Positions 1 to 64,000 of a DNA stretch of 64,000 nucleotides are shown one piece after another. A model generated the notes under the pieces. The model saw only the letters and a list, made by a program, of their open reading frames with translations. It was not told the origin of the DNA and searched no databases. Position numbers and translations under genes: made by a program. Every line of letters begins with the position of its first letter. Positions within the stretch are counted from its first letter, which is position 1. The stretch is from Cryptococcus deneoformans JEC21 (taxonomy: Eukaryota; Basidiomycota; Tremellomycetes; Tremellales; Cryptococcaceae), in the NCBI RefSeq assembly GCF_000091045.1, contig NC_006679.1:164941-228940 (forward strand), in the 5' to 3' direction.

Positions 1-585
1 CACTATCGTCGTGTTCTCGAAGACGGAAGGCTGATTGTCGTCCGCGTTTTTTGAGCGTCTTTATGAATAGGCAATAGTGATAGAGAGGTCTTATGTGATA
101 GGGATTGAAGATAATCGTCTGGTTCGGCAGCTTTGACTAACATCCTTCGAGGTTCAAAAGTCCGTATTCAAAAGCAAGTATAGCATAGAAAAGCAATAAA
201 TGTACCAAAGAGTCACGGTGTGCAAATAATCATAGTGGACGTATCAAAGCCGCGAGTGCTCCAGGCACTAGATCATCGTGGGAATATTACAATCTACTGC
301 ATCGGCCCAGACGATTGCGAGCAAAGAAAGTTCGCTTCGTTGCTCCTCTTTCATTTTCGTCTTTTCTCTCCATTTATCCAAGCTAACTCGATTATTCCAT
401 TCAATCCTGCATACCACAGCTTCCTCACAGGTCGAGTATAACACCTTCTCGGTACTGAACGCTCGGGCAGAGAGAATCCCTGCAGTTGTCTGCTGCAGCA
501 TTACCTATAAATCAACATCTTTTGTACATCAGCAATCTTATAATCGGACAGTATAACTTGAACACGCTGAAGTAAATTGCCCAAG
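1..585. other. Left-edge intergenic sequence
   Basis: No supported gene. Overlapping short ORFs on both strands at about 220-560 have no recognisable domain and no coherent splice structure. The part next to 586 probably holds the promoter and leader of the first gene. Confidence 0.5.
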
Positions 586-1618
586 ATGATGTGTATCAAG
601 CATATGTTGGTATATGTTCTTGTATTCCCCCTATCTGTGAGTGATTAATTGCTCCATAACGTCCATAGTGTCCATAGCGTCCGCGCAAAGGCACCTGTTT
701 GAACGTGGTGTTGACATTCTAATTTTTCACCAAAGGCATCACCTCCTATATTCCTTGCATGTCTTGGTATAGCAGTACTGCTTCGTATCAAGCCTTGTGG
801 ATACTGTCTTACTTTGGTATGTCGCTCTCATATAAAGTTACTGCTGCGATGCTAATGAGAAGCACTCTCTACAGGCTACGATCCTCTTCCTCTCCTCATC
901 GCCCAACTCGCCCTTCCTCAAACATTCTTCTCCGTCATTGCAGAGCAACCAAATCCAACCACTTTCTTCCCTCCCTCTAGACGCCCCAGTCCCAAATCGA
1001 ACATGGCTCACCCTCAACGCGGGCCAGATCTGGGATCCCTGTCTCGTCGGTTACAGAGAAATGAGCAAGGCTTTAGAGATGGAAAGGAATACTACCTCTG
1101 TAGCTGGGCACGGTGGAAGACAGGGGAGGAGGTTGGGTGGGATATGGCAGGAAGGATCTCGAGCTGTGAAGGAGTATGTGCTTGCCGTTCGCGAAGGTCT
1201 GCGGAAGGGACAGCGGCCGGCGTTGGTGGAGAAGGTTTATCAACCTAAAAAAACTCTGGTGCGACTTGTTTCCAGACGGGAAGGATTAGTGGAAAAGAGC
1301 GAGGAAAGGAGGTATCTGCCAGCATTTTATGTGGACTGGAGGTACAAGGGAATTGGATTTGTGCTTGATTTCGGGTTGAAACGTTCGGAAGAAGGGTTGA
1401 AATGGGAGATTGAAGAGATGCTGGGCAGAGCGTGGGATAGGGAGGAGCTCAAGTCAATGGAGAAGAAGAACGATTGGGGAGGAGTCAGTGGAGAAACGGT
1501 AGATGCGATTGAGAGGAGTTCAACACAAGCGGAGGAGACGGTGGTTGCGTCGGAGAAGGTGGAAGCGGAGACTAAGCAAAGTCGCTGGCGCAAGATCCCT
1601 CTTGTTGGCAGTTGGTAG
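586..1618 (+). CDS. Hypothetical protein with hydrophobic N-terminus
   Basis: Predicted exons: 586-636, 736-816 and 875-1618, giving 291 aa. All junctions are phase 0 with GT-AG ends (gtgagt/caaag, gtatgt/acag). The start is the only upstream ATG that joins in frame to the long last exon. Residues 1-50 are strongly hydrophobic (MMCIKHMLVYVLVFPLS, then a leucine/isoleucine-rich stretch), suggesting a signal anchor or one or two membrane segments. The remainder is charged and Arg/Glu-rich with a distinctive YLPAFYVDWRYKGIGFVLDF segment near residue 195. It ends in a basic KSRWRKIP-type tail. I do not recognise the family. A small fungal mitochondrial inner-membrane or ER membrane-associated protein would fit. 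Exon 1 is less certain than exon 3. Confidence 0.55.
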
Positions 1619-2578
1619 GATTAGCCTGGTGCAGATAGAGGACGAATAGATAGATTGACATCCATCATTATTTCTGCATCATGATGTTGTACTGTGGGCG
1701 CTTCCAAGGACTAACATTGCTGGATACGTACGATCGAAGCTACTGATAAAGGAACGTCAATAATCCCTGCAGTAGTGTGTAAGTCGGCGCCAGCCACCGG
1801 GAGAACGACGATTAATTAGTGCGCCCCGCCGGAATGTGGGGACATAAGTGGGACGCTAATTAGCTCTGCGGCAAGAGATGGTTGTGTGTGGGATGACGTC
1901 TTTGGTTACGGGGCCCTCTGGAGACAGCGGAGCATTACCTAATCAGGCAATAAACGGCTGTCAGACAAGCACCCCGGCCCCACTCGTCATTCTTCTGCTA
2001 TGTATACCGCTGTCTCCTCTGCCTTCTCCTCCACATTCCTACAGCTGCTGGGAGCACAGACCTCGCCTCTTCCCCACATCCCCTGCTCGACACCACGGTG
2101 AGTCCGTCTTCCATCCATCTCCTGTCCTCCGTTCCCCCTTTCAGGAACAACTCCGCTCTTCAATACCGCATTGGGAAGTCATTTACCCTGGCTCCCGTAT
2201 ACGAATACCTGTTGTGTCCTGCATCCTGCATCCCCAATTCCTCCTCTTCTCTATCATCTCTTCCTCCCCTTCTTCTTTTCCTCCCATCTACCGCTTCGCA
2301 AAACATCGGGAAAATCCAGCTTGTCTCAGCCAGTGGAAGACCGCCTTTGGCTCAGGTCCGTATTGTGTTGTGCCCCGTTACTACCGTTGGGTGAAGGGAC
2401 GCCCTCTACTCCGCTCTCTCTCCCGTCTCCTCTCTTCCATCTCATCCTTCCTCTGAAAGCAGCCGCTGACTCTCTTCCATCCAGAGCGTAAAGAAAAGTA
2501 ATCCTCTCCAACCAATTAACTACTGCCCATCTATATATCCTCCCACAACTCTACCTCATTCAATAACCTGTATCCGTC
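1619..2578. promoter_or_regulatory. Intergenic region and GSY1 upstream region
   Basis: The first part (1619-1880) is AT/GC-mixed and holds two similar TAATTAG-containing segments near 1811 and 1856. From about 1970 to 2470 the plus strand is strikingly pyrimidine-rich, as seen in front of well-expressed Cryptococcus genes. A TATATA-like string lies at about 2531-2538. The overlapping ORFs here (for example 1878-2456) are composition-driven and are not called as genes. Confidence 0.45.
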
Positions 2579-5262
2579 ATGCCTCGTTCCGTCCACAACC
2601 CGTTCCTTTTTGAGGCTGCTTGGGAAGTTGCCAACAAGGTCGGAGGTATTTACACCGTCATCAAGACCAAGGTGCCTGTTACTGTCAGAGAATACGGTGA
2701 CCGGTGAGTCTGTCCCTCGAGCAGAATTCGAGGGGGCCAGAGCTAATATTACTTCCAGCTTATGTTTGATTGGCCCCTTGTCTTATAAATCTGCTCCTGT
2801 AGAAGTCGAAGCCGAGGAGCCGTGAGTTACTGATACTAAGCAAAAGATAAGGGGCGGGAGCTGACAAATACCTAGTGGACCGGGACCGTTCGGAGATGCT
2901 CTCAGGTCTATGCAGGAGCGCGGCGTCAAGCTTCTTTACGGCCGATGGCTTATTGAAGGCGCCCCTAGAGTGTTGCTCTTTGACACGGGGTCTTGTTACG
3001 ACCGGTAAATCAAGCAATTTCTCCGTGCTGAGGGAAGATGGCTGACCGTCCAGGTAGTATGGACGAATGGAAGGGTGACCTCTGGAACCTTGCCGGTATC
3101 CCCTCGCCTCCAAATGATCACGAGACCAACGAAACTATCGTCTTTGGCTACATGGTCGCCTGGTTCCTCGGCGAGGTACGCCGCTCCTCCCTCCCACAAG
3201 GTTTCTCCACGCTAACTCTGATCACAAGTTCGCTGCTCGCGAAACCGACAACGCCATCGTTGCCCACTTCCATGAATGGCAAGCCGGTTTAGCCATCCCT
3301 CTTTGTAGGAAGCGACACATTGACGTCACCACCATCTTCACCACCCACGCGACTCTTTTGGGTCGTTACCTCTGTGCTGGCAGTGTCGACTTTTACAACA
3401 ACTTGCAGTACTTTGACGTTGATCATGAAGCTGGTAAGCGGGGTATCTACCACCGTTACTGTATCGAAAGGTCTTCTGCACACTGCGCCGATGTGTTCAC
3501 CACCGTCAGCCACATTACCGCGTTTGAGAGCGAACACTTGTTGAAGAGGAAGCCTGGTACGTTTGTGAATTCTGGTCGCCATGCCTTTTGCTAACCGCAC
3601 TACAGATGGTGTCCTCCCCAACGGTCTCAACGTTGTCAAGTTTGCCGCCATGCACGAATTCCAGAATTTGCATGTTCAGTCCAAGGAGAAGATCAACGAA
3701 TTCATTCGTGGTCATTTCTATGGTCACTATGACTTTGACCTGGACAACACCATTTACATGTTCACTGCTGGTCGTTACGAGTTCAGGAACAAGGGTGTCG
3801 ACATGTTCATTGAAAGTTTAGCTCGTAAGTTATACTGAAAGAGGCTGAAAGGCGAAACTAAATAAAGTCCAGGGTTGAATCATCGCTTGAAGAAGATGGG
3901 CTCCAAGACCACCGTCGTCGCATTCATCATCATGCCCGCCGCTACCAACTCTTACACTATCGAAGCTCTCAAAGGTCAAGCTGTCACCTCCCAGCTCAAG
4001 GACTGTGTCGAGCAAGTGACCAATCGTATCAGCAAGCGAATCTTTGAACACGCCTGTCGATACTCTGGCGAGCACGGTACAGAGGTTCCTAATCCTGAAG
4101 ATTTGCTCTCCAACGAGGACAGGGTTTTGCTCAAGCGAAGGGTGTTCGCCCTGAAGCGAAACTCTCTGCCGCCTATCGTCACGCACAATATGGCGGATGA
4201 CGCAAATGACCCTATTTTGAACCAGCTCAGGAGGGTACAGTTGTTCAACAGGCCCGAAGACAGGGTCAAGGTTATCTTCCACCCCGAATTCTTGAACAGT
4301 AACAACCCCATCTTGGGTCTGGATTATGAAGAGTTTGTTAGGGGTTGTCACTTGGGTGTTTTCCCTAGTTACTGTGAGTGTATTTGGTGACTGTAGAAGA
4401 AGATGAAGCTGACATGTCTTGCAAGACGAGCCCTTCGGTTATACCCCCGCCGAGTGTACTGTCATGGGTATTCCCAACATCACTACCAACTTGTCCGGTT
4501 TCGGTTGCTTTATGGAAGACCTCCTGGAGTCTCCCGAGGTAAGTCAATCCCCCACCTTTTTTTCCTTTTACTTCTGGCTCACTAACTTGTATTGTAGGAC
4601 TACGGTTGTTACATTGTCGACCGACGAGGTCAAGGTATCGAAGAATCTGTCGACCAGCTCACCGGCCAGCTGCTCTCTTTCACCACCAAATCCAGAAGAC
4701 AGCGTATCAACCAGCGTAACCGTACTGAACGCCTGAGCGAGTTGCTGGACTGGAAGTCCCTCGGTCTCGAGTACGCCAAGGCTCGTCAATTGGCTTTGAG
4801 GCGAGCTTACCCCGACTCATTTAATGATGATGAGCCCGACTTCACTGGTGTGCAAAAGGTTGGCGCGCCGCTCTCTGCGCCTGCGAGCCCGAGGATGAGG
4901 ACTGGGATGATGACTCCTGGGGATTATGCCACTTTGACTGAAGAGATGGAACATCTTTCTACTCAAGACTACATGGGTGCTAAGAGTGAGTTTTCCTTTT
5001 CCATCTTCCCCATATGTGATGACAATGAGTTAACAAATCTTCAGGCTGGAAAGGCATCAACGATGATGATGACGAGAACCATTATCCTTTCCCTCTCGTC
5101 ATGAAGCCCCGTAAACGCTCCGACTCTCTCGCTTCTGCCATCTCTGGTAACGCTACCCCTTCTGGCGGTAGGAAGCTCTCCGAAAATGATTTGGCCAGGG
5201 CCGATGCTGCTTTGAGCAATGTTGAGGGGGTTCACGCCGACGGAATCAACGGACATCATTAG
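2579..5262 (+). CDS. GSY1: Glycogen synthase (GT3 family)
   Basis: Glycogen [starch] synthase, which elongates alpha-1,4-glucan chains from UDP-glucose in the cytosol. Predicted exons: 2579-2703, 2759-2821, 2876-3004, 3058-3175, 3229-3556, 3606-3824, 3873-4373, 4426-4538, 4598-4985 and 5045-5262. They give 733 aa, close to the usual length of about 700. The N-terminus [20 protein letters not shown] is the GT3 signature, with the Arg/Lys-containing VGGIYTV sugar-nucleotide loop. Central blocks include [26 protein letters not shown] and the C-lobe region [20 protein letters not shown], which holds the catalytic glutamate motif. An Arg-rich block ([17 protein letters not shown]) late in the protein matches the glucose-6-phosphate-responsive arginine cluster of the family. 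Ser-rich C-terminal segments are likely phosphorylation sites. At the fourth exon, acceptor ggtag (3057) is needed rather than the nearby cag, because the latter gives an immediate stop. Confidence 0.96.
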
Positions 5263-6495
5263 GTCACTTGGGCGCTGGAGTCTCCTTGGCATTGGTAAAG
5301 TCATGAAGGGCGGACTGTGTGTTGGCGTGATTCCGTGAAAGTATTCAATTTAATTCAGTGTAAACGGGGAAAGCCCTGTTTACATGTGTCGTTTCTGTAA
5401 TTAGTTCTGCAAAGTCTGGGAAAAGGAGTAAGGAAGGGATTTCATGAGGGAGGAGAGAGAAAATGGAGGAGCGCATCTACCATACCAAAGTGTTTTGAGC
5501 GACATTTTGGTATATTTGAATTCAACTGTTCCTTGAATGGATATTTTGAATGAACAAGAGCAAAGCGCCAAAGAAAGGAGGTCATCTTCTCGAGTCAAAT
5601 CCGGACGCAAACTAGAACTGGAACAACTGAACTCACCCAAATGAAGATGTGCAACGTAGAAATGCCTTTGTTGCTTTTTCCTGCTGCTTCATAAGCATAC
5701 AATAAACAAGGATCACTTATAAAGCACGAATAAAAGGTCCAGCTCCAATACTGGCGGACTCATCGAGCCATATGATAAAGCAACACAACGCACGCCTGCA
5801 CCGACGAAGCTCGCAAGAATCGGCGAAGCATGAAGTGTGAAGAAGGGCCCCCGCCCGGCAGCTGCGATAAGGCACGGTTACCCCCACTGATAGCCGGAGG
5901 CCCGAGATACATAATACATACGTAAGCCGGATGAAAACAGATACAGAGTGGAGGCTGTCTGAGGCTTGGCACTTACAACAACCGAGGACAAAACCGAGGG
6001 GAGCTCGGTGTTCCCCATTTTAACACTGACCGAGGCGGGTGTGGACTGCGTCATTTTTCTACTAGCCAGACTCATTTACAACTCCTCCGAGCCATCTAAT
6101 CCCGCCTTCAGGCGGAGTATTAGCAATGCGGTCTGCATTACAAAATAATGCGCTCACTTCGCCTGATGTACATTATTAATGGGCTTCGGTCTTCGGTGGC
6201 CGCACCAGCACGAGAGAAGAGCGAATATATTTGTATCGTATTTAATAATCAGTTCGGAGGCTGAGTACTCCTCCCTCTCCGTCTTACTATTTTGCCTCTT
6301 CCAGACATTCAAAACGGACTTGCTTAGCAAGCCACCGCAAGCGTGCTCTATATATCACGGTCCCGCAGCGTCTGATCTAACTGCCCAAAACCGATATATA
6401 CTACAGCTATCGCCCCGGTCTCGTACTGCAACATCCACCAACGATAACGATATCATTTCGGCACTCCCTCACCGACACTCCGAGCCAAGTCCATA
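5263..6495. other. Intergenic region between GSY1 and SNG1-like gene
   Basis: This 1.2-kb stretch holds the GSY1 3' flank and the promoter of the next gene. A CTATATATCA TATA-like element lies at about 6348-6357, with a pyrimidine-biased leader up to the ATG at 6496. Short ORFs on both strands (for example 5401-5640 minus, 5760-5972 minus) show no domain or codon pattern that supports a gene. Confidence 0.45.
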
Positions 6496-8266
6496 ATGTC
6501 CTCTCAATTTACCTCCAATGCTCGATCTGACGCAGATGGGCGCAACGAGAATGTCCCAGGCCCTTCAGCGCCCGAGCCTTTCGCTCCTGATGATCAGGAG
6601 TATGGAAATGAGGAGAAGGTTAGAAGTCGAGCTGGGACTGGTCAGTCTGGCAAGACTTTCAGGAATTCCTCTGGCGAGGAGAAGAGTTTGGATGTAGAGG
6701 ACGTACCGAAAGCGAGCGAATTCCACGCTCCAGAGGCTAAAGCGACAAACAACTTGACTCCTGCCGCTGGAGTTGCTGCCGCGGAACCTGGAGGAGGCAA
6801 GCCAAAATTGGAGAAGTTCAAATATAGCTGTGAGTATTGATACTTCTTCGATTGATCTGCTAGATGCTGATAAAAGTACAGTTTGGGACCCGGAGATGGC
6901 CATGTTCAGGAAAATTGCCTTTAAGATTTTGGGTGGTACCATTGTGATTACCACTATTATCATGTGGTTATGTCTCCCCTTCTATTGGGGTTCTTGTGGG
7001 TATTAGGAATTGTTGCTTGGTGGACAATAGTTGACTTTTAGAGCGCAGTGTGGAAATCCAACAGATATACCGACAAATTGACCGTTAGAATCATCGACCG
7101 AGACGGCGGTGAAATCGGCCAAACCTTTTCTCAAGGTCTCCTTTCTCAAACCAACCTCAACTACTTTGTAACAGATCCCTCTGAATTTCCTACCGCCGAC
7201 GATGTCGCTCATGATGTAGTCGAGGAAGGTGTTTGGGCTTCCATTGTCATCAATGCTGGCGTCTCCGATGCCCTTGTATCTGCTAGAGAAAACGGTAATT
7301 CTAGCTGGAGCGGACCGTCTGTCATCGATGTTTTCTACGCGCAAGCTAGGCAGGAAACTGCTATCAACAGCTATCTCCTTCCTTTCGTCCAGGAAGTTTT
7401 GGGTCAGCTTTGTTTCCAGTACAATGCTCAGAGCGCAGCTACCTACCTCCAAGCCAACGTCAACAACGCCACTGCTCTCAGCCTCGTCGCTCAGGCGCCT
7501 ACGACAATCACCAACGATGTATGGTATACGTTGAATAACCTTAGGCCTTACAACCAGCCCGTCGCTCAGGCTATTACCCTCGTCGGTCTTATTTACATGC
7601 TCATCTTCTCTTTCATCATGACCATGACCAACAATGCTGTCCGTGAAATCATCGCCCCCTTCCTCACCACTCGAGCCTACATCATCTACCGACTTGTCTC
7701 CCCTATCTGTCTCTATTTCCCCGTATCCTTCTTCTTCTGCATGGTCAACTTGCCCTTTAAAATCGACTTTGGCGCGCACTACACTTATGCGGGCGGTTTC
7801 TTCCTCTGGTGGTTCGCTCTTTTCTTGGGTATGTCCGCTGTTGGTCTCTCTACCGAGGCCGCGATTACCGTGCTCGGTCCCAAGTTTATGGCGTTCTTCC
7901 TTGTGCCCCTCATTATCGTCAATGTGTCCGTCGTCAGCTTGCCCCAAGAGTTGCAGCCTTGGATCTACCGATACGGTGTCGCCATGCCCTTCTACAACTG
8001 TAACCATATTGTTCGAACTGTAAGTCTTGACCTCTTTTCACTGCTTTTGCTACGTCATGTCGCCAGCATGCTGACTCTTGCCATCCTCTTAGATCATCTT
8101 CAACACCAAGAACGAAATCGGCCAGAATATGGGTATCCTCGTTGCCTGGGTCGCCCTCAACTTTATCACCATCTCTCTTGGTACATGGCTCTTCCGAAGA
8201 CAAAGTATTAATCAGCATAACAAGGAAGTTGGCGAGAACGAGATGGACAGCGCAGACAAGGTCTAA
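6496..8266 (+). CDS. SNG1-family membrane protein (DUF3533)
   Basis: Multispanning membrane protein of the fungal SNG1/DUF3533 family. Yeast Sng1 contributes to drug (nitrosoguanidine) resistance and is linked to plasma-membrane lipid asymmetry. Exons: 6496-6829, 6882-6995, 7049-8019 and 8093-8266, giving 530 aa. Residues 1-110 are a polar cytosolic leader. One membrane segment lies at about 120-142, ending in PFYWGSLWKSNR, the family hallmark. A soluble loop of about 180 residues follows, then about five membrane segments from residue 326 to 500, and a short acidic tail. The second intron uses donor gtgggt (6996) and acceptor gcag (7048). This pair restores the conserved YWGSLW reading; the nearby gttctt donor does not. 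The 334-aa ORF antisense to exon 3 is a shadow. Confidence 0.85.
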
Positions 8267-9007
8267 TTCCATCAGTTGATCGAATGGGAATTTGATTTCG
8301 ATCGGCCAGGGTTTGGTGATAGTTGGGTCTATTTGTTGGGTATCTTCTACTGTATCTGGGACATTTTCAGTTCTTCGTATCATCTATTAATTAGCTTCGC
8401 GTCATTGCTTCGTGAAAGCGCTTTAGAGTATAGATTTAATCCATATGTATATCTATAAAGATTTATATCACAAGCGCCCTGTGACCTCATGACACATATC
8501 TCATGTTCTAATAGTTTGTACATTTGAATCCTCCCTAGTCTTCACTGTTCGTTACGCCGCATATGCACATGACTACTGTGGGTTTTTCCTTCCTTGAGTG
8601 TTGCTTGAGTTGATTGCCTGATCCATTTTATCCGCCATCCATAAGGTCTTGAGTGTGTTGATCCTTGGGATTCGATATGTATGCTGAGGGCGGAATAGAT
8701 GTTGTATTCACTTGGTAATGTGAAATGGGACATTCAGGTAGACAGACGTGTTCATGTCAGGGGAGAGGACTTTCGTGGGTGTGGGTTGACAGACTGGGAA
8801 AATGGAGAGAAGATGAGATCCAGAGGAAAGTACACTGAACTTGAAGAGTTGAAAAAGGAGCGGTGGATCCAAGAAGAGATACACAAATTTTGATGCAGGT
8901 AGAGAATGGGGCCGGAACGAGCATTGACGGGCCACCTTGTGAATCATCACGTTGATGAGTATCTAACGGCCAACTCAAGTAGAAAAAGGTATGCAAACCT
9001 ACTGTAA
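8267..9007. other. Convergent intergenic region
   Basis: 3' flanks of the SNG1-like gene (plus) and the Gag-like gene (minus). Several small overlapping ORFs lie at 8540-9060 on both strands, but none has a recognisable product or consistent splice signals. No structured RNA was recognised. Confidence 0.4.
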
Positions 9008-9910
9008 TCATGTTAGTATCACATCCAATGAATCTTTCCTCTGGCGTTCCGTTCTGTTGCACTGATGATGGTGTTCCATGGTCCGATTTTGCCCGTTGAG
9101 ATCCTTTTCTGCAAGAACGGCTCTTCCTCTGGTTGGACCGCTTAACCTTTCGTCCGTTTCGTCAGGCGAATGAATGTCTTCTAAAGTTTCCAGTAGAAGG
9201 ATAGGGGAGAATTGCTTTTTCAAAATCCTTCGCAGGCCCTTCCATCTCCCACTTCCAACGACCCAATCTGACAATCCGTAAAATTGCTGCTTTACGGATT
9301 CTGCCAAATCTCCTTTACCGATCGCCATGAGAAACCTGTCCATTACTTCCTTTTCCTTCATATACAGCCCCGCATCCCTTGCTTCAATAACAAGAGCATT
9401 GAAGGTCTCCCATAGCTTGAGCATATCATCCTGAGTAGCGGAGGAAGGTAAACGCGACGAACGCAGGTAATACACTATCTGGGACTGCCGTTCAATCGGC
9501 GACGGCATATACTCGCTTTCCAGCACTTCCCAAATCTCCTTCGTACTCCACATTCTCCCTAACCGATCCCACATTTCCCTTCCAAATGTCATTTTGAACA
9601 CGTCTCTCAGAGCGAGTTCGTTACGCGCCCAATCATCCCACTCTTCAAGCTGGATGCCGCAGACCTTGAAGCCGGTCGTGCTCACCAGTGCACAAGGAGG
9701 TTGGTCGCCCGCAGACTGGCCGTGTGGATGGAAGAGGGCAGATTCTACAAGGTGGACGAGAGAGTCTTCGGGCTTACGATATGGTTCGGCGGGGCCGTGG
9801 AGGAGGTGGGAGGCGAGGTGGGGCGCGTGGATAGATAGGTGGGCCAGGAGGCGGCGGCGGTAGACGGGGAATGAAGTGGGCGTGAGGACGATATTTGGTG
9901 GGAGCTCCAT
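9008..9910 (-). CDS. Copia-type Gag-like protein, intronless (possibly domesticated)
   Basis: One uninterrupted frame of 300 aa, unusual beside intron-rich neighbours. The organisation resembles the UBN2/Gag region of Ty1-copia elements. An N-terminal F-x-Y-x3-L-like pattern (residues 13-22) is followed by a WDDWARNELALRDV helix (near 117) and W-S-T-K-E-I-W-E-V-L-E-S-E-Y (near 141). Then come D-D-M-L-K-L-W-E-T-F-N-A-L (near 182) and KEKEVMDRFLMAIGKGD (near 207). I see no CCHC zinc knuckle, protease, integrase or reverse transcriptase, and no long terminal repeats flanking it. The frame is intact, so it may be a captured Gag gene rather than a decayed element. It is transcribed away from Argonaute, with about 700 bases between the two ATGs. 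An unrelated helical protein is possible. Confidence 0.55.
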   Translation of the reverse strand: MELPPNIVLTPTSFPVYRRRLLAHLSIHAPHLASHLLHGPAEPYRKPEDSLVHLVESALFHPHGQSAGDQPPCALVSTTGFKVCGIQLEEWDDWARNELALRDVFKMTFGREMWDRLGRMWSTKEIWEVLESEYMPSPIERQSQIVYYLRSSRLPSSATQDDMLKLWETFNALVIEARDAGLYMKEKEVMDRFLMAIGKGDLAESVKQQFYGLSDWVVGSGRWKGLRRILKKQFSPILLLETLEDIHSPDETDERLSGPTRGRAVLAEKDLNGQNRTMEHHHQCNRTERQRKDSLDVILT

Positions 9911-10608
9911 TACCTTTCTCCCTATGGGCTGATATTAGATTGCAGGACGGGTAATGATGGGGAACGACTGGCGTATGGTATGTTTATAGGAATGTTTACG
10001 TCGTCACACACTGCAGCTGCCGAAGGGGAAGAGACCTTGTCGGCCACCGCCGCTCAAGGGTTTCCGGCTCTCCTTCATGGCCAGTGTGCCTAGATCGCCG
10101 AACTGTGCCTGGCGATGATCTGGTGACTGTGGGAAGCTTAACAGAGTTTATCGGCCGTGGCCGGGTGGATCCGAGCCTGTTGGGGATTGTTCTATTGTCC
10201 GTGCGTGGGGGATTGCGCGATGTCCTTTTGTTTGTCCGCCGCTGCAAAGATCAGCAGAGTCCCACACGTCACCCTCCCACATACATGGTGGGTAAAGTAT
10301 AGCGCAGGTGAGTGTAGCACAAATCCCTTCCTACCTTGCTCATCTTCTCAATTCGCCACCCATTGTATCACTCCATAACCTATCACCTGGACTGCATTCG
10401 CCCTGCTCCCATCAGCATCCTCTCCCTCTCTCATACACTAGATCCCTGCAACGACAAACCGCTTTCTATCGGCATAAGAAGTACTGAGCCGTTCACCACA
10501 ACATTCACGTGAGCCTGATCTCCGTTCTACCTACGCAATGCAGCCGTAGGCGACTGTTGGACCAGTGGCTAACCTTTGAACTGGTCGAAGGAATCCTCTG
10601 TCGGCAAG
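9911..10608. promoter_or_regulatory. Shared divergent promoter (Gag-like gene / Argonaute)
   Basis: 698 bases separate the two start codons, so both promoters must lie here. A likely Argonaute 5'-UTR intron runs from gtgagc (about 10510) to gaag (about 10590), with a branch-like ctaac before it. Splicing would remove the only nearby upstream ATG (ATG CAG CCG TAG, about 10538). Pyrimidine-rich sequence at 10320-10440 fits a leader. Confidence 0.45.
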
Positions 10609-13600
10609 ATGGCTGTTAATGCTCCCCCCAGCATCGGGCTTGAGACTCTCGATGGTAAGCCTGAAATTACTATATTTGCTGAGAGATCTGATTTATGTAT
10701 GGCTTCCAAAAACGATGTATAGGCTGCCCCATTCGTCCTGGTAAGTATCAAGCGTTGTATAGGACCCCTTAACTAGCTGACGTACTGACCTCTTTTAGGC
10801 TTCGGTACGTCCGGTAAGGCTATCAACGTCTTCGCGAACATGTTCGCTGCTCGCTTCGACAAGTCCGACGCTGTCGTCTAGTAAGTACCGGTAGATAGGA
10901 CCGGTGCCAACAACTGACTTTTGTCAGTCATTACGACATCGAAATCAATCCCGTGGTGAAAACCAAGGAGGCCAAGTAGGTCATTTCTTCTGTCTCCTCT
11001 CCTCCTGCTCTAAGCCTGATCAAGCTGAAAGGTGCTGACCTCGATGTGCAAAATTAGGAAGCCAAGGCCACTTCTCCAGAAGATCTGGGACCAAATGGTC
11101 CAAGAAGCCACTGGCCCCCTTAAAACTGCGCTTGAATCCGCTGCCTTTGACCAGCAGAAGAACTTCTACACTCCTCACGTTCTTGATCTGAAGGATGGAA
11201 AGGTCAGTCATTTTGTATCCAAATCGGATGTAAATCCCCATTAACCTGCTTCTTTACAGTTGGAGATCATCGTTGGTCTCAAGGAGGATGGTATTGTCCC
11301 TACCGACGATAGACGTCGGTTCAAGGCCGTTATTCAGGCTGCCGACAATTGCCAAATTGACTTGGACACTATCATCAGCTACTCCAAAGGCGACAAGCAA
11401 ACCGAGCAGACTCGTGACGTTATGCTTCGTGCTGTCCAATCTGTTAACGTTCTCCTTCGGCAGGACGCTGCTAAGCGCTTCTCCATGCATGGTGCAGCTG
11501 GCCGAAAGTTCTTCACCGAGGAGGACGGTGTCGCTATCTCGGGCGGCGCTGTCGTCTACAGGGGTTTCAAGCAATCCTTCCGTTGGACTTCTTCGGGCTA
11601 TCCCGCTGTCCAACTTGACAATGCTACTTCTGCCTTTATCGAGCCTGGAATGCTCGTCGATGTTGCCCCCAAGATCCTCGGTCTTGCGGGCGCTGGTGGT
11701 GGTCGGGGTGGTCGAGGTGGCCGTGGCGGTCCTCGTGGTGGCTTCCATGGCGGAGCTCCCGGTCCCGTTCGCCCTATTCAAGAACTCAATCCGCTTCAGA
11801 TCAGGAAGCTAAGCGACTTGTTGAGAAGTGCCAAGTTCACCGTTACCCACCGAAAGACTGAACGCATCTTTGCCATTGCCCGCCTTACTTCCCAGCCAGC
11901 CGAAGGTATCAAGTTTACTCTTAACGGGAAGGACGGTCAACCCGACCGCACCGTTTCTGTTGCTCAGTACTTCCAGGAACAGTATAACATCAAGGTCACC
12001 CGTCCTCGACTTCCTTGTATCCAGTACGGCAAGAACTTTGTGCCTATGGAGTTTGTCAGGCTTGAGCCTTTCAACGCTATTCCTATGATGAAGATCACTC
12101 CCGACCAGACGGCAGAAATCATCAAGGAAGCTGCTAAACCCCCTAGCCTTCGGCAGGGCTCCAGTAAATGGTCATATATATCTCAAGTGACATAATGTGC
12201 TAATCCTTCCAATAGTCCAAGGCTGGAGACAGAAGCTCAACTATGAAAATCTTCCCAAGCTCAAGGCTTGGCACCTCCAGGTGCAAACCCAAATGATGAG
12301 CGTCCCTGCCCGTGTGCTTGCCCCTCCTGCCATCAACTATGCCGGTAACCAGTCCTTGAGAGCCAACTTTGGGTAAGTAGCTTTCCTTTCTTTTAGATGA
12401 TATATTGGGGTCTGATTGTGCGCTTGATTGAAGGGGCTGGAATCTTAAGGGTGTCAAGTTCAACAAGGCCGGCAAACCTCTTACTTCTTGGGCTGTCGTA
12501 TCTTTCGACGAGCGATGCACTGTCCCAGACCTTCGTAAGACATCTTCATTCAATCAGATCAACGCATCTTGCTGACAGATGGTTCATCAGAAAAATTCAT
12601 CAATTAGTAAGCGATTGCCGGAAAGAGAGTTGATGACACTTACTGACTTATCGTTAGCTTTACCGGCGTACTCGTGCAGTACGGATGTCCCGTGCAAAAC
12701 AGGCGCCCTGCTCTGTTGCAGCTTAATCCCAACGCAGGCGGACCTAACATGGGAGTCAAGCCTGCTCTCCAACAAGCTGCCAAGGCTGCGTTCGCCGATT
12801 CAAAGGTCAACCCTCAAATCATTCTTTGTATCCTCCCCAGAAAGGAGGCCAGCATCTACCAGACTATCAAGTCTGTTGGTGCTGAAGGCCTTTTCAAGCC
12901 TGTTGTGACTCAATGTTTACAGTCTGCGAAAATCAAGAGTGACCGAGGCATTGACCAAGTGTGTCAACATTACTTCGGTTTTCAGGAATGTTTTTGCTGA
13001 TAAATATGCGCAGTACTGTGGTAATGTCGCGATGAAAGTTCATTGCAAGCTTGGTGGTGTCACTCACCAGGTCAAGCACAATGTACGCTTCACCTTAGTA
13101 GCTCTCGTTCTTTTACTAATTTCTATATGTAGGTCGACAAGACTACTATGCTTTGCGGTGCCGATGTAAGTAAAAGTTATTTTCAAGAATCTACAACTGA
13201 CGATGAACTCAGGTCACGCATCCTCCTTCCCGTGGACGAGTTCTTTACCCGTCTATCGCTGCTACTGTTGCTTCCATCAATGGCGAGAACAATTACTTTG
13301 CTGGTTGTGTCACTGAACAGGGCGGTCGAGTGTAAGTCTTCATGTGATCGCTTCTGAAGTATTGCTTGCTGATCTGAATTGTGAAATAGCGAGATCATCC
13401 AGCTCCTTGACGAGATGATCACACACCACATCAAGACATTTGAGAAGAACACTGGAGCCAAGCCTCAAAAGATTCTTTTCTACCGGGATGGTGTTTCTGA
13501 AGGCCAATACCGCTTCTGTGTTGACGAGGAGCTCCAGTCAATTAAGAAGGCTTGCAAGGCTCTTGGCGGCAATTACAATCCAAAGATTACCTTTGTCATC

Positions 13601-14254
13601 TGTGCTAAGCGTCACGCCATGAGGTTCTTTGCAGCTAGCGACGCCGACAGGGATAGAACTGGCAACTTGCCACCTGGCACTGTTGTCGATAGGGGCGTTA
13701 CGTCGCCACACAACTTTGACTTTTACTTACAAGCTCATGCCGGTCTGCAAGGCACCGCTAAACCCACCCATTAGTAAGTGTTCTCTCGGCTCTCCAGGTG
13801 ACTTCTGCGTACTAACATGTTCCATAGCGTCGTTATGGCTGACGAAGCTGGTTATACTGCCGATGCGCTACAAAATCTTACTAATACCCTGTGTTACTCC
13901 TTTGCGAGAGCGACTCGGTCTGTCTCCGTAAGTCACTCTTCCATCCCATGACTTTGCTCCCCAAAGTCAAACACTCCCACTGATTCTTCCTGCACGCTAG
14001 CTTGTGCCCATGGCGTACTACGCCGATATTATTGCAGAGCAGGCGAGGCTTATTAGCTACAATGAGGATCTGGAAACTGCGACGACAGCTCCTTCTAGTA
14101 CTTCGGGCAAACTCGAGACGGTTGCGTTCGATCCCCATAGACACTTTAAAAGGCAATTCGTTGGATCTGATTTCGGTTTCACAGGCTGGGTAGGTTGTTT
14201 CCTGTCTGCTATACTTGAGGAAATTTAGCTGACGTCAATGTTAAGTTCATGTAA
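10609..14254 (+). CDS. AGO1: Argonaute, predicted slicer-competent
   Basis: RNA-interference effector that binds small RNAs and cleaves paired targets. Seventeen predicted exons: 10609-10654, 10723-10740, 10799-10880, 10928-10975, 11058-11202, 11260-12163, 12216-12372, 12434-12534, 12579-12606, 12658-12958, 13014-13082, 13133-13165, 13213-13331, 13390-13773, 13828-13927, 14001-14189 and 14246-14254. Product 910 aa. Domain order: N domain with RPGFGTSGK start (near 20), L1 (to about 250), a Gly/Arg-rich insert at about 255-280, PAZ (about 285-400), MID ([20 protein letters not shown] near 565) and PIWI. The catalytic tetrad is complete: D644 (GADVTHP), E685 (VEII), D717 (YRDGVSEGQ) and H811 (KPTHY). 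The last exon encodes only Phe-Met-stop, giving an aromatic C-terminus typical of the family. If that intron is retained, the protein would end at TAG 14226-14228 with a different 12-residue tail. Confidence 0.93.
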
Positions 14255-14298
14255 CTTCATCTCTATTAACATCACTACTTCATCTTTAATAACATCAC
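14255..14298. repeat. Imperfect 22-nt tandem repeat after AGO1 stop
   Basis: Two adjacent copies of a CTTCATCT-TA-TAACATCAC unit, differing at a few positions, start immediately after the predicted AGO1 stop codon. The repeat lies in the probable 3' UTR. No function can be assigned from sequence. Confidence 0.6.
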
Positions 14299-14769
14299 AT
14301 ACGTCGCTGTTCACGGCTTTCTTGCCACCAAAAAAAGTCTGCTTTCCTTGAATAGACGTTGTCTATCGAAATTAAATTCAAGTTGTGTTTTCGTTCCCTA
14401 TCGTGGTATGCCCCTGCTTTTTGTTCTAGTTTTGGGTGGAAGTCGGAAATGAATGCAAGAATTTATCTGGTCTTATGTTCAAGAAGCATTGCAAAAGGCG
14501 AACAAGTGAAGAATAGTAAATTGCAAAGTGATACATAAGCTCTTCCGATTCTTAGCATAACATACAAATCGTCTTAACTCTCAAACACGATGCGTACACT
14601 AGCGGGTAAAAAAGTGAAGACGGTCTGGGTTTAAGCAACGGGGTATATTGAGAAACAAATCCCACTGCCATTCCATCACACGCCCTTCTCTGCCCTTCTA
14701 TTGTAATGTCTCTTTCTTAAAATAGCAAAAAAAAAGTTCCGTTCCTACTTGATTCACAGGGAGAATCAT
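14255..14769. other. Convergent intergenic region (AGO1 / subtilisin)
   Basis: 3' flanks of two convergent genes. Apart from the short tandem repeat just after the AGO1 stop, only AT-rich sequence is seen, including a run of A at about 14727-14735. No gene or structured RNA recognised. Confidence 0.45.
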
Positions 14770-16646
14770 TTACTTCCTCTTGGGAAGAGTGGCGTTGTTG
14801 TATGCCAAAAGGTTGGGAGACCCCTCGGGGAGGTCACTAAGCATATCTTTGGTAGCAAGACCAACGAGCGCCTTCTTGAGCATGTCGGGGGTAAGAGTAT
14901 CATTCTTGGGGGGCACAGGTAGGAGCTCCGGCTTGGGGAGGACGGTCTGAGCTAGGGAAGGGAGCATGGCGTAAGCCTGAGCATAGGCCATGGATACGAT
15001 AGAAGGTCGAGTAGCGGCAAGAGACTCGTTAAAGTCGCTCTTAATATGAGGGAAAGACTCAGTCCCGTAAATAGAGACGAAGTAAGCGAGAAGACCGCAG
15101 ACGTGGGGCGAAGCCATGGAAGTACCAGAGATGGTGTTTGTGGTGGAGTTGCCGCCGATCCAGGTGGAGAGAATGTTGAGACCTGGAGCAAAGATGTCGA
15201 CACACTTGCCGTGATTAGAGAAGTAAGCACGCTCATCGCCGAGGGTGGAAGCACCGACAGTGACGGCGAACTTGGAGGCAGCGGGGGAGTAATTACAGGC
15301 GTCCTTGTTGTCGCTGCGAGAATTCGTTAGAAATACAACGGACAAAAAAGACGACCGACTTACTTTCCGGCGGCAACGGCAAAGTGGAGGCCGGCCTCGA
15401 CAGCGGCGTCAACGGCGTCGTCGAGAGTCTTGGCCCTGCCACCTCCAAGGGACATGTTGGCAACGGAACCCTTATGTTTGGTCTTGCCAGTAGTGGCGAC
15501 TTCCTGGGCAGCCCTCTCGGCGTCCTCGGTCGCCTGCTCAGCAGCCCAGCTACAAGCATAATCAGCATACGATCTAAGCAGGCAGAAATAACTGGACTCA
15601 CAGAACACCGGCGATGACGTCGCTCATAGTACCAGAACCGTTGGAACCAAGAACTTTGACAGCAACAAGCTTGACATCCTTGGCGACACCGTACTTCCTA
15701 GAACCAATAGTACCAGCGCAATGGGTTCCGTGACCGTTTCCATCCTTGTCAACATCATTTTTGGGAATGGTCTTGCCCCAAACGGCTCGACCCTCGAATT
15801 CGACGTGGTCAGTGTTAATACCAGTGTCAATGACATAAGCGACAACACCGTCGCCACCCCCAGAATAGTAAAGGTACTTTTGGAAAGTGGAGAGGCTAAG
15901 CCTATCTCTGTGGGAAATACGGGCGAGACCCCAGGGGGCACCGAGTTCAGTGGTAATACCAGAGGCGGAAACGTCGACCTGCTCGACCTGCTCGTCAGAC
16001 GCGTCGTCATCGACGCCGCGGGGAACCTCGAGAGTGGTCATGATCTGGTCCTTCTCGACATAGGCCACCTCGGGAGCAGCTCGGATGGCGTCAAGGGTGC
16101 TAGGGGAAAACTTGCCGGCTGTTGTAGGACAGGGCAATGGGTGGGTGGCAAATGATCAGCACGGATTCTGCCGAGGGCCCGTCCGGCTGATGGGTGGCCG
16201 CGATGAGATATATGACGTACCATAACCGAAGAAACCAGAGGAGGAGCTTGGGGAGGGAGGGGAGTAGACGTGCCTCAAACCTCCTTCATCGACTTCGCCA
16301 TCGTCAGTCAAGGAGCTGTGAAGAGGCTGTACAGATGTCAGCTATCGTCCATCAGGATGGGTCCACGTAGGAGACCGCGGAGAGACGGACGCCTTCGGCC
16401 GATGATCGCCATCAAGTGGCAAAGGGAGATGGCGATACTCACGCTGGCAGCATGCAGCTCCTGGACCTCTCCGATATGGAGGGCGATCTGGCTGGCATCA
16501 ACGCCCTTCTTGAAGACGACGATGTAAGCGTCGTCGATGTGGTCGCCGCCTGACGGGGCCTCGAGGGGCGCCAGGGTGGGCTGGGCGATGGGCGAGGCGA
16601 GAGCCACGAGGGGGAGGAGCAGCAGGGAGGCTGCGGTGAAGCGCAT
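14770..16646 (-). CDS. Secreted subtilisin-like serine protease (S8, proteinase K type)
   Basis: Endopeptidase made as a pre-pro-enzyme. Exons on the minus strand: 16443-16646, 16221-16326, 15602-16118, 15364-15549 and 14770-15313. They give 518 aa. Residues 1-17 (MRFTAASLLLLPLVALA) are a signal peptide. An inhibitor-I9-type propeptide follows, with AYIVVFKKGVD near residue 41 and VAYVEKDQ near 121. The catalytic domain carries D201 (YVIDTGI), H233 (GNGHGTHCAGT) and S403 (SGTSMASPHV), so the triad is complete. The tail after about residue 430 is Pro/Leu-rich and ends in a basic KRK. The product is likely secreted or vacuolar; proteinase K and yeast Prb1 are the closest known types. It shares a 302-base divergent promoter with the next gene. 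Confidence 0.94.
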
Positions 16647-16948
16647 TGTGAGTGTAGGTAGTATGGGAATGCGGGGTAGTACGTATGGGAGATAAGAGGT
16701 AAGCAGCGACGATTATTAATATAGTGGATTATAAGCGGGCGGGGGCGCTTGCGCCTGTCAGAACTCCGCGCTCGAGATTAGGTTCGCCGATCCGCCACTA
16801 ATGACGCACTCCAGCGGAGTACCGCATCGGGTATCTCGGCAATTACGTAAATGGCCTCCACCTCCACCCCCGCGAGTGACTTCTGTAGTCCGGTCAACCG
16901 CGTCTTCCTTCCTTCCTTCCTCTTTCCTCCTTCCAGCCCTCATAAACC
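16647..16948. promoter_or_regulatory. Divergent promoter, subtilisin / large basic protein
   Basis: 302 bases lie between opposite start codons. An AT-rich TATA-like stretch (about 16711-16722) is placed for the protease gene. A CT-rich run with repeated CTTC units (about 16901-16940) forms the likely leader of the plus-strand gene. Confidence 0.45.
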
Positions 16949-19900
16949 ATGGTCGCCACCTGTAGCAGCGCAGACGCTGCAGTGGAGGACATCAATGAGA
17001 TACATGTACAAATCAGCAAAGACAAGTCTCGTGGATGGCAGAAGAGAGCCCAGAAATGGGCTAAAGGACGCAAGCTTCTCGGAAAGCTTCTGGTCAGTAT
17101 ACTGTTTCGCGTAAAGGCAAATAAGCTTATAAGAAAGTGATAGGGTGACCCTACTTTGCGATCGGAAAATACTTCTTTAACAGAATGGATAGAGGATGAG
17201 GCAATTCCCTTCTTCCTAATAGCACTTCTAGAACGTGAAGCTGACGACGACAAACAGTTTGAGACAGCGACCAGCTCGGCAGACATTTCTTTAACGGTAG
17301 CTCTCCTACTGAACCTAGTCAAACACATCTATACGACCTTTATCAAACCTTCTGCGTTTCCTACCCAGGAACCTCATACTCTTCTAACCGAGGGACAAAA
17401 CCAACAAGGCCAGCTGGGAACATTACATATTGCGGGGAGAGTAATTGTCTCTTTGACCGAACTGTGAGTAATGAATCTTACATCAGGGTGGAAGCTCACC
17501 GTTTTCCAGGCTCCTGGTAAGATATACTCACGTCAAATACTTTTGATGCTTATTACCGCGATAGACAAACAAGAAGTTAAATAATCATATTGTGGCTTCC
17601 CATGTCGACTTATTCGTCAGACTCTTGGAGGCCTGTACCGAAGGCAAGATCTTACAGGCACAGGCTCACACGAATGTAATTACATTCATAGATCCCTTGA
17701 ATCACACACTGACATGACATTAGTTGGGAGAGCTAATCTTGTCGATTGTAAACGCTGAGCATTCTGAATGCCGCACATTTCTTTCTGAGGATAGTGTCCT
17801 GGGGTTGTAAGCCATCTATTCTTCTCCCCTTGTTGAAACTCATGAGCACACTAGCGCAAATATTGGGAAGCTTCTCTGGAAATCGCAATGTAGGCCCCAT
17901 CAACACCAGCTCTTTCAGCAAAGCTAAAGCTGATTCATGATCCTGCCAGCGTCTTCAATCACTCTCCACCTCCTTAGCACGTTACAATTCCTCCTACCGG
18001 CCCATACAGCTGGCAAAGATTCTCCGAGGACCGTTGCCTGTAGAAATGTGGTGATGAACCAAGGTTGGAGTAAGAATATTATTAAAGAGTCATTCAGCGC
18101 TATTGGAAAAATGGATAAGAAATTGGATCCTGGTGTAGGCCTTTCTAACACGAACGCCATTCTGCCTAGGAATTGTGCTGACTCGACTGGGTGAATTGTA
18201 GCTTCTAATGAAGTGTATTAACATCTTTGCTGAAGACCATAGTTTTCTTCGCCCCAAAGCCTTCCAACTTACCTCTTTCATCATTGACGACGAAGATCAG
18301 ATCGTCTCTCACAAATCAAAGAAGAACCTCAAGAATGGTCATTTGGCTTTATATGCAGACCGGTACTGCTGTCGATTCACTGTAAGCCTTAGGCTTGCTT
18401 CGTGAGAAAAAGAGTGACAAGTCTGAGCTGATGGCTGTGAACAGCTGTATGGAGATGATGAGCATGAGTCACCCAGAATCTTTGCGCATACGGAGATCGA
18501 GGAATTTATCCGTCTCAATACGAAGGACGGAGGGTCTACCGGTAAGTCGGCCGCACCACACCACCAGTGGATACATTCAGATACATCACCAAATAGACTT
18601 TGAATTCCAAGTACCTTCTTTCGATGACCGCATATCGATTGTCAAGTTTGGTATCAAAACAGCTGAAGCATCGGACTTTGAAACCTTGATGAAGAAGGCG
18701 AAGAACCCAAGTACATTCTGCTTCGCAATCTCTACATCTTGTGATGACTAACGGCTATATGTGCAGAGCCTCAAACGCTCGAAGGAGAAGCCGAGAAGAA
18801 AGCCCCTGCTACAACGGTCGCCCAGCCCGACCCCCTTGCACCAGCAGATAAACGAGCCGATGGTAAACGAAAAACCAGATTCTCATCCCTTGCGAGATCC
18901 ATTTCCCCTGGGATCAATTCCAACAAAATCTCCGAACCCGAACCCCTGTCCAAAGCCAGATCTATCATGTCTAACAGGTCTTCCAAAGTACGAGTCTCCC
19001 TCGATGTTGCTGAGGAAGAAAAGGATTCGGCGCTGGCTTTGCACGGAGCGAGCAAAAAGAATGAAGGAAATGAGAAGACACCAAAGGCCGGAAAAGGAGA
19101 GAAATTGGGAACGATGGAAATGAAAAAAGCGGAATGGAAGACCGCTGGGTCTGATGCGGCTGCTGATTCGGACGAAAGTGGTATAGTTCTTATCGGTAAG
19201 ACGTCCACGCCCATGACGAGGTCTACAAAAACCTGTGAGTCCCCATCCGGCCTCTCTTACTCTCATCCGCGTTTCACAGAGCTAACGATGAGGGGGAATA
19301 GATGGGAGCAGAGGCAGCAGATCTTCCTCCGCTCGACGTCCTATGCAGTCCAAGCCTCCGCTCCCTCCCATGGAATCCTCCGACTCTGAACTCGACACAA
19401 AACCACTCCCCCCTCCAAACTCCAATCGACGTACAAGCCTACTCCAAAATAGATTGAAGAAAGATGTTGACGAAAAGAGCAAGGCTACGCCCACCATCCG
19501 TGCACCGACGCTGAAAAGCCGCGCGAAATCTTTGGCCAGTTCAATTGCGGAGGGTAGAGCGGCCACCCCAGTCTCGAGGGGGCCTACACCCGCCACTGGG
19601 GGCATTAACGAGCAGCTTTTTGGATCTGATGGCGGAAATAGAGGTAAGGATGGGAAGAAAGCGGGGATGACGAAGTCTTGGAGGGGTAAGAAGGACAAAG
19701 TTGCAGAGGAAGTGAGCGTCCATCATCTCATTACTTGTTCGGCCCTCCGAAGCTGAAAGATACCCACTCTCGCAGGCACTGCCCGTCTCCATCATTGCAC
19801 CTATCCCAGAACCATCTTCCACCTCCCGCCGCGCACTGATCAAGAAACGTTTTCCACAACAATCGTCTGACGAAGAGGAACCTTCTGAAGCTGAACCGTG

Positions 19901-21332
19901 GACCAAAGCAGGGCGCACATCCCTCCAACCGCAAATCCGGACCAAGGTTAAGAATCGAGCGCCATCTCTTCCTCCGACCACATCAGACGATGAACCGCTA
20001 AGGGAACGCGTGAATACGATGAATTTTGACTGTGATTCTATGGCGGAAGATGAAACCAAGGACCCCCAGAAGAAGCTCACCAAACAGACGACCAGCAAGA
20101 GCACGGTTAAGGCGGCTTCTATTCCCCGGAAAAAGGGTGATCTAGCCGCACCAGTAAGCGAATCCGAGTCTAACCTTCAGCCAGAGGAATACCGCTCTCA
20201 AGATTCTCGACACTGTCAGCAAAATATGGTAGACTTAGCCTGCTCTGCTCCTTCCTTTGTTACTGTCAAAGACATTACTAACCGGCGAAGGCCCAAAACT
20301 AAGAAAATCATTTCCCGGTGTGAGGATGAGGATGACGATGAGCAGGTTCAAGAGCTTGAGGAGGAATACGACGAGGCGGATGTACAAACGAAGAAGAGGG
20401 GCCTTAGGCCTATTCGAGGTGTGCTGGACAAGAACAATATCAAGAACCAGAAGCAAAAGCAGATATCCGAATTCAAGCTTGACGAATCTGACTCCCAGTC
20501 CAACTCTGACCTCCGTTCTGATTCTGACCATCCTCCAACAAAGAAATACAAAGCCAACAGCAAAAGCAAGACCGCAGCCATGGCCAAATCCACTAAAGCT
20601 GAAATCAAAGCCCAGTCGAAAGCGAGGAAAAACAGGTCCCGCAGAATGGAAAGTAGTGAAGATGAAGAATCCCCTACTGATAATCAAGCTTCCGAACCCT
20701 GTCCTAATGTTGAGTCGAATCCTGAGTCTGAGCAGTCTGAGCAAGATGTCAAGCGTGGGAAGAAGCTTACCAAGGGCAGGAAATCATCGACCGCCGCCAC
20801 TGCTTCTTCCATGTCGACCAAGACCAAAGCTCAAGTTAAGGAAATCAAATCTTCTCGCCGGCCTTATATGTTCAGCAAACCCTTGAAGAAACGTAAGGAC
20901 ATGACTGAGAGCGAAAGTGAGGGAAAGGACGAGGAGGATGCAGAAGAAAGGCCGCCTCTCAAGAAGACTAAAAAGGCCCAACCTTCAACCAAACGGAAGA
21001 GGGACGAAAGATCCGGTAGTGAGGAAGAGGGCCGAGCCTCACAGCCGTCATCGAAGCTGGCCAAGGTGATCAGGGAAGGTCGAGGAAAGACGATGATACA
21101 GGGCAAGGCGGAGAAGAAAGTGGAAGAGGCGGCGGTAGAGGAAGAACCTCCAAAGATTAGCGATGTAAGCTTTCTTTACTGATATAGCCAAGGTCCTATG
21201 GCTGATTGATTGTTAAAGCTGTTGAGTGGTATTTCTAAAGTACGTCCTTATTACTGATTCTCTACCTCATGCCTGCTGATAAAAATGAAGGCTATGAGGA
21301 AAAGAGTCAACACGCGCTCCCGTTTGAGGTAA
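16949..21332 (+). CDS. Large basic protein, candidate SYCP2/Red1-like meiotic axis component
   Basis: Fifteen predicted exons: 16949-17092, 17144-17463, 17510-17516, 17565-17675, 17724-17806, 17855-17889, 17950-18134, 18202-18381, 18445-18541, 18597-18710, 18767-19234, 19302-19711, 19776-21164, 21219-21239 and 21291-21332. Product 1201 aa. The 7-nt exon is required; skipping it gives an early TAA. Residues 1-300 look all-helical and repeat-like (for example DEAIPFFLIALLERE, LHLLSTLQFLLPA). Residues about 300-430 appear beta-rich and end in DDRISIVKFGIKTAEASDF-type sequence. The remaining 770 residues are Lys/Ser/Glu-rich and disordered, with many SDSE-type acidic patches and KKRK clusters that suggest nuclear location. 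This order (armadillo-like domain, PH-like domain, long disordered tail) resembles vertebrate SYCP2 and fungal Red1-type axis proteins. That assignment is inference from architecture and weak pattern similarity. Confidence 0.6.
17510..17516 (+). other. 7-nt microexon of the candidate axis protein
   Basis: GCTCCTG lies between acceptor ttttccag and donor gtaaga. Joining the flanking exons (…GAACT at 17463 and ACAAAC at 17565) without it gives a stop within a few codons. With it, the frame reads Leu-Leu-Leu and stays open. Confidence 0.65.
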
Positions 21333-21500
21333 ATCTGCTCACGAAGTTCTAACCATATCAGTTCCATATTTGTATATCAGCAAATCATCTGTAAACATCT
21401 CCACACGTTTTCAAAGTTGTACATAGAATAACGCCTATTATTGATACTCTACACGGTTTTTATATGTTGACCGTTATGCATGTCTTTGTAGAAAACGATG

Positions 21501-23249
21501 TTATCTAGCGATGGTGGACATTTTTGGGAAAGGATTCGTCTTGCCCAAAACGACCATCTTCTTCTCGTGTGATATGTAACCCTTCAAATATCCCTGCACG
21601 ACGTCAGCCTCCATTCTCCAACTTTATCCAACCGAAAGAAAGAGAAGCTTGAGGATGGAAGAAAGATTACTTACTCGATAAATCATATTCGCCACCATAC
21701 ACTCCACCTCATCCGACTCCACATCCACCCCATGCAACTTCAATGCCAACCTGAATGTCTCTATCGGGACCCTCGTCGATTTATCACTCGCCATCCATGC
21801 CTTCTTGAACAGAGACCTCAAACAGCCCTCCCTCGCTCTCTCCACCACCAGCCATACTGACATGCCCACCAGCCGGACTTGGGCCCATTCGAGACGACGG
21901 TCATACTCTTCGACGTCCCCATTTTTGATCGCATTTATGAATGGCGTGAAGACAAGTTCTAAGCGAGGGTGCTGGGAAAGGAGGGAGGCAGACGGGAAGC
22001 GGCCGTGTAGGAGACGGAGAGGGATGAGATATGTGAGGATTAGTCTATGTGGAGCATTTAGTACGAACAGCGCGGAGAGATTGGAGATGGACGTCGGACG
22101 TACTCTTGGTTACGCTTTGCGTCAGCAGGACAATGCTTTAAAGCCCAGCTTAGCTCTTCATCCGCCTACATAATTTTGCTCATCAACTTCCAATCATCAT
22201 TACCAGCAAGAGGGACTCACTTTCTTATCTTCTCCATTCAAAAACGCCAACATTCCAATGTAGAAATGCCAAGTAACCTTACTTCTTGTCAGCACCTACT
22301 TCCATTACATTTCCCTATACGCAAGTCGCTAACATACCTGATCCGGTAAAGGCGCAGTGTCCACAGACGGTGTCTTGGGGTCGGAGACGACTGCTCTTAT
22401 AATATTTTTACAGAGATTGGGCTTGCCGACCTATTACACATGTGAGCATCCGATTTCCATCAGAAGTATGGATGAGGAGAGGAGAGAAGACGAACCTTGA
22501 AGTAACACTTGATAGTCAAACAAGCTGTGTGGTAAACACCCCGTCTCCTTGATTCTTCCCCCTTAAATTGTCTGAAATCATCCTATCAGTCATACATCTG
22601 GGTTAAGGAGGAATCTCAAGCGAGACTTACCGATCGGTAGCGCACAAGGAGAACGCCTTACTGACTGTCCTCGTGCAAATTTCAAGCGAGGGCATCTTAC
22701 CCGTTTCGGCGTGAATCGTTTGGTCGGCCTTTTCTCTGCGTCAATACTGATTTACCTCTGGAGATCGACAAAACTCACTTGCTCAGCGAGGTCTCTCAAG
22801 TCGCTCAGCATCATATACAAAACCGGCAAAACCCATGATGATTGATCTACAAACCATCGATAAAAGAGGGATAGTAGCTTGTCTTGTTGATTGAAGCTAA
22901 CGTTTTTCAGTTTCAATAGCTCAAGTAGAGCAATTAATGTAAGATACTCACGCTTCTGTATAGTCCTTGGTCTTGTACAGCGCGTAAACACATGCGCAGT
23001 GTCGTACAGCAATTTCATCCCACAAATCGGGCAGCGTGTGCCCCGGATTCTTCAAGCGCTTCTCCTATTCACATCCATAAGTATTCACATCTTTCATTTA
23101 GGATATAGATGACCTACGTCAATAGCACCGACCGTATCGGCGATGCCCTTCGCAGCCTTGCCGTGAACAGATAAAAGCCGAAGAAGAGGGGTGTGATCTT
23201 CGTGTTGGAGTGGGTGTGTGAAGCTGTTGACAAACTGCTGGTACTTCAT
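21501..23249 (-). CDS. PCI-domain protein, TREX-2 Thp1/PCID2 or CSN12 type
   Basis: Member of the CSN12/Thp1/PCID2 family. In yeast Thp1 pairs with Sac3 in the nuclear-pore TREX-2 mRNA export complex. Minus-strand exons: 23118-23249, 22952-23064, 22779-22896, 22631-22728, 22496-22571, 22338-22430, 22221-22277, 22104-22165, 21675-22044 and 21501-21593. They give 403 aa, the usual family length. Diagnostic blocks are TVSKAFSLCATDR (near 150), the helical ELSWALKHCP (near 233) and LILTYLIPLRLLHG (near 250). The PCI winged helix ends in MIYRGYLKGYISHEKKMVVL with TNPFP, the family C-terminal signature. The fourth exon uses acceptor aaaag (22729), which gives LAEQADQT in frame; the slightly upstream gcag does not. 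It is transcribed divergently from eIF6. Confidence 0.85.
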
Positions 23250-23812
23250 TGTGGTGCCCCTATGTTTGGATATGGGTAAAACAACAGTTTGGCAGAAGAC
23301 AGCAGCACTCGTTCTGCTCAACTGATGTCTTCCGCCATTTTTCGCGCGGTGGAGGCTGGCCAGGCACTATACGTATGATGAAGTCGATGAAATTGTTTGG
23401 CTCTCCTTGACGACCTATGCATCCCTTAATCCCATGAGAAACATCTTCTACCCCTGCAGCGCTATATACGCAAGCGAACCAATTTATGCCCTTCGGATCC
23501 TTACCCCACTCGTCGAATGTAGTGACTGATCGTTCGTCGTCGCAATTCACTGGTTGTCGCTTTACGTTACGTAATGAAAATAACCTTAAGTAAGCACCCA
23601 TATTAAAAGTTACGTCTTTGCAGGTGTTGGTTCTCCGGATCCGGGGGGAGGTGGTGATTATTTTCGACATCTCTGTTCTCTCCTCAACAGCATAAATACT
23701 CTACAACAAAACCATTACCATTCCCACATTCAGCGCCTTTTCGCATTTCTATCACTTTTACAACAACAACAACTAGAACAGCAACAGAGACCCATTTAAG
23801 AACTTTGTCAGC
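23250..23812. promoter_or_regulatory. Divergent promoter between PCI gene and eIF6
   Basis: 563 bases lie between opposite starts. The eIF6 side has a CA/CAA-rich leader (about 23700-23800, with CAACAACAACAA). A 136-aa minus-strand ORF (23260-23670) spans most of the region but shows no domain and no splice link to the PCI gene, so it is not called. Confidence 0.45.
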
Positions 23813-24706
23813 ATGGCCGTCCGTACGTCGCTCCACCCCTTTAGTTTGCTTCCCACTCGCTCACTCTTTCATCAGGTACTCAATTTGAAAACTCTACCGA
23901 CATTGGTGTCTTCTCCAAGCTCACCAACTCGTATGTCAATGTTGTAGATATTGGGCATGGCACAAGACTGACTCTGTTCAAAGCTACTGTCTCACAGCTC
24001 TCGCTTCTTCTACAAACTTCTACTCTGTCTTTGAAGCCGAGCTCGCCGATGTCGTGCCCATCGTCCACACCACCATCGGTGGCACCCGAATCATCGGTCG
24101 TCTCACCGCCGGTAACAGACATGGTCTTCTCGTCCCCAGCTCCACCACCGACCAAGAACTACAACATCTCCGTAACTCTCTCCCCCCCACCGTCGCCATT
24201 CAACGAGTAGAAGAGCGTCTGTCAGCTTTGGGGAACGTTATCGCTTGTAACGACTATGTGGCTTTGGTGCATCCCGACATAGATCGAGAGACAGAAGAGA
24301 TTATTGCCGATACACTCAAAGTTGAAGTTTTCCGACAAACTATTGCCGGCAACGTCCTCGTTGGTTCTTACTGTGCCCTCTCAAACCAGGGAGGTCTCGT
24401 CCACCCCAAGACATCTCGATCAGAATTGGACGAGTTGTCTTCTCTCTTGCAGGTCCCTCTTGTGGCGGGTACAGTGAACCGAGGTTCAGAGGTTATCGGT
24501 GCGGGGTTGGTCGTGAATGACTGGTGTGCTTTCACTGGTTTGGACACAACCGCTACCGAGGTTAGCGTTATCGAGGCTACCTTCCGTGAGTTTCTCCCCC
24601 TATTAAATATCGATTGATACTAACAACATCTACAGGATTGCAAGGACAAACTTCTACCGCTGTCATCAACGAAATGCGAGATTCCCTTATCGACCACTAC
24701 GCTTAG
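23813..24706 (+). CDS. TIF6: Eukaryotic translation initiation factor 6
   Basis: eIF6, the anti-association factor that binds the 60S subunit. It is needed for 60S biogenesis and nuclear export and is released late by Sdo1/Efl1. Exons: 23813-23822, 23876-23930, 23984-24585 and 24636-24706. They give 245 aa, exactly the family length. The protein starts [20 protein letters not shown] and shows the repeated fold signatures [32 protein letters not shown] and [14 protein letters not shown]. Exon 1 codes for only ten nucleotides. The last exon gives a short [12 protein letters not shown] end, so the variable C-terminal extension of some eukaryotes is absent. Confidence 0.97.
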
Positions 24707-25613
24707 CCTTCTTTGGGAAAGGACGCGTAGATTGTTCAGTGGGTGGCGGATGTATTCATGAAGCAATGTATGTGGAGGTTGGAACCTTGTGAAGGAAAGG
24801 CGGGGGATGATGATAGAAGGGAAGATGATTGCAAAGATAGACCGGGTGTTAGCCTTCTGTAATGTATACCCCAAATCTCATCCATCTGCTTGGTATTCGC
24901 TCAAAGCTGCAACATATATGCCTTATTCACACCTACATGATTGCGTCCGTCAGCGGCCTTCTTTGACTATATTGTCAATGGTCGAGCATCCAGAATCGTT
25001 CTTGCCTGAAAGCGTGTAAAATATATTCTTGAAACATGGAAAGCGACGTTATTGCTACTGATCCACGCTGTACCGGTGGAAGTATCGCCCCAGAAAGGGT
25101 GAAATGGCCTCGTCCTGCTCCCCAGCGGGAGGCAAAGCATCCCTGGGGTCTCGGGGTGTTGCTTTGATGTTGGCCAGGGTCTTTGGTGAATGATGATAGT
25201 CTTCTTCTCTCTCCAAAAGTTTCTCAAATGCAGGATGCACCCATGGACATGAACGGCAACATTGGAGGTGTTGTTAAGGACGGTATCTATGCTTACGTTG
25301 CTCCAGGAGTGGTGTGACTTATCTCCAACAGGGGAAACCTTCTGATCATTCGTATCCGCCGACTGGATCCGTTCGTCACTATAATTGAAACAGGCAGTGG
25401 TCTCTGGTCGTGTGGCCAGTGAGCCTGATATCAATTAAAATAGGGAGGCTGATTTTCCACCAACTGCCTAGCGCGCGACGCGCCTAAACGTAAGCACTTC
25501 TTTGTTGCTATGTGCCAATGTCCTGCATCGTCGATTGATTCCACAAATTCGCTCAGTCATCGACCCCAGCTTGATCCTGCTCGTTTGCAAGCTTCAGCGG
25601 CAGCCAATATACA
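24707..25613. other. Region between eIF6 and MOB gene
   Basis: Contains the eIF6 3' flank, a possible short minus-strand gene at about 25055-25434, and the MOB promoter. Just upstream of 25500 lies a CpG-rich palindrome-like string (GCGCGCGACGCGC, about 25470). No other feature recognised. Confidence 0.4.
25055..25434 (-). CDS. Possible short minus-strand gene, 3' part (uncertain)
   Basis: A minus-strand frame ending at 25055 has protein-like character: a charged helical stretch (LLEREEDYHHSPKTLANIK), a Pro/Asp-rich segment and an aromatic end (FLGRYFHRYSVDQ). It can be joined through an intron with donor gtaagc (about 25296) and acceptor ttgag (about 25222) to an upstream frame reading DKSHHSWSN. 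An upstream acceptor tatcag at about 25426 could begin that exon. I could not find a convincing start codon. The family is unknown, and the whole model may be wrong. Confidence 0.3.
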
Positions 25614-27769
25614 ATGATAATACAGCCTTCCCAGAGGGCTGCCTCCTACCGCCTCAAACGGGGCACAAAACTCGCCGAAGTTCCTCCTCAACCACCGACT
25701 CCGTCTGTCCCTCCACTTTCAACTCTGAATGGCCCTTTTCAGCTGGCAGAGTATCTGGCACTCAAGGTAAAGCATGATCCCCATGATGTTAATGGGCTGG
25801 TAAAGGTACCTGCTGGAGATGGCAGCATGGATGGAAAGGGGCCTGATAGGGACGTGGTATGTCTTTTGTTTTGGTTAGAGTAAATGACGATGCTGACCAA
25901 GATTATCTCGTAGTGGATCTACGAGCATCTTAGGTATATACACACCTTTTCAGAGATGAAGACATTAGCTGAATTGCCTGAAGGCGTATACCTATAGACC
26001 TTACTCCACTTATCACAGCGCTTCTTCCCATTTGCACTCGTGAAACATGCCCACAAATGAGGTCGTCCGAGTGGTCATACTTTTGCGTAGCTCACGGCAG
26101 CGGGACTAGAGAATGTAGTACCATTGACTACATTTTGCATACGTGAGTATCATTTGAGTACATGGAGCAAATATCTGATCTGAAGATAGACTGGACTCCA
26201 CCGTGACTCTGCTTAACAACTCCAAACATTTCCCTTCTCGGTAAGTCTAATCGCCACCTCATTCTGAGTGAGCTAACCATGTCCAGAATGCACATCCCTC
26301 CTGCTTCCGTCTCACACTTTCCCTCCATATTCCGACGTCTCTCGCGTATCTTCTCCCATGCCTACTTCCACCATCGTGAGGCGTTCATCATGGCCGAAGT
26401 CGAAAATTCACTTTACGCCCGATTCGTTGAACTTTGTGAAGCTTATGAGCTTGTCGGCGAGAGGCTACTGGTTATTCCCAAAGAGGTCGTCAGTCAATTC
26501 AGGGATGATGATGAGGAAGATATTGGGAGAGGTAAGGGAAAGGAGAAGTCTAGCACTCACGATGAGACGGAGGATGCCAAGGAACCTGTTAAAATATCTA
26601 GCGGTCCTTCCAAATTGGCGGTCAGAGGTAGCAGCACCTTTGGCCGTAATCAAATATTAGGCAGGGGTAAAGCTGCACGATCAACACCAGCTCAGGATGA
26701 GGATGTGGCCGAAGGCTCGTCTTCTACTCCCGCCGCCAATGTTACCAATGCTGTGGAAGAAGAAGAAAACGAGGAAGAGGAGGGTCATGGGGAACAAAAG
26801 CTGAGATCTCGATCCGACAGTTTGTCAAGCTCGGAAAGTACCAGCTCCGTTCAGACGGCTGTCCATGTCTCAGACATTGAGGCTTTATCTCAAGACATCG
26901 AAACTGAGCATGTGGAGGATGCGAGCCCGCCGCCGGTAGCCGAGTTTGTGACCCGGGAGGAGAAGAAGGATGAAGAAGAAGTAACCAAGGATGAGATTGA
27001 TCTCCTCGAAGATGAGAGGAAGTTGCAGAAGGAGGCTGATATGGCGCCTTTACCTGTGGCGGAAGAACCGAAAGAGGAAGAAGCAGAGCAGGAGGAGACC
27101 AGGCCCGTTGACGAGACTAGGCTTGCTGAGCAGCAGGTACAGCCCAAGTCTGGTGACCAGGTTGCATTGGAAACCTTCCAGGAGGGGGATTCTAGCAGAG
27201 TAAAGGAAGACAAGGAAGTTGATAAGGAAGAGGAAGCAGAGTTGGAAAATGTCAAATCGGATGATGAGGAAGAGGAAAAAGAGGCAACGGCTTCAGAACC
27301 TCCATCCAAGGCTCCTGCTCCTATTGTAGTCGTTCCTGTTGTCGAATCCAGCTCCTCCAACCCCCCGGCTACCTCAGGGATCTCCGCTCAACCCGAATCC
27401 AAGACTGCTGAGAGCGCCGTTCAACAAGAACAAACATCCACAACTACTTCTGCCGCCCCTGAACTTGGATCAACTCCTACCGGCGAAACAATTTCAGAAC
27501 CTAGCTCCGAGTCTGAATTAGAAACCGAGCTCTCTCCTCTGTCTCCTGGATTATTCCCCGCTACCTCATCGGCGGAAGAGAAGCAAGACGATAAGAAGGG
27601 TTCATTGTCGAAGAAACGAGCTAAGAAAGCAGCTCAGAAGGCTAGAGCAAAGGAGAGAGAAAGAGAAGTTAAAGCTCAGGCTCAAGCACAAACTGAAGGT
27701 GAAGTTCCGGAAAACTCAGGTGAGACAGATAAGTTGGAGAGCAAGAAGGACGCCCAACAAGAAAAGTAA
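25614..27769 (+). CDS. MOB/phocein-family protein with long acidic tail
   Basis: Phocein-type (MOB4 in animals, Mob3 in filamentous fungi) MOB domain, a core subunit of STRIPAK kinase-phosphatase complexes. Exons: 25614-25856, 25914-25933, 25984-26142, 26190-26240 and 26287-27769. They give 651 aa. The MOB domain covers residues about 10-230: YRLKRGT, LKVKHDPHDV, then C105-x4-C110, ECSTIDYILHTLD, NNSKHFPSR and FSHAYFHHREAF with H182-x4-H187. The Cys pair and His pair match the structural zinc site. Residues about 235-651 are disordered and Glu/Ser/Pro-rich, and end in a basic KKRAKKAAQKARAKERERE helix. Typical phoceins are only about 225 aa, so this tail is an unusual extension. MOB4 is favoured over MOB1 because of the SRMHIPPASV/AYFHH wording. 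Confidence 0.85.
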
Positions 27770-28402
27770 AGATATAGTACGACATAATGTGCTGTTGAAT
27801 ACGACATAGTGTTGTTTCAGAAAGAGTACGGAAAGAGAAGGGGACCATGTTCATGTTCATATTTCAATTTACGCATGTGCATAGCAATGAATTACATTAG
27901 CAGTCTGCCAAAAGGCTGAGTTCATAATGACGCTGAACTGAAGGTGGAGAAACTAAACCTTTTCAACACTGAATAAAGAGAGGGCCGTGAACGAGAAGCG
28001 AGGAACACAAGCACTGCAAGCGAGCCAACAGCAGCAGCTTGGTTTCGAGCGCCATGGATGATGATGTGGAAGCCACGTGGGATAAGAATGTTACGTAATT
28101 AATAACCAATGGCCGTAGCCGAGCGGCTTGGAGGCTTGGTCAACCTGCCGGCTGCACCCCGCTCCACGCTCGTGCCCGAGATCTCGCCCTCAAATTTGAA
28201 CAAAAGAGGAGTCGCGGTTCGGGGAAGGGATATGGGCATGCATGCATCGACCGAGGTGATAAGGGTGGAGCATGGGCGGCCTTGCACGGGAGTGGCTCGA
28301 ATTAGGTGCATGCATAGAAAAGGAATGCAGTGGAAAGGATGGGAAATAAAAGGCGCGATGAACGGCCTTCGGACATGATCGCACCATCTGGGGTTTGTAT
28401 GA

Positions 28403-28409
28403 TGAGTCA
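28403..28409. promoter_or_regulatory. TGAGTCA element (AP-1/Gcn4-type site)
   Basis: Perfect TGAGTCA heptamer about 510 bases upstream of the bZIP start codon. In fungi this is a binding site for Gcn4/AP-1-type bZIP dimers, so autoregulation is conceivable. A single site may also occur by chance. Confidence 0.35.
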
Positions 28410-28641
28410 CCTGTGATATTAATCCTTCATCTAGGCTGTTCTATCGTTTCTCACATTTCTTTCATATCTCTTTTGTTCTATTATCCATCGCCCATTCTAC
28501 ACTCGTCTATACTCTCACCACCAACACAGATACGGACACCCGTCACACTCGCCCGCCCACAGCCCACTCGCCACTGAGTGCTTATCGACCTTCTCTTGCG
28601 CATTCCGCTCCACCTTATCCCCATCGTCAACCATCCATAAG

Positions 28642-28901
28642 GTAAGTTTCTCAGCCTCTATAATTTTCCATCCTATCCATTCTTCCTTCCCTCTGCCTTT
28701 TTCCGTGCGCATGAAACGCACGCCATCATACCGTGTGGTTTCGTTTGTGTACATACAACGCGCCTTGACCTTCGAGGTACCCAAACAACTTCCCGCCGCT
28801 CAGAATCCTGCGCTCGGGGCGGTGTATCTCAGGATATTTCATTGTCCATTCTTTGTCGCGTTGTTTGAGCGTTTGGATCGTCACTGACTCTTATCTATTA
28901 G
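28642..28901 (+). other. Predicted 5'-UTR intron of the bZIP gene
   Basis: Donor gtaagt follows CATAAG at 28641, and acceptor tctattag ends at 28901, 14 bases before the ATG. The 260-nt intron is long for this genome. It contains out-of-frame ATGs (for example about 28710) that splicing would remove, leaving a leader without upstream ORFs. Confidence 0.5.
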
Positions 28902-28915
28902 CTGCTTTATCGATA

Positions 28916-31112
28916 ATGGCGACTACGAACTCCCCCTCCATTGCCTTCTCCCAAGGCGATATCGACATGACTACCCACAACGACGTTGCCAACTTTGAGG
29001 AGCTTTTCAATTTTGAAGAATTTGAGAGCGCGGGAGAGTCAAGTGTGAGTCAACCTTACAATGCATTCGGGACGCTCGAGTGACTGACAGCGCAACTGGC
29101 TGATTGCGATGTGCAGACCCATGGAAACTCTCCAGCAACAGAGTCAAATGCCACCCCTTCCCCACTTCCCACCCAAGACCCACTCTTCCACGATACATCC
29201 TTTGACTTCTTTAACACATCTATGGACACCGATTACCCTATCGGACTGTCTCTTGGTGACTCCAAAGACTCCAAGGCAGCGTTCGCAGATGACATTGTCG
29301 TCAAGCAAGAACCTATCGACTACCCTGTCTTTGACTCTCAGTCACCGGCGTCCAATCCTGTTCCTACTCAATTAGCTCCTTTGTCGTTTGGGGGACTACC
29401 TGTTGACCAGCAGGCTGCCCTACAACAATTGATGGAGAACATCATGAACTATCAGAAAAAATTTGGTGCGGAGCTTCCGGGAGTGGCGGCTAGCCCCGCG
29501 GAAGGCAATGCGCAGACCATTGAGCCATCAATGTTGTTTACCAACTCTCCTGCTTCGGACAGTGCTGTGATTCCCGTCCAACCGATGGCTGTGGCACCCG
29601 CCGCACAATCTGCTCCCGCAACCACTTCCAACACCCCTCCGGTTGCGGTTGCCCCTTCTCTCGTGCCTGCTTCCCTCGCTGCCCCCACTCCCGTCCCGCC
29701 CACCACCCAACCGGTTGAGAAGCTAGAAGAACCACTTCGTTCAATTTCTGAAGAACCAAACCGTACGCGTGCAGGTTCCACCATGTCATTCGAGGACCTT
29801 GATTCTCGAATCGACCGACTGGTTCCCCTTCCTGACATCTTCTCCGCGGGGAAGGGTAAGGGTGGCAAAAAGGGTGGCGGTATGTCTTCAGTCGTTCGTG
29901 AGGACGGTGAAGATTTGGATGATGACGAGTCTTGGCGACCATCACCTGAAGAGTACAAAAAGCTCAGTTCCAAGGAGAAGAGACAGTTGAGGAATAAGCT
30001 TAGTGCTCGAGCTTTCAGGACCAGGAGAAAGGACTACATTGGAACTCTTGAGGCGCATATCAAGGACAGGGATATGGTGATCGATGAAATGAGGAATGAG
30101 TTAATCCACTCCAGGAATGAAAACCAGGATTTGAGGTATGTGATTCCCTTCTTTTTTTCTTGGCAAAGCAGATGCTAAAATTCCTAACAGGAAAGAGTTG
30201 GCAGCCCTGAAGGCTAGCACCATGTCCATTCTCCACCCCGAGTCCGCTAGCAAGTCATTTTCACCGGCTATGGTATCTGCTCTGGCCAAGTCTCCGGCTA
30301 TTGCCAACGCTGCGAGCTCTGCTACTCCAAATGGCCCTGTTCGCCGACCGGGCACCCCGCTCAATACCTACAACCCTCGGAAAGATCTTCCTTCGTCCCT
30401 CAAAGGCGGCTGGAGCAATGACAACATGTTTGGTGGCGGCTCTACCATTTGCCACACTATCATGACCCCTGACCTTGTCCTTCCTTCTTCCAACCCTGCC
30501 CCTCTTCGATCCTTTGCTGATCTTCCAAGGGTCAATCTTAACCCAAATCTCAACGAGCCTGCTCCTTCCACCTTGCCCCACACTCTCTCCAACCCTGCTA
30601 GTGGTGCCGATGGCTCTTCTACCTTCTCTGAGTGGTCTGAGAACACACCTTGGAGTCTCCGCTCAATGGACAGCTACAGGATGCAGATCTGGTCCAGGTT
30701 GGCTAAGGAGGCTGCGGCCGACAAGGCCAACCTTGCTGGTGACTTGCGACCCAAATTCTTCGTGGAAGGTCCTTCCACTCCTTCTCCCTCTGCTGCCGAC
30801 GTCGCTGGTGCCGCTACGTCGCACGTCACCTCCAAACTCGCCTCATCCTTCTGGTCTGCCTTTACTCAAGGTTCCTCCAAGTCTCTAGATAACGATAAGC
30901 TCGCCGCCGTCGTCACTGGCCAGGCAAAGCTCAAGGTTGTGCCTATCAACCAGCAGGAGGGCGAGGAGGATGTACTTGCGACTTTGATGGGCGGTTTAAA
31001 AATGCAAAGTGGAGTCAGTCCTTTCGAGAGGAGGAGGGCCGAAGGGGCGAGGGAGAATCCATTAGGGGTACTATGCGGGTTTTTGAAGCATGCCGGAGCT
31101 ATGACCTGTTAA
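28916..31112 (+). CDS. bZIP transcription factor
   Basis: DNA-binding regulator of the basic leucine zipper class. Exons: 28916-29044, 29117-30135 and 30191-31112, giving 689 aa. Residues 1-150 are acidic and Asp/Phe-rich (NFEELFNFEEFES, HDTSFDFFNTSMD), typical of an activation domain. Pro/Ala-rich spacers follow. The bZIP lies at about 345-405. Its basic region is KRQLRNKLSARAFRTRRKDY, with the NxxSAxxFR pattern, and the zipper heptads begin with IGTLEAHIKDRDMVIDEM. The second intron falls inside the zipper. The C-terminal 280 residues contain FSEWSENTPWSLRSMDSYRMQIW and other conserved-looking segments. The exact orthologue is not recognised; it is not an obvious Hxl1 or Gcn4 by basic-region wording. 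Confidence 0.88.
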
Positions 31113-32025
31113 CGAGGTTTTGGCTTTTCATCAGTTTCGTCCGGCATCATGTCTCTCACGGTTTTCTCATTTGGCATTTCATCACATCGCATATCGATCC
31201 GCATTGCACCTCAAGAACAGCACATTTATCACCCCCTTCTCAGTTGTTGATATCGTTTTTTATGTAGTTTCTAGTTCCTCTCCCCCCCTGCTCAATTATA
31301 TTAGTTATTACCGCATTTTTCCTTTCGTCGCTTTTAGTTCATTTCTCGAGTTTGGAGACTTTTGATACATAGTATAGGACGAGAATCCGAGAGCGTAAGG
31401 AAGAAAGAAGCAGAGTTGGTATATAGATACGAATCGAACTAAAAAGTAATCGTAATCGTATGAAAAAATTTCAAACAAGACGATTTGAGGAAGAAGTTCC
31501 GGCGAACAATGAAAGGAAAAGAGGACGTAGACATAAAATAGGAAAAGGGCATACTGATGACAGGATAGAAACGATTAGAGATCGAGCTTATGATTATATA
31601 CCCATTTCAATGACAAAGCATCATCCCCATTTACTTTCTAAAGAATGTTAATCAGTGAATTCGTCGGTAGTCGAATCACACCACGATTCCACCGACACCT
31701 AAATAACATGAATGGCCCTGGGGGATGTTGGCGTTTGAACGAATGTGGTGATTACATAATAATTGGACCCTTCCGCTTTTTTGTTCCGCATATATTTTTG
31801 CGGGGCCCTGCGGGGCCTGGGCCAAAGTCGGAATTTGGGGACTGAGCCGTTGTGCCGGTGCCGAATCTTCGAAAGCTTCGAATCCTCCCTCCTTGTTGGT
31901 AATAATTGCGAAACATCGTTCGTCTATATAGACTTTTTACTTGTTACATTTTCTCCCTTTGCCATTGAAATTTGCAACCCCAACCCCATTATAATATACC
32001 TATCTAAACCCCTCAGAACACAATA
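31113..32025. other. Intergenic region, bZIP to FGGY kinase
   Basis: AT-rich 3' flank of the bZIP gene, then the promoter of the kinase gene with a short TATATAGAC string at about 31924-31932. Several short ORFs on both strands carry no recognisable domain. Confidence 0.45.
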
Positions 32026-34397
32026 ATGAGCGACATGGAGTACTTTATCGGCTTTGACGTGTAAGTGGAGCTGCCCTAACACCACCGCAAGCCACACCTC
32101 AGCCACGTTCCTATATACTCGCAGCAGACGCTGACACTGCTTATCAACAGTGGCACTGGCTCTGGCAGAGCATGTCTCGTCGACCGCAACGGTAATCTTA
32201 TCGCTGAGCACGCTGGTCAGTTCTCTTGTCACTTCTACGCCGTCGTCCTAATTCAAACTTTTTTCTTTCTCCACCAGAACCTACTCTTACCCACCGTTCC
32301 CCCACCGACGCTCGTATCTTTGAGCAATCCACAAGGAACATCTGGAAATCGCTCTCCACCTGCTCTAAGAAGATCCTCTCCGAGTCTGGTATCAAGCCTG
32401 AACAAGTTAAAGGTCTCGGCTTTGACGCTACTTGTTCGCTTGCTGTCGTCGACAAACAGGGCAAGCCTGTGAGCATCTCCAGGACAGGCCAGACTGAGGA
32501 GGATGAAAAGGATGCCAATCTCGGGTCGGAAGGGGAGTGGAATGTCATCCTTTGGGCTGACCACCGAGCTGAGGAGGAGGCCGAAAAAATCAACTCGACT
32601 GGCGAGGGCGTGCTTGGTTTTGTTGGCAAGACTATGAGTGTGAGTAATTATTCCCAAGCTTTCGAATGTGAGCTAATGACCCACACAGCTTGAGATGGAG
32701 ATCCCCAAGACTCTCTGGTTGAGCAAACACATGGCTCAGGAGAAGTTCAAGCAGTGCATGTTCTTTGAGTATGTTTCTTCTGCTATAATTGCGTTCAAGC
32801 GCCAACTGTGGTCTCAGCCTTCCCGACTTCCTCACTTACAATGCTACCTCCGACATTGCTCGCTCCACTTGTTCTCTCGCCTGCAAATGCTCTTTTGTCC
32901 CCATCGGAGCTACCATGACCCACGACTGTGATGGCGGCAAGGAGGAGGTTAGCTCCCAGGGCTGGTCTGCTAGGTTTTTCGAGAAGATCGGTGCGTCGGT
33001 TTCCATCTATCATCCTATCCTGGCTAATGGGGGGGGAACTTAGGCCTTCACGACTTGGTCGAAGAAGATTTTGCTTCCCTCGGTGGTATTCCCGGCAAGA
33101 ACGGCCTCGTCCTAACTGCCGGCCAACCAGTCGGTAAAGGCCTCAGCAAGCGTGCCGCCGAAGACCTCGGTCTTCTGGAAGGGACCGCTGTCGGATCTGG
33201 TGTTATCGATGCCTATGCCGGATGGATCGGTACCGTCGCTGCTGCTGCTGGAGAAGACCAGGCTCAGCCTACTCTTGAGGATGCTAGTACCAGGCTTGCT
33301 GCTATTGCTGGTACCAGTACATGCCACATTGCACAAAGCAAGGATGGTATCTTGGTCCCTGGGTGCGTAACGTTATTGTAAACCTTGGAAGATGCGCTAA
33401 TGGCATAATGCAGTGTTTGGGGTCCGTATCGAGATGCCGTGTTCCCTAACCTCTGGATGAACGAAGGTGGCCAATCTTCTACCGGCCAGGTGTGTATCCT
33501 TACTATATGACAGTAGACCAAGGCTGACGTGCGGTAACAGCTTATCGACTTCATGATGCAAAGCCACCCCGCCTATCCCAAGCTTTTGGAGCTTTCCAAG
33601 AGTTCTGGCAAGAGCACTTTTGAGTTGCTCGCTGAACGATTAGAAACTCTGCAGGCGGAGAAAGCTGCCAAGACTTTGAGTATGTGAATTCGCAATCATT
33701 GTGAGATTCATTAACGCTAATTGTTTTGCAGCTCATTTGACAAAGGATTTGCATTTCTATCCCGACTTGGTAAGTATATCCCCTCTCTTTGCTTTTTCGC
33801 CAAACTAACACACCGTAGCACGGTAATCGATCTCCCCTCGCCGATCCCCGTATGAAGGGTATGATCACCGGTCTCGTCCTTGATGACTCTCTCAACGATC
33901 TCGCCGCCAAATTTAACGTCACTCTTGAAGCCATCGCCTTGCAAACGCGCCACATTGTCGACGAGATGAACGCCAAAGGCCACAAGATTGACTCTATCTA
34001 CATGAGTGGTTCCCAAGCCAAGAACGGTCCCCTCATGCGTCTCCTCGCGACCGTCCTCCAGATGCCGGTCATCATCCCCCCTCAACCTTCTGCTGCTGTC
34101 GTACTCGGCGCAGCGATGCTTGGTCGATACGCATATTACCTCACGACCGAACGACAGGGTAAGCCCATTTCATCCCAGCAAGAAGCGGAGGAGGCCAAGG
34201 AAAAGGAAGGGTGGAGGCTTTGGGATGTGATGGTGCAGATGACTCGTCCGGGGAAGAGGATTGAACCAAGGAATGATGAGTTTGGGACGAGTGAGAAGAG
34301 GTTGTTGGATGTCAAGTACAAGATCTTTAGGGAGGCTGTAGAGGTGCAAAGGAGATGGAGGCAGATGATTGCTGATGAGGTCAAGGAAGAGGAATAA
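32026..34397 (+). CDS. FGGY-family carbohydrate kinase (D-ribulokinase-like)
   Basis: Cytosolic sugar kinase of the FGGY family, closest in wording to yeast YDR109C and animal FGGY (D-ribulose kinases). Exons: 32026-32060, 32151-32215, 32278-32639, 32689-32768, 32818-32990, 33044-33362, 33414-33489, 33541-33679, 33732-33769 and 33819-34397. They give 621 aa. The N-terminal ATPase lobe starts [18 protein letters not shown] (phosphate loop 1). [17 protein letters not shown] is the subfamily hallmark around the substrate site. The second lobe has [15 protein letters not shown] with the catalytic aspartate, [10 protein letters not shown] (phosphate 2 loop), [10 protein letters not shown] and [17 protein letters not shown] (adenosine-binding motif). 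The C-terminal 70 residues are charged and helical. Substrate is inferred from family only. Confidence 0.9.
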
Positions 34398-34697
34398 AAT
34401 GGGTCCATAGATTGCAAGAACTCAAAAGTAGAATGGGCGTTTTGTTTATAAAGATGGTTAAGTGTCTAGAGTCAGTCATGTTCGGGAAATGAAAATGTCG
34501 ATAATATGTCAACCAAATATTCGAAATACTATTGTTCGGAAAACATAAATAGGCTCAACGACTCGAAACCTCTGACTGATTGGAGGTTAAACACATTTTG
34601 ATCCATCTACAATGTTTGAAAAAAAAAACCCTAAGCTACAACGGTGCGAGCCCCAAAAACTATGCTCCTGAGCAAAAAATATAGGATCTGGACCCCA
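34398..34697. other. Convergent 3' flanks
   Basis: 300 bases between converging stop codons. AT-rich with an A-run at about 34619-34628. No gene seen. Confidence 0.5.
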
Positions 34698-36758
34698 TTA
34701 CGCCGCTTCCACCACAGACACCTGGCCCTCCTGGCTGACCTTCTTTTCCGATATCTCTGGCGCTTCCACACCCTCTTGCGGCATTCTCATCCTAGCAATC
34801 TCATCAACCCTCAACTCATCTTTACTCTCATCAACCTCCATGAAAGTCCTGTTCATTCCAGGCGGCGGAGAGATGAGACAAGCCAGATAGTAAACAAAAC
34901 CGGAAATACCAGTACCTGTGATCCAAGAGAGGTAGTATACACGCTGGGCCCCTACAGGGACGTAGATGTTGGGGTTGATAGAATTGATGAAACCAGGTGC
35001 GTTACAGGCAAAGCCGATGATGTAGCCCAAATAACCGCGCCAGTTGATACCCCAGGTGTACCAGTACCATCCACTCTTCTCCGCAGAATACAAGTCGTTT
35101 ACACGCATGTGTCCTCTTCGAACGAACCAGTAGTCGGTGATCATTGGACCCGCAATACACGAGAGAAGAACACCATAAGCGCTGAGATAAGTGCTGAAGG
35201 TGGAGGAAGACGTGTAGAGCAACCAGGGGTTCATGCAGATACCGATGATGGCGGCAATGTATCCACCCCTGCGAATAGAGAGGTATCGAGGGAAGAGGGC
35301 AGTCAAATCACAGCCGGCAGAAATAGAGTTGGCAGCAACATTGAGCAAAAGCCTGTCATTGCGCATTAGCCATGTCGTTAAAAAGCTAATCGGAGCAACG
35401 GTTGCAGGTACTACTCACTGAACGTAGACGAAACCAGCAGAGATAAAAACAAGTCCCGCTCGTGTAGATGAGGAGGCACCGTCAAGCATTCTGTCCATAA
35501 TCTGTGATTAAAGTTAACCACAGAATTGCATGACTTGGAAGATGAGGGTCTTACCTGGACAACATCCCAGATCTGAGTACCAAATTGAGGAGCACTGGCA
35601 GAAGCGATCACGATACCCAAGAAAGAGGTGACAGTAAAGCCGAGCGGCATTGAAATCAGTTGAGGCCATACGGCAGCACTGGGCTTCTTAGCCCTACTGG
35701 CAAAGTCAGGGGCATTGACTACGAGAGTAAACATGTTGTTGAAGCAGCTTGAGATGCTGATCAGCATCTGCCACCCCAAAGCGGAGCCAGACAAGGTAGC
35801 AGGCTGTGAGAAGACTGGACCAATACCGCCTGCACGAGTGATTGACCATCCAAAGAGAGTAAAGCCCACGATAGGGCCGACTATTGCTTTGGCTGCGAAG
35901 AGCCACCGAAGCTTGTGGATGGGAACCCAGATCGTGGGCAAAGAAAGGAGCCAAAAAATTACAAAGGCAAGAACATAAGCTGTTGACTCATGTAAGCATT
36001 CGAAGCGTTTGGCCTTTGTTGGATGATGAAAACTAACCTGAAGTAGTTTCGGTGCTTGCAGGCATTATGTTTTTGATATTGGGATAGCTTGGCCAGATCG
36101 CTCTGAGCAATACATAAACACATTCACCTCCGAGCCATCCTTGCACGCCCCACCAGATCGCTAAATGAAGATGAGTCCCTTGGATTCAAAGGCAGACTGA
36201 GACACGTACCAGCCATTCCTGCCCGGTTGAGAACAGGCCATAGACTGCCGAATAATCCAAACGTGGTACGACAGACAGCAGGGAAGACGATACCATGGAC
36301 AGCGCCCTATTGTTCGGTCAGTGCAGTCCAAAGCCATATAGAAGTGGGGACATACAGGACGCGCACTAAGGACGATGAGCGGACCGACGAGGGAGTACCC
36401 GATTATGACACAGATGAAGGCTAAGCGGGATCAGTGACGTTTCCCATGCCGTTGACATAGATTTTCATCTCACCTTGCCACCAACTAAGGCCTGCACTGA
36501 TCATCGATGAAGCAATAGTAAATGTATTTAAGTTGAAACTGTCAGCGATCCAGAAAGAAGCCTAACGCAGCAGGTCAGTTACTAGTCCAATCGCACGATT
36601 GAGAAACTCACAAAGTTCCAACCATCCCAAGTCTTTTGTTCCTCTTTGACAGGTAAGAGGTCCTCGGTTGCGAGGAACATCTCTGTACTTGTAAGACCCT
36701 CAGCATGGTCACTCTCAAGCTTCTTCAGAATCCTCTTGACTCTTAATCTTGTGGTCAT
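34698..36758 (-). CDS. NCS1-family nucleobase/uridine/allantoin permease
   Basis: Plasma-membrane symporter of the nucleobase:cation symporter-1 family (Fur4/Dal4/Fui1 group). Minus-strand exons: 36612-36758, 36474-36561, 36356-36420, 36210-36306, 36038-36160, 35555-35979, 35419-35501 and 34698-35352. They give 560 aa, normal for the family. About twelve membrane segments are visible. Signature blocks include KTWDGWNFASFWIADSFNLN (start of TM1), GRTTFG-like CRTTFGLFG, AAIWWGVQGWLGGECVY, LPTIWVPIHKLRWLF, FASRAKKPSAAVWPQLISMPLGF, and NSISAGCDLTALFPRYLSIRRGGY. Both termini are charged and cytosolic, with Lys residues suitable for ubiquitination. The substrate (uracil, uridine, allantoin or related) cannot be fixed from sequence alone. 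Confidence 0.92.
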
Positions 36759-37758
36759 TTTGTAGATGTGAATCGTAGGTGTTCGTACCAGAGGTTTGCA
36801 AGTTGAGTATAGTTGTTGGTGTTTCCGAGTTCAAGATATATATATATATATACATCAATCTCCTCGTCTTGTTCCGCTTTTTCTCGGCCGCTTTGGTGTG
36901 ATTATGTTTTGCTGAGATGCTTATCAGTTAGATATGCTCCAATGGAATTTGGCCTGTAGCTTATTTATGAAGAAGACTAAGGCATAGATGAAAATAGCTT
37001 CTTCTTTGATCTACGATAAGCAAACTCCCAGACGCCAAAGGTCAGCGTCAGTCGTATGTCAGTCCTGTACGAGGTAACAATCTGCCTCCCGTTTTGTCTA
37101 CCGAAGTTCCTGCATATCTACGATGTTAGCTTGGTCGAGTATCATCAGGCCGTGCTCTGTGTCCTGACGATCTCCATGCGCTCAGAAAGGTATCAATGAC
37201 GAGAAGCACTTCCAACAACCAATAATGATGTCGTAGTAAGTAGCCTGAGAGACCGGAATTAAACGTCCCAGAGCCCTGGGCCTTGCGTCTTGTGACTTGT
37301 GGTTGGTTGGTTTGAGATCTTCAGAGCTTCTTGCCTTCTTGCCTTCTCCGTTGAAAATGGAGCTGCCCTGAGGCCTTAGGTGATTGGCCCTCGGCGCAAG
37401 ACGTGGTCGGAAAAAGGCAATGTCTATAGCCGTGAACGAAGGTTCTGATAAAGACTAATAATAATTTATTCACATCGACTTTTGATTTGCTGTTGAAGCA
37501 AGTAGCCACCCTTTATCGCCGGCTTCAGGAGTGTGGCATTATCATTGGGAGAAGATTGACTCAAGGGAAAAGGATATGAATTATAAATAATTTTTAACAT
37601 AATCGTTGATTTTCCTCCAGTCGCCACACTATATATGCATAAAATATTTGATCATCATCAATTAATTCTGGGTGCCTGTATCGGCTTTTATGTGGATTCA
37701 AATCGATATGAAGAATTGCTTGTTATAACGCTGATAGTCACGGTGCCGTCTTTTTGCT
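36759..37758. other. Upstream region of permease gene
   Basis: 1.0 kb without a supported gene. An AT dinucleotide tract at about 36835-36852 sits about 80 bases upstream of the permease ATG and may serve as its TATA region. A 62-aa ORF at 37321-37509 has no recognisable features. Confidence 0.45.
36835..36852. repeat. AT microsatellite in permease promoter
   Basis: About nine AT units in a row, upstream of the minus-strand permease start codon. Likely an unstable simple repeat overlapping the core promoter. Confidence 0.7.
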
Positions 37759-38856
37759 CTATGAGCTCGGCTTAACAGCATAGATGTTGAATGCTCCTAG
37801 AGTGCGATGTCAGCTCTAGACGACAAAAGGCAAAACGATAGAATATACATACCGACCCACTCATTGAAGTCGATGTTCGCAACTGCATTGTTCGTCTCTG
37901 AGACAGGGATCTTGGTGCCGCAACAGGAGGATGAGTTCTCCTCATCTTCTTGAACTCTCTCTTTATAGATGTTGATGTCACTATTTTTGTTTACAAGCAT
38001 AATATCTGAGCGATTGGCATTAGCAGATGTTCCACTATGACTAAGGAGGATAGAAAAACAAACCTTGAAATCCTGCTTCCTTCAACCAATTCTCGTATTC
38101 ACCCACCAAGCTTGCCCCACTAATGCATCCAACGTAGAGGCCGAGGTGGGACTGCAACTCCGGAGTGATCTGCTTTTTGGCTAGGAGATCGCTCACCGAT
38201 ACTCGGCCGCCGGCTTTAAGCAAGCGATAGATTTCTTTGAAGACGAGATGTTTGTCGTCGTGAGGGACGAGATTTATCACACAATTGCTGATGATGCAAT
38301 CCGTAGAGTCAGATGGGAGTTCTATTTCAGTGATAGGCGTCTTGACAAATTTGACGTTGGTGGTAGATGACTTCTCGGCGTTTGCACGAGCTCGAGCGAG
38401 CATGTCCTGGTCCGTGTTAGTCCGGTCGTGAAATCACATCGATGAGGTTCTGTTCCATCGACTTTCGCTGGCCTTGCTTACATCACTTAAATCAACTCCG
38501 ATGACAAGGCCCTTTACACCGACTTTGCGGGCAGCCTGGAAGACATCAAATCCCCCTCCGCAGCCTAGATCAACGACTGTCTCGCCCTAAACAATGTTAG
38601 CATTACGTTTTTGAAAGTGACAAGACGTGGTAGTGCAGTAACATCGCTATGCAACACTCACCTCTTTCAATCCTGCAATTGTCAACGGATTCCCACAGCT
38701 GACCCCGAGGTTAGAGCCATCCGGAATACATGCCAAGTCTTCCACATTGTAGCCGAATGACAGGGCAACTTTCTTCATGTGCTCTGCGTTACTGGCTTCG
38801 TCCTCTCGAGCGATGGACGAGTAGTGTGTGTTAACTTGTTCGTAGAGGTTGGCCAT
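37759..38856 (-). CDS. Arsenite S-adenosylmethionine methyltransferase (AS3MT/ArsM-like)
   Basis: Methylates trivalent arsenic using SAM, forming mono- to trimethylated products. Minus-strand exons: 38662-38856, 38482-38586, 38064-38406, 37853-38005 and 37759-37796. They give 277 aa, the size of bacterial-type ArsM. SAM motif I is [13 protein letters not shown] (from residue 69), followed by [15 protein letters not shown] and the [12 protein letters not shown] block. Cysteines in family positions are C43/C54 (VSCGNP) and C194 (YVGCISGA), which in characterised ArsM proteins bind As(III). A CCG pair lies near residue 240. The gene is 1 kb upstream of, and on the same strand as, the permease. 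No other arsenic genes are seen nearby. Confidence 0.88.
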
Positions 38857-40465
38857 TTTGTTATATTATGAATGTTATGTTCTGAAGAATGAGGGATAGT
38901 TAGATGCGAGGAGTTGAGTTGACTTTATCATATCGCCCAGGTTTGTGGAGCCGGGCTAACAAAAGGAACTGCCTCCTGTCGTGACAGCATTGCTTAACGG
39001 TCTGATTAGTATGCGTACAGGTCAAAGAAAGGGTGCTCTATCGACTGATGGTGTTGATTTTTATGCATGCATAGAAATAAAAGAGATCGCTCAGTCAGCA
39101 TCCTCTCAACCATATCTCGGCTCGCTTGCACCAGCTTCCGAATGCCCATTTAATTTACGTAATACCCCATTCCTCTTTATCTGTGTCCGATCTGCGAATG
39201 GCTGTGTGAGAAGAGCTTCCCGCCGCATTCTTTATCCGCTTGCTCGGCTTTTCGCGATCACTCGTTTAGATAATAATTTATCGTTGATGGACGGAAGAGT
39301 TCGCTTCAATATGTCGACGTCTGTCCATCCCTCACCGAACGCTGGATTCAGGGGGTGATAAGGGAGGTTCTTCTCAATAACTAATAATAATATTTGACGA
39401 CATCCGTCTGCTGGTGAGGCCGATAATAATAACAAGCTCTTCGATCGGTTGTTCATTCCTCCTCGCTGTTCGTCGCTCTTCGCCTTTTGAGCCTCGTCAC
39501 AGCCATTAAATGAGTTGCACTTTGGTCAATACCGACGTAAACCAATAAAGATAATCCCATCATGTATCCAATGAGCGGTATACATACCTTCAAAAAGCGT
39601 AATAACCATCCATCGTTCCTTGCGCTTCTTCCCCCACCACTCTTCATCCTCTTCTTTTAGGACGACCCTCAATATCGAGGACTTCCACGTGTTTCCCCCC
39701 CGGGTTACTTGTTGACAGGACGAGAATGGGGATTTTCTCTTCCTATGGACGAGGATGCTTATAGATATTCTGCTCTGGATATACGACTTGAATGGCAAAG
39801 CAGGAGGCAAATAATAAATGCACGTAGTTATCATCGGCGAAGAGTGTGTACAATCCACTTTCTTCATCTTTTATAGTGAGTGCGAACTACTGCTGGCTGA
39901 GATACGTTTTAATTGCTAGCACGAGAATAGCTTTTCATCCATAGGTCAAATTGCAGATTGCAAGTCGATTGGCCGAAGAAGAGGCAGGTCGAGACAGGGA
40001 CTAACCGGTTCATGGTGTCAAGTGTGGTGAGGGGATATAGCCCTTTACTACATTGATCAGAACCTTTAATAATATTGTCCACCAAATGATATTTTCAAAC
40101 ACCATATATCTTTCATCGCAGGGTCGTTAAAGTACGTAATAGCTAATGCGCATAGATGTCAAGACAGTATACAAGTATGATAAATGGTAAGGAAGCAGAT
40201 AGTAATGTCAAGACATACGTATGGAGCAAAGCCAGGAAAGCACGCAAAGGCATCAACAAGCGTCAAGATTTGAACAGCTTCGACAACGGGAAAGGGGTTG
40301 GAGATATGACACGTTGACTACAAAGGGAATCAACGAAATAACGGGTCAAACGTCTTGTAAGCAAGGAAAATAATCCGTTGTAACCAGTAACCCGTAAAAG
40401 AGTTGAGCGAAAAGCGAAAGAGGATGGAAAAAGAGATAGTCTTAAAGATGATATTAGACTTTATC
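38857..40465. other. 1.6-kb intergenic region
   Basis: Longest ORFs (38981-39358 plus, 39526-39867 minus) lack domains, splice partners and compositional support. AATAATAAT-type clusters occur at about 39380-39392 and 39422-39431. No RNA gene recognised. The left part must contain the methyltransferase promoter. Confidence 0.4.
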
Positions 40466-41271
40466 CTAGATCGCCTCAACGGCTTCCTCAACCAAACCAC
40501 CCCATCCCTCGTACATCAGCGTGCTCCAAAGATGCCAACCTCCTACAACGACTATACCTAACATCAGCATGGCCTTCATCCGGTTTCTTCGGCCGTGATG
40601 CTGCTGATACGGCGTGGCTGCACCGCTGAGGAAGGACGAGAAAGCGGGAGAGAATTGATGTGCGGATTTGGTAGAGATGGAAGAATGTTGGCAGTGTCCT
40701 TGGAAGATGGAAGAACACGAGCCGAGTGAGGGTAGTGGAAGCGAGGTAGGAGCCAGGAGGACGGTTTGTTTTGGTGGAGGGAAAGGACGCGGGTTAAGAT
40801 GAGGTGGTTCGGCTAAAAGATACACGTTTAGTTTGAATTCCATTTTAGAAGTCGATGTAAAACCTACTCAAGACAATGCCGGGGACTTCCAAAGAAAGTT
40901 CCTCGCTATTTTGCCGGGGGGATACGCTAACCATCGCACCCATTAAAATCCTGGGAGACGACTGCATCCGTGATCCCAGACTCTTCTCGCTCATCGTAGG
41001 GCTTAGAGGTGCGCCCCTTTCAGAATCGACTCCGGAGAAGGACTTTCTAGACGGCATGAAGGGCGGGCTGTATTGCTGAGAGCTGAAACCCCCGAAGGGA
41101 GACGGTGGTGAGGTCGGTGGAGAAGAAAATGTCTGAGGCGAGTAAACAGGCGCTGGGCAAACAGGCGAGTTGAAGTCGAGATGGAGGCCTGACCAAGAGG
41201 AAGGGAGTCAGCGGAAAGACGACTTTGGCTGCCATTTAATACCACTTACGAGGCTTTTCGGACATGGTCAT
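40466..41271 (-). CDS. Predicted tail-anchored membrane protein, unknown
   Basis: Minus-strand exons: 41250-41271, 40868-41188 and 40466-40812, giving 229 aa. The start MTMSEKPR joins in frame through donor gtaagt and acceptor ggtcag. Residues 10-190 are polar, Ser/Pro-rich and disordered (VYSPQTFSSPPTSPPSPFGG, SPRILMGAMVSVSP). Near the C-terminus a basic patch (HHGRRNRMK) precedes one hydrophobic segment (AMLMLGIVVVGGWHLW) and a short acidic luminal end (GLVEEAVEAI). This is the layout of a C-tail-anchored ER, Golgi or mitochondrial outer-membrane protein. I do not recognise the family. Confidence 0.65.
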
Positions 41272-42425
41272 CCTTGTCAGTTTGACTCTGTGTGTCTTTT
41301 TAGTAAGACGCGTCTGACACTCGTTGCTTGGGCGTGAGCGAGGATCGTCTGCGCTGTACGGTACGCGCCGAGCGTGTGGTGCAGGGGAATGTGGCGGAGA
41401 AGAGCGCGTGGTAAAGAGCGTGGGCACAAATGAGTGTGGATAAGTTGGAATCTGCTGTCAGATAGAAGAGAGAGGTACTAGCCCCCCACTTTATAGAGAA
41501 AGATCGCCGCTGTCGTGAGTGAGCCGAAAATTGCAGGCAAGGATCCAGTGCGCAATCAGATCTTGATCGACCGAGCAATCAGACAGAGGCTCGTGCGTCC
41601 GTACGCCTGGTGATGGGCGGTCTCGGCCTAGATTGTACTAGCAGGAGGAAAGGATGCTGAGGCGTGGCCGGTACGCGTGTATGCGTTTCAGGGGAATAGC
41701 AGCGACGAGACGGGGGGGGTAGAAATAGCGGCAAGAAGCGTCGCAGGATGATGGTCGTAGACGTCGTCGAGTGTCGTGGCGCAGGCAATTAAATGAATGT
41801 GGGTCGAGTTTGTCGATAGTGGATGAGTTAAAAAGCTATACACAGGTGTTCGCGGAACGGGGGGGGAAGGAAGAAGAGCCAGGAGAGTTGAAAAAAGAAA
41901 GACGCGCGCGACAATTCTTGCCGCGAGCCCGCGACTGGAAAACATGCAAACATTATTACGACGCCATCCGTGCCTAGAATCGGACCTTACGGTTCTCGAC
42001 CTTCTCTGCAACGTAAGAATGGCGCCTGATCTCTCATTTCTCAAAGAGCGTCGCGTGAAGCTAGAGCTGTAGTCAGGTACGTAGCATGGTAGCATGTAGC
42101 ACGTGGCACACTCCATGATGACTATTACTTCGCTCAAAGTGCTACAGTTTGCATTGTCCATTCGGGTGCGGGTCCACATATAATGAGTGGCTATGTACTG
42201 ACTCCCATGAGCGTCGGATACTCGACTACCCAAGTATGTACTACAACGGTATCAAAAAGACAGATGATGGAAAGGGGTATTAAACATTAAACATTATAGA
42301 TGGGGTATGTGATCGTCGCGTATAGATAACAAATGTCATTGATCGTTTTCTTCTTCTCTCAACTCTCCACTCTTTCCCTGACAAGTGACTCCCTTGTCTA
42401 TTTTCTATTTCTCAACATGATACTA
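41272..42425. other. Intergenic region between two minus-strand genes
   Basis: 1.15 kb holding the promoter of the tail-anchored-protein gene and the 3' flank of the next gene. It is GC-rich at 41560-41960 with a G-run at about 41711-41719. A 181-aa minus-strand ORF (41688-42233) has no coherent features and is not called. Confidence 0.4.
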
Positions 42426-45089
42426 TCAAGTCCTCACGGACACCTCCTCCCCCCGCCCATCCCACTCTCCAAAATTCAACCCCAAGTTATCGAAATGTAG
42501 ACTCCCAAGTTTCTTCTTCTCCTCAAGAGACATTGTTGCCGGAGGTGCTGGAAGAGCTCGAGTGGGAGCAGATTTGGACGTGCTCGAAGAGTCGATGGCA
42601 GGCACAGTTGGGCCCATCTTGCGTGATGAACCACAATTCCTCATGCCCTCACTATCCGTCGATTCGCCAGCATTACTTTCTTCACTCTGACTTTCCTGCC
42701 TCTGCCTCTGCACTCGAAACATCTCGACACTGTCTTGTACTGGAGTGACGAGGCCCTCAATATCATCGCTTGCATCCGAGCTTGCACTATCTCGGCGGAC
42801 CTCCACAGAAGGATACAAAGACTGCTTCCGTTGAGGACTAGTGCCGAAATTAAGGGTAGATCCAGAATCGCAAGAAGCAAAGCTGGCTTCGCTCCCACTC
42901 GCGCTCATTCGACTATTTGTAGAGACAGTGTTGGGCCTTACTGAAGTAGGACCAAGAACAACCAATGCCTCCAAACTTCGCCTCCCCTCTTGAACAACGA
43001 CGACCTCGCTCTTCCTTCCTGGGGCACTATTCAAGAAGTCTTGTAGTGACAAGGCAGGATCGCGGTCGATAGGTGACCGAGGAGACGGAAGCTGCATGAA
43101 CTGCGCATTGAGGATATCGTCTTCGTCGTCAACATCAGACATATCAGAAGACATTGAAGCAGAAGTAGGCTCGATGGTTGCAGTGGAGTCTCTGGGAGAG
43201 TGAATGAGAGATGAATCGTCGGTGGAGATATCTGCTGAATGGGTAGAGGGCAGTTCGATAGGACCTTTGGGCATTTCAGCGACAGGAGAAGTTACAATTT
43301 CATTGGCAAGTGGGGCTGGGGGCACAACGGCCACCTCTTCCTTCGCAGGCAACATCTCAGACATTGTCCTCCTCGCCTCTTTTTCCTTTTTGTAAGCCTT
43401 TGGCAATTCTGGCACCTTTGGCACTTCCTCCTTCGCATTACCGCTCGCCATGTCAGCCAATGACCTGTGCTCGACTGATGGGGCACTGTTGGATCTCTTC
43501 TTGAACACAGCCATGTTGGACAGTGAAAACCTCTTATTCAGCTTTGGCTTGGAAACGACACTTGAAGTTGAAGTGGGAGTTGTGGTAGCGGTAGAGGCTG
43601 TACTAGGGGTAGCAGGGATTGAGTTAGTCTTCTCGCTACGTCCAGAGGAAAGTGCAGGTGTGATGGGAGTTGCGCTGGTCTTGGAGCTGGAAGGTGCCGC
43701 AGGAGCAGACTTGAGAGATGAGGAAGGTTTGGTCGCGTCAATGTCGATATGAAGAGAAGGTTTTGAGCGGGGCCTGCTCAGCATAGGCTTCTTTTCCTTG
43801 GGCCTTTCAGTCTTGTCCTTGAGCACAGGTTTTGCCTCTGCCACCGGACTGAAATCATCATATTTAGAGGGACCCAAGGTAGCTTCGGGGGGCGTGGAAG
43901 AACTGAAGAACAGGTTCTTGAGACTCTTTTGCTTCTTGGGAACTCGCTTGGTCTGCTCTCTAGGAACAGGGGGTACGGGAGGGATGGGTGGTGCCGATGT
44001 AATAGTCGGCGACTCGTTCTTGGTGAATAGAGGGACTGAAAAGGCTGCACTCAGTGACAACGTACGAGAACGACGGGATGGTTTGAAAGTGGAGGGTCGG
44101 GGAGCGTCATCCTTGGGTAATTGAGAGGGCGGTTGACTAGTGACAGGTGACTCCGTCTTGATAGTAACAGTAGGTGGACCAGGTGCTGTGGGCGCAGACG
44201 GCGTTGACGTATCAGTCACAGGCTCTTCGCTCAACTCCTCAATCTTCTCCTCCTCGTCCGGCTTTGTGGGTCGTGACTGCGATGCGACGTTTGCCATCGC
44301 AGCACGTTCCTTTTCGGCCTCCAGCACATTGGGCGGCTTCATCTCCTGCCCCAACGACATTGGCCGATTCGTCGCCGATCTCTCCGCACCGCCATACCCC
44401 ATTTCCCATTCCATCATTGCACTCATCCTTCTTTTCTTCTCCTCGACAACCTGAATTTTTGTCTTGGGCATGACGACTGATGCTCTGCCACGAGGATTGA
44501 AACCAGCACCCGATCGAGAGAACCTAGGCGGGGGAAGGACGAATCCATCTGCCATGCCGTTCCATGCAGGATTAGATGCGTAGGTGCTTGTCGGGCGGGA
44601 GCGATTGGCAGTCGCTAGAGGAGGACGGCGGGACAGGGGAGAGGGAGTAGAAGGTGAGAATGGAGGAGTTCTTTGTCGAGGAGGTGACTGGGTGTCTAGA
44701 GATGGAGGTGGGGAGAGGGGAAATGGATAGAGCATCATAGGTTCGCCTTCGTCTGGTTGTTCATCAGTATCCATCGTATATACAAAATAGGCCATGTTCT
44801 CACCATCAGGAGGCACTAGTCTGACGGTGGGTAAATTAGGATCAATATCCTTTTCGTCGCCGGCAGCATTAAGCAGTTCCTCGTGTCTGAGCGGTTTCTG
44901 AGGCTGTCTTTCCATGTCATGAAAAACAGACTGCCTCTGTGGGACGGCGATCGTGTTGCCTTCTGCAGAAGGGCGACGAAGAAAGGTAAGCAGAGTTGAT
45001 TTACGCTTCCCGCTCGCTCCATTCGTTGATGTGGACATGGAAGAGGAAGCATTTATCGGGGGAAATCTCGACAAAGGAGAGCCTTCCAT
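42426..45089 (-). CDS. Large intronless Ser/Pro-rich protein, unknown
   Basis: An open frame of 901 codons begins at 45131. The second Met (MEGSPLSRFPPINASSS, 45089) is the more natural start and gives 887 aa. No intron is needed, unusual beside its neighbours. The sequence is low-complexity and probably disordered: Pro-rich SPPPSLDTQSPPRQRTPPF, repeated SRRSRTLSLSAAFSVP, KKQKSLKNLFFSSSTPP and KRFSLSNMAVFKKRSNSAPS. Many are RxxS-like sites suited to basophilic kinases. A short folded-looking stretch (NLPTVRLVPPDGENMAYFVYTMD) lies near residue 80. A KKKLGSLHFDNLGLNFGEWDGR motif closes the protein. A signalling scaffold or polarity-related role is possible but unproven. Confidence 0.7.
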   Translation of the reverse strand: MEGSPLSRFPPINASSSMSTSTNGASGKRKSTLLTFLRRPSAEGNTIAVPQRQSVFHDMERQPQKPLRHEELLNAAGDEKDIDPNLPTVRLVPPDGENMAYFVYTMDTDEQPDEGEPMMLYPFPLSPPPSLDTQSPPRQRTPPFSPSTPSPLSRRPPLATANRSRPTSTYASNPAWNGMADGFVLPPPRFSRSGAGFNPRGRASVVMPKTKIQVVEEKKRRMSAMMEWEMGYGGAERSATNRPMSLGQEMKPPNVLEAEKERAAMANVASQSRPTKPDEEEKIEELSEEPVTDTSTPSAPTAPGPPTVTIKTESPVTSQPPSQLPKDDAPRPSTFKPSRRSRTLSLSAAFSVPLFTKNESPTITSAPPIPPVPPVPREQTKRVPKKQKSLKNLFFSSSTPPEATLGPSKYDDFSPVAEAKPVLKDKTERPKEKKPMLSRPRSKPSLHIDIDATKPSSSLKSAPAAPSSSKTSATPITPALSSGRSEKTNSIPATPSTASTATTTPTSTSSVVSKPKLNKRFSLSNMAVFKKRSNSAPSVEHRSLADMASGNAKEEVPKVPELPKAYKKEKEARRTMSEMLPAKEEVAVVPPAPLANEIVTSPVAEMPKGPIELPSTHSADISTDDSSLIHSPRDSTATIEPTSASMSSDMSDVDDEDDILNAQFMQLPSPRSPIDRDPALSLQDFLNSAPGRKSEVVVVQEGRRSLEALVVLGPTSVRPNTVSTNSRMSASGSEASFASCDSGSTLNFGTSPQRKQSLYPSVEVRRDSASSDASDDIEGLVTPVQDSVEMFRVQRQRQESQSEESNAGESTDSEGMRNCGSSRKMGPTVPAIDSSSTSKSAPTRALPAPPATMSLEEKKKLGSLHFDNLGLNFGEWDGRGEEVSVRT

Positions 45090-46666
45090 GTTGACAGCTG
45101 ATTGTAGGACACAAGAAAGTGTATATTGCAAACAGACAAGGCGTTTGTTATCGTTTATCGCGAAAGGAGCGTCAGTCAGTTGGGCTTAAAAGAAGGTGAT
45201 AGATGTTGGGTGATAAAAGGGGAGTAGCTGGTGACGCCCGTGAGCCTCGTGTACTACTATAGAACCCAGCATGGGAATCTTACAATCGCAGCAGTGACCG
45301 CGTGTGAGGAGACAAACGACAGTTCTTTTACAGTTCTTTCTTTTTCCATCCAGTTCTCAAGAAAGAAGAAAAGCTATGCTAACGCAGGGTAAGCTGCGGC
45401 TGCTGTGGTCGTTAGTGGCGACGGGGTGCGTCGACTTACAAGCTGTATTCGGGAGAATTACCAGTGATGTAGACTGGCGACGGTAGAGAGCGTGTTGTCC
45501 GGTGGTCTTTGGACGATGCACGAGAGGTCTCGGAGAGATAGTCTCTGGCAAAAACAAATGGTCAGCACTTAACGATCCCCAAAAGAGAGGCCTTCACCTA
45601 CGTCGGCCCACTCACCTCACTGTGGCTCTGTCGATGCTTTCTCCTGCTCTCCGGCTCGAATCATCGGCTTTTCTTGTCGTACTTTTGTTCTTCCTTTCCG
45701 TGCTGTTTCTCTTGGAAGGCAGAGATGTGCACAGACACAGAGAGCACTCGTGAAGAGCACAGACCTCTTTCGTGCCGAAGCCGCAAACACCCAGCGTTCA
45801 CCGCTTTGAAAACGCACAAAACGTGATGATGCCGTTGGTGCCTGCCGCTTAGGGCGACCCTAACCGCCCTAAAGGCCGACAATTCAATCTCCGAAGGGTC
45901 TAAGCCCAGAGGCAGAACACCAGAGGCATTTGATGCCGTGGCCTTGGAAAACCTCAGGGAAAAAGGGACCGGAAGACGCCACGGGGCAAAATATCTTGTG
46001 ACGACACTAGTTGTTTTGCCAAACGAGACTGATTTTTGGATTTTTGTCTTTTAGCGTTCCACCAATACATTTGGACGACGGAACGACGACGACCGACGGA
46101 AGACAACGAACGGAGTGTAAGATTCTCAGCCCTTGCTTCTTCTGACCTACTAGATCCTCACAATCCTCAACCGCTTCATCCTTTGACCCCTTTTGCTATT
46201 TGTCTCTTTTCGGCATTACTCACTCTTGCCACATTTCCCGCTTGAGCTTGCTCTATACTTTTCCATCTTCCCCACCTTACTGGCTGTTTTCTAAACAGGC
46301 TCTTTACCTCTCTCCTTTGCTGGATCACAAGGGTGCCATCATTATTTTACGAAATGAATTTGATATATAATTTACTGGTATTCAACCATCATTAGTGGGG
46401 CCGAGTGTCCTCACCCACACACTAATAGACCCCATATACGCAGTAAAAGAGATGCATATGCAAGAAGATGTCGGTACAGTCTATATGAAGCAGAAGAAGC
46501 AAATTTGACAACCAACAGAGAACGTTGCAAATGTAAGCACTACGTAAACGCGCAAAGGCAACGGATGTGTCCAAAAGAACTATATGAAGATGGAGGTTAT
46601 CCCTTGATAACATTGAAGATGGAAAAGTTTTGAACAACATGAGATATCTACCCCAAATTCCCTATC
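45090..46666. other. 1.6-kb intergenic region
   Basis: Promoter of the Ser/Pro-rich gene on the left and 3' flank of the aspartic protease on the right. Small ORFs on both strands (45300-46245) lack features. A GC-rich patch with CCCTAA/TTAGGG-like words at about 45846-45878 is too short to be telomeric. No gene supported. Confidence 0.4.
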
Positions 46667-48623
46667 TTACAGCACGAAAACGCCGACTGCCACACCCACA
46701 AAGATCGCCAACCACTTGCTACCACCACCCAAGGCAGGCAAAGCGCCGCTTGAAGTATCAGTGGCAGAAGCTGAAGCTGTTGCTTCAGAGCCAGAAGCCA
46801 CACCAATAGTGCTGGAATCGCTGACAGTGACAACATGAGGAGCCTCAGAAGAAACGGAAGCGGTCGAATTGGTCTGCGCGGTCCTCGCGCTACTGGTGCT
46901 AGCAGCGGCGACACTGCTGGACGATGAAGTGGATGCAGAGACCGACGTGCTTGCAGTACTGCTCGCCGCAGCAAGGAGAGATGAAGCGTCGACGATGGTG
47001 GTAGACTGGGCAGCCTCACTGCTGGCTACTGCGCTAGCGAGATCAGCGAAACCGACAGCAGCGGGACTGTATCTGAAGACGGTATAGGTGTTCTTCAACG
47101 CAGCATCACCGACGATCCACTGTACAGGCGAGCTTGACGAAAGGGTCTGGATGTAGACAGCGCCGGTGCACATGGTCTCATCAGAAGAGTATCGGCCAAG
47201 GTTGAAATCTTGATCGGTAATTTTGATGGTGTAACCGCCAAAAGTGATTTCAAAGTCTACCGAAGTGTTGCAAGGATACTCGTAGTAAGAAGAGTAAGAA
47301 CCAGTCATGCGTTGAGACCCAGAGATCTTGGCGTAGATAGATGCAACAACAGATTCGGGACCACCGATAAGAGTCGTACCAGTGTCGATAGCCGCCATGT
47401 TGGATGAACCGAGGGAGACTGAAGAGCCCTGGATTGTCACAGAAGCCATCTCAATCTGCCAATACTGAGCATTATCACCGACATTTACGTAGGTGACATC
47501 GCCAGAGTACATGGAGGAGTCGAGATATCCAAAGTTGGCGACACCACCGTCACTTTCAGTAGCACTTGCACCTGCAACATTTCGGTATCTTGCAAGGTAA
47601 AATGCGAATAAAGGGTCAGACCAACTAGAGGATTTGGCGAGAGTGATCCACCATGGAGTAGCTATATGACCATTCAGTCAAGGATCATCATGGATGGAAC
47701 ATCCAAGACTCACCTTTGGAGTAAGCCAAAGCTTGCCAACTCAAACCCATAATACCGCTGACACCGCTACTCAACAGACCAGAGCTGACATCGTCACATG
47801 AGGCAAAGGTCTGGGAAGCCACCGAGTAACCGCCAAGGGTAATGAGATCCTGGAAAAGGGAGCCAGAGGTAGAACCAGAACCGTACTCGATTGAGAAACT
47901 AGTGGTGAGACTGAAGGAGATGTTAGCTCAGGCCTTGCTGAGCCAAGACGAGAAGGTTACACACTTGATACTGGAGGAACTGTCGGAAGGATTATATCTG
48001 TCCATGCTCTCACAAGCAGTGGTGTCACACTCGGTTGAAGCAAGCCATAGATCAGAAGATCCCGTATCCAGGACGATGTTGAGTGTTTGAGCAGGAGTAC
48101 CGACGCTAATAGATGCAGAGTAGGACGTATCCAAGCTGTGATCACTGTGGCGGGAACGTTAGTTCCGGTTGTTAAAGTTTCCGCTGGGCTTGGTACAAGG
48201 CGTTACTTACGTCAACCTGAAAGCCATGATCAGCATATATGCAACTAAATTCCAATGGGAAACCTACGTGACCTCCCCATTTTTAGCTCTCTTGCTCAGT
48301 GCCGAAGCGTATGCCGCGGCGAATCCTCCTTTTCCTTCATTGTATTTTGTATCCACCCTGGCACCTGCCCATAATAACCAGCTAGGAGGCAGAGCCTCGT
48401 CATCCATCTCTACATCTCGAGAAAAGAAGCCGCGCTTGGACTTTGCCTTCTCATAAGCTTTAGCACGAGCGACGGCGCCTTGGCCATGTGAGAGACTAGC
48501 TGAAAATCCTCGAGCAACAGGGGGTGACGTGGGAGCAGGAGCGATTGAGGTGGCAGGGGAAGATGTGGGGACGGGGTTAGCGAGTGCGAAGGGAAGGATG
48601 AGGAGAAGCAAGGGGGCGATCAT
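46667..48623 (-). CDS. Pepsin-family aspartic protease with likely GPI anchor
   Basis: Secreted A1-family endopeptidase. Minus-strand exons: 48268-48623, 48211-48216, 47965-48144, 47714-47910 and 46667-47661, giving 577 aa. Residues 1-15 are a signal peptide (MIAPLLLLILPFALA). A propeptide runs to about residue 115. The two catalytic aspartates are D147 (VLDTGSSDLWLAS) and D339 (AAIDTGTTLIGG). WIVGDAALKNTYTVF is the conserved late block. Residues about 445-555 are a Ser/Thr/Ala-rich stalk suited to O-mannosylation. The end SSGALPALGGGSKW plus a hydrophobic tail is a typical GPI-attachment signal. The 6-nt exon 2 adds Thr-Leu before TDHSLD; skipping it keeps the frame. Confidence 0.93.
48211..48216 (-). 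other. 6-nt microexon of the aspartic protease
   Basis: GTTGAC on the minus strand lies between acceptor ctttcag and donor gtaagt. It yields VTLTDHSLDTSY, matching the usual v-x-L-x-(6)-Y run before the first active-site strand of A1 proteases. Because 6 nt is a multiple of three, inclusion is optional for the frame. Confidence 0.6.
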
Positions 48624-51040
48624 CTTTATTGTGGGGGAGAGGGTGAGGTTGGTCTGATTTGAACCTTTGCGGTTCTTTTAAATAAGGTGGAGATGAGAGA
48701 ACAAATATCCAACTCTAAAGAATGAGTGTCAGCATGAAGACCCTATTTGCCGAGGCTTAAGCAGCAAAGTGATCGTCATAAACGGATAAGAAAGACGCAC
48801 ACCGGAGAGGATAAAGGATCAATCCTACACGTTTCATGGTTAGCCAACCATGTCCTTAACTTTTGGTACAACGCCCGGTCGGTTCGGCAACGGGCTGCAA
48901 TTGCGGACTCTCAATGGTGAAAGGAACCGCATCATGTACTCACTCAAAGGGGGACACAAATGGGAAGATGGTTATTGATGACCGAAACAGCTGCCTGCAG
49001 CCTTTTTGTCTTGATGTCTGAAGTCTACCAGAGAGTCTTCTAAGATGTAAATAGATGATGGAAGGTAATGTTGAAGATGTGGCACGGGCTTGATCAACAA
49101 GTCAGTCTGGTCCTGCCAGTTTGTTTCGTGCCGATACAGAGTGGTGGCGAGAAAAAGATAAAGAGAAAAAGAGGGTGATGAAAAAGAGGTTGAGAGAGAG
49201 GAGAAGAGGAGATGAAAGCGTACACACATTGCAGTGCGTCCCTCGAAAAGCAAAAAGTCGAGAACTTTACGAAATGAGGGCAAAACGCGATCGTAACCGC
49301 GGCGCGGGGCAATGCGCTGCGCGTCGTGCTTTTGATTTTTGACTTTTTCGTCTTTCCTCAGGGCCTTGTTCGTGCATCAGGGCATAGAGCGGTCCATCCT
49401 GACGGGTATGATCTGAACTCACTGTATTCGTACGTCGCGTCGAGCCATCGAACTGCTTTGTTGCGGTCGGGCAGGCGGATGACGCTCCTGTTCTGTCCAC
49501 CAAAGAAGGTGATGCGGGGGATTGTGGAGTACCACCAGGGATGTGAGAGTGAGGAAAAGGGAAGACTGCGCGGCTGATATTAGGCTTTTGAGGACAGCAA
49601 ATGATGATGATAGGAAAAAGAAGTGGTGGTGTACTACTGTCGTATGCTGCCGTGTGCGCGTGATTATTGTTGGCAATCGAAAACCAATTATAAATGTCGG
49701 GTGGTAAAAGGCATGTAGGGGAGCAAGCTAGAAACGAGCGGGCTGACTGATAAATGATTGAAGAGGTCGTAGATGGGAAGGAAGAGGACAATGATGAACA
49801 ATGCTGCTGGTGAACGGTGATTGACGAGCAACAAACCAGCATGAATTCGAAGGCATATCTCATATTGGATACACAACTGCTGCAGGCGAGAGGGCAGTCC
49901 TGCCGCCTGCCAGTCGGTCCCGGTAGATATCATCCGATTGACAATAGTATATATTATGTGGTCCGAGCGCAATAATGGCCCTTGGATCATTTGTCTTTTG
50001 TTGTCCGTCATCAACAGGAGGAGGAAGAAAGCGGAAGGAAAAAAAAGTTAAGCACGTCCCTTCAAATTGTCATGTTGACTGAAACTGGAAGTAGCATGCC
50101 ACATGCCTCCGTCAAAGTATGTGACATTCTCTTTATAGCAATGGGCGGCGCGCTACTTTGTGTGTGAAGATGATCGTAACTGTACTCAGCTCGTACTGTA
50201 CAAGAAGTACGATAAGAAGCGCTTGCTGTAGTAGTAGTTTGTCCTCCACAATTCACATCCCACACCATTCGTTGACCAATAACGCTGAAATCGTGAAATC
50301 CTTTGGTACTGCTGTTGATGATTGATGTCTACATACCTGTCTTACAGTGTACGTCTTCCTTAAACTTTTGGGTACATGAATGATACATCCATGAGTCCGC
50401 AGCAGTGGCGCCAGATATCGAATGCCAAGATGTCAGACGCAGATCGAAAGTCTCGAATCTCGGCATAATAAGATATACGTAATTTATGTATATCATTTCA
50501 GGCACAGAAACATCAAACGCGTGCGTAGTTCGTTTCGTTTGTCTTGACGTGAATTCAATCGCTGTACGCGAGGTAGGCCTTTTTGAACTCCATATTGAAG
50601 AGGATGTTCCCAAAGCATGTACAATCATCATATCCAGTTTCTTTTTCACGCCTCATTTGGACATATAGTATTCTCTTCCCCCTCTGCTTGAACAAGTGAC
50701 GAGAAAGAGGGAACCTCAGCACTTGGAGTCCCCCCCCAGTCCTTTCCCCAGCACTTGGAGTTCCCCCGCAGTTCCTTCCCCACCACCAACAAGGTGCTAT
50801 TCGAACAGCAAGTGATTTGTCTTCGCGCATCGGACGGGACGGGGAGTTCTTCACTTCCTATGGCCGAGGATGTTTGAAAGGATTTTGAGGAGAAGAGGCC
50901 AACGATCGAAGAGAAACTATGCCCTTCCATTATCGCACAGGTATAGAGAAGGAAAATGATATCAAATGTCAATGAAATCCATGCTGTACCTATACCCGTA
51001 ACAGTATACTAGCAATACAAATATAAGGTAATTTGCTTCT
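48624..51040. other. 2.4-kb gene-poor stretch
   Basis: Holds the aspartic-protease promoter and the metacaspase 3' flank but no supported protein gene. A 198-aa minus-strand ORF (49267-49863) and its overlapping frames look like composition artefacts. An unusually GC/CpG-rich spot lies at 49285-49330. A 32-nt tandem repeat is at 50717-50780. A noncoding transcript cannot be excluded. Confidence 0.4.
50717..50780. repeat. 32-nt imperfect tandem duplication
   Basis: Two adjacent units beginning CAGCACTTGGAGT, each followed by a C-run, then CAGT(T)CC and a TTCC-type end. They differ at about three positions. It lies downstream of the metacaspase in noncoding sequence. Confidence 0.7.
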
Positions 51041-52970
51041 TTAACAGATGAACAATATGTTGGTATCCATGGCTGGATGCAATGTCAGACTTTGAATATG
51101 TCGTACTTTTAGCATAAAGCAGTACTCACGGTGACTTGCCGACAACTGAGGCTTTTGATCATACTTGCCCTTCAATTCGTCTCTGATAGTATTCAATAAC
51201 TGCACATAGCTCTGCTGGGGGTACTTGGTTAAAGCAGCAATGAACGCATAAGACATTGCGCCTGTTGCTCTGCCCGCTTCTTGCGTATCGGCACTGGTTT
51301 GCGAATCCTTACATCCGGACCAACTGATAACATCCGCGGGAGAAGTCTTGGTCTGTCGTGCCTTTTCCATAGCACCAGAGTTTTGGTTCATGACCTTCTT
51401 GCCAATACCCATGATACCCTGGAGCATACCGCCAGTATCACCTCGAAGATAAGACATACCGGCGGAAAGGAGACCTTGACCGGCCTCGGCGAGAAGATTG
51501 GGTTCTTTAATGACACCTTCGGTGGAATAGATGTAAGGCAAGTCAAGGGCGGTCCCAGAGTGACAACTGAGAAATGTTCAGCAAGGAGAATTTAAACGAG
51601 ATGTTTGTAAGGCTCACGAGTCGTAGATGGCAGTCAGACGACAACCGGCGGGAAGAGGACGGACCATGATATTGTGCCTGCCCTTACAATCAGTGACTCT
51701 CTTCAGACTGTAGCTCAAAGTTATAATCAGACGCACACTGTCAGGTAAAGTAAGTAACATGCACACTTTTATTACATGGTTATCACTCACTGTCATCATC
51801 CACAATGTGGCCTGCAGTCTTGAAATCCAGAGGATAAATAACCTCGTCATACCCATCGTCCTCATCGCCATCCAAATCCGGAGTTTGGCCACCATGTCCA
51901 GAGCTGCATACTAGTCAACACTGACCTGAGCTTGAGTTTTGAGAGGTAACCTACTAATGGAAGAACAGGGAGTCGTTAGGCTGAGCACCCTGGACCAACC
52001 AATGCATGGCGGCGAGGATGTTGGCACGAGTTGGAATCTGGCGGGGGTTGCGGGCGTCGTCTGTGAGCATGACGATGTCTTCAGACTTGTACCCGTATCG
52101 CTCTGTTCTGATCAGCAGAGTTTTGTGTTGTTGTTTACGGCTGACATACCGATAAGGAACTTTTGAACGTTATGCGCGTCATTAATACACCCCGCAAGAG
52201 CCGAAGATGAGCCAACGTAGTTGATACCAATCTGCAAGATTGTTAGCCACACAGTCCAACATTATTGTAATGCAATACATACACAGAGAGCCTTCTTTTT
52301 ACCGGTACCTGCGGTATTGTCAGCGCGAATGCACCTATGGCCATAATACTGTCGACTCACATTGAGAGTACTGAAAGTAAGGCTGCGCAGATTGCCCGCC
52401 TTGACCTTGCAATTGCGGACCATAATGTTGCGCCTGGGATGGTGGTCGGACTGCATTTCTTTCAGCTACAGTATTCTACAGGATGACAAGTATGGGAAAT
52501 GAAGATAATACGTCTGACTACGTGGAAGATGACTCACTCGGCGCGCCGGCTCCATAAGGCGCAGAGGTTCGCTGAGGGGTTCCACTGGGAGGAGTGTAAC
52601 CTGCGCCAGTGTGATGGTAGCTCGCCTCCACAGGAGCACCAGTAGGAGGTACGTAGCCTCCATTGCTTGTTCTATAATTGCCCTGAGATTGTTGCTGCTG
52701 TTGATAGCCCCCTTGTTGGTAACCGTTTTGCTGAGGAGCCGGTCGCTGGTATTGCTGAGGCGGGGGAGGGTTGTTATAGTATGCTTGAGGAGGAGGAGGA
52801 GGACGATATCTTGGTACGATTAGTAATGAGACTGATCGACGGCCGAAAAAAACGTACCCCATATTGGGAGGGGGAGGAGGTCCCTGTTGCGCCCACTGAG
52901 GGGGAGGGGGTCTGTAGCCGTAGCCGCCTTGCTGGTGGTGTCCACCGCCTGGATATTGGTTCCAGGACAT
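51041..52970 (-). CDS. MCA1: Metacaspase (type I, C14B)
   Basis: Arg/Lys-specific cysteine protease linked in fungi to stress response, proteostasis and cell death. Minus-strand exons: 52858-52970, 52538-52809, 52361-52465, 52283-52308, 52150-52231, 51955-52102, 51791-51903, 51737 (one base), 51618-51677, 51130-51566 and 51041-51072. They give 462 aa, normal length. Residues 1-165 are a Pro/Gln/Tyr/Gly-rich prodomain ([15 protein letters not shown]). The catalytic domain begins KKKALCIGINY. The dyad is H252 (YSGHGG) and C308 (DSCHSGT). [15 protein letters not shown] segment fits the calcium-binding acidic loop. It ends [10 protein letters not shown], the family signature. The one-base exon is needed to rebuild the conserved DDDMHNIMV sequence; without it the total is not a multiple of three. 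Confidence 0.93.
51737..51737 (-). other. MCA1: Predicted single-nucleotide exon in metacaspase
   Basis: On the minus strand the sequence reads cctgacag-T-gtgcgt, placing one T between a canonical acceptor and donor. The upstream exon ends …GAT GAT GAC A (51791) and the downstream exon begins G CAC AAT ATC (51677). A+T+G makes the Met of the DDDMHNIM block conserved in fungal metacaspases. The flanking introns would be 53 and 59 nt, the normal size here. Confidence 0.65.
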
Positions 52971-53300
52971 GTTGAATGCTTATAGCTGATGAAAGTATTG
53001 GGGAAATATCAATTACAAACAAGAGCAGTAAAGAAGCAAATGTTACGCACGAAATAGCAAATAAAATGACGATGTGATGAGAGATGTGAGACGGGTCAGG
53101 CCGAAGCTTTGGATATAATAGGGGCGGTGGCAATTAAAAACGGCCTTCATTCCTTCATGACCTTTCGCCGCTCAATCAAATCACGGTGCTTTTTTTAGGA
53201 TATTTACTTGCTCTCAAACTTCATCAAATTCATGTACAAACAAGCAGCATTGTCACCAGATTATTGCAATGCACAAACATAATGCATGACATGTCGTGTA

Positions 53301-53338
<38 letters not shown>

Positions 53339-53390
53339 GTAGATCCGTCAACCCCCCGCCAACATTTCGCTACTTTTCTGTGATCGCTAA
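52971..53390. other. Intergenic region, metacaspase promoter and MBF1 3' flank
   Basis: 420 bases. A TATAATA-like string (about 53114-53120) lies about 145 bases upstream of the metacaspase ATG. No gene seen. Confidence 0.45.
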
Positions 53391-53572
53391 TTACTTCTTT
53401 TTGGGATGGAGAGGTGTACCAATGAGATTCTTGGCTCCACGCAGCTTGACATTGAGCTTTCTCTCTAGCTTGCCCAAAAGAGCTTGGTCAGGCACAGCTC
53501 GCCCAGACTCAAGATCAGCAATCTGCCAGTAATCGTCAGCGCTTACAGCACAATCGATTCAGTAAAATGAGG

Positions 53573-53605
<33 letters not shown>

Positions 53606-53745
53606 GGCAAGCTCCTTCTGGGTCATACTCTTGCCCTCTGCGTTTTTGATCGCCATTCGCGCAGTAGCAACGGCCTTACCGACGCTAGGAATACGTCAGC
53701 ACGTTGTCATTGTTCCTCAAGGAAAAGAAAAAATCAAAGCTGTAG

Positions 53746-53806
<61 letters not shown>

Positions 53807-54033
53807 AATACGTTGATGATCGGCAGCTACGAATCAAAGGCTTAATATGGTCTCCAGCTAAAAACTACGTGCTGAATATACTCACGACCCTTTGACTGGC
53901 CAGCACCCTTAGACTCCGAGGAAATGACAAGACCGGCTCGTTGAGCAGCTACATCAGAAGCATTTCAGCTGCATGATCAAAGCGGTGATATCACCCCATA
54001 AACTACTCACCGTTCAAAGTAGATCCCTTGGCA

Positions 54034-54064
<31 letters not shown>

Positions 54065-54199
54065 CCGTAGGCTTATCCCAGTCAGACTTTATGATGGAAG
54101 AAGAAAGCGGCCGGTGTTGTTAAAAGGAAGTGGCGCGGGACCGTCAACCAGGGTCTTTCTCGAGAAAAGAAGCCTTATGAATGGGCGAATACTCACCAT
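53391..54199 (-). CDS. MBF1: Multiprotein-bridging factor 1
   Basis: Conserved coactivator that bridges TBP and bZIP-type activators and also acts at stalled or collided ribosomes. Minus-strand exons: 54197-54199 (ATG alone), 54011-54086, 53886-53948, 53754-53826, 53579-53684 and 53391-53522. They give 150 aa, the standard length. The N-terminal MBF1 domain reads [16 protein letters not shown], then [10 protein letters not shown]. The helix-turn-helix (HTH_3) covers about 90-140: [29 protein letters not shown]. It ends [11 protein letters not shown]. The start codon sits on its own coding exon; no other in-frame Met precedes SDWDKP. A bZIP factor lies 23 kb away, but no functional link is implied by position. 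Confidence 0.95.
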
Positions 54200-55540
54200 G
54201 ATGTATGAATATGCAAGTGGTAACGATTTAAGGTTGTTTTAAAAGATAGCTGACAAATAGAAATGTATAGAAATTGAAAGAGATGGAGAGAAGCAACGGC
54301 GACTCGGCTGTAAAAGGAAATGGAACCCAACCATGACGGACACCCACGCGATCACGACGGTCCCGGTTGTCCCGATCTTTCGTGCATACGTAATCGTTGC
54401 CTTATCTCCTTCCGCTCTATATATGTATCGTCCTTCGTCTTTCAGTAGTATACGAGTATGAATATCGGCGATGACGGCGCGCATAACGAAAGTGATGGCG
54501 GGCGTTTTTGTTTTAGGATCAAGACATTCCTCATTCACCACCGATCATCTCGTCCATCACTCATTTCTTGCTACCTCTGTCGACATCTCACCCATCTTTC
54601 TCCATCACAATTCATCGCTTGACATACGAACCAGTCATCTGCGTCACAGACATTGATGCGCCCCTCAACAGCTATCTCAATTCTGACGGATTGACGTGTT
54701 CAAGTGACTCCTGAGATATCTCGTGGCACCCCATATATCAACCGTAAGATCTACGCCATATCATGTACTGCGTTTCCCACATTTAGATGATTAAAGAATC
54801 TTCCCCCCGAATACTCTTGAATTCTGCACTTCCTGCTCTTTCACGATTGCAGAGTATCGATGGCTGATTCCAAGACTCATCTTACGGCCCATCCGTCCCC
54901 AGCAAAGACTTTTACTCCGAAAAAGTGCAGTTATCCACGTACCATTTATTTTCTGTCATTCTTTCCCGCCTCTAGGATGATTAGTGACTGGCGACCAATA
55001 ACCGAAATGGGCAACATAATGAGAATGGGAAAGGAGTGGCAAGTAGGAACATGTAAGTTACCCGAATCAACTCATGCATCACACATCGTTCTTCAACCAC
55101 CTATCCCTTCATGATCAGTAGCCATCGTGTTGTGGGTCACAGTGTGCGGTCTCATTGTAGCTTGAAACTAGTTAAAATTGCCGAACGAGCTTTGACCTCC
55201 TGGGGTATTTTTGATGAACCTTTTTTGGAAAGTTCTGCGCAACAGCGCTGGTACGCACCTCGCTCCCGGCCGATACTTGTTCATTATCTGATGGTGACTG
55301 CCTTATTTGATGAAGAAGCCGCGCCCTCAAGATAGTCTGACGCGATATCATCCAGCAGAGCTATCCTAAAGGACCCTTGCCGGTCTAGCGCGGAGAGAAG
55401 GTGGTTGATTCATCTTCTTGCCTCTTCTGGAAATGTCCAGCCACTTGCCCAGCTATATAATCCCCTTTCTCCTTCCTCCCCTTCGCCCCTCATCCTGCCT
55501 CTTCCTTCCCTCCTCTATATCGCCACCCGCTTGCCTTACA
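54200..55540. promoter_or_regulatory. Divergent intergenic region, MBF1 / RRM gene
   Basis: 1.3 kb between opposite starts. A CTATATATGTAT TATA-like string at about 54416-54427 would suit the minus-strand MBF1 gene. A GCTATATAATCCCC element (about 55449-55462) followed by a C/T-rich leader suits the RRM gene. Short ORFs here lack features. Confidence 0.45.
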
Positions 55541-57727
55541 ATGTCTTCCCAGCTTGCTTCTTCACCTATTTGTTATATTCCTTCTCAATCATCTACTTTG
55601 ACATCTACGTCTACGAACACTACCCCTTCTCCTTCCGTGGATGACTCTATTGCTACCTCGCACTCTGATGCCGTATCCAAAGATCACGAAAAGGACATCC
55701 CGCCATCCTTGCCCCACAATACTGCTAGGTCATTTGGTGCAGGCTGGAATTCATCGCCCGTCATTCCATCATCGAAGAAACTCGAACATCATTGCCTATC
55801 ACCACACATCGACGGTATTATGCCCACGCGTACGCGTTCACCCAGTCTTCCTGTTCTTCCCTCTCAATCGACCATCTACCAACCTCAACCTCATCCTTGC
55901 TTCCAAGAGCTTCCAGACTACAGTCTCTACACTTCCGCTGCTATCAGCTTTCCTAACCCTTCTCAAGAGATTGGTTTTGTTGCTGGCTTGCATCATCAGC
56001 CTTCTCTTTCCCCTGTTGTTTTTGACTATGACGATCATCGATACAGTCCGACACGTCTAGTTTCTACGCAAAGGTCTCTGCTTAGGCAATCTACTCCAAA
56101 CCTTCATAGCAAAAGATCAGAGCTTACAGCGCGTCGATCGTGTAGGTCTGTAAGGTTCGACATCGATGAAGATGACGCGTCAGAAGGATCATCTACTAAG
56201 GGATTATCGAACAACATGCTCGTGCTTCCACGTACCGGTGAAGGAAGAAACGGTAAACTCATCCTCCCTTTTCATTGACCCATTGTACTGACGGGCTGGT
56301 GCGATTCAGTGTTCATTCACCGTGTCAGTCATACACTCACAGATGACGAACTTCATAAAATCGCCATATCATTTGGCGAAATTGTATCTGTGAAAGTTCA
56401 GAATCGCGTTGCCAAACCGTAAGGATGATCCTAGTGGGAACCGGGAATGCGGGCTAACGTATTCGCCAGGCATGCTTTCGTTATGTGAGCTTCCGAGAAA
56501 TGTCTGGGAGGAATAGCTGGCTAACCTTGCATAGGTTCAAAAAACCTGAACAAGCTCAACGTTTCATAGCTCATCTCAAATCTCGGGACATCGACTGCGA
56601 GTTTGGCAAAGTACGTCTTCGCGTCTCTTTCTCTGGTTCCCGATTAATAATCGCTACGTAGGAGGATTATCAGGTTCAAAACAAAGCACTTGAAGACCCC
56701 AACTCTGCCAACCTGTACATTTCTGGTCTCCCAACTGACATCACTTTTGATGAACTGGCCGATCTTGTCGCACCTGGACGTATTTGCTCTTGGAAACCCC
56801 TTATGGATGAGCTTGGTAATCGACGGGGCCCTGTAATGGCCCGCCTTCAGACTCGACCACAGGCAGATGATGCAATTAGAAAGGTAGGTCATTTGCTCTG
56901 AATTTTGCTGAACCTTTCTCAACTGACTGTGCTCAGTTGAGCAACAAATATTACCCTGGCATGAGTGAGCTGCTGCAAGTCAGGATTGCAGACTCCGACG
57001 TAAGTGTCATATTCGTAAGTTTCATTGCCTTTAGCTCTGTGCTGAGAGTTGATCAACAGGAGCAAAAACATTTCAAGAGATATCAAATGCGAGAGCGCCT
57101 TCCTCCTAACCCTGACCCTGTCCTTTTGCGCCGTCGTGCGAGCATGCCTGCGGAGTAAGCAGCTTTAAAAAAATATAAGGGAAGTTACCGACTGATGTGA
57201 CTGATAGGGATATTGCGCATGATGTTGATGACCTGTCTATACTTCTTCAAAGACAAACACTTCTTACAACTCAGCTAAACACTATCAACGAGAAGCTTGC
57301 CCGATCGGCGCACGGCACTCCTCATCCTTCCCTTCCTCCTGTTAGACTTTCATCCATTCATACGGTCCCTTTTCCTTCTTCCCCCATCACTGAGGATATA
57401 GATTGCCCCGTCCTATCACCAACCAACTCCTCATACCGTGGTCGCCTGTCTTCGACTGTTTCCAGCCACATACACTCAACCGATTCAATCTGGGCATCCC
57501 CGTCTAGGATGATGACTGAGCCCATGTGGCTTGATGGTTGGCCAATCAAATCAAGATTGGGGGATATAATGATGAGAGAGTCCGACTCTCAACTGCCTAA
57601 AAGGCTTCAGCGCCATGATGGGACAGTGAAGAGTCAAGGCGAAGTTAACCTTCACTACGTCAAATCGTCGCCTGAGCTGGGTGTCAACCTAAACGGTGTG
57701 TTGGGTAGAAGAACGTCAAACAACTAA
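55541..57727 (+). CDS. Two-RRM RNA-binding protein, RBMS/MSSP-like
   Basis: Exons: 55541-56252, 56310-56418, 56470-56484, 56535-56610, 56662-56883, 56937-56999, 57060-57154 and 57208-57727. They give 603 aa from the Met after the pyrimidine-rich leader; an in-frame upstream ATG at 55418 would add 41 residues. Residues 1-235 are Ser/Pro-rich. RRM1 covers about 238-305 (VFIHRVSHTLTDDELHKIA, then HAFVMF as RNP1). RRM2 covers about 312-395 (NLYISGLPTDITFDELADLV as RNP2, then PVMARLQTRPQADDAI). The spacing of the RRMs and the LYISGLP/QVRIADSDEQKHFKR wording resemble animal RBMS (MSSP) proteins. The C-terminal 200 residues contain a short helix (DDLSILLQRQTLLTTQLNTI) and are otherwise disordered. 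Targets are unknown. Confidence 0.85.
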
Positions 57728-59120
57728 GATCGCCTTGGTGCCACCTTCTTTCACCTTGCGTCCTTTTCTTTAATTTCTTCTTTCCCTATTTGGATACAAA
57801 AGAATAACGATACCCATATCTACCTGACATTGTCGCAGACCTACTATCACAGCCACTGCTCATCTCTACGACATTTACCAATTATATTTTACCATCGTCA
57901 GACAGATCTACACCATAACATACCCATGCTTCTACATAGCCTCCTATTCCTTTTAACTGTGGCTACTCAAATAACAAATTATAGCTTATAGTACCATGTA
58001 GCTCCATCCAGCCAAAGTAAACAAGTATCTTTTATGCCACCAGCTTTTTACATACATGTTCATCGCAACGACGAACCTTTGTAAAATAGTTTAGTCAAGT
58101 AAGGCCATAGGCAATAATGCACCTGTATGCATTTCATGTTTTCGAGGACTATGAAGTATCCAGCTCATGTATGTTGCTACCCCACTTACAGGATGAAAGA
58201 GGCGGCATACGGCAAGAAGCAACGGAGGATACTGCACTTAGTTCGTTCGGATAACTGAACAAAGAAAAATTTGGTTTCTTCTTCTCATCTTTGGCTTCTG
58301 TGTTCTAATCCCGATGGGGCCCAATGCCCCATAATTTGCTTTCAGTACGCGCCCGCAAGCTCTCATTCTCACTCAAAATTTTCGAGCTATTGCTTGTGAT
58401 GTCAAGATTCAAGCCATCCGTCCTGGTTTAGTCATTTATGAGCCACCGCACAAGTAGCGATAGATGTCGAAGACGGACACCACACCACAAGATACAGACT
58501 GTGGATTCTACTTTACACAGCGCACATAGCAGACTATTGTGATACCCTGTATTTCATCAATCACATCTTCCGTCAAGAACCTTATTACCCTCAGCATCCT
58601 TCCTCTTCGCCTCTAATCCCCTGTTTTTGTTTTCATAAAAAAGTACAGATTCTCTACATCCATCAATATAGGAAACTGGGGCATGATATGGTACCGATAT
58701 TCAGGTATGCATTGCTAGGTGTGGACGTAGGACGTTTGGGATATGGATAGAGGTTCGACACTAACCCGTCGACGGACATTGGAAGGAAACTTATACGACC
58801 GTTAGGGTCAGAACTCACTTAAGACAGAGCAACAGTCTGTGACATTTGAGGTACAGTCGTGTTTGTAGCCTCTTGGTTTGCGTTGTAAAATCATACGATC
58901 CTATTTCTTATCAACAACTTGTAATTATCTTACGGACGGCTTCGGTGGTAAGAAGCGTCGTATGAATAAGTAGAAGAACAAGAATCGTCGTGAATAAGTA
59001 GAAGTCATGAATCATATCTCATCGTCCCCGATCCCTATGCTGATTCTACGTGTCTTAGCTTTGTCTGATGTCAACAACCTGAAAGATCCCCATATCCGAT
59101 ATATATCTCACAGCTCCCTT
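57728..59120. other. 1.4-kb convergent intergenic region
   Basis: 3' flanks of the RRM gene and the Sec2-like gene. Long for convergent genes here, but no protein or RNA gene recognised. A 26-nt imperfect direct repeat lies at 58951-59004. Confidence 0.45.
58951..59004. repeat. Imperfect direct repeat, about 25 nt
   Basis: Two copies of AGAA-CGTCGT-TGAATAAGTAGAAG separated by a few bases, just downstream of the Sec2-like stop codon. Function unknown. Confidence 0.6.
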
Positions 59121-62100
59121 TTACTCTTCATCAACAACACCAACTCTTGCCTTCCACATATTCTCCTTCAACCTCACCACTCCCTTCCAAGTCTTATCCT
59201 CCCAGCTTTCCGCGTTTTCAGATAAGTACGTCTTATCCTTCTTCTCCTCGCCTTCGGGTACCGGCTGCTGAGAAGGCAATCGGCGGCGGGGAGGAGGGGC
59301 AAACTGTGTAGGGGCATTTCGGGGAGGCAGTGCAGGAGGTTGAATACTAGGGTGATGAGGAGGGGGAGGAAATTGAGATGAGTCAGACGCGGTAACCGAT
59401 TCAGATGGCTCGCTACTTTTCGTGGCACCTTCTACCCCGATGGCTTCATCCACATCCTCGTTCTCTTTCGCTTCCTCCTTTTCATCCTCCTTTGCTTCAT
59501 CGGTGATCAAACCCAAGCTGGCAATACTTCCATTAGCACCGCCCAACTGTGACAATTTGTTTCTTGCAGCCGCCCTTTTAGGTACAGGCGGAGGGTTGAC
59601 AGCGGTCATAGGCGTTGTGGACGAGTCAACTATAGGAGCGGAATCGACTGTCGGTGTGTTGAGGCTGATGAATTGTTCCTCCTTTCTCTTTTCTTCATCC
59701 TGGTTCTCATCCTCGTTGATCATTTCAGCGCCGTCTTCCTTCTCCTTTAGCTCCTCCGGCTTAGCCTCCTCGGCCTTAGTTTCCTCTGCCTTGATCTCCT
59801 CGGCCTCTCCCTCGTTCATTGATTGTTCGGTTACCTCGGCAATAGCGACAGCATCTTCAGCCATCAATTCCAGAGATTCTCCCTTGGGAGTGGAGAATGA
59901 GACGTCTGAACCTGGGATTGTCGAAGAGGAGTTGACGCGGCTAAGAGTGCCAGGTAGTTTGAGGGAGGGTGAGCTGGACGTAGAGTTCAGTTGTTCCTCA
60001 GTGTGTTCTTTCTGTGCCTCTTCTGTCTCCTCCTTGATCGTCTCAGGCCCGTTTGCTTCCTCTCCTTCGATTGGCACAATCTCTTTCTCTTTCCCTTTAC
60101 TTTCTACGTCCATAAGCTCGGCAGATACCTTCTCTGCTTGCTCAGCAGCCTCATCGGCCTTGGCCGCTTCAATGGCCTCAGTTACGATAGCAGGCCCAGA
60201 AACATCATCCTTCTCGGCACCCACACTCCCCACTTCATCTCCATCATCGTTCGCAGTATTTCCATCTGGATTATTGGCTTCAGACCCAGAGTTCTTCCAA
60301 GCCCACCCTAGTCCCCATGACTTCTTTCGAGCAGGAAGGGGAGGTGGCTCGAAATGCTGACTGGGTGTAGGGGTGGATGGCTCAGAAGCAGCTTCCAAGG
60401 GTGCTGCCCGGTCCACGATTGGGGCAGGCGCGGAAGCAGGAGCTGGTGAAGAATTCCTGGGTCCGCCAGCCACTGCCGGTACTCCATCCTCGCTGTGCCA
60501 AACCACATGGACAATCCCCGTCCTGACAAAGTGCCATAGCTCACAAGTCGCTCGAAGCCTCTCAAGACACCAGCCGCTTTTGCAAATGGGATACAGCTTG
60601 GAACTACTCTCTTTTTCGCCCAAAGGTGTTGTTGTGCCTTGGGATCGAGCGATACGGAATACAAAGACATGAGTGGATGTAGAGGAGGATGAGCCGGGGA
60701 GAGACGGGGAAGTGAGAGGTGAATTTTTGGGTGAAACACTAGAGCCATTGGATAACGAATTAGAAGTGTTGAAGAACGGTTTTAGAGAGAACCGAGAGGT
60801 GCCGGATCCACTATTTCTTTGTGGATGAGAAACGGGTGTGGCGAAATAACCTCCGGTCGCTGGCGATGAGGGAACGGCGTGGAAAACTTTCTTGCCACAA
60901 AGACTACATGCTAGGTCGTGTTGCGAAGAGCCAGTGCTCTGTAAAACATTCGCCAAGGAGACTGGTTCGATGACAAGGTCTCCTGAGATGATAGCGTTAC
61001 CAACTGTACGACGGGAAAGGAAGCTAAGCGCCGGCGCAGATTCGAGACGAACGGTTGGTTCATGATCTTCAGCCATCACTCGGGCAAGGAAAGGTTGGGC
61101 AAGAAGGTTTGTGACTATTGGGGGAGAAGAGGATTGTTTAGCATGGTCTACCAGAGGTCGAGCTGCGCGGAGATGTTGGATGAAGCTGATGAATTCGGCG
61201 TAAGGGATGTGGGAAGAGACGTATTTTCTCGACAAAAATGGACCTGACAAGGCCTTGTCACCAGATGTGACCACAGATAAGCTTTGAAGTTGGACCTGCA
61301 TGGCCTGTACGACAGCCTCAGCGTTGGCAAGGTTTTCTTCAGTAGATCTGAGGCGGGCTTCTGCTTGAGCCCGCGACATGCGCTCCGTTGCAACCATTGT
61401 ATTGGCCTATTCCAAGTCAGCTAGGTGTTGCCATTGAAACATCTTACGCACTTGATCAAACAATTTAGCAGTCAGATCATCGACCTCATTCTCCACTTGG
61501 GCCCTCTTCTCCTCAGCACTACCTCTTCTTCTTTCTTCTTCCACTAACCCAGCAGCTAATCTCTGCATCTCGTCTCTGATCTGATCCCTTTCCACGAGCA
61601 GCCCTGTTTTCATGCTTTCCTCCCATCTATTCCTCTCTTCTTCCAACGACTTTGCCCTCTCTCCCAGAGCAACATGCCGGTCCCTAACCAACTGGAGCTC
61701 ATCTTCGAGGTCAGCGGAATGAGAAATGGAGGCAATCAGTTTTGAGTTGAGGGCATGTGTCTGGTCGGACAGAGAGAGAAGTTGTGAGCGGAGGGACGAG
61801 ATAAGCGAAGATGTAGGAGAGTCTGGAGGGTGCAAAGCTTCTGCGGGATGGGCCGCTGTCAATTCCTCTGAGGTAGGAATGACCAGTGGAGATGGCTAGC
61901 ATCAGACATTAGCTATTGTCCAATACAGAGAGCGGCCATGCTTACCGCTCGAACACGCTTTGCTGATTCGGCATCATTATGTGGTCTAGCCTCTTCTTGT
62001 GCTTCCTTTGTAGCTTGGGCTTCTAGAGTCTCCGGCGCATCGTTCCCTGTTGTCTGCTCGACCTTCTCATGCTTTGTTTCAGGTTCCAACGTGCCGTTAC

Positions 62101-62188
62101 TCTGTTCGTTATCAGCGGGCGTCGGACTTGCAGCGCGTCGTTCTTCCTCTTTCGACTCATGAGAGACTATTTCTGGCTGCTCCGACAT
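59121..62188 (-). CDS. SEC2: Sec2-like Rab guanine nucleotide exchange factor
   Basis: Exchange factor expected to activate the Rab GTPase Sec4 on secretory vesicles. Minus-strand exons: 61946-62188, 61452-61895 and 59121-61406, giving 990 aa, all phase 0. Residues 1-90 are acidic and polar. Residues about 110-285 form a long continuous coiled coil, with the Sec2/Rabin8 catalytic stretch around AQVENEVDDLTAKLFDQANT and MVATERMSRAQAEARL. Residues about 320-560 form a probable folded region with two CxxC pairs (LACSLCGKKVFH and further Cys). The C-terminal 400 residues are disordered, with alternating Glu-rich (EAEEIKAEETKAEEAKPEE) and Pro-rich (PPPPHHPSIQPPALPPRN) stretches suitable for SH3 partners. 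A short WKGVVRLKENMWKARVGVV motif ends the protein. Confidence 0.82.
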
Positions 62189-64000
62189 GCTTGTATTAGG
62201 AGAACCAGGAAGCAGAAAAGATGGACTTGTGATGTAAGAGTATTTCCGAAAATACGGCAGCTGGGCCTGGGTGGCTCATTCCCGCCGAAGAGTGACTGCT
62301 GACAAGATGGCCGTTTTGCTTCCGTCCTATCACCGCCTCGCGACACCGACGGTGACTCGCCACAACTTGACCGAGCGAGCGAGTATGGGACGAGACGAGC
62401 TGTGCATCATGTCTCCCCAACGAAGGATCTTGCAAATGAAATGTAAGTAAGGAATCGATCTCATGACGGGCCCACAGATCTTCTCTCTTGGATCTGCGAA
62501 AATGGCGACGGTTGACAGAGCTTTCCTCTTTTGACCTACTGTGCATGTTGTGTAGAAGGTCACCAAAGTGGTAACGAACATAGATCGGGACACAGCGGAT
62601 ATCCGTTATGCACATGATGCTGCGTGATCGGTTTTTGCTGTAAGTTCAAAATGGATCACCGTGTTTGCTGTAATTTCATTCAAATCCTCATATCTCCTTC
62701 AGCTCTGCATACTATGCTTATCCCTTGAGTCATGTGGTAGCCAGGGATCGGCTCTATAAGTTTCATTTACCAGAGGCGTGCACGCATCGAGAAAATCGGT
62801 AAGTATCGACGATTTCATTTTCTCCCTTCCCGCCCACTGAATCCGCTTTTATAAATTCACAGAGCAGCCAGTTCATCCCCAAACCAGCCCAACTTCCTAT
62901 CACACCTCTGTCACGCATTGAAAATCTTCTGGAAGCAAAAGAATTGGTCAGGAAGGCGTCATATCCGCAAAATTGACATCTGAAGAACAAACTCACTATA
63001 TCCTCGTTTCTCATTCCACCATTCTGTAGGTCCTTATTTGAATCAGCTTCAAATCAGCCCAAATTTCGAAGATATCCCCATGGTACATTGGCCAACACTA
63101 TGACGGCAAAATATTTCAAAAAAGAATCGTGTGGCGTGCCAAAATGGCACCCGAGGACCAGCGCCCTATACCTTACAATTCCTTTTCAGCTATATCGCTC
63201 GTTACATAACATATGCCGGTTCCCCAGGACAGCTTTGACCGCGTGTGTCAAAGTTCTCAACTTGACCGTTATCTATTTGACTGATGCTACTTTAGTCCAT
63301 CTAGAAGTTTTCCAATGGTGCTGTTCTCATATCATCCTGACATCCATCAGCAACTTGGTGCAGTTATGAGATGCCCCATACTGAACTATTGTTCGTAAAC
63401 TACCTCAGCTGATTTCACAGAAGAGCTTTAGATGATCTTTTCCAGCAGCAGAAGGTAGATACCTTTACCAGTAAACACTTGACAAAGCTCATACTATGGC
63501 ACTAATTTATGGACGAGCTGGTGCTAATTGTGGGTTTATGGATCGACTCCGCATAACTGGATATCGGCTGGATTCACCTAATCTGAGGGCTTACAAAACG
63601 ATAGTGTAGCATTGACGCTCCCCGGCTTTCAACTTCAAGCCCCAACATCGGCACATCTTTTCACTTTTACTCCACACTCGCCACATCCCCTCCCGTTGTC
63701 ACGTCTAACCACCTTCCTCCCGACACATTGATCGACTTCATGATTGTGGCCTGTTCCCTTCATTCAATGAGCGAGATGGCAAAATGCTTAGCCCCAGCGC
63801 TCACATACGCACGGCGACCAGAAGGGTGGATCGTCTCAGCAAGGTTTCCAACTCAAAACATCAGGAAAACGTTCTGTGACAACTGTCCCGATCCCTGTTC
63901 GTTACTTCAGTCTACAACTTAGTCTCATGTGGAGGAGATCGTCCAGTGCCTGTAATACACGAGACGGAGATGATAATATATTGAAGTAATAAGGTTGACG
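62189..64000. other. Right-edge 1.8 kb without supported gene
   Basis: Contains the Sec2-like promoter. Small ORFs (62196-62615 minus, 63088-63369 plus, 63728-63922 plus) carry no domain. The last one follows a CT-rich leader-like stretch (63650-63725), so it might be the first exon of a gene continuing past the window, but evidence is weak. Confidence 0.4.

Follow-up and report, generated by a model that had tools for sequence, protein, structure and literature searches.

A probable single-nucleotide exon in the Cryptococcus deneoformans metacaspase gene MCA1, with the same arrangement in its paralogue MCA2

Few single-nucleotide exons have been documented, and these probe how the spliceosome handles exons too small for recognition. 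The closest cases are given here as the cited passages of each source describe them. The Arabidopsis gene APC11 has a single-nucleotide exon, shown by cDNA and reporter constructs (PMC4674806), and a preliminary description of the locus studied here rightly named this plant gene as a precedent. The Fusarium gene CYP621A has a one-nucleotide exon with RNA-read support, which its authors in 2026 claim as the first in a fungal gene (PMC12940212). Janbon et al. 2014 reported C. neoformans exons down to 1 bp (PMC3990503), and these predate the claim of priority among fungi made in 2026 (PMC12940212). An exon of one base pair is also described in the placozoan mitochondrial gene cox1 (PMC5436844). 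In stwintrons, two introns are removed sequentially from one intervening stretch, and the internal one interrupts a splice signal belonging to the external one.

The window, which is the whole 64,000-nt stretch of DNA that was analysed, is part of contig C10 of the C. deneoformans genome (19.05 Mb, 14 contigs) and contains the metacaspase gene MCA1 on the minus strand. Its identification as a metacaspase was upheld by Pfam, where Peptidase_C14 scored 143.7 bits against a cut-off of 21.4, and its HYSGHGG (at 243) and DSCHSG (at 301) motifs are presumably the catalytic His and Cys motifs. In a protein alignment the product is the same as the public record P0001 (Metacaspase-1, C. deneoformans B-3501A) everywhere except at one junction. 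The neighbouring gene upstream, at about 53390-54200 and also on the minus strand, has many short introns and resembles, we believe, a multiprotein bridging factor. The features of MCA1 are as follows; percentiles refer to the splice model described below.

51041..52970, minus strand: coding region of the metacaspase gene MCA1, 11 exons, CDS of 1374 nt, 457 aa (from translation, comparison with P0001 and Pfam)
51791..51903, minus strand: exon 7, from the end of the catalytic-His block to DDD; its final A is base 1 of the Met codon and it ends ...GATGATGACA
51738..51790, minus strand: intron 7 (gtgagt...cctgacag, 53 nt), with a probable branch-site A at 51751 (acttact), score percentile 57.8
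51737..51737, minus strand: proposed single-nucleotide exon T, base 2 of the Met codon (from sequence, frame, scores, shuffles and profile, and from MCA2 by analogy)
51678..51736, minus strand: intron 8 (gtgcgt...gggcag, 59 nt), with a probable branch-site A at 51690 (actgatt), score percentile 67.5
51618..51677, minus strand: exon 9, which begins GCACAATATC; its first G is base 3 of the Met codon and is followed by HNIMVRPLP
51697..51790, minus strand: competing single intron behind the public record P0001, 94 nt with the acceptor gagag, percentile 6.3
51678..51786, minus strand: rival single intron of 109 nt, +4 donor gtgata, product DDDSEHNIMV, percentile 3.4
52451..52465, minus strand: 15-nt segment separating the two in-frame acceptors that intron 2 offers, counted as exon at first and as intron in P0001
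Junction string predicted for the MCA1 mRNA with T included (proposed splicing): GACATGCAC, also GACATGCACAATATC
MCA1 junction strings of other in-frame joins (rival splicing): GACAGTGAGCACAAT, GACATCACTGATTG

The gap between exons 7 and 9 is 113 nt long, and the T at 51737 divides it into one intron of 53 nt and another of 59 nt. The preliminary description had placed this T, on the minus strand, between the acceptor cctgacag and the donor gtgcgt, and the letters read exactly so (cctgacag-T-gtgcgt), with an acceptor AG directly before the base and a donor GT directly after it. Translation agreed with its account of the frame: a direct join of 51791 to 51677 shifts the frame and loses DDDMHNIMV, and adding T as the middle base of an A-T-G Met codon restores this block and leaves the frame open up to the stop. 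The frame and the conserved protein need T; other in-frame joins exist and fit more poorly. Exon 7 starts at 51903, since a start at 51910 breaks the frame. Taken as a whole, what had been said of sequence, splice sites and frame stands; the claim that the arrangement is unique does not (see below), and neither, probably, does the CDS total of 1389 nt, which is a multiple of three but assumes the upstream acceptor of intron 2. With exon 3 from 52450, the acceptor implied by P0001, the CDS is 1374 nt, likewise a multiple of three, versus 1389 nt with exon 3 from 52465.

Like APC11, MCA1 has one base between AG and GT on which the frame depends (PMC4674806). APC11 is a plant gene in which an A lies inside a 422-nt intronic stretch, unlike MCA1, which has two short introns typical of the genus and a paralogue, MCA2, with the same base. 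The likeness to Fusarium CYP621A extends to a fungal gene, a central codon base within a conserved motif, a pair of short introns and public models that are mostly wrong; CYP621A is an ascomycete P450 with the base in a Gly codon, unlike MCA1 and MCA2, which are basidiomycete metacaspases in which the base is T. Unlike MCA1, cox1 is a mitochondrial gene (PMC5436844). The 1-bp exons of C. neoformans var. grubii are from the same genus as MCA1; the main-text passages that report them name no gene, and MCA1 or MCA2 could be among them (PMC3990503). The H99 loci are CNAG_04636 for MCA1 and CNAG_06787 for MCA2 (PMC3219705). The resemblance to stwintrons lies in two introns being removed in sequence from one stretch, and the difference in that the MCA1 introns are complete with one coding base between them. 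A stwintron at this site was considered and rejected: no G stands immediately before gtgagt at 51790, and the donors of both MCA1 introns are complete. A mitochondrial gene such as cox1 is spliced by a system other than that of MCA1.

Both introns are complete, with a donor, a branch site and an acceptor of their own, so either could be taken out by intron definition. We propose that introns 7 and 8 would be recognised singly in this way and removed one after the other, that either order would leave the remaining intron with complete splice sites, and that the ligation product GAC-A/T/G-CAC would restore Met282 and the caspase-fold frame. Judged from the sequence, the MCA1 mRNA would thus be spliced with T included and by sequential removal. 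The cited passages of PMC11913375 state that C. neoformans splices introns of 40-60 nt with greater efficiency than introns of 100-500 nt, a point in favour of a pair of short introns rather than a single long one. If T were skipped or either intron kept, the protein would be predicted to end before the catalytic Cys (residue 303): an intron 7 kept in the message reads GAC AGT GAG TGA, a stop, an intron 8 kept reads ATG TGC GTC TGA, also a stop, and in translation skipping T shifts the frame into a stop before the Cys motif. Inclusion of T might also be regulated, with skipping acting as an off switch through truncation before the catalytic Cys, a reading compatible with the single-nucleotide exon. 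It draws on the stop that skipping brings shortly past the junction and on the alternative splicing and intron retention described as common in C. neoformans (PMC3990503), and we consider such regulation rather unlikely.

Introns were scored with a splice model self-trained without annotation on 200 kb of contig C2 and on the window with MCA1 hidden. It replaced two earlier intron models, one made from only 29 introns and the other seemingly contaminated. The C2 segment (C2:200001-400000, L004-L023) has N at 37,500 of its 200,000 bases, and 206 putative introns were retained out of 344 clusters. This set is itself contaminated, with a median intron length of 67 nt versus the 55 nt published for coding introns (PMC3990503); its signals are, despite this, roughly GTRAGT, GCTGAY and YAG. 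By this model donor, branch site, acceptor and length look proper in both introns that flank T, whose total scores lie at the 57.8th (intron 7) and 67.5th (intron 8) percentile of putative local introns; the intron 8 acceptor by itself is weak (10.2nd percentile).

Alternative junctions were enumerated with donors from just inside the upstream exon to T and acceptors from T up to 30 nt past the start of the downstream exon. Introns had to be at least 35 nt long, with GT or GC donors for single introns and GT only for two introns; summed scores are not comparable between one- and two-intron solutions, and percentiles per intron were used. Within these bounds MCA1 has 11 single-intron solutions that are in frame and stop-free (8 GT-AG and 3 GC-AG), so that, contrary to the earlier claim, the single-nucleotide exon is not the sole GT-AG arrangement. 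None of the 8 GT-AG single introns ranks above the 6.3rd percentile of putative local introns, and one of them is the P0001 model. Two-intron solutions number 15 in MCA1, among which the T exon scores highest at 27.5 and a 5-nt exon follows at 23.4, and 6 in MCA2, where the T exon is again highest (32.4, the next being 28.4). For MCA2 the same bounds yield no in-frame GT-AG single intron, and its 5 in-frame single-intron solutions are all GC-AG at percentile 0.0.

Protein comparison bears on the spacing at the junction. The rows of the MCA1 search are the best 120 of 4650 matches, and in 103 of these 120 exactly one residue stands between the DDx triplet and the His. This residue is M in 84, L in 11 and I in 8, which agrees with the earlier statement that the Met position is conserved, as M, L or I occupies it in 103 of the 103 single-residue rows; all codons for M, L and I have T as the middle base. 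Extra residues occur in 15 of the best 120 rows, and the further 2 are P0074, which ends at the junction, and P0103, which is oddly aligned. The solved metacaspase-1 structure 4f6o_A, which we take to be the yeast enzyme, reads IIDDEMHDIMV at this site.

A family profile was built from 98 rows, with P0001-P0020, P0074 and P0103 left out, and the scoring covered 7 of the 8 MCA1 GT-AG single-intron products and 4 of the 5 MCA2 GC-AG ones. The T-exon product with M scored 701.9 bits, the 5-nt-exon product 692.6, the product with SE 691.6 and that with ITDCKGR 688.3, margins for M of 10.3 bits over SE and 13.6 over ITDCKGR, and all 7 scored single-intron products of MCA1 fit the family worse than the T-exon product. 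In MCA2 the margin is 7.3 bits for I over SN. Replacing M by K, T or R gives 697.1 to 698.0 bits, a loss of just 4 to 5 bits, so the profile supports mainly the spacing. These figures bear on the public record of MCA1, in which one 94-nt intron with the acceptor gagag leads to seven residues, ITDCKGR, in place of M. The join is GT-AG and in frame and has a strong donor in common with the T-exon model, yet it stands at the 6.3rd percentile with a profile score 13.6 bits worse, and its insert is found in no row other than P0001 among the best 120 of 4650; we regard it as extremely improbable.

A second metacaspase gene, MCA2, is present on contig C2 of the same genome. Its junction and the proposed transcript are as follows.

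Contig C2, MCA2 junction: GATGATGACA/gtaagc...tcacag/T/gtgagg...gattag/CCACGAG, with introns of 54 and 51 nt
Junction string for MCA2 of this genome with T included (proposed splicing): GATGACATCCACGAGCTC

A single T again lies between two short introns (GACA/54 nt/T/51 nt/CCACGAG) and gives the codon A-T-C and the block DDDIHELLV, at the same codon position as in MCA1; the flanking introns are at the 91.7th and 73.3rd percentile of the self-trained model. The two genes have other intron positions in common (before IGIN, in HY/SGHG and before the final P), so the introns that flank T may also have been inherited in both paralogues. The 8-mer TGACAGTG occurs on the minus strand of MCA1 both at 51788-51795, the border of exon 7 and intron 7, and at 51736-51743, at the one-letter exon, and ACAGT is present at both corresponding MCA2 sites; this repeat may have originated through copying of the donor region, or by chance.

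The MCA2 search also returned P0121, a protein of 537 aa with the source label lgn, which presumably denotes assembled sequencing runs, and a longest contig of 2410 nt. It is identical at 534 of 537 positions to MCA2 translated with 12 introns removed, it contains DDDIHELLV and thus includes T, and its C-terminal end reads into the last intron. With its uninterrupted frame P0121 fits an assembled MCA2 transcript with the last intron retained. It is difficult to picture a gene finder predicting an exon of one base and then overlooking an unremarkable final intron. The MCA2 genomic stretch, at 2254 nt, is shorter than the 2410-nt contig and would fit one read by an intron-aware predictor, so that the RNA nature of P0121 is something we infer and a genomic contig also fits. 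For MCA1, transcript fragments gave no match above 87% identity among the 120 listed of 1362, and a scan of viral contigs for fungal DNA gave 66 loci, the best at 68% over 28 residues and the others at 45% or less.

From the sequence, splice signals, frame, the MCA2 arrangement and the T in the transcript-like P0121 we conclude, with a probability of about 0.93, that MCA1 contains a one-nucleotide exon, T at 51737, with an ordinary short intron on either side. The strongest evidence, that of MCA2 and P0121, comes from outside the window, and together with the M/L/I residue class it bears out the one-nucleotide exon first proposed for this gene.

The part that chance might play was estimated from 20000 dinucleotide shuffles per gene gap, with the first 6 and last 3 bases fixed. 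The motif AGNGT, flanked by two introns of 35 nt or more and giving a codon for M, I or L, arose in 3962/20000 shuffles for MCA1 and 1014/20000 for MCA2, so the bare AGNGT pattern is weak evidence. When both introns also had to be at or above the 25th percentile, the counts were 650/20000 and 104/20000, and the observed summed score was equalled or exceeded in 53/20000 and 0/20000. A frameshift or assembly error at the MCA1 junction, with the T a chance match, could appeal to the 3962 MCA1 shuffles with the bare pattern, but MCA2 shares the arrangement, the score-matched shuffles are few and the MCA1 protein is otherwise identical to P0001, which leaves this explanation with next to no probability.

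The rows with extra residues have a narrow distribution. By name, the 15 rows of the MCA1 search (best 120 of 4650) are from Cryptococcus, Kwoniella, Papiliotrema, Kockovaella or Tremella; correctly spaced named Tremellales rows in that search are from C. wingfieldii, C. depauperatus, Dioszegia and Naematelia (four). The MCA2 search contributed 41 further rows, those new among the best 120 of 5235 matches, of which 11 have extra residues, all by name from Tremellales genera, and the spacing is correct in P0121, C. depauperatus and Naematelia. P0123-P0125, from MCA2 of C. neoformans, have two residues, FY, with the preceding block absent, and were hence excluded from the correct count; they read GEFSSRFY where P0121 has AICPVDYETAGLLIDDDI, an oddity that is probably misannotation around the same one-letter exon. 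A taxonomy look-up placed Papiliotrema and Kockovaella in the Tremellales and Cryptotrichosporon in the Trichosporonales; the remaining named genera are, we assume, also Tremellales.

Among the 26 listed rows of both searches that have extra residues, 23 begin the insert with S, R or C, as expected where the last exon base reads on into GT (AGT, CGT, TGT). Exactly one residue too many is found in 12 of the best 120 rows of the MCA1 search and 10 of the 41 further rows, and in 21 of these 22 a T exon would give M, L or I; the codon rule is loose (18 of the 22 need a GTGA/GTAA donor, three need GTAG, GTGC or GTGG, and P0131 misfits) and this outcome is nearly forced. The exon structures in other Tremellales are those implied by the protein models, in which the extra residues would be indirect traces of the T exon, and real use of a +4 donor is also possible.

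For MCA1 itself, use of the +4 donor would mean one 109-nt intron (gtga/gtgata to gggcag) with the product DDDSEHNIMV. This intron is GT-AG and in frame, and a join of its type is what the many public models with one surplus residue imply; its score, however, is at the 3.4th percentile, its profile score is 10.3 bits worse, and MCA2 lacks the +4 GT (gtaagc), with P0121 carrying T instead. We consider it very unlikely, and keep the single-nucleotide exon for MCA1.

A tree was built from 38 of the 161 rows, and in it the 12 MCA2 rows fall on one side of a branch with support 100/100; the MCA1 rows do not form a single resolved group, and the root serves display purposes only. The MCA2 side includes Cryptococcus, Kwoniella, Naematelia, Papiliotrema, Kockovaella and Tremella, and since the MCA1 rows of these genera lie opposite, the MCA1/MCA2 duplication looks older than the six genera. 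If the T exon was inherited in both copies, it predates the duplication. We lean towards this history, in which the exon would have arisen before Cryptococcus, Kwoniella, Papiliotrema, Kockovaella, Naematelia and Tremella split and been preserved by both copies in much of the Tremellales, explaining the 29 odd rows (15 + 14). Independent gain or gene conversion is another possible source of the T in both paralogues.

We found no report of a metacaspase with a single-nucleotide exon in the literature searched, mostly the main texts of open-access papers, and the H99 annotation could hold the MCA1 case. Single-nucleotide exons as such are already known; what is notable here is the sharing of one by two old paralogues. 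With two paralogues that have the same exon in one tractable yeast, sequential removal becomes directly testable. Public metacaspase sequences, including that of C. deneoformans MCA1, probably include spurious residues in the stretch from the His motif to the Cys motif. The scar that gene finders leave at such exons, where the first four donor bases are translated, seems recognisable and could be used for finding more. If the exon does predate the duplication, a very old single-nucleotide exon would have been retained in two gene lines.
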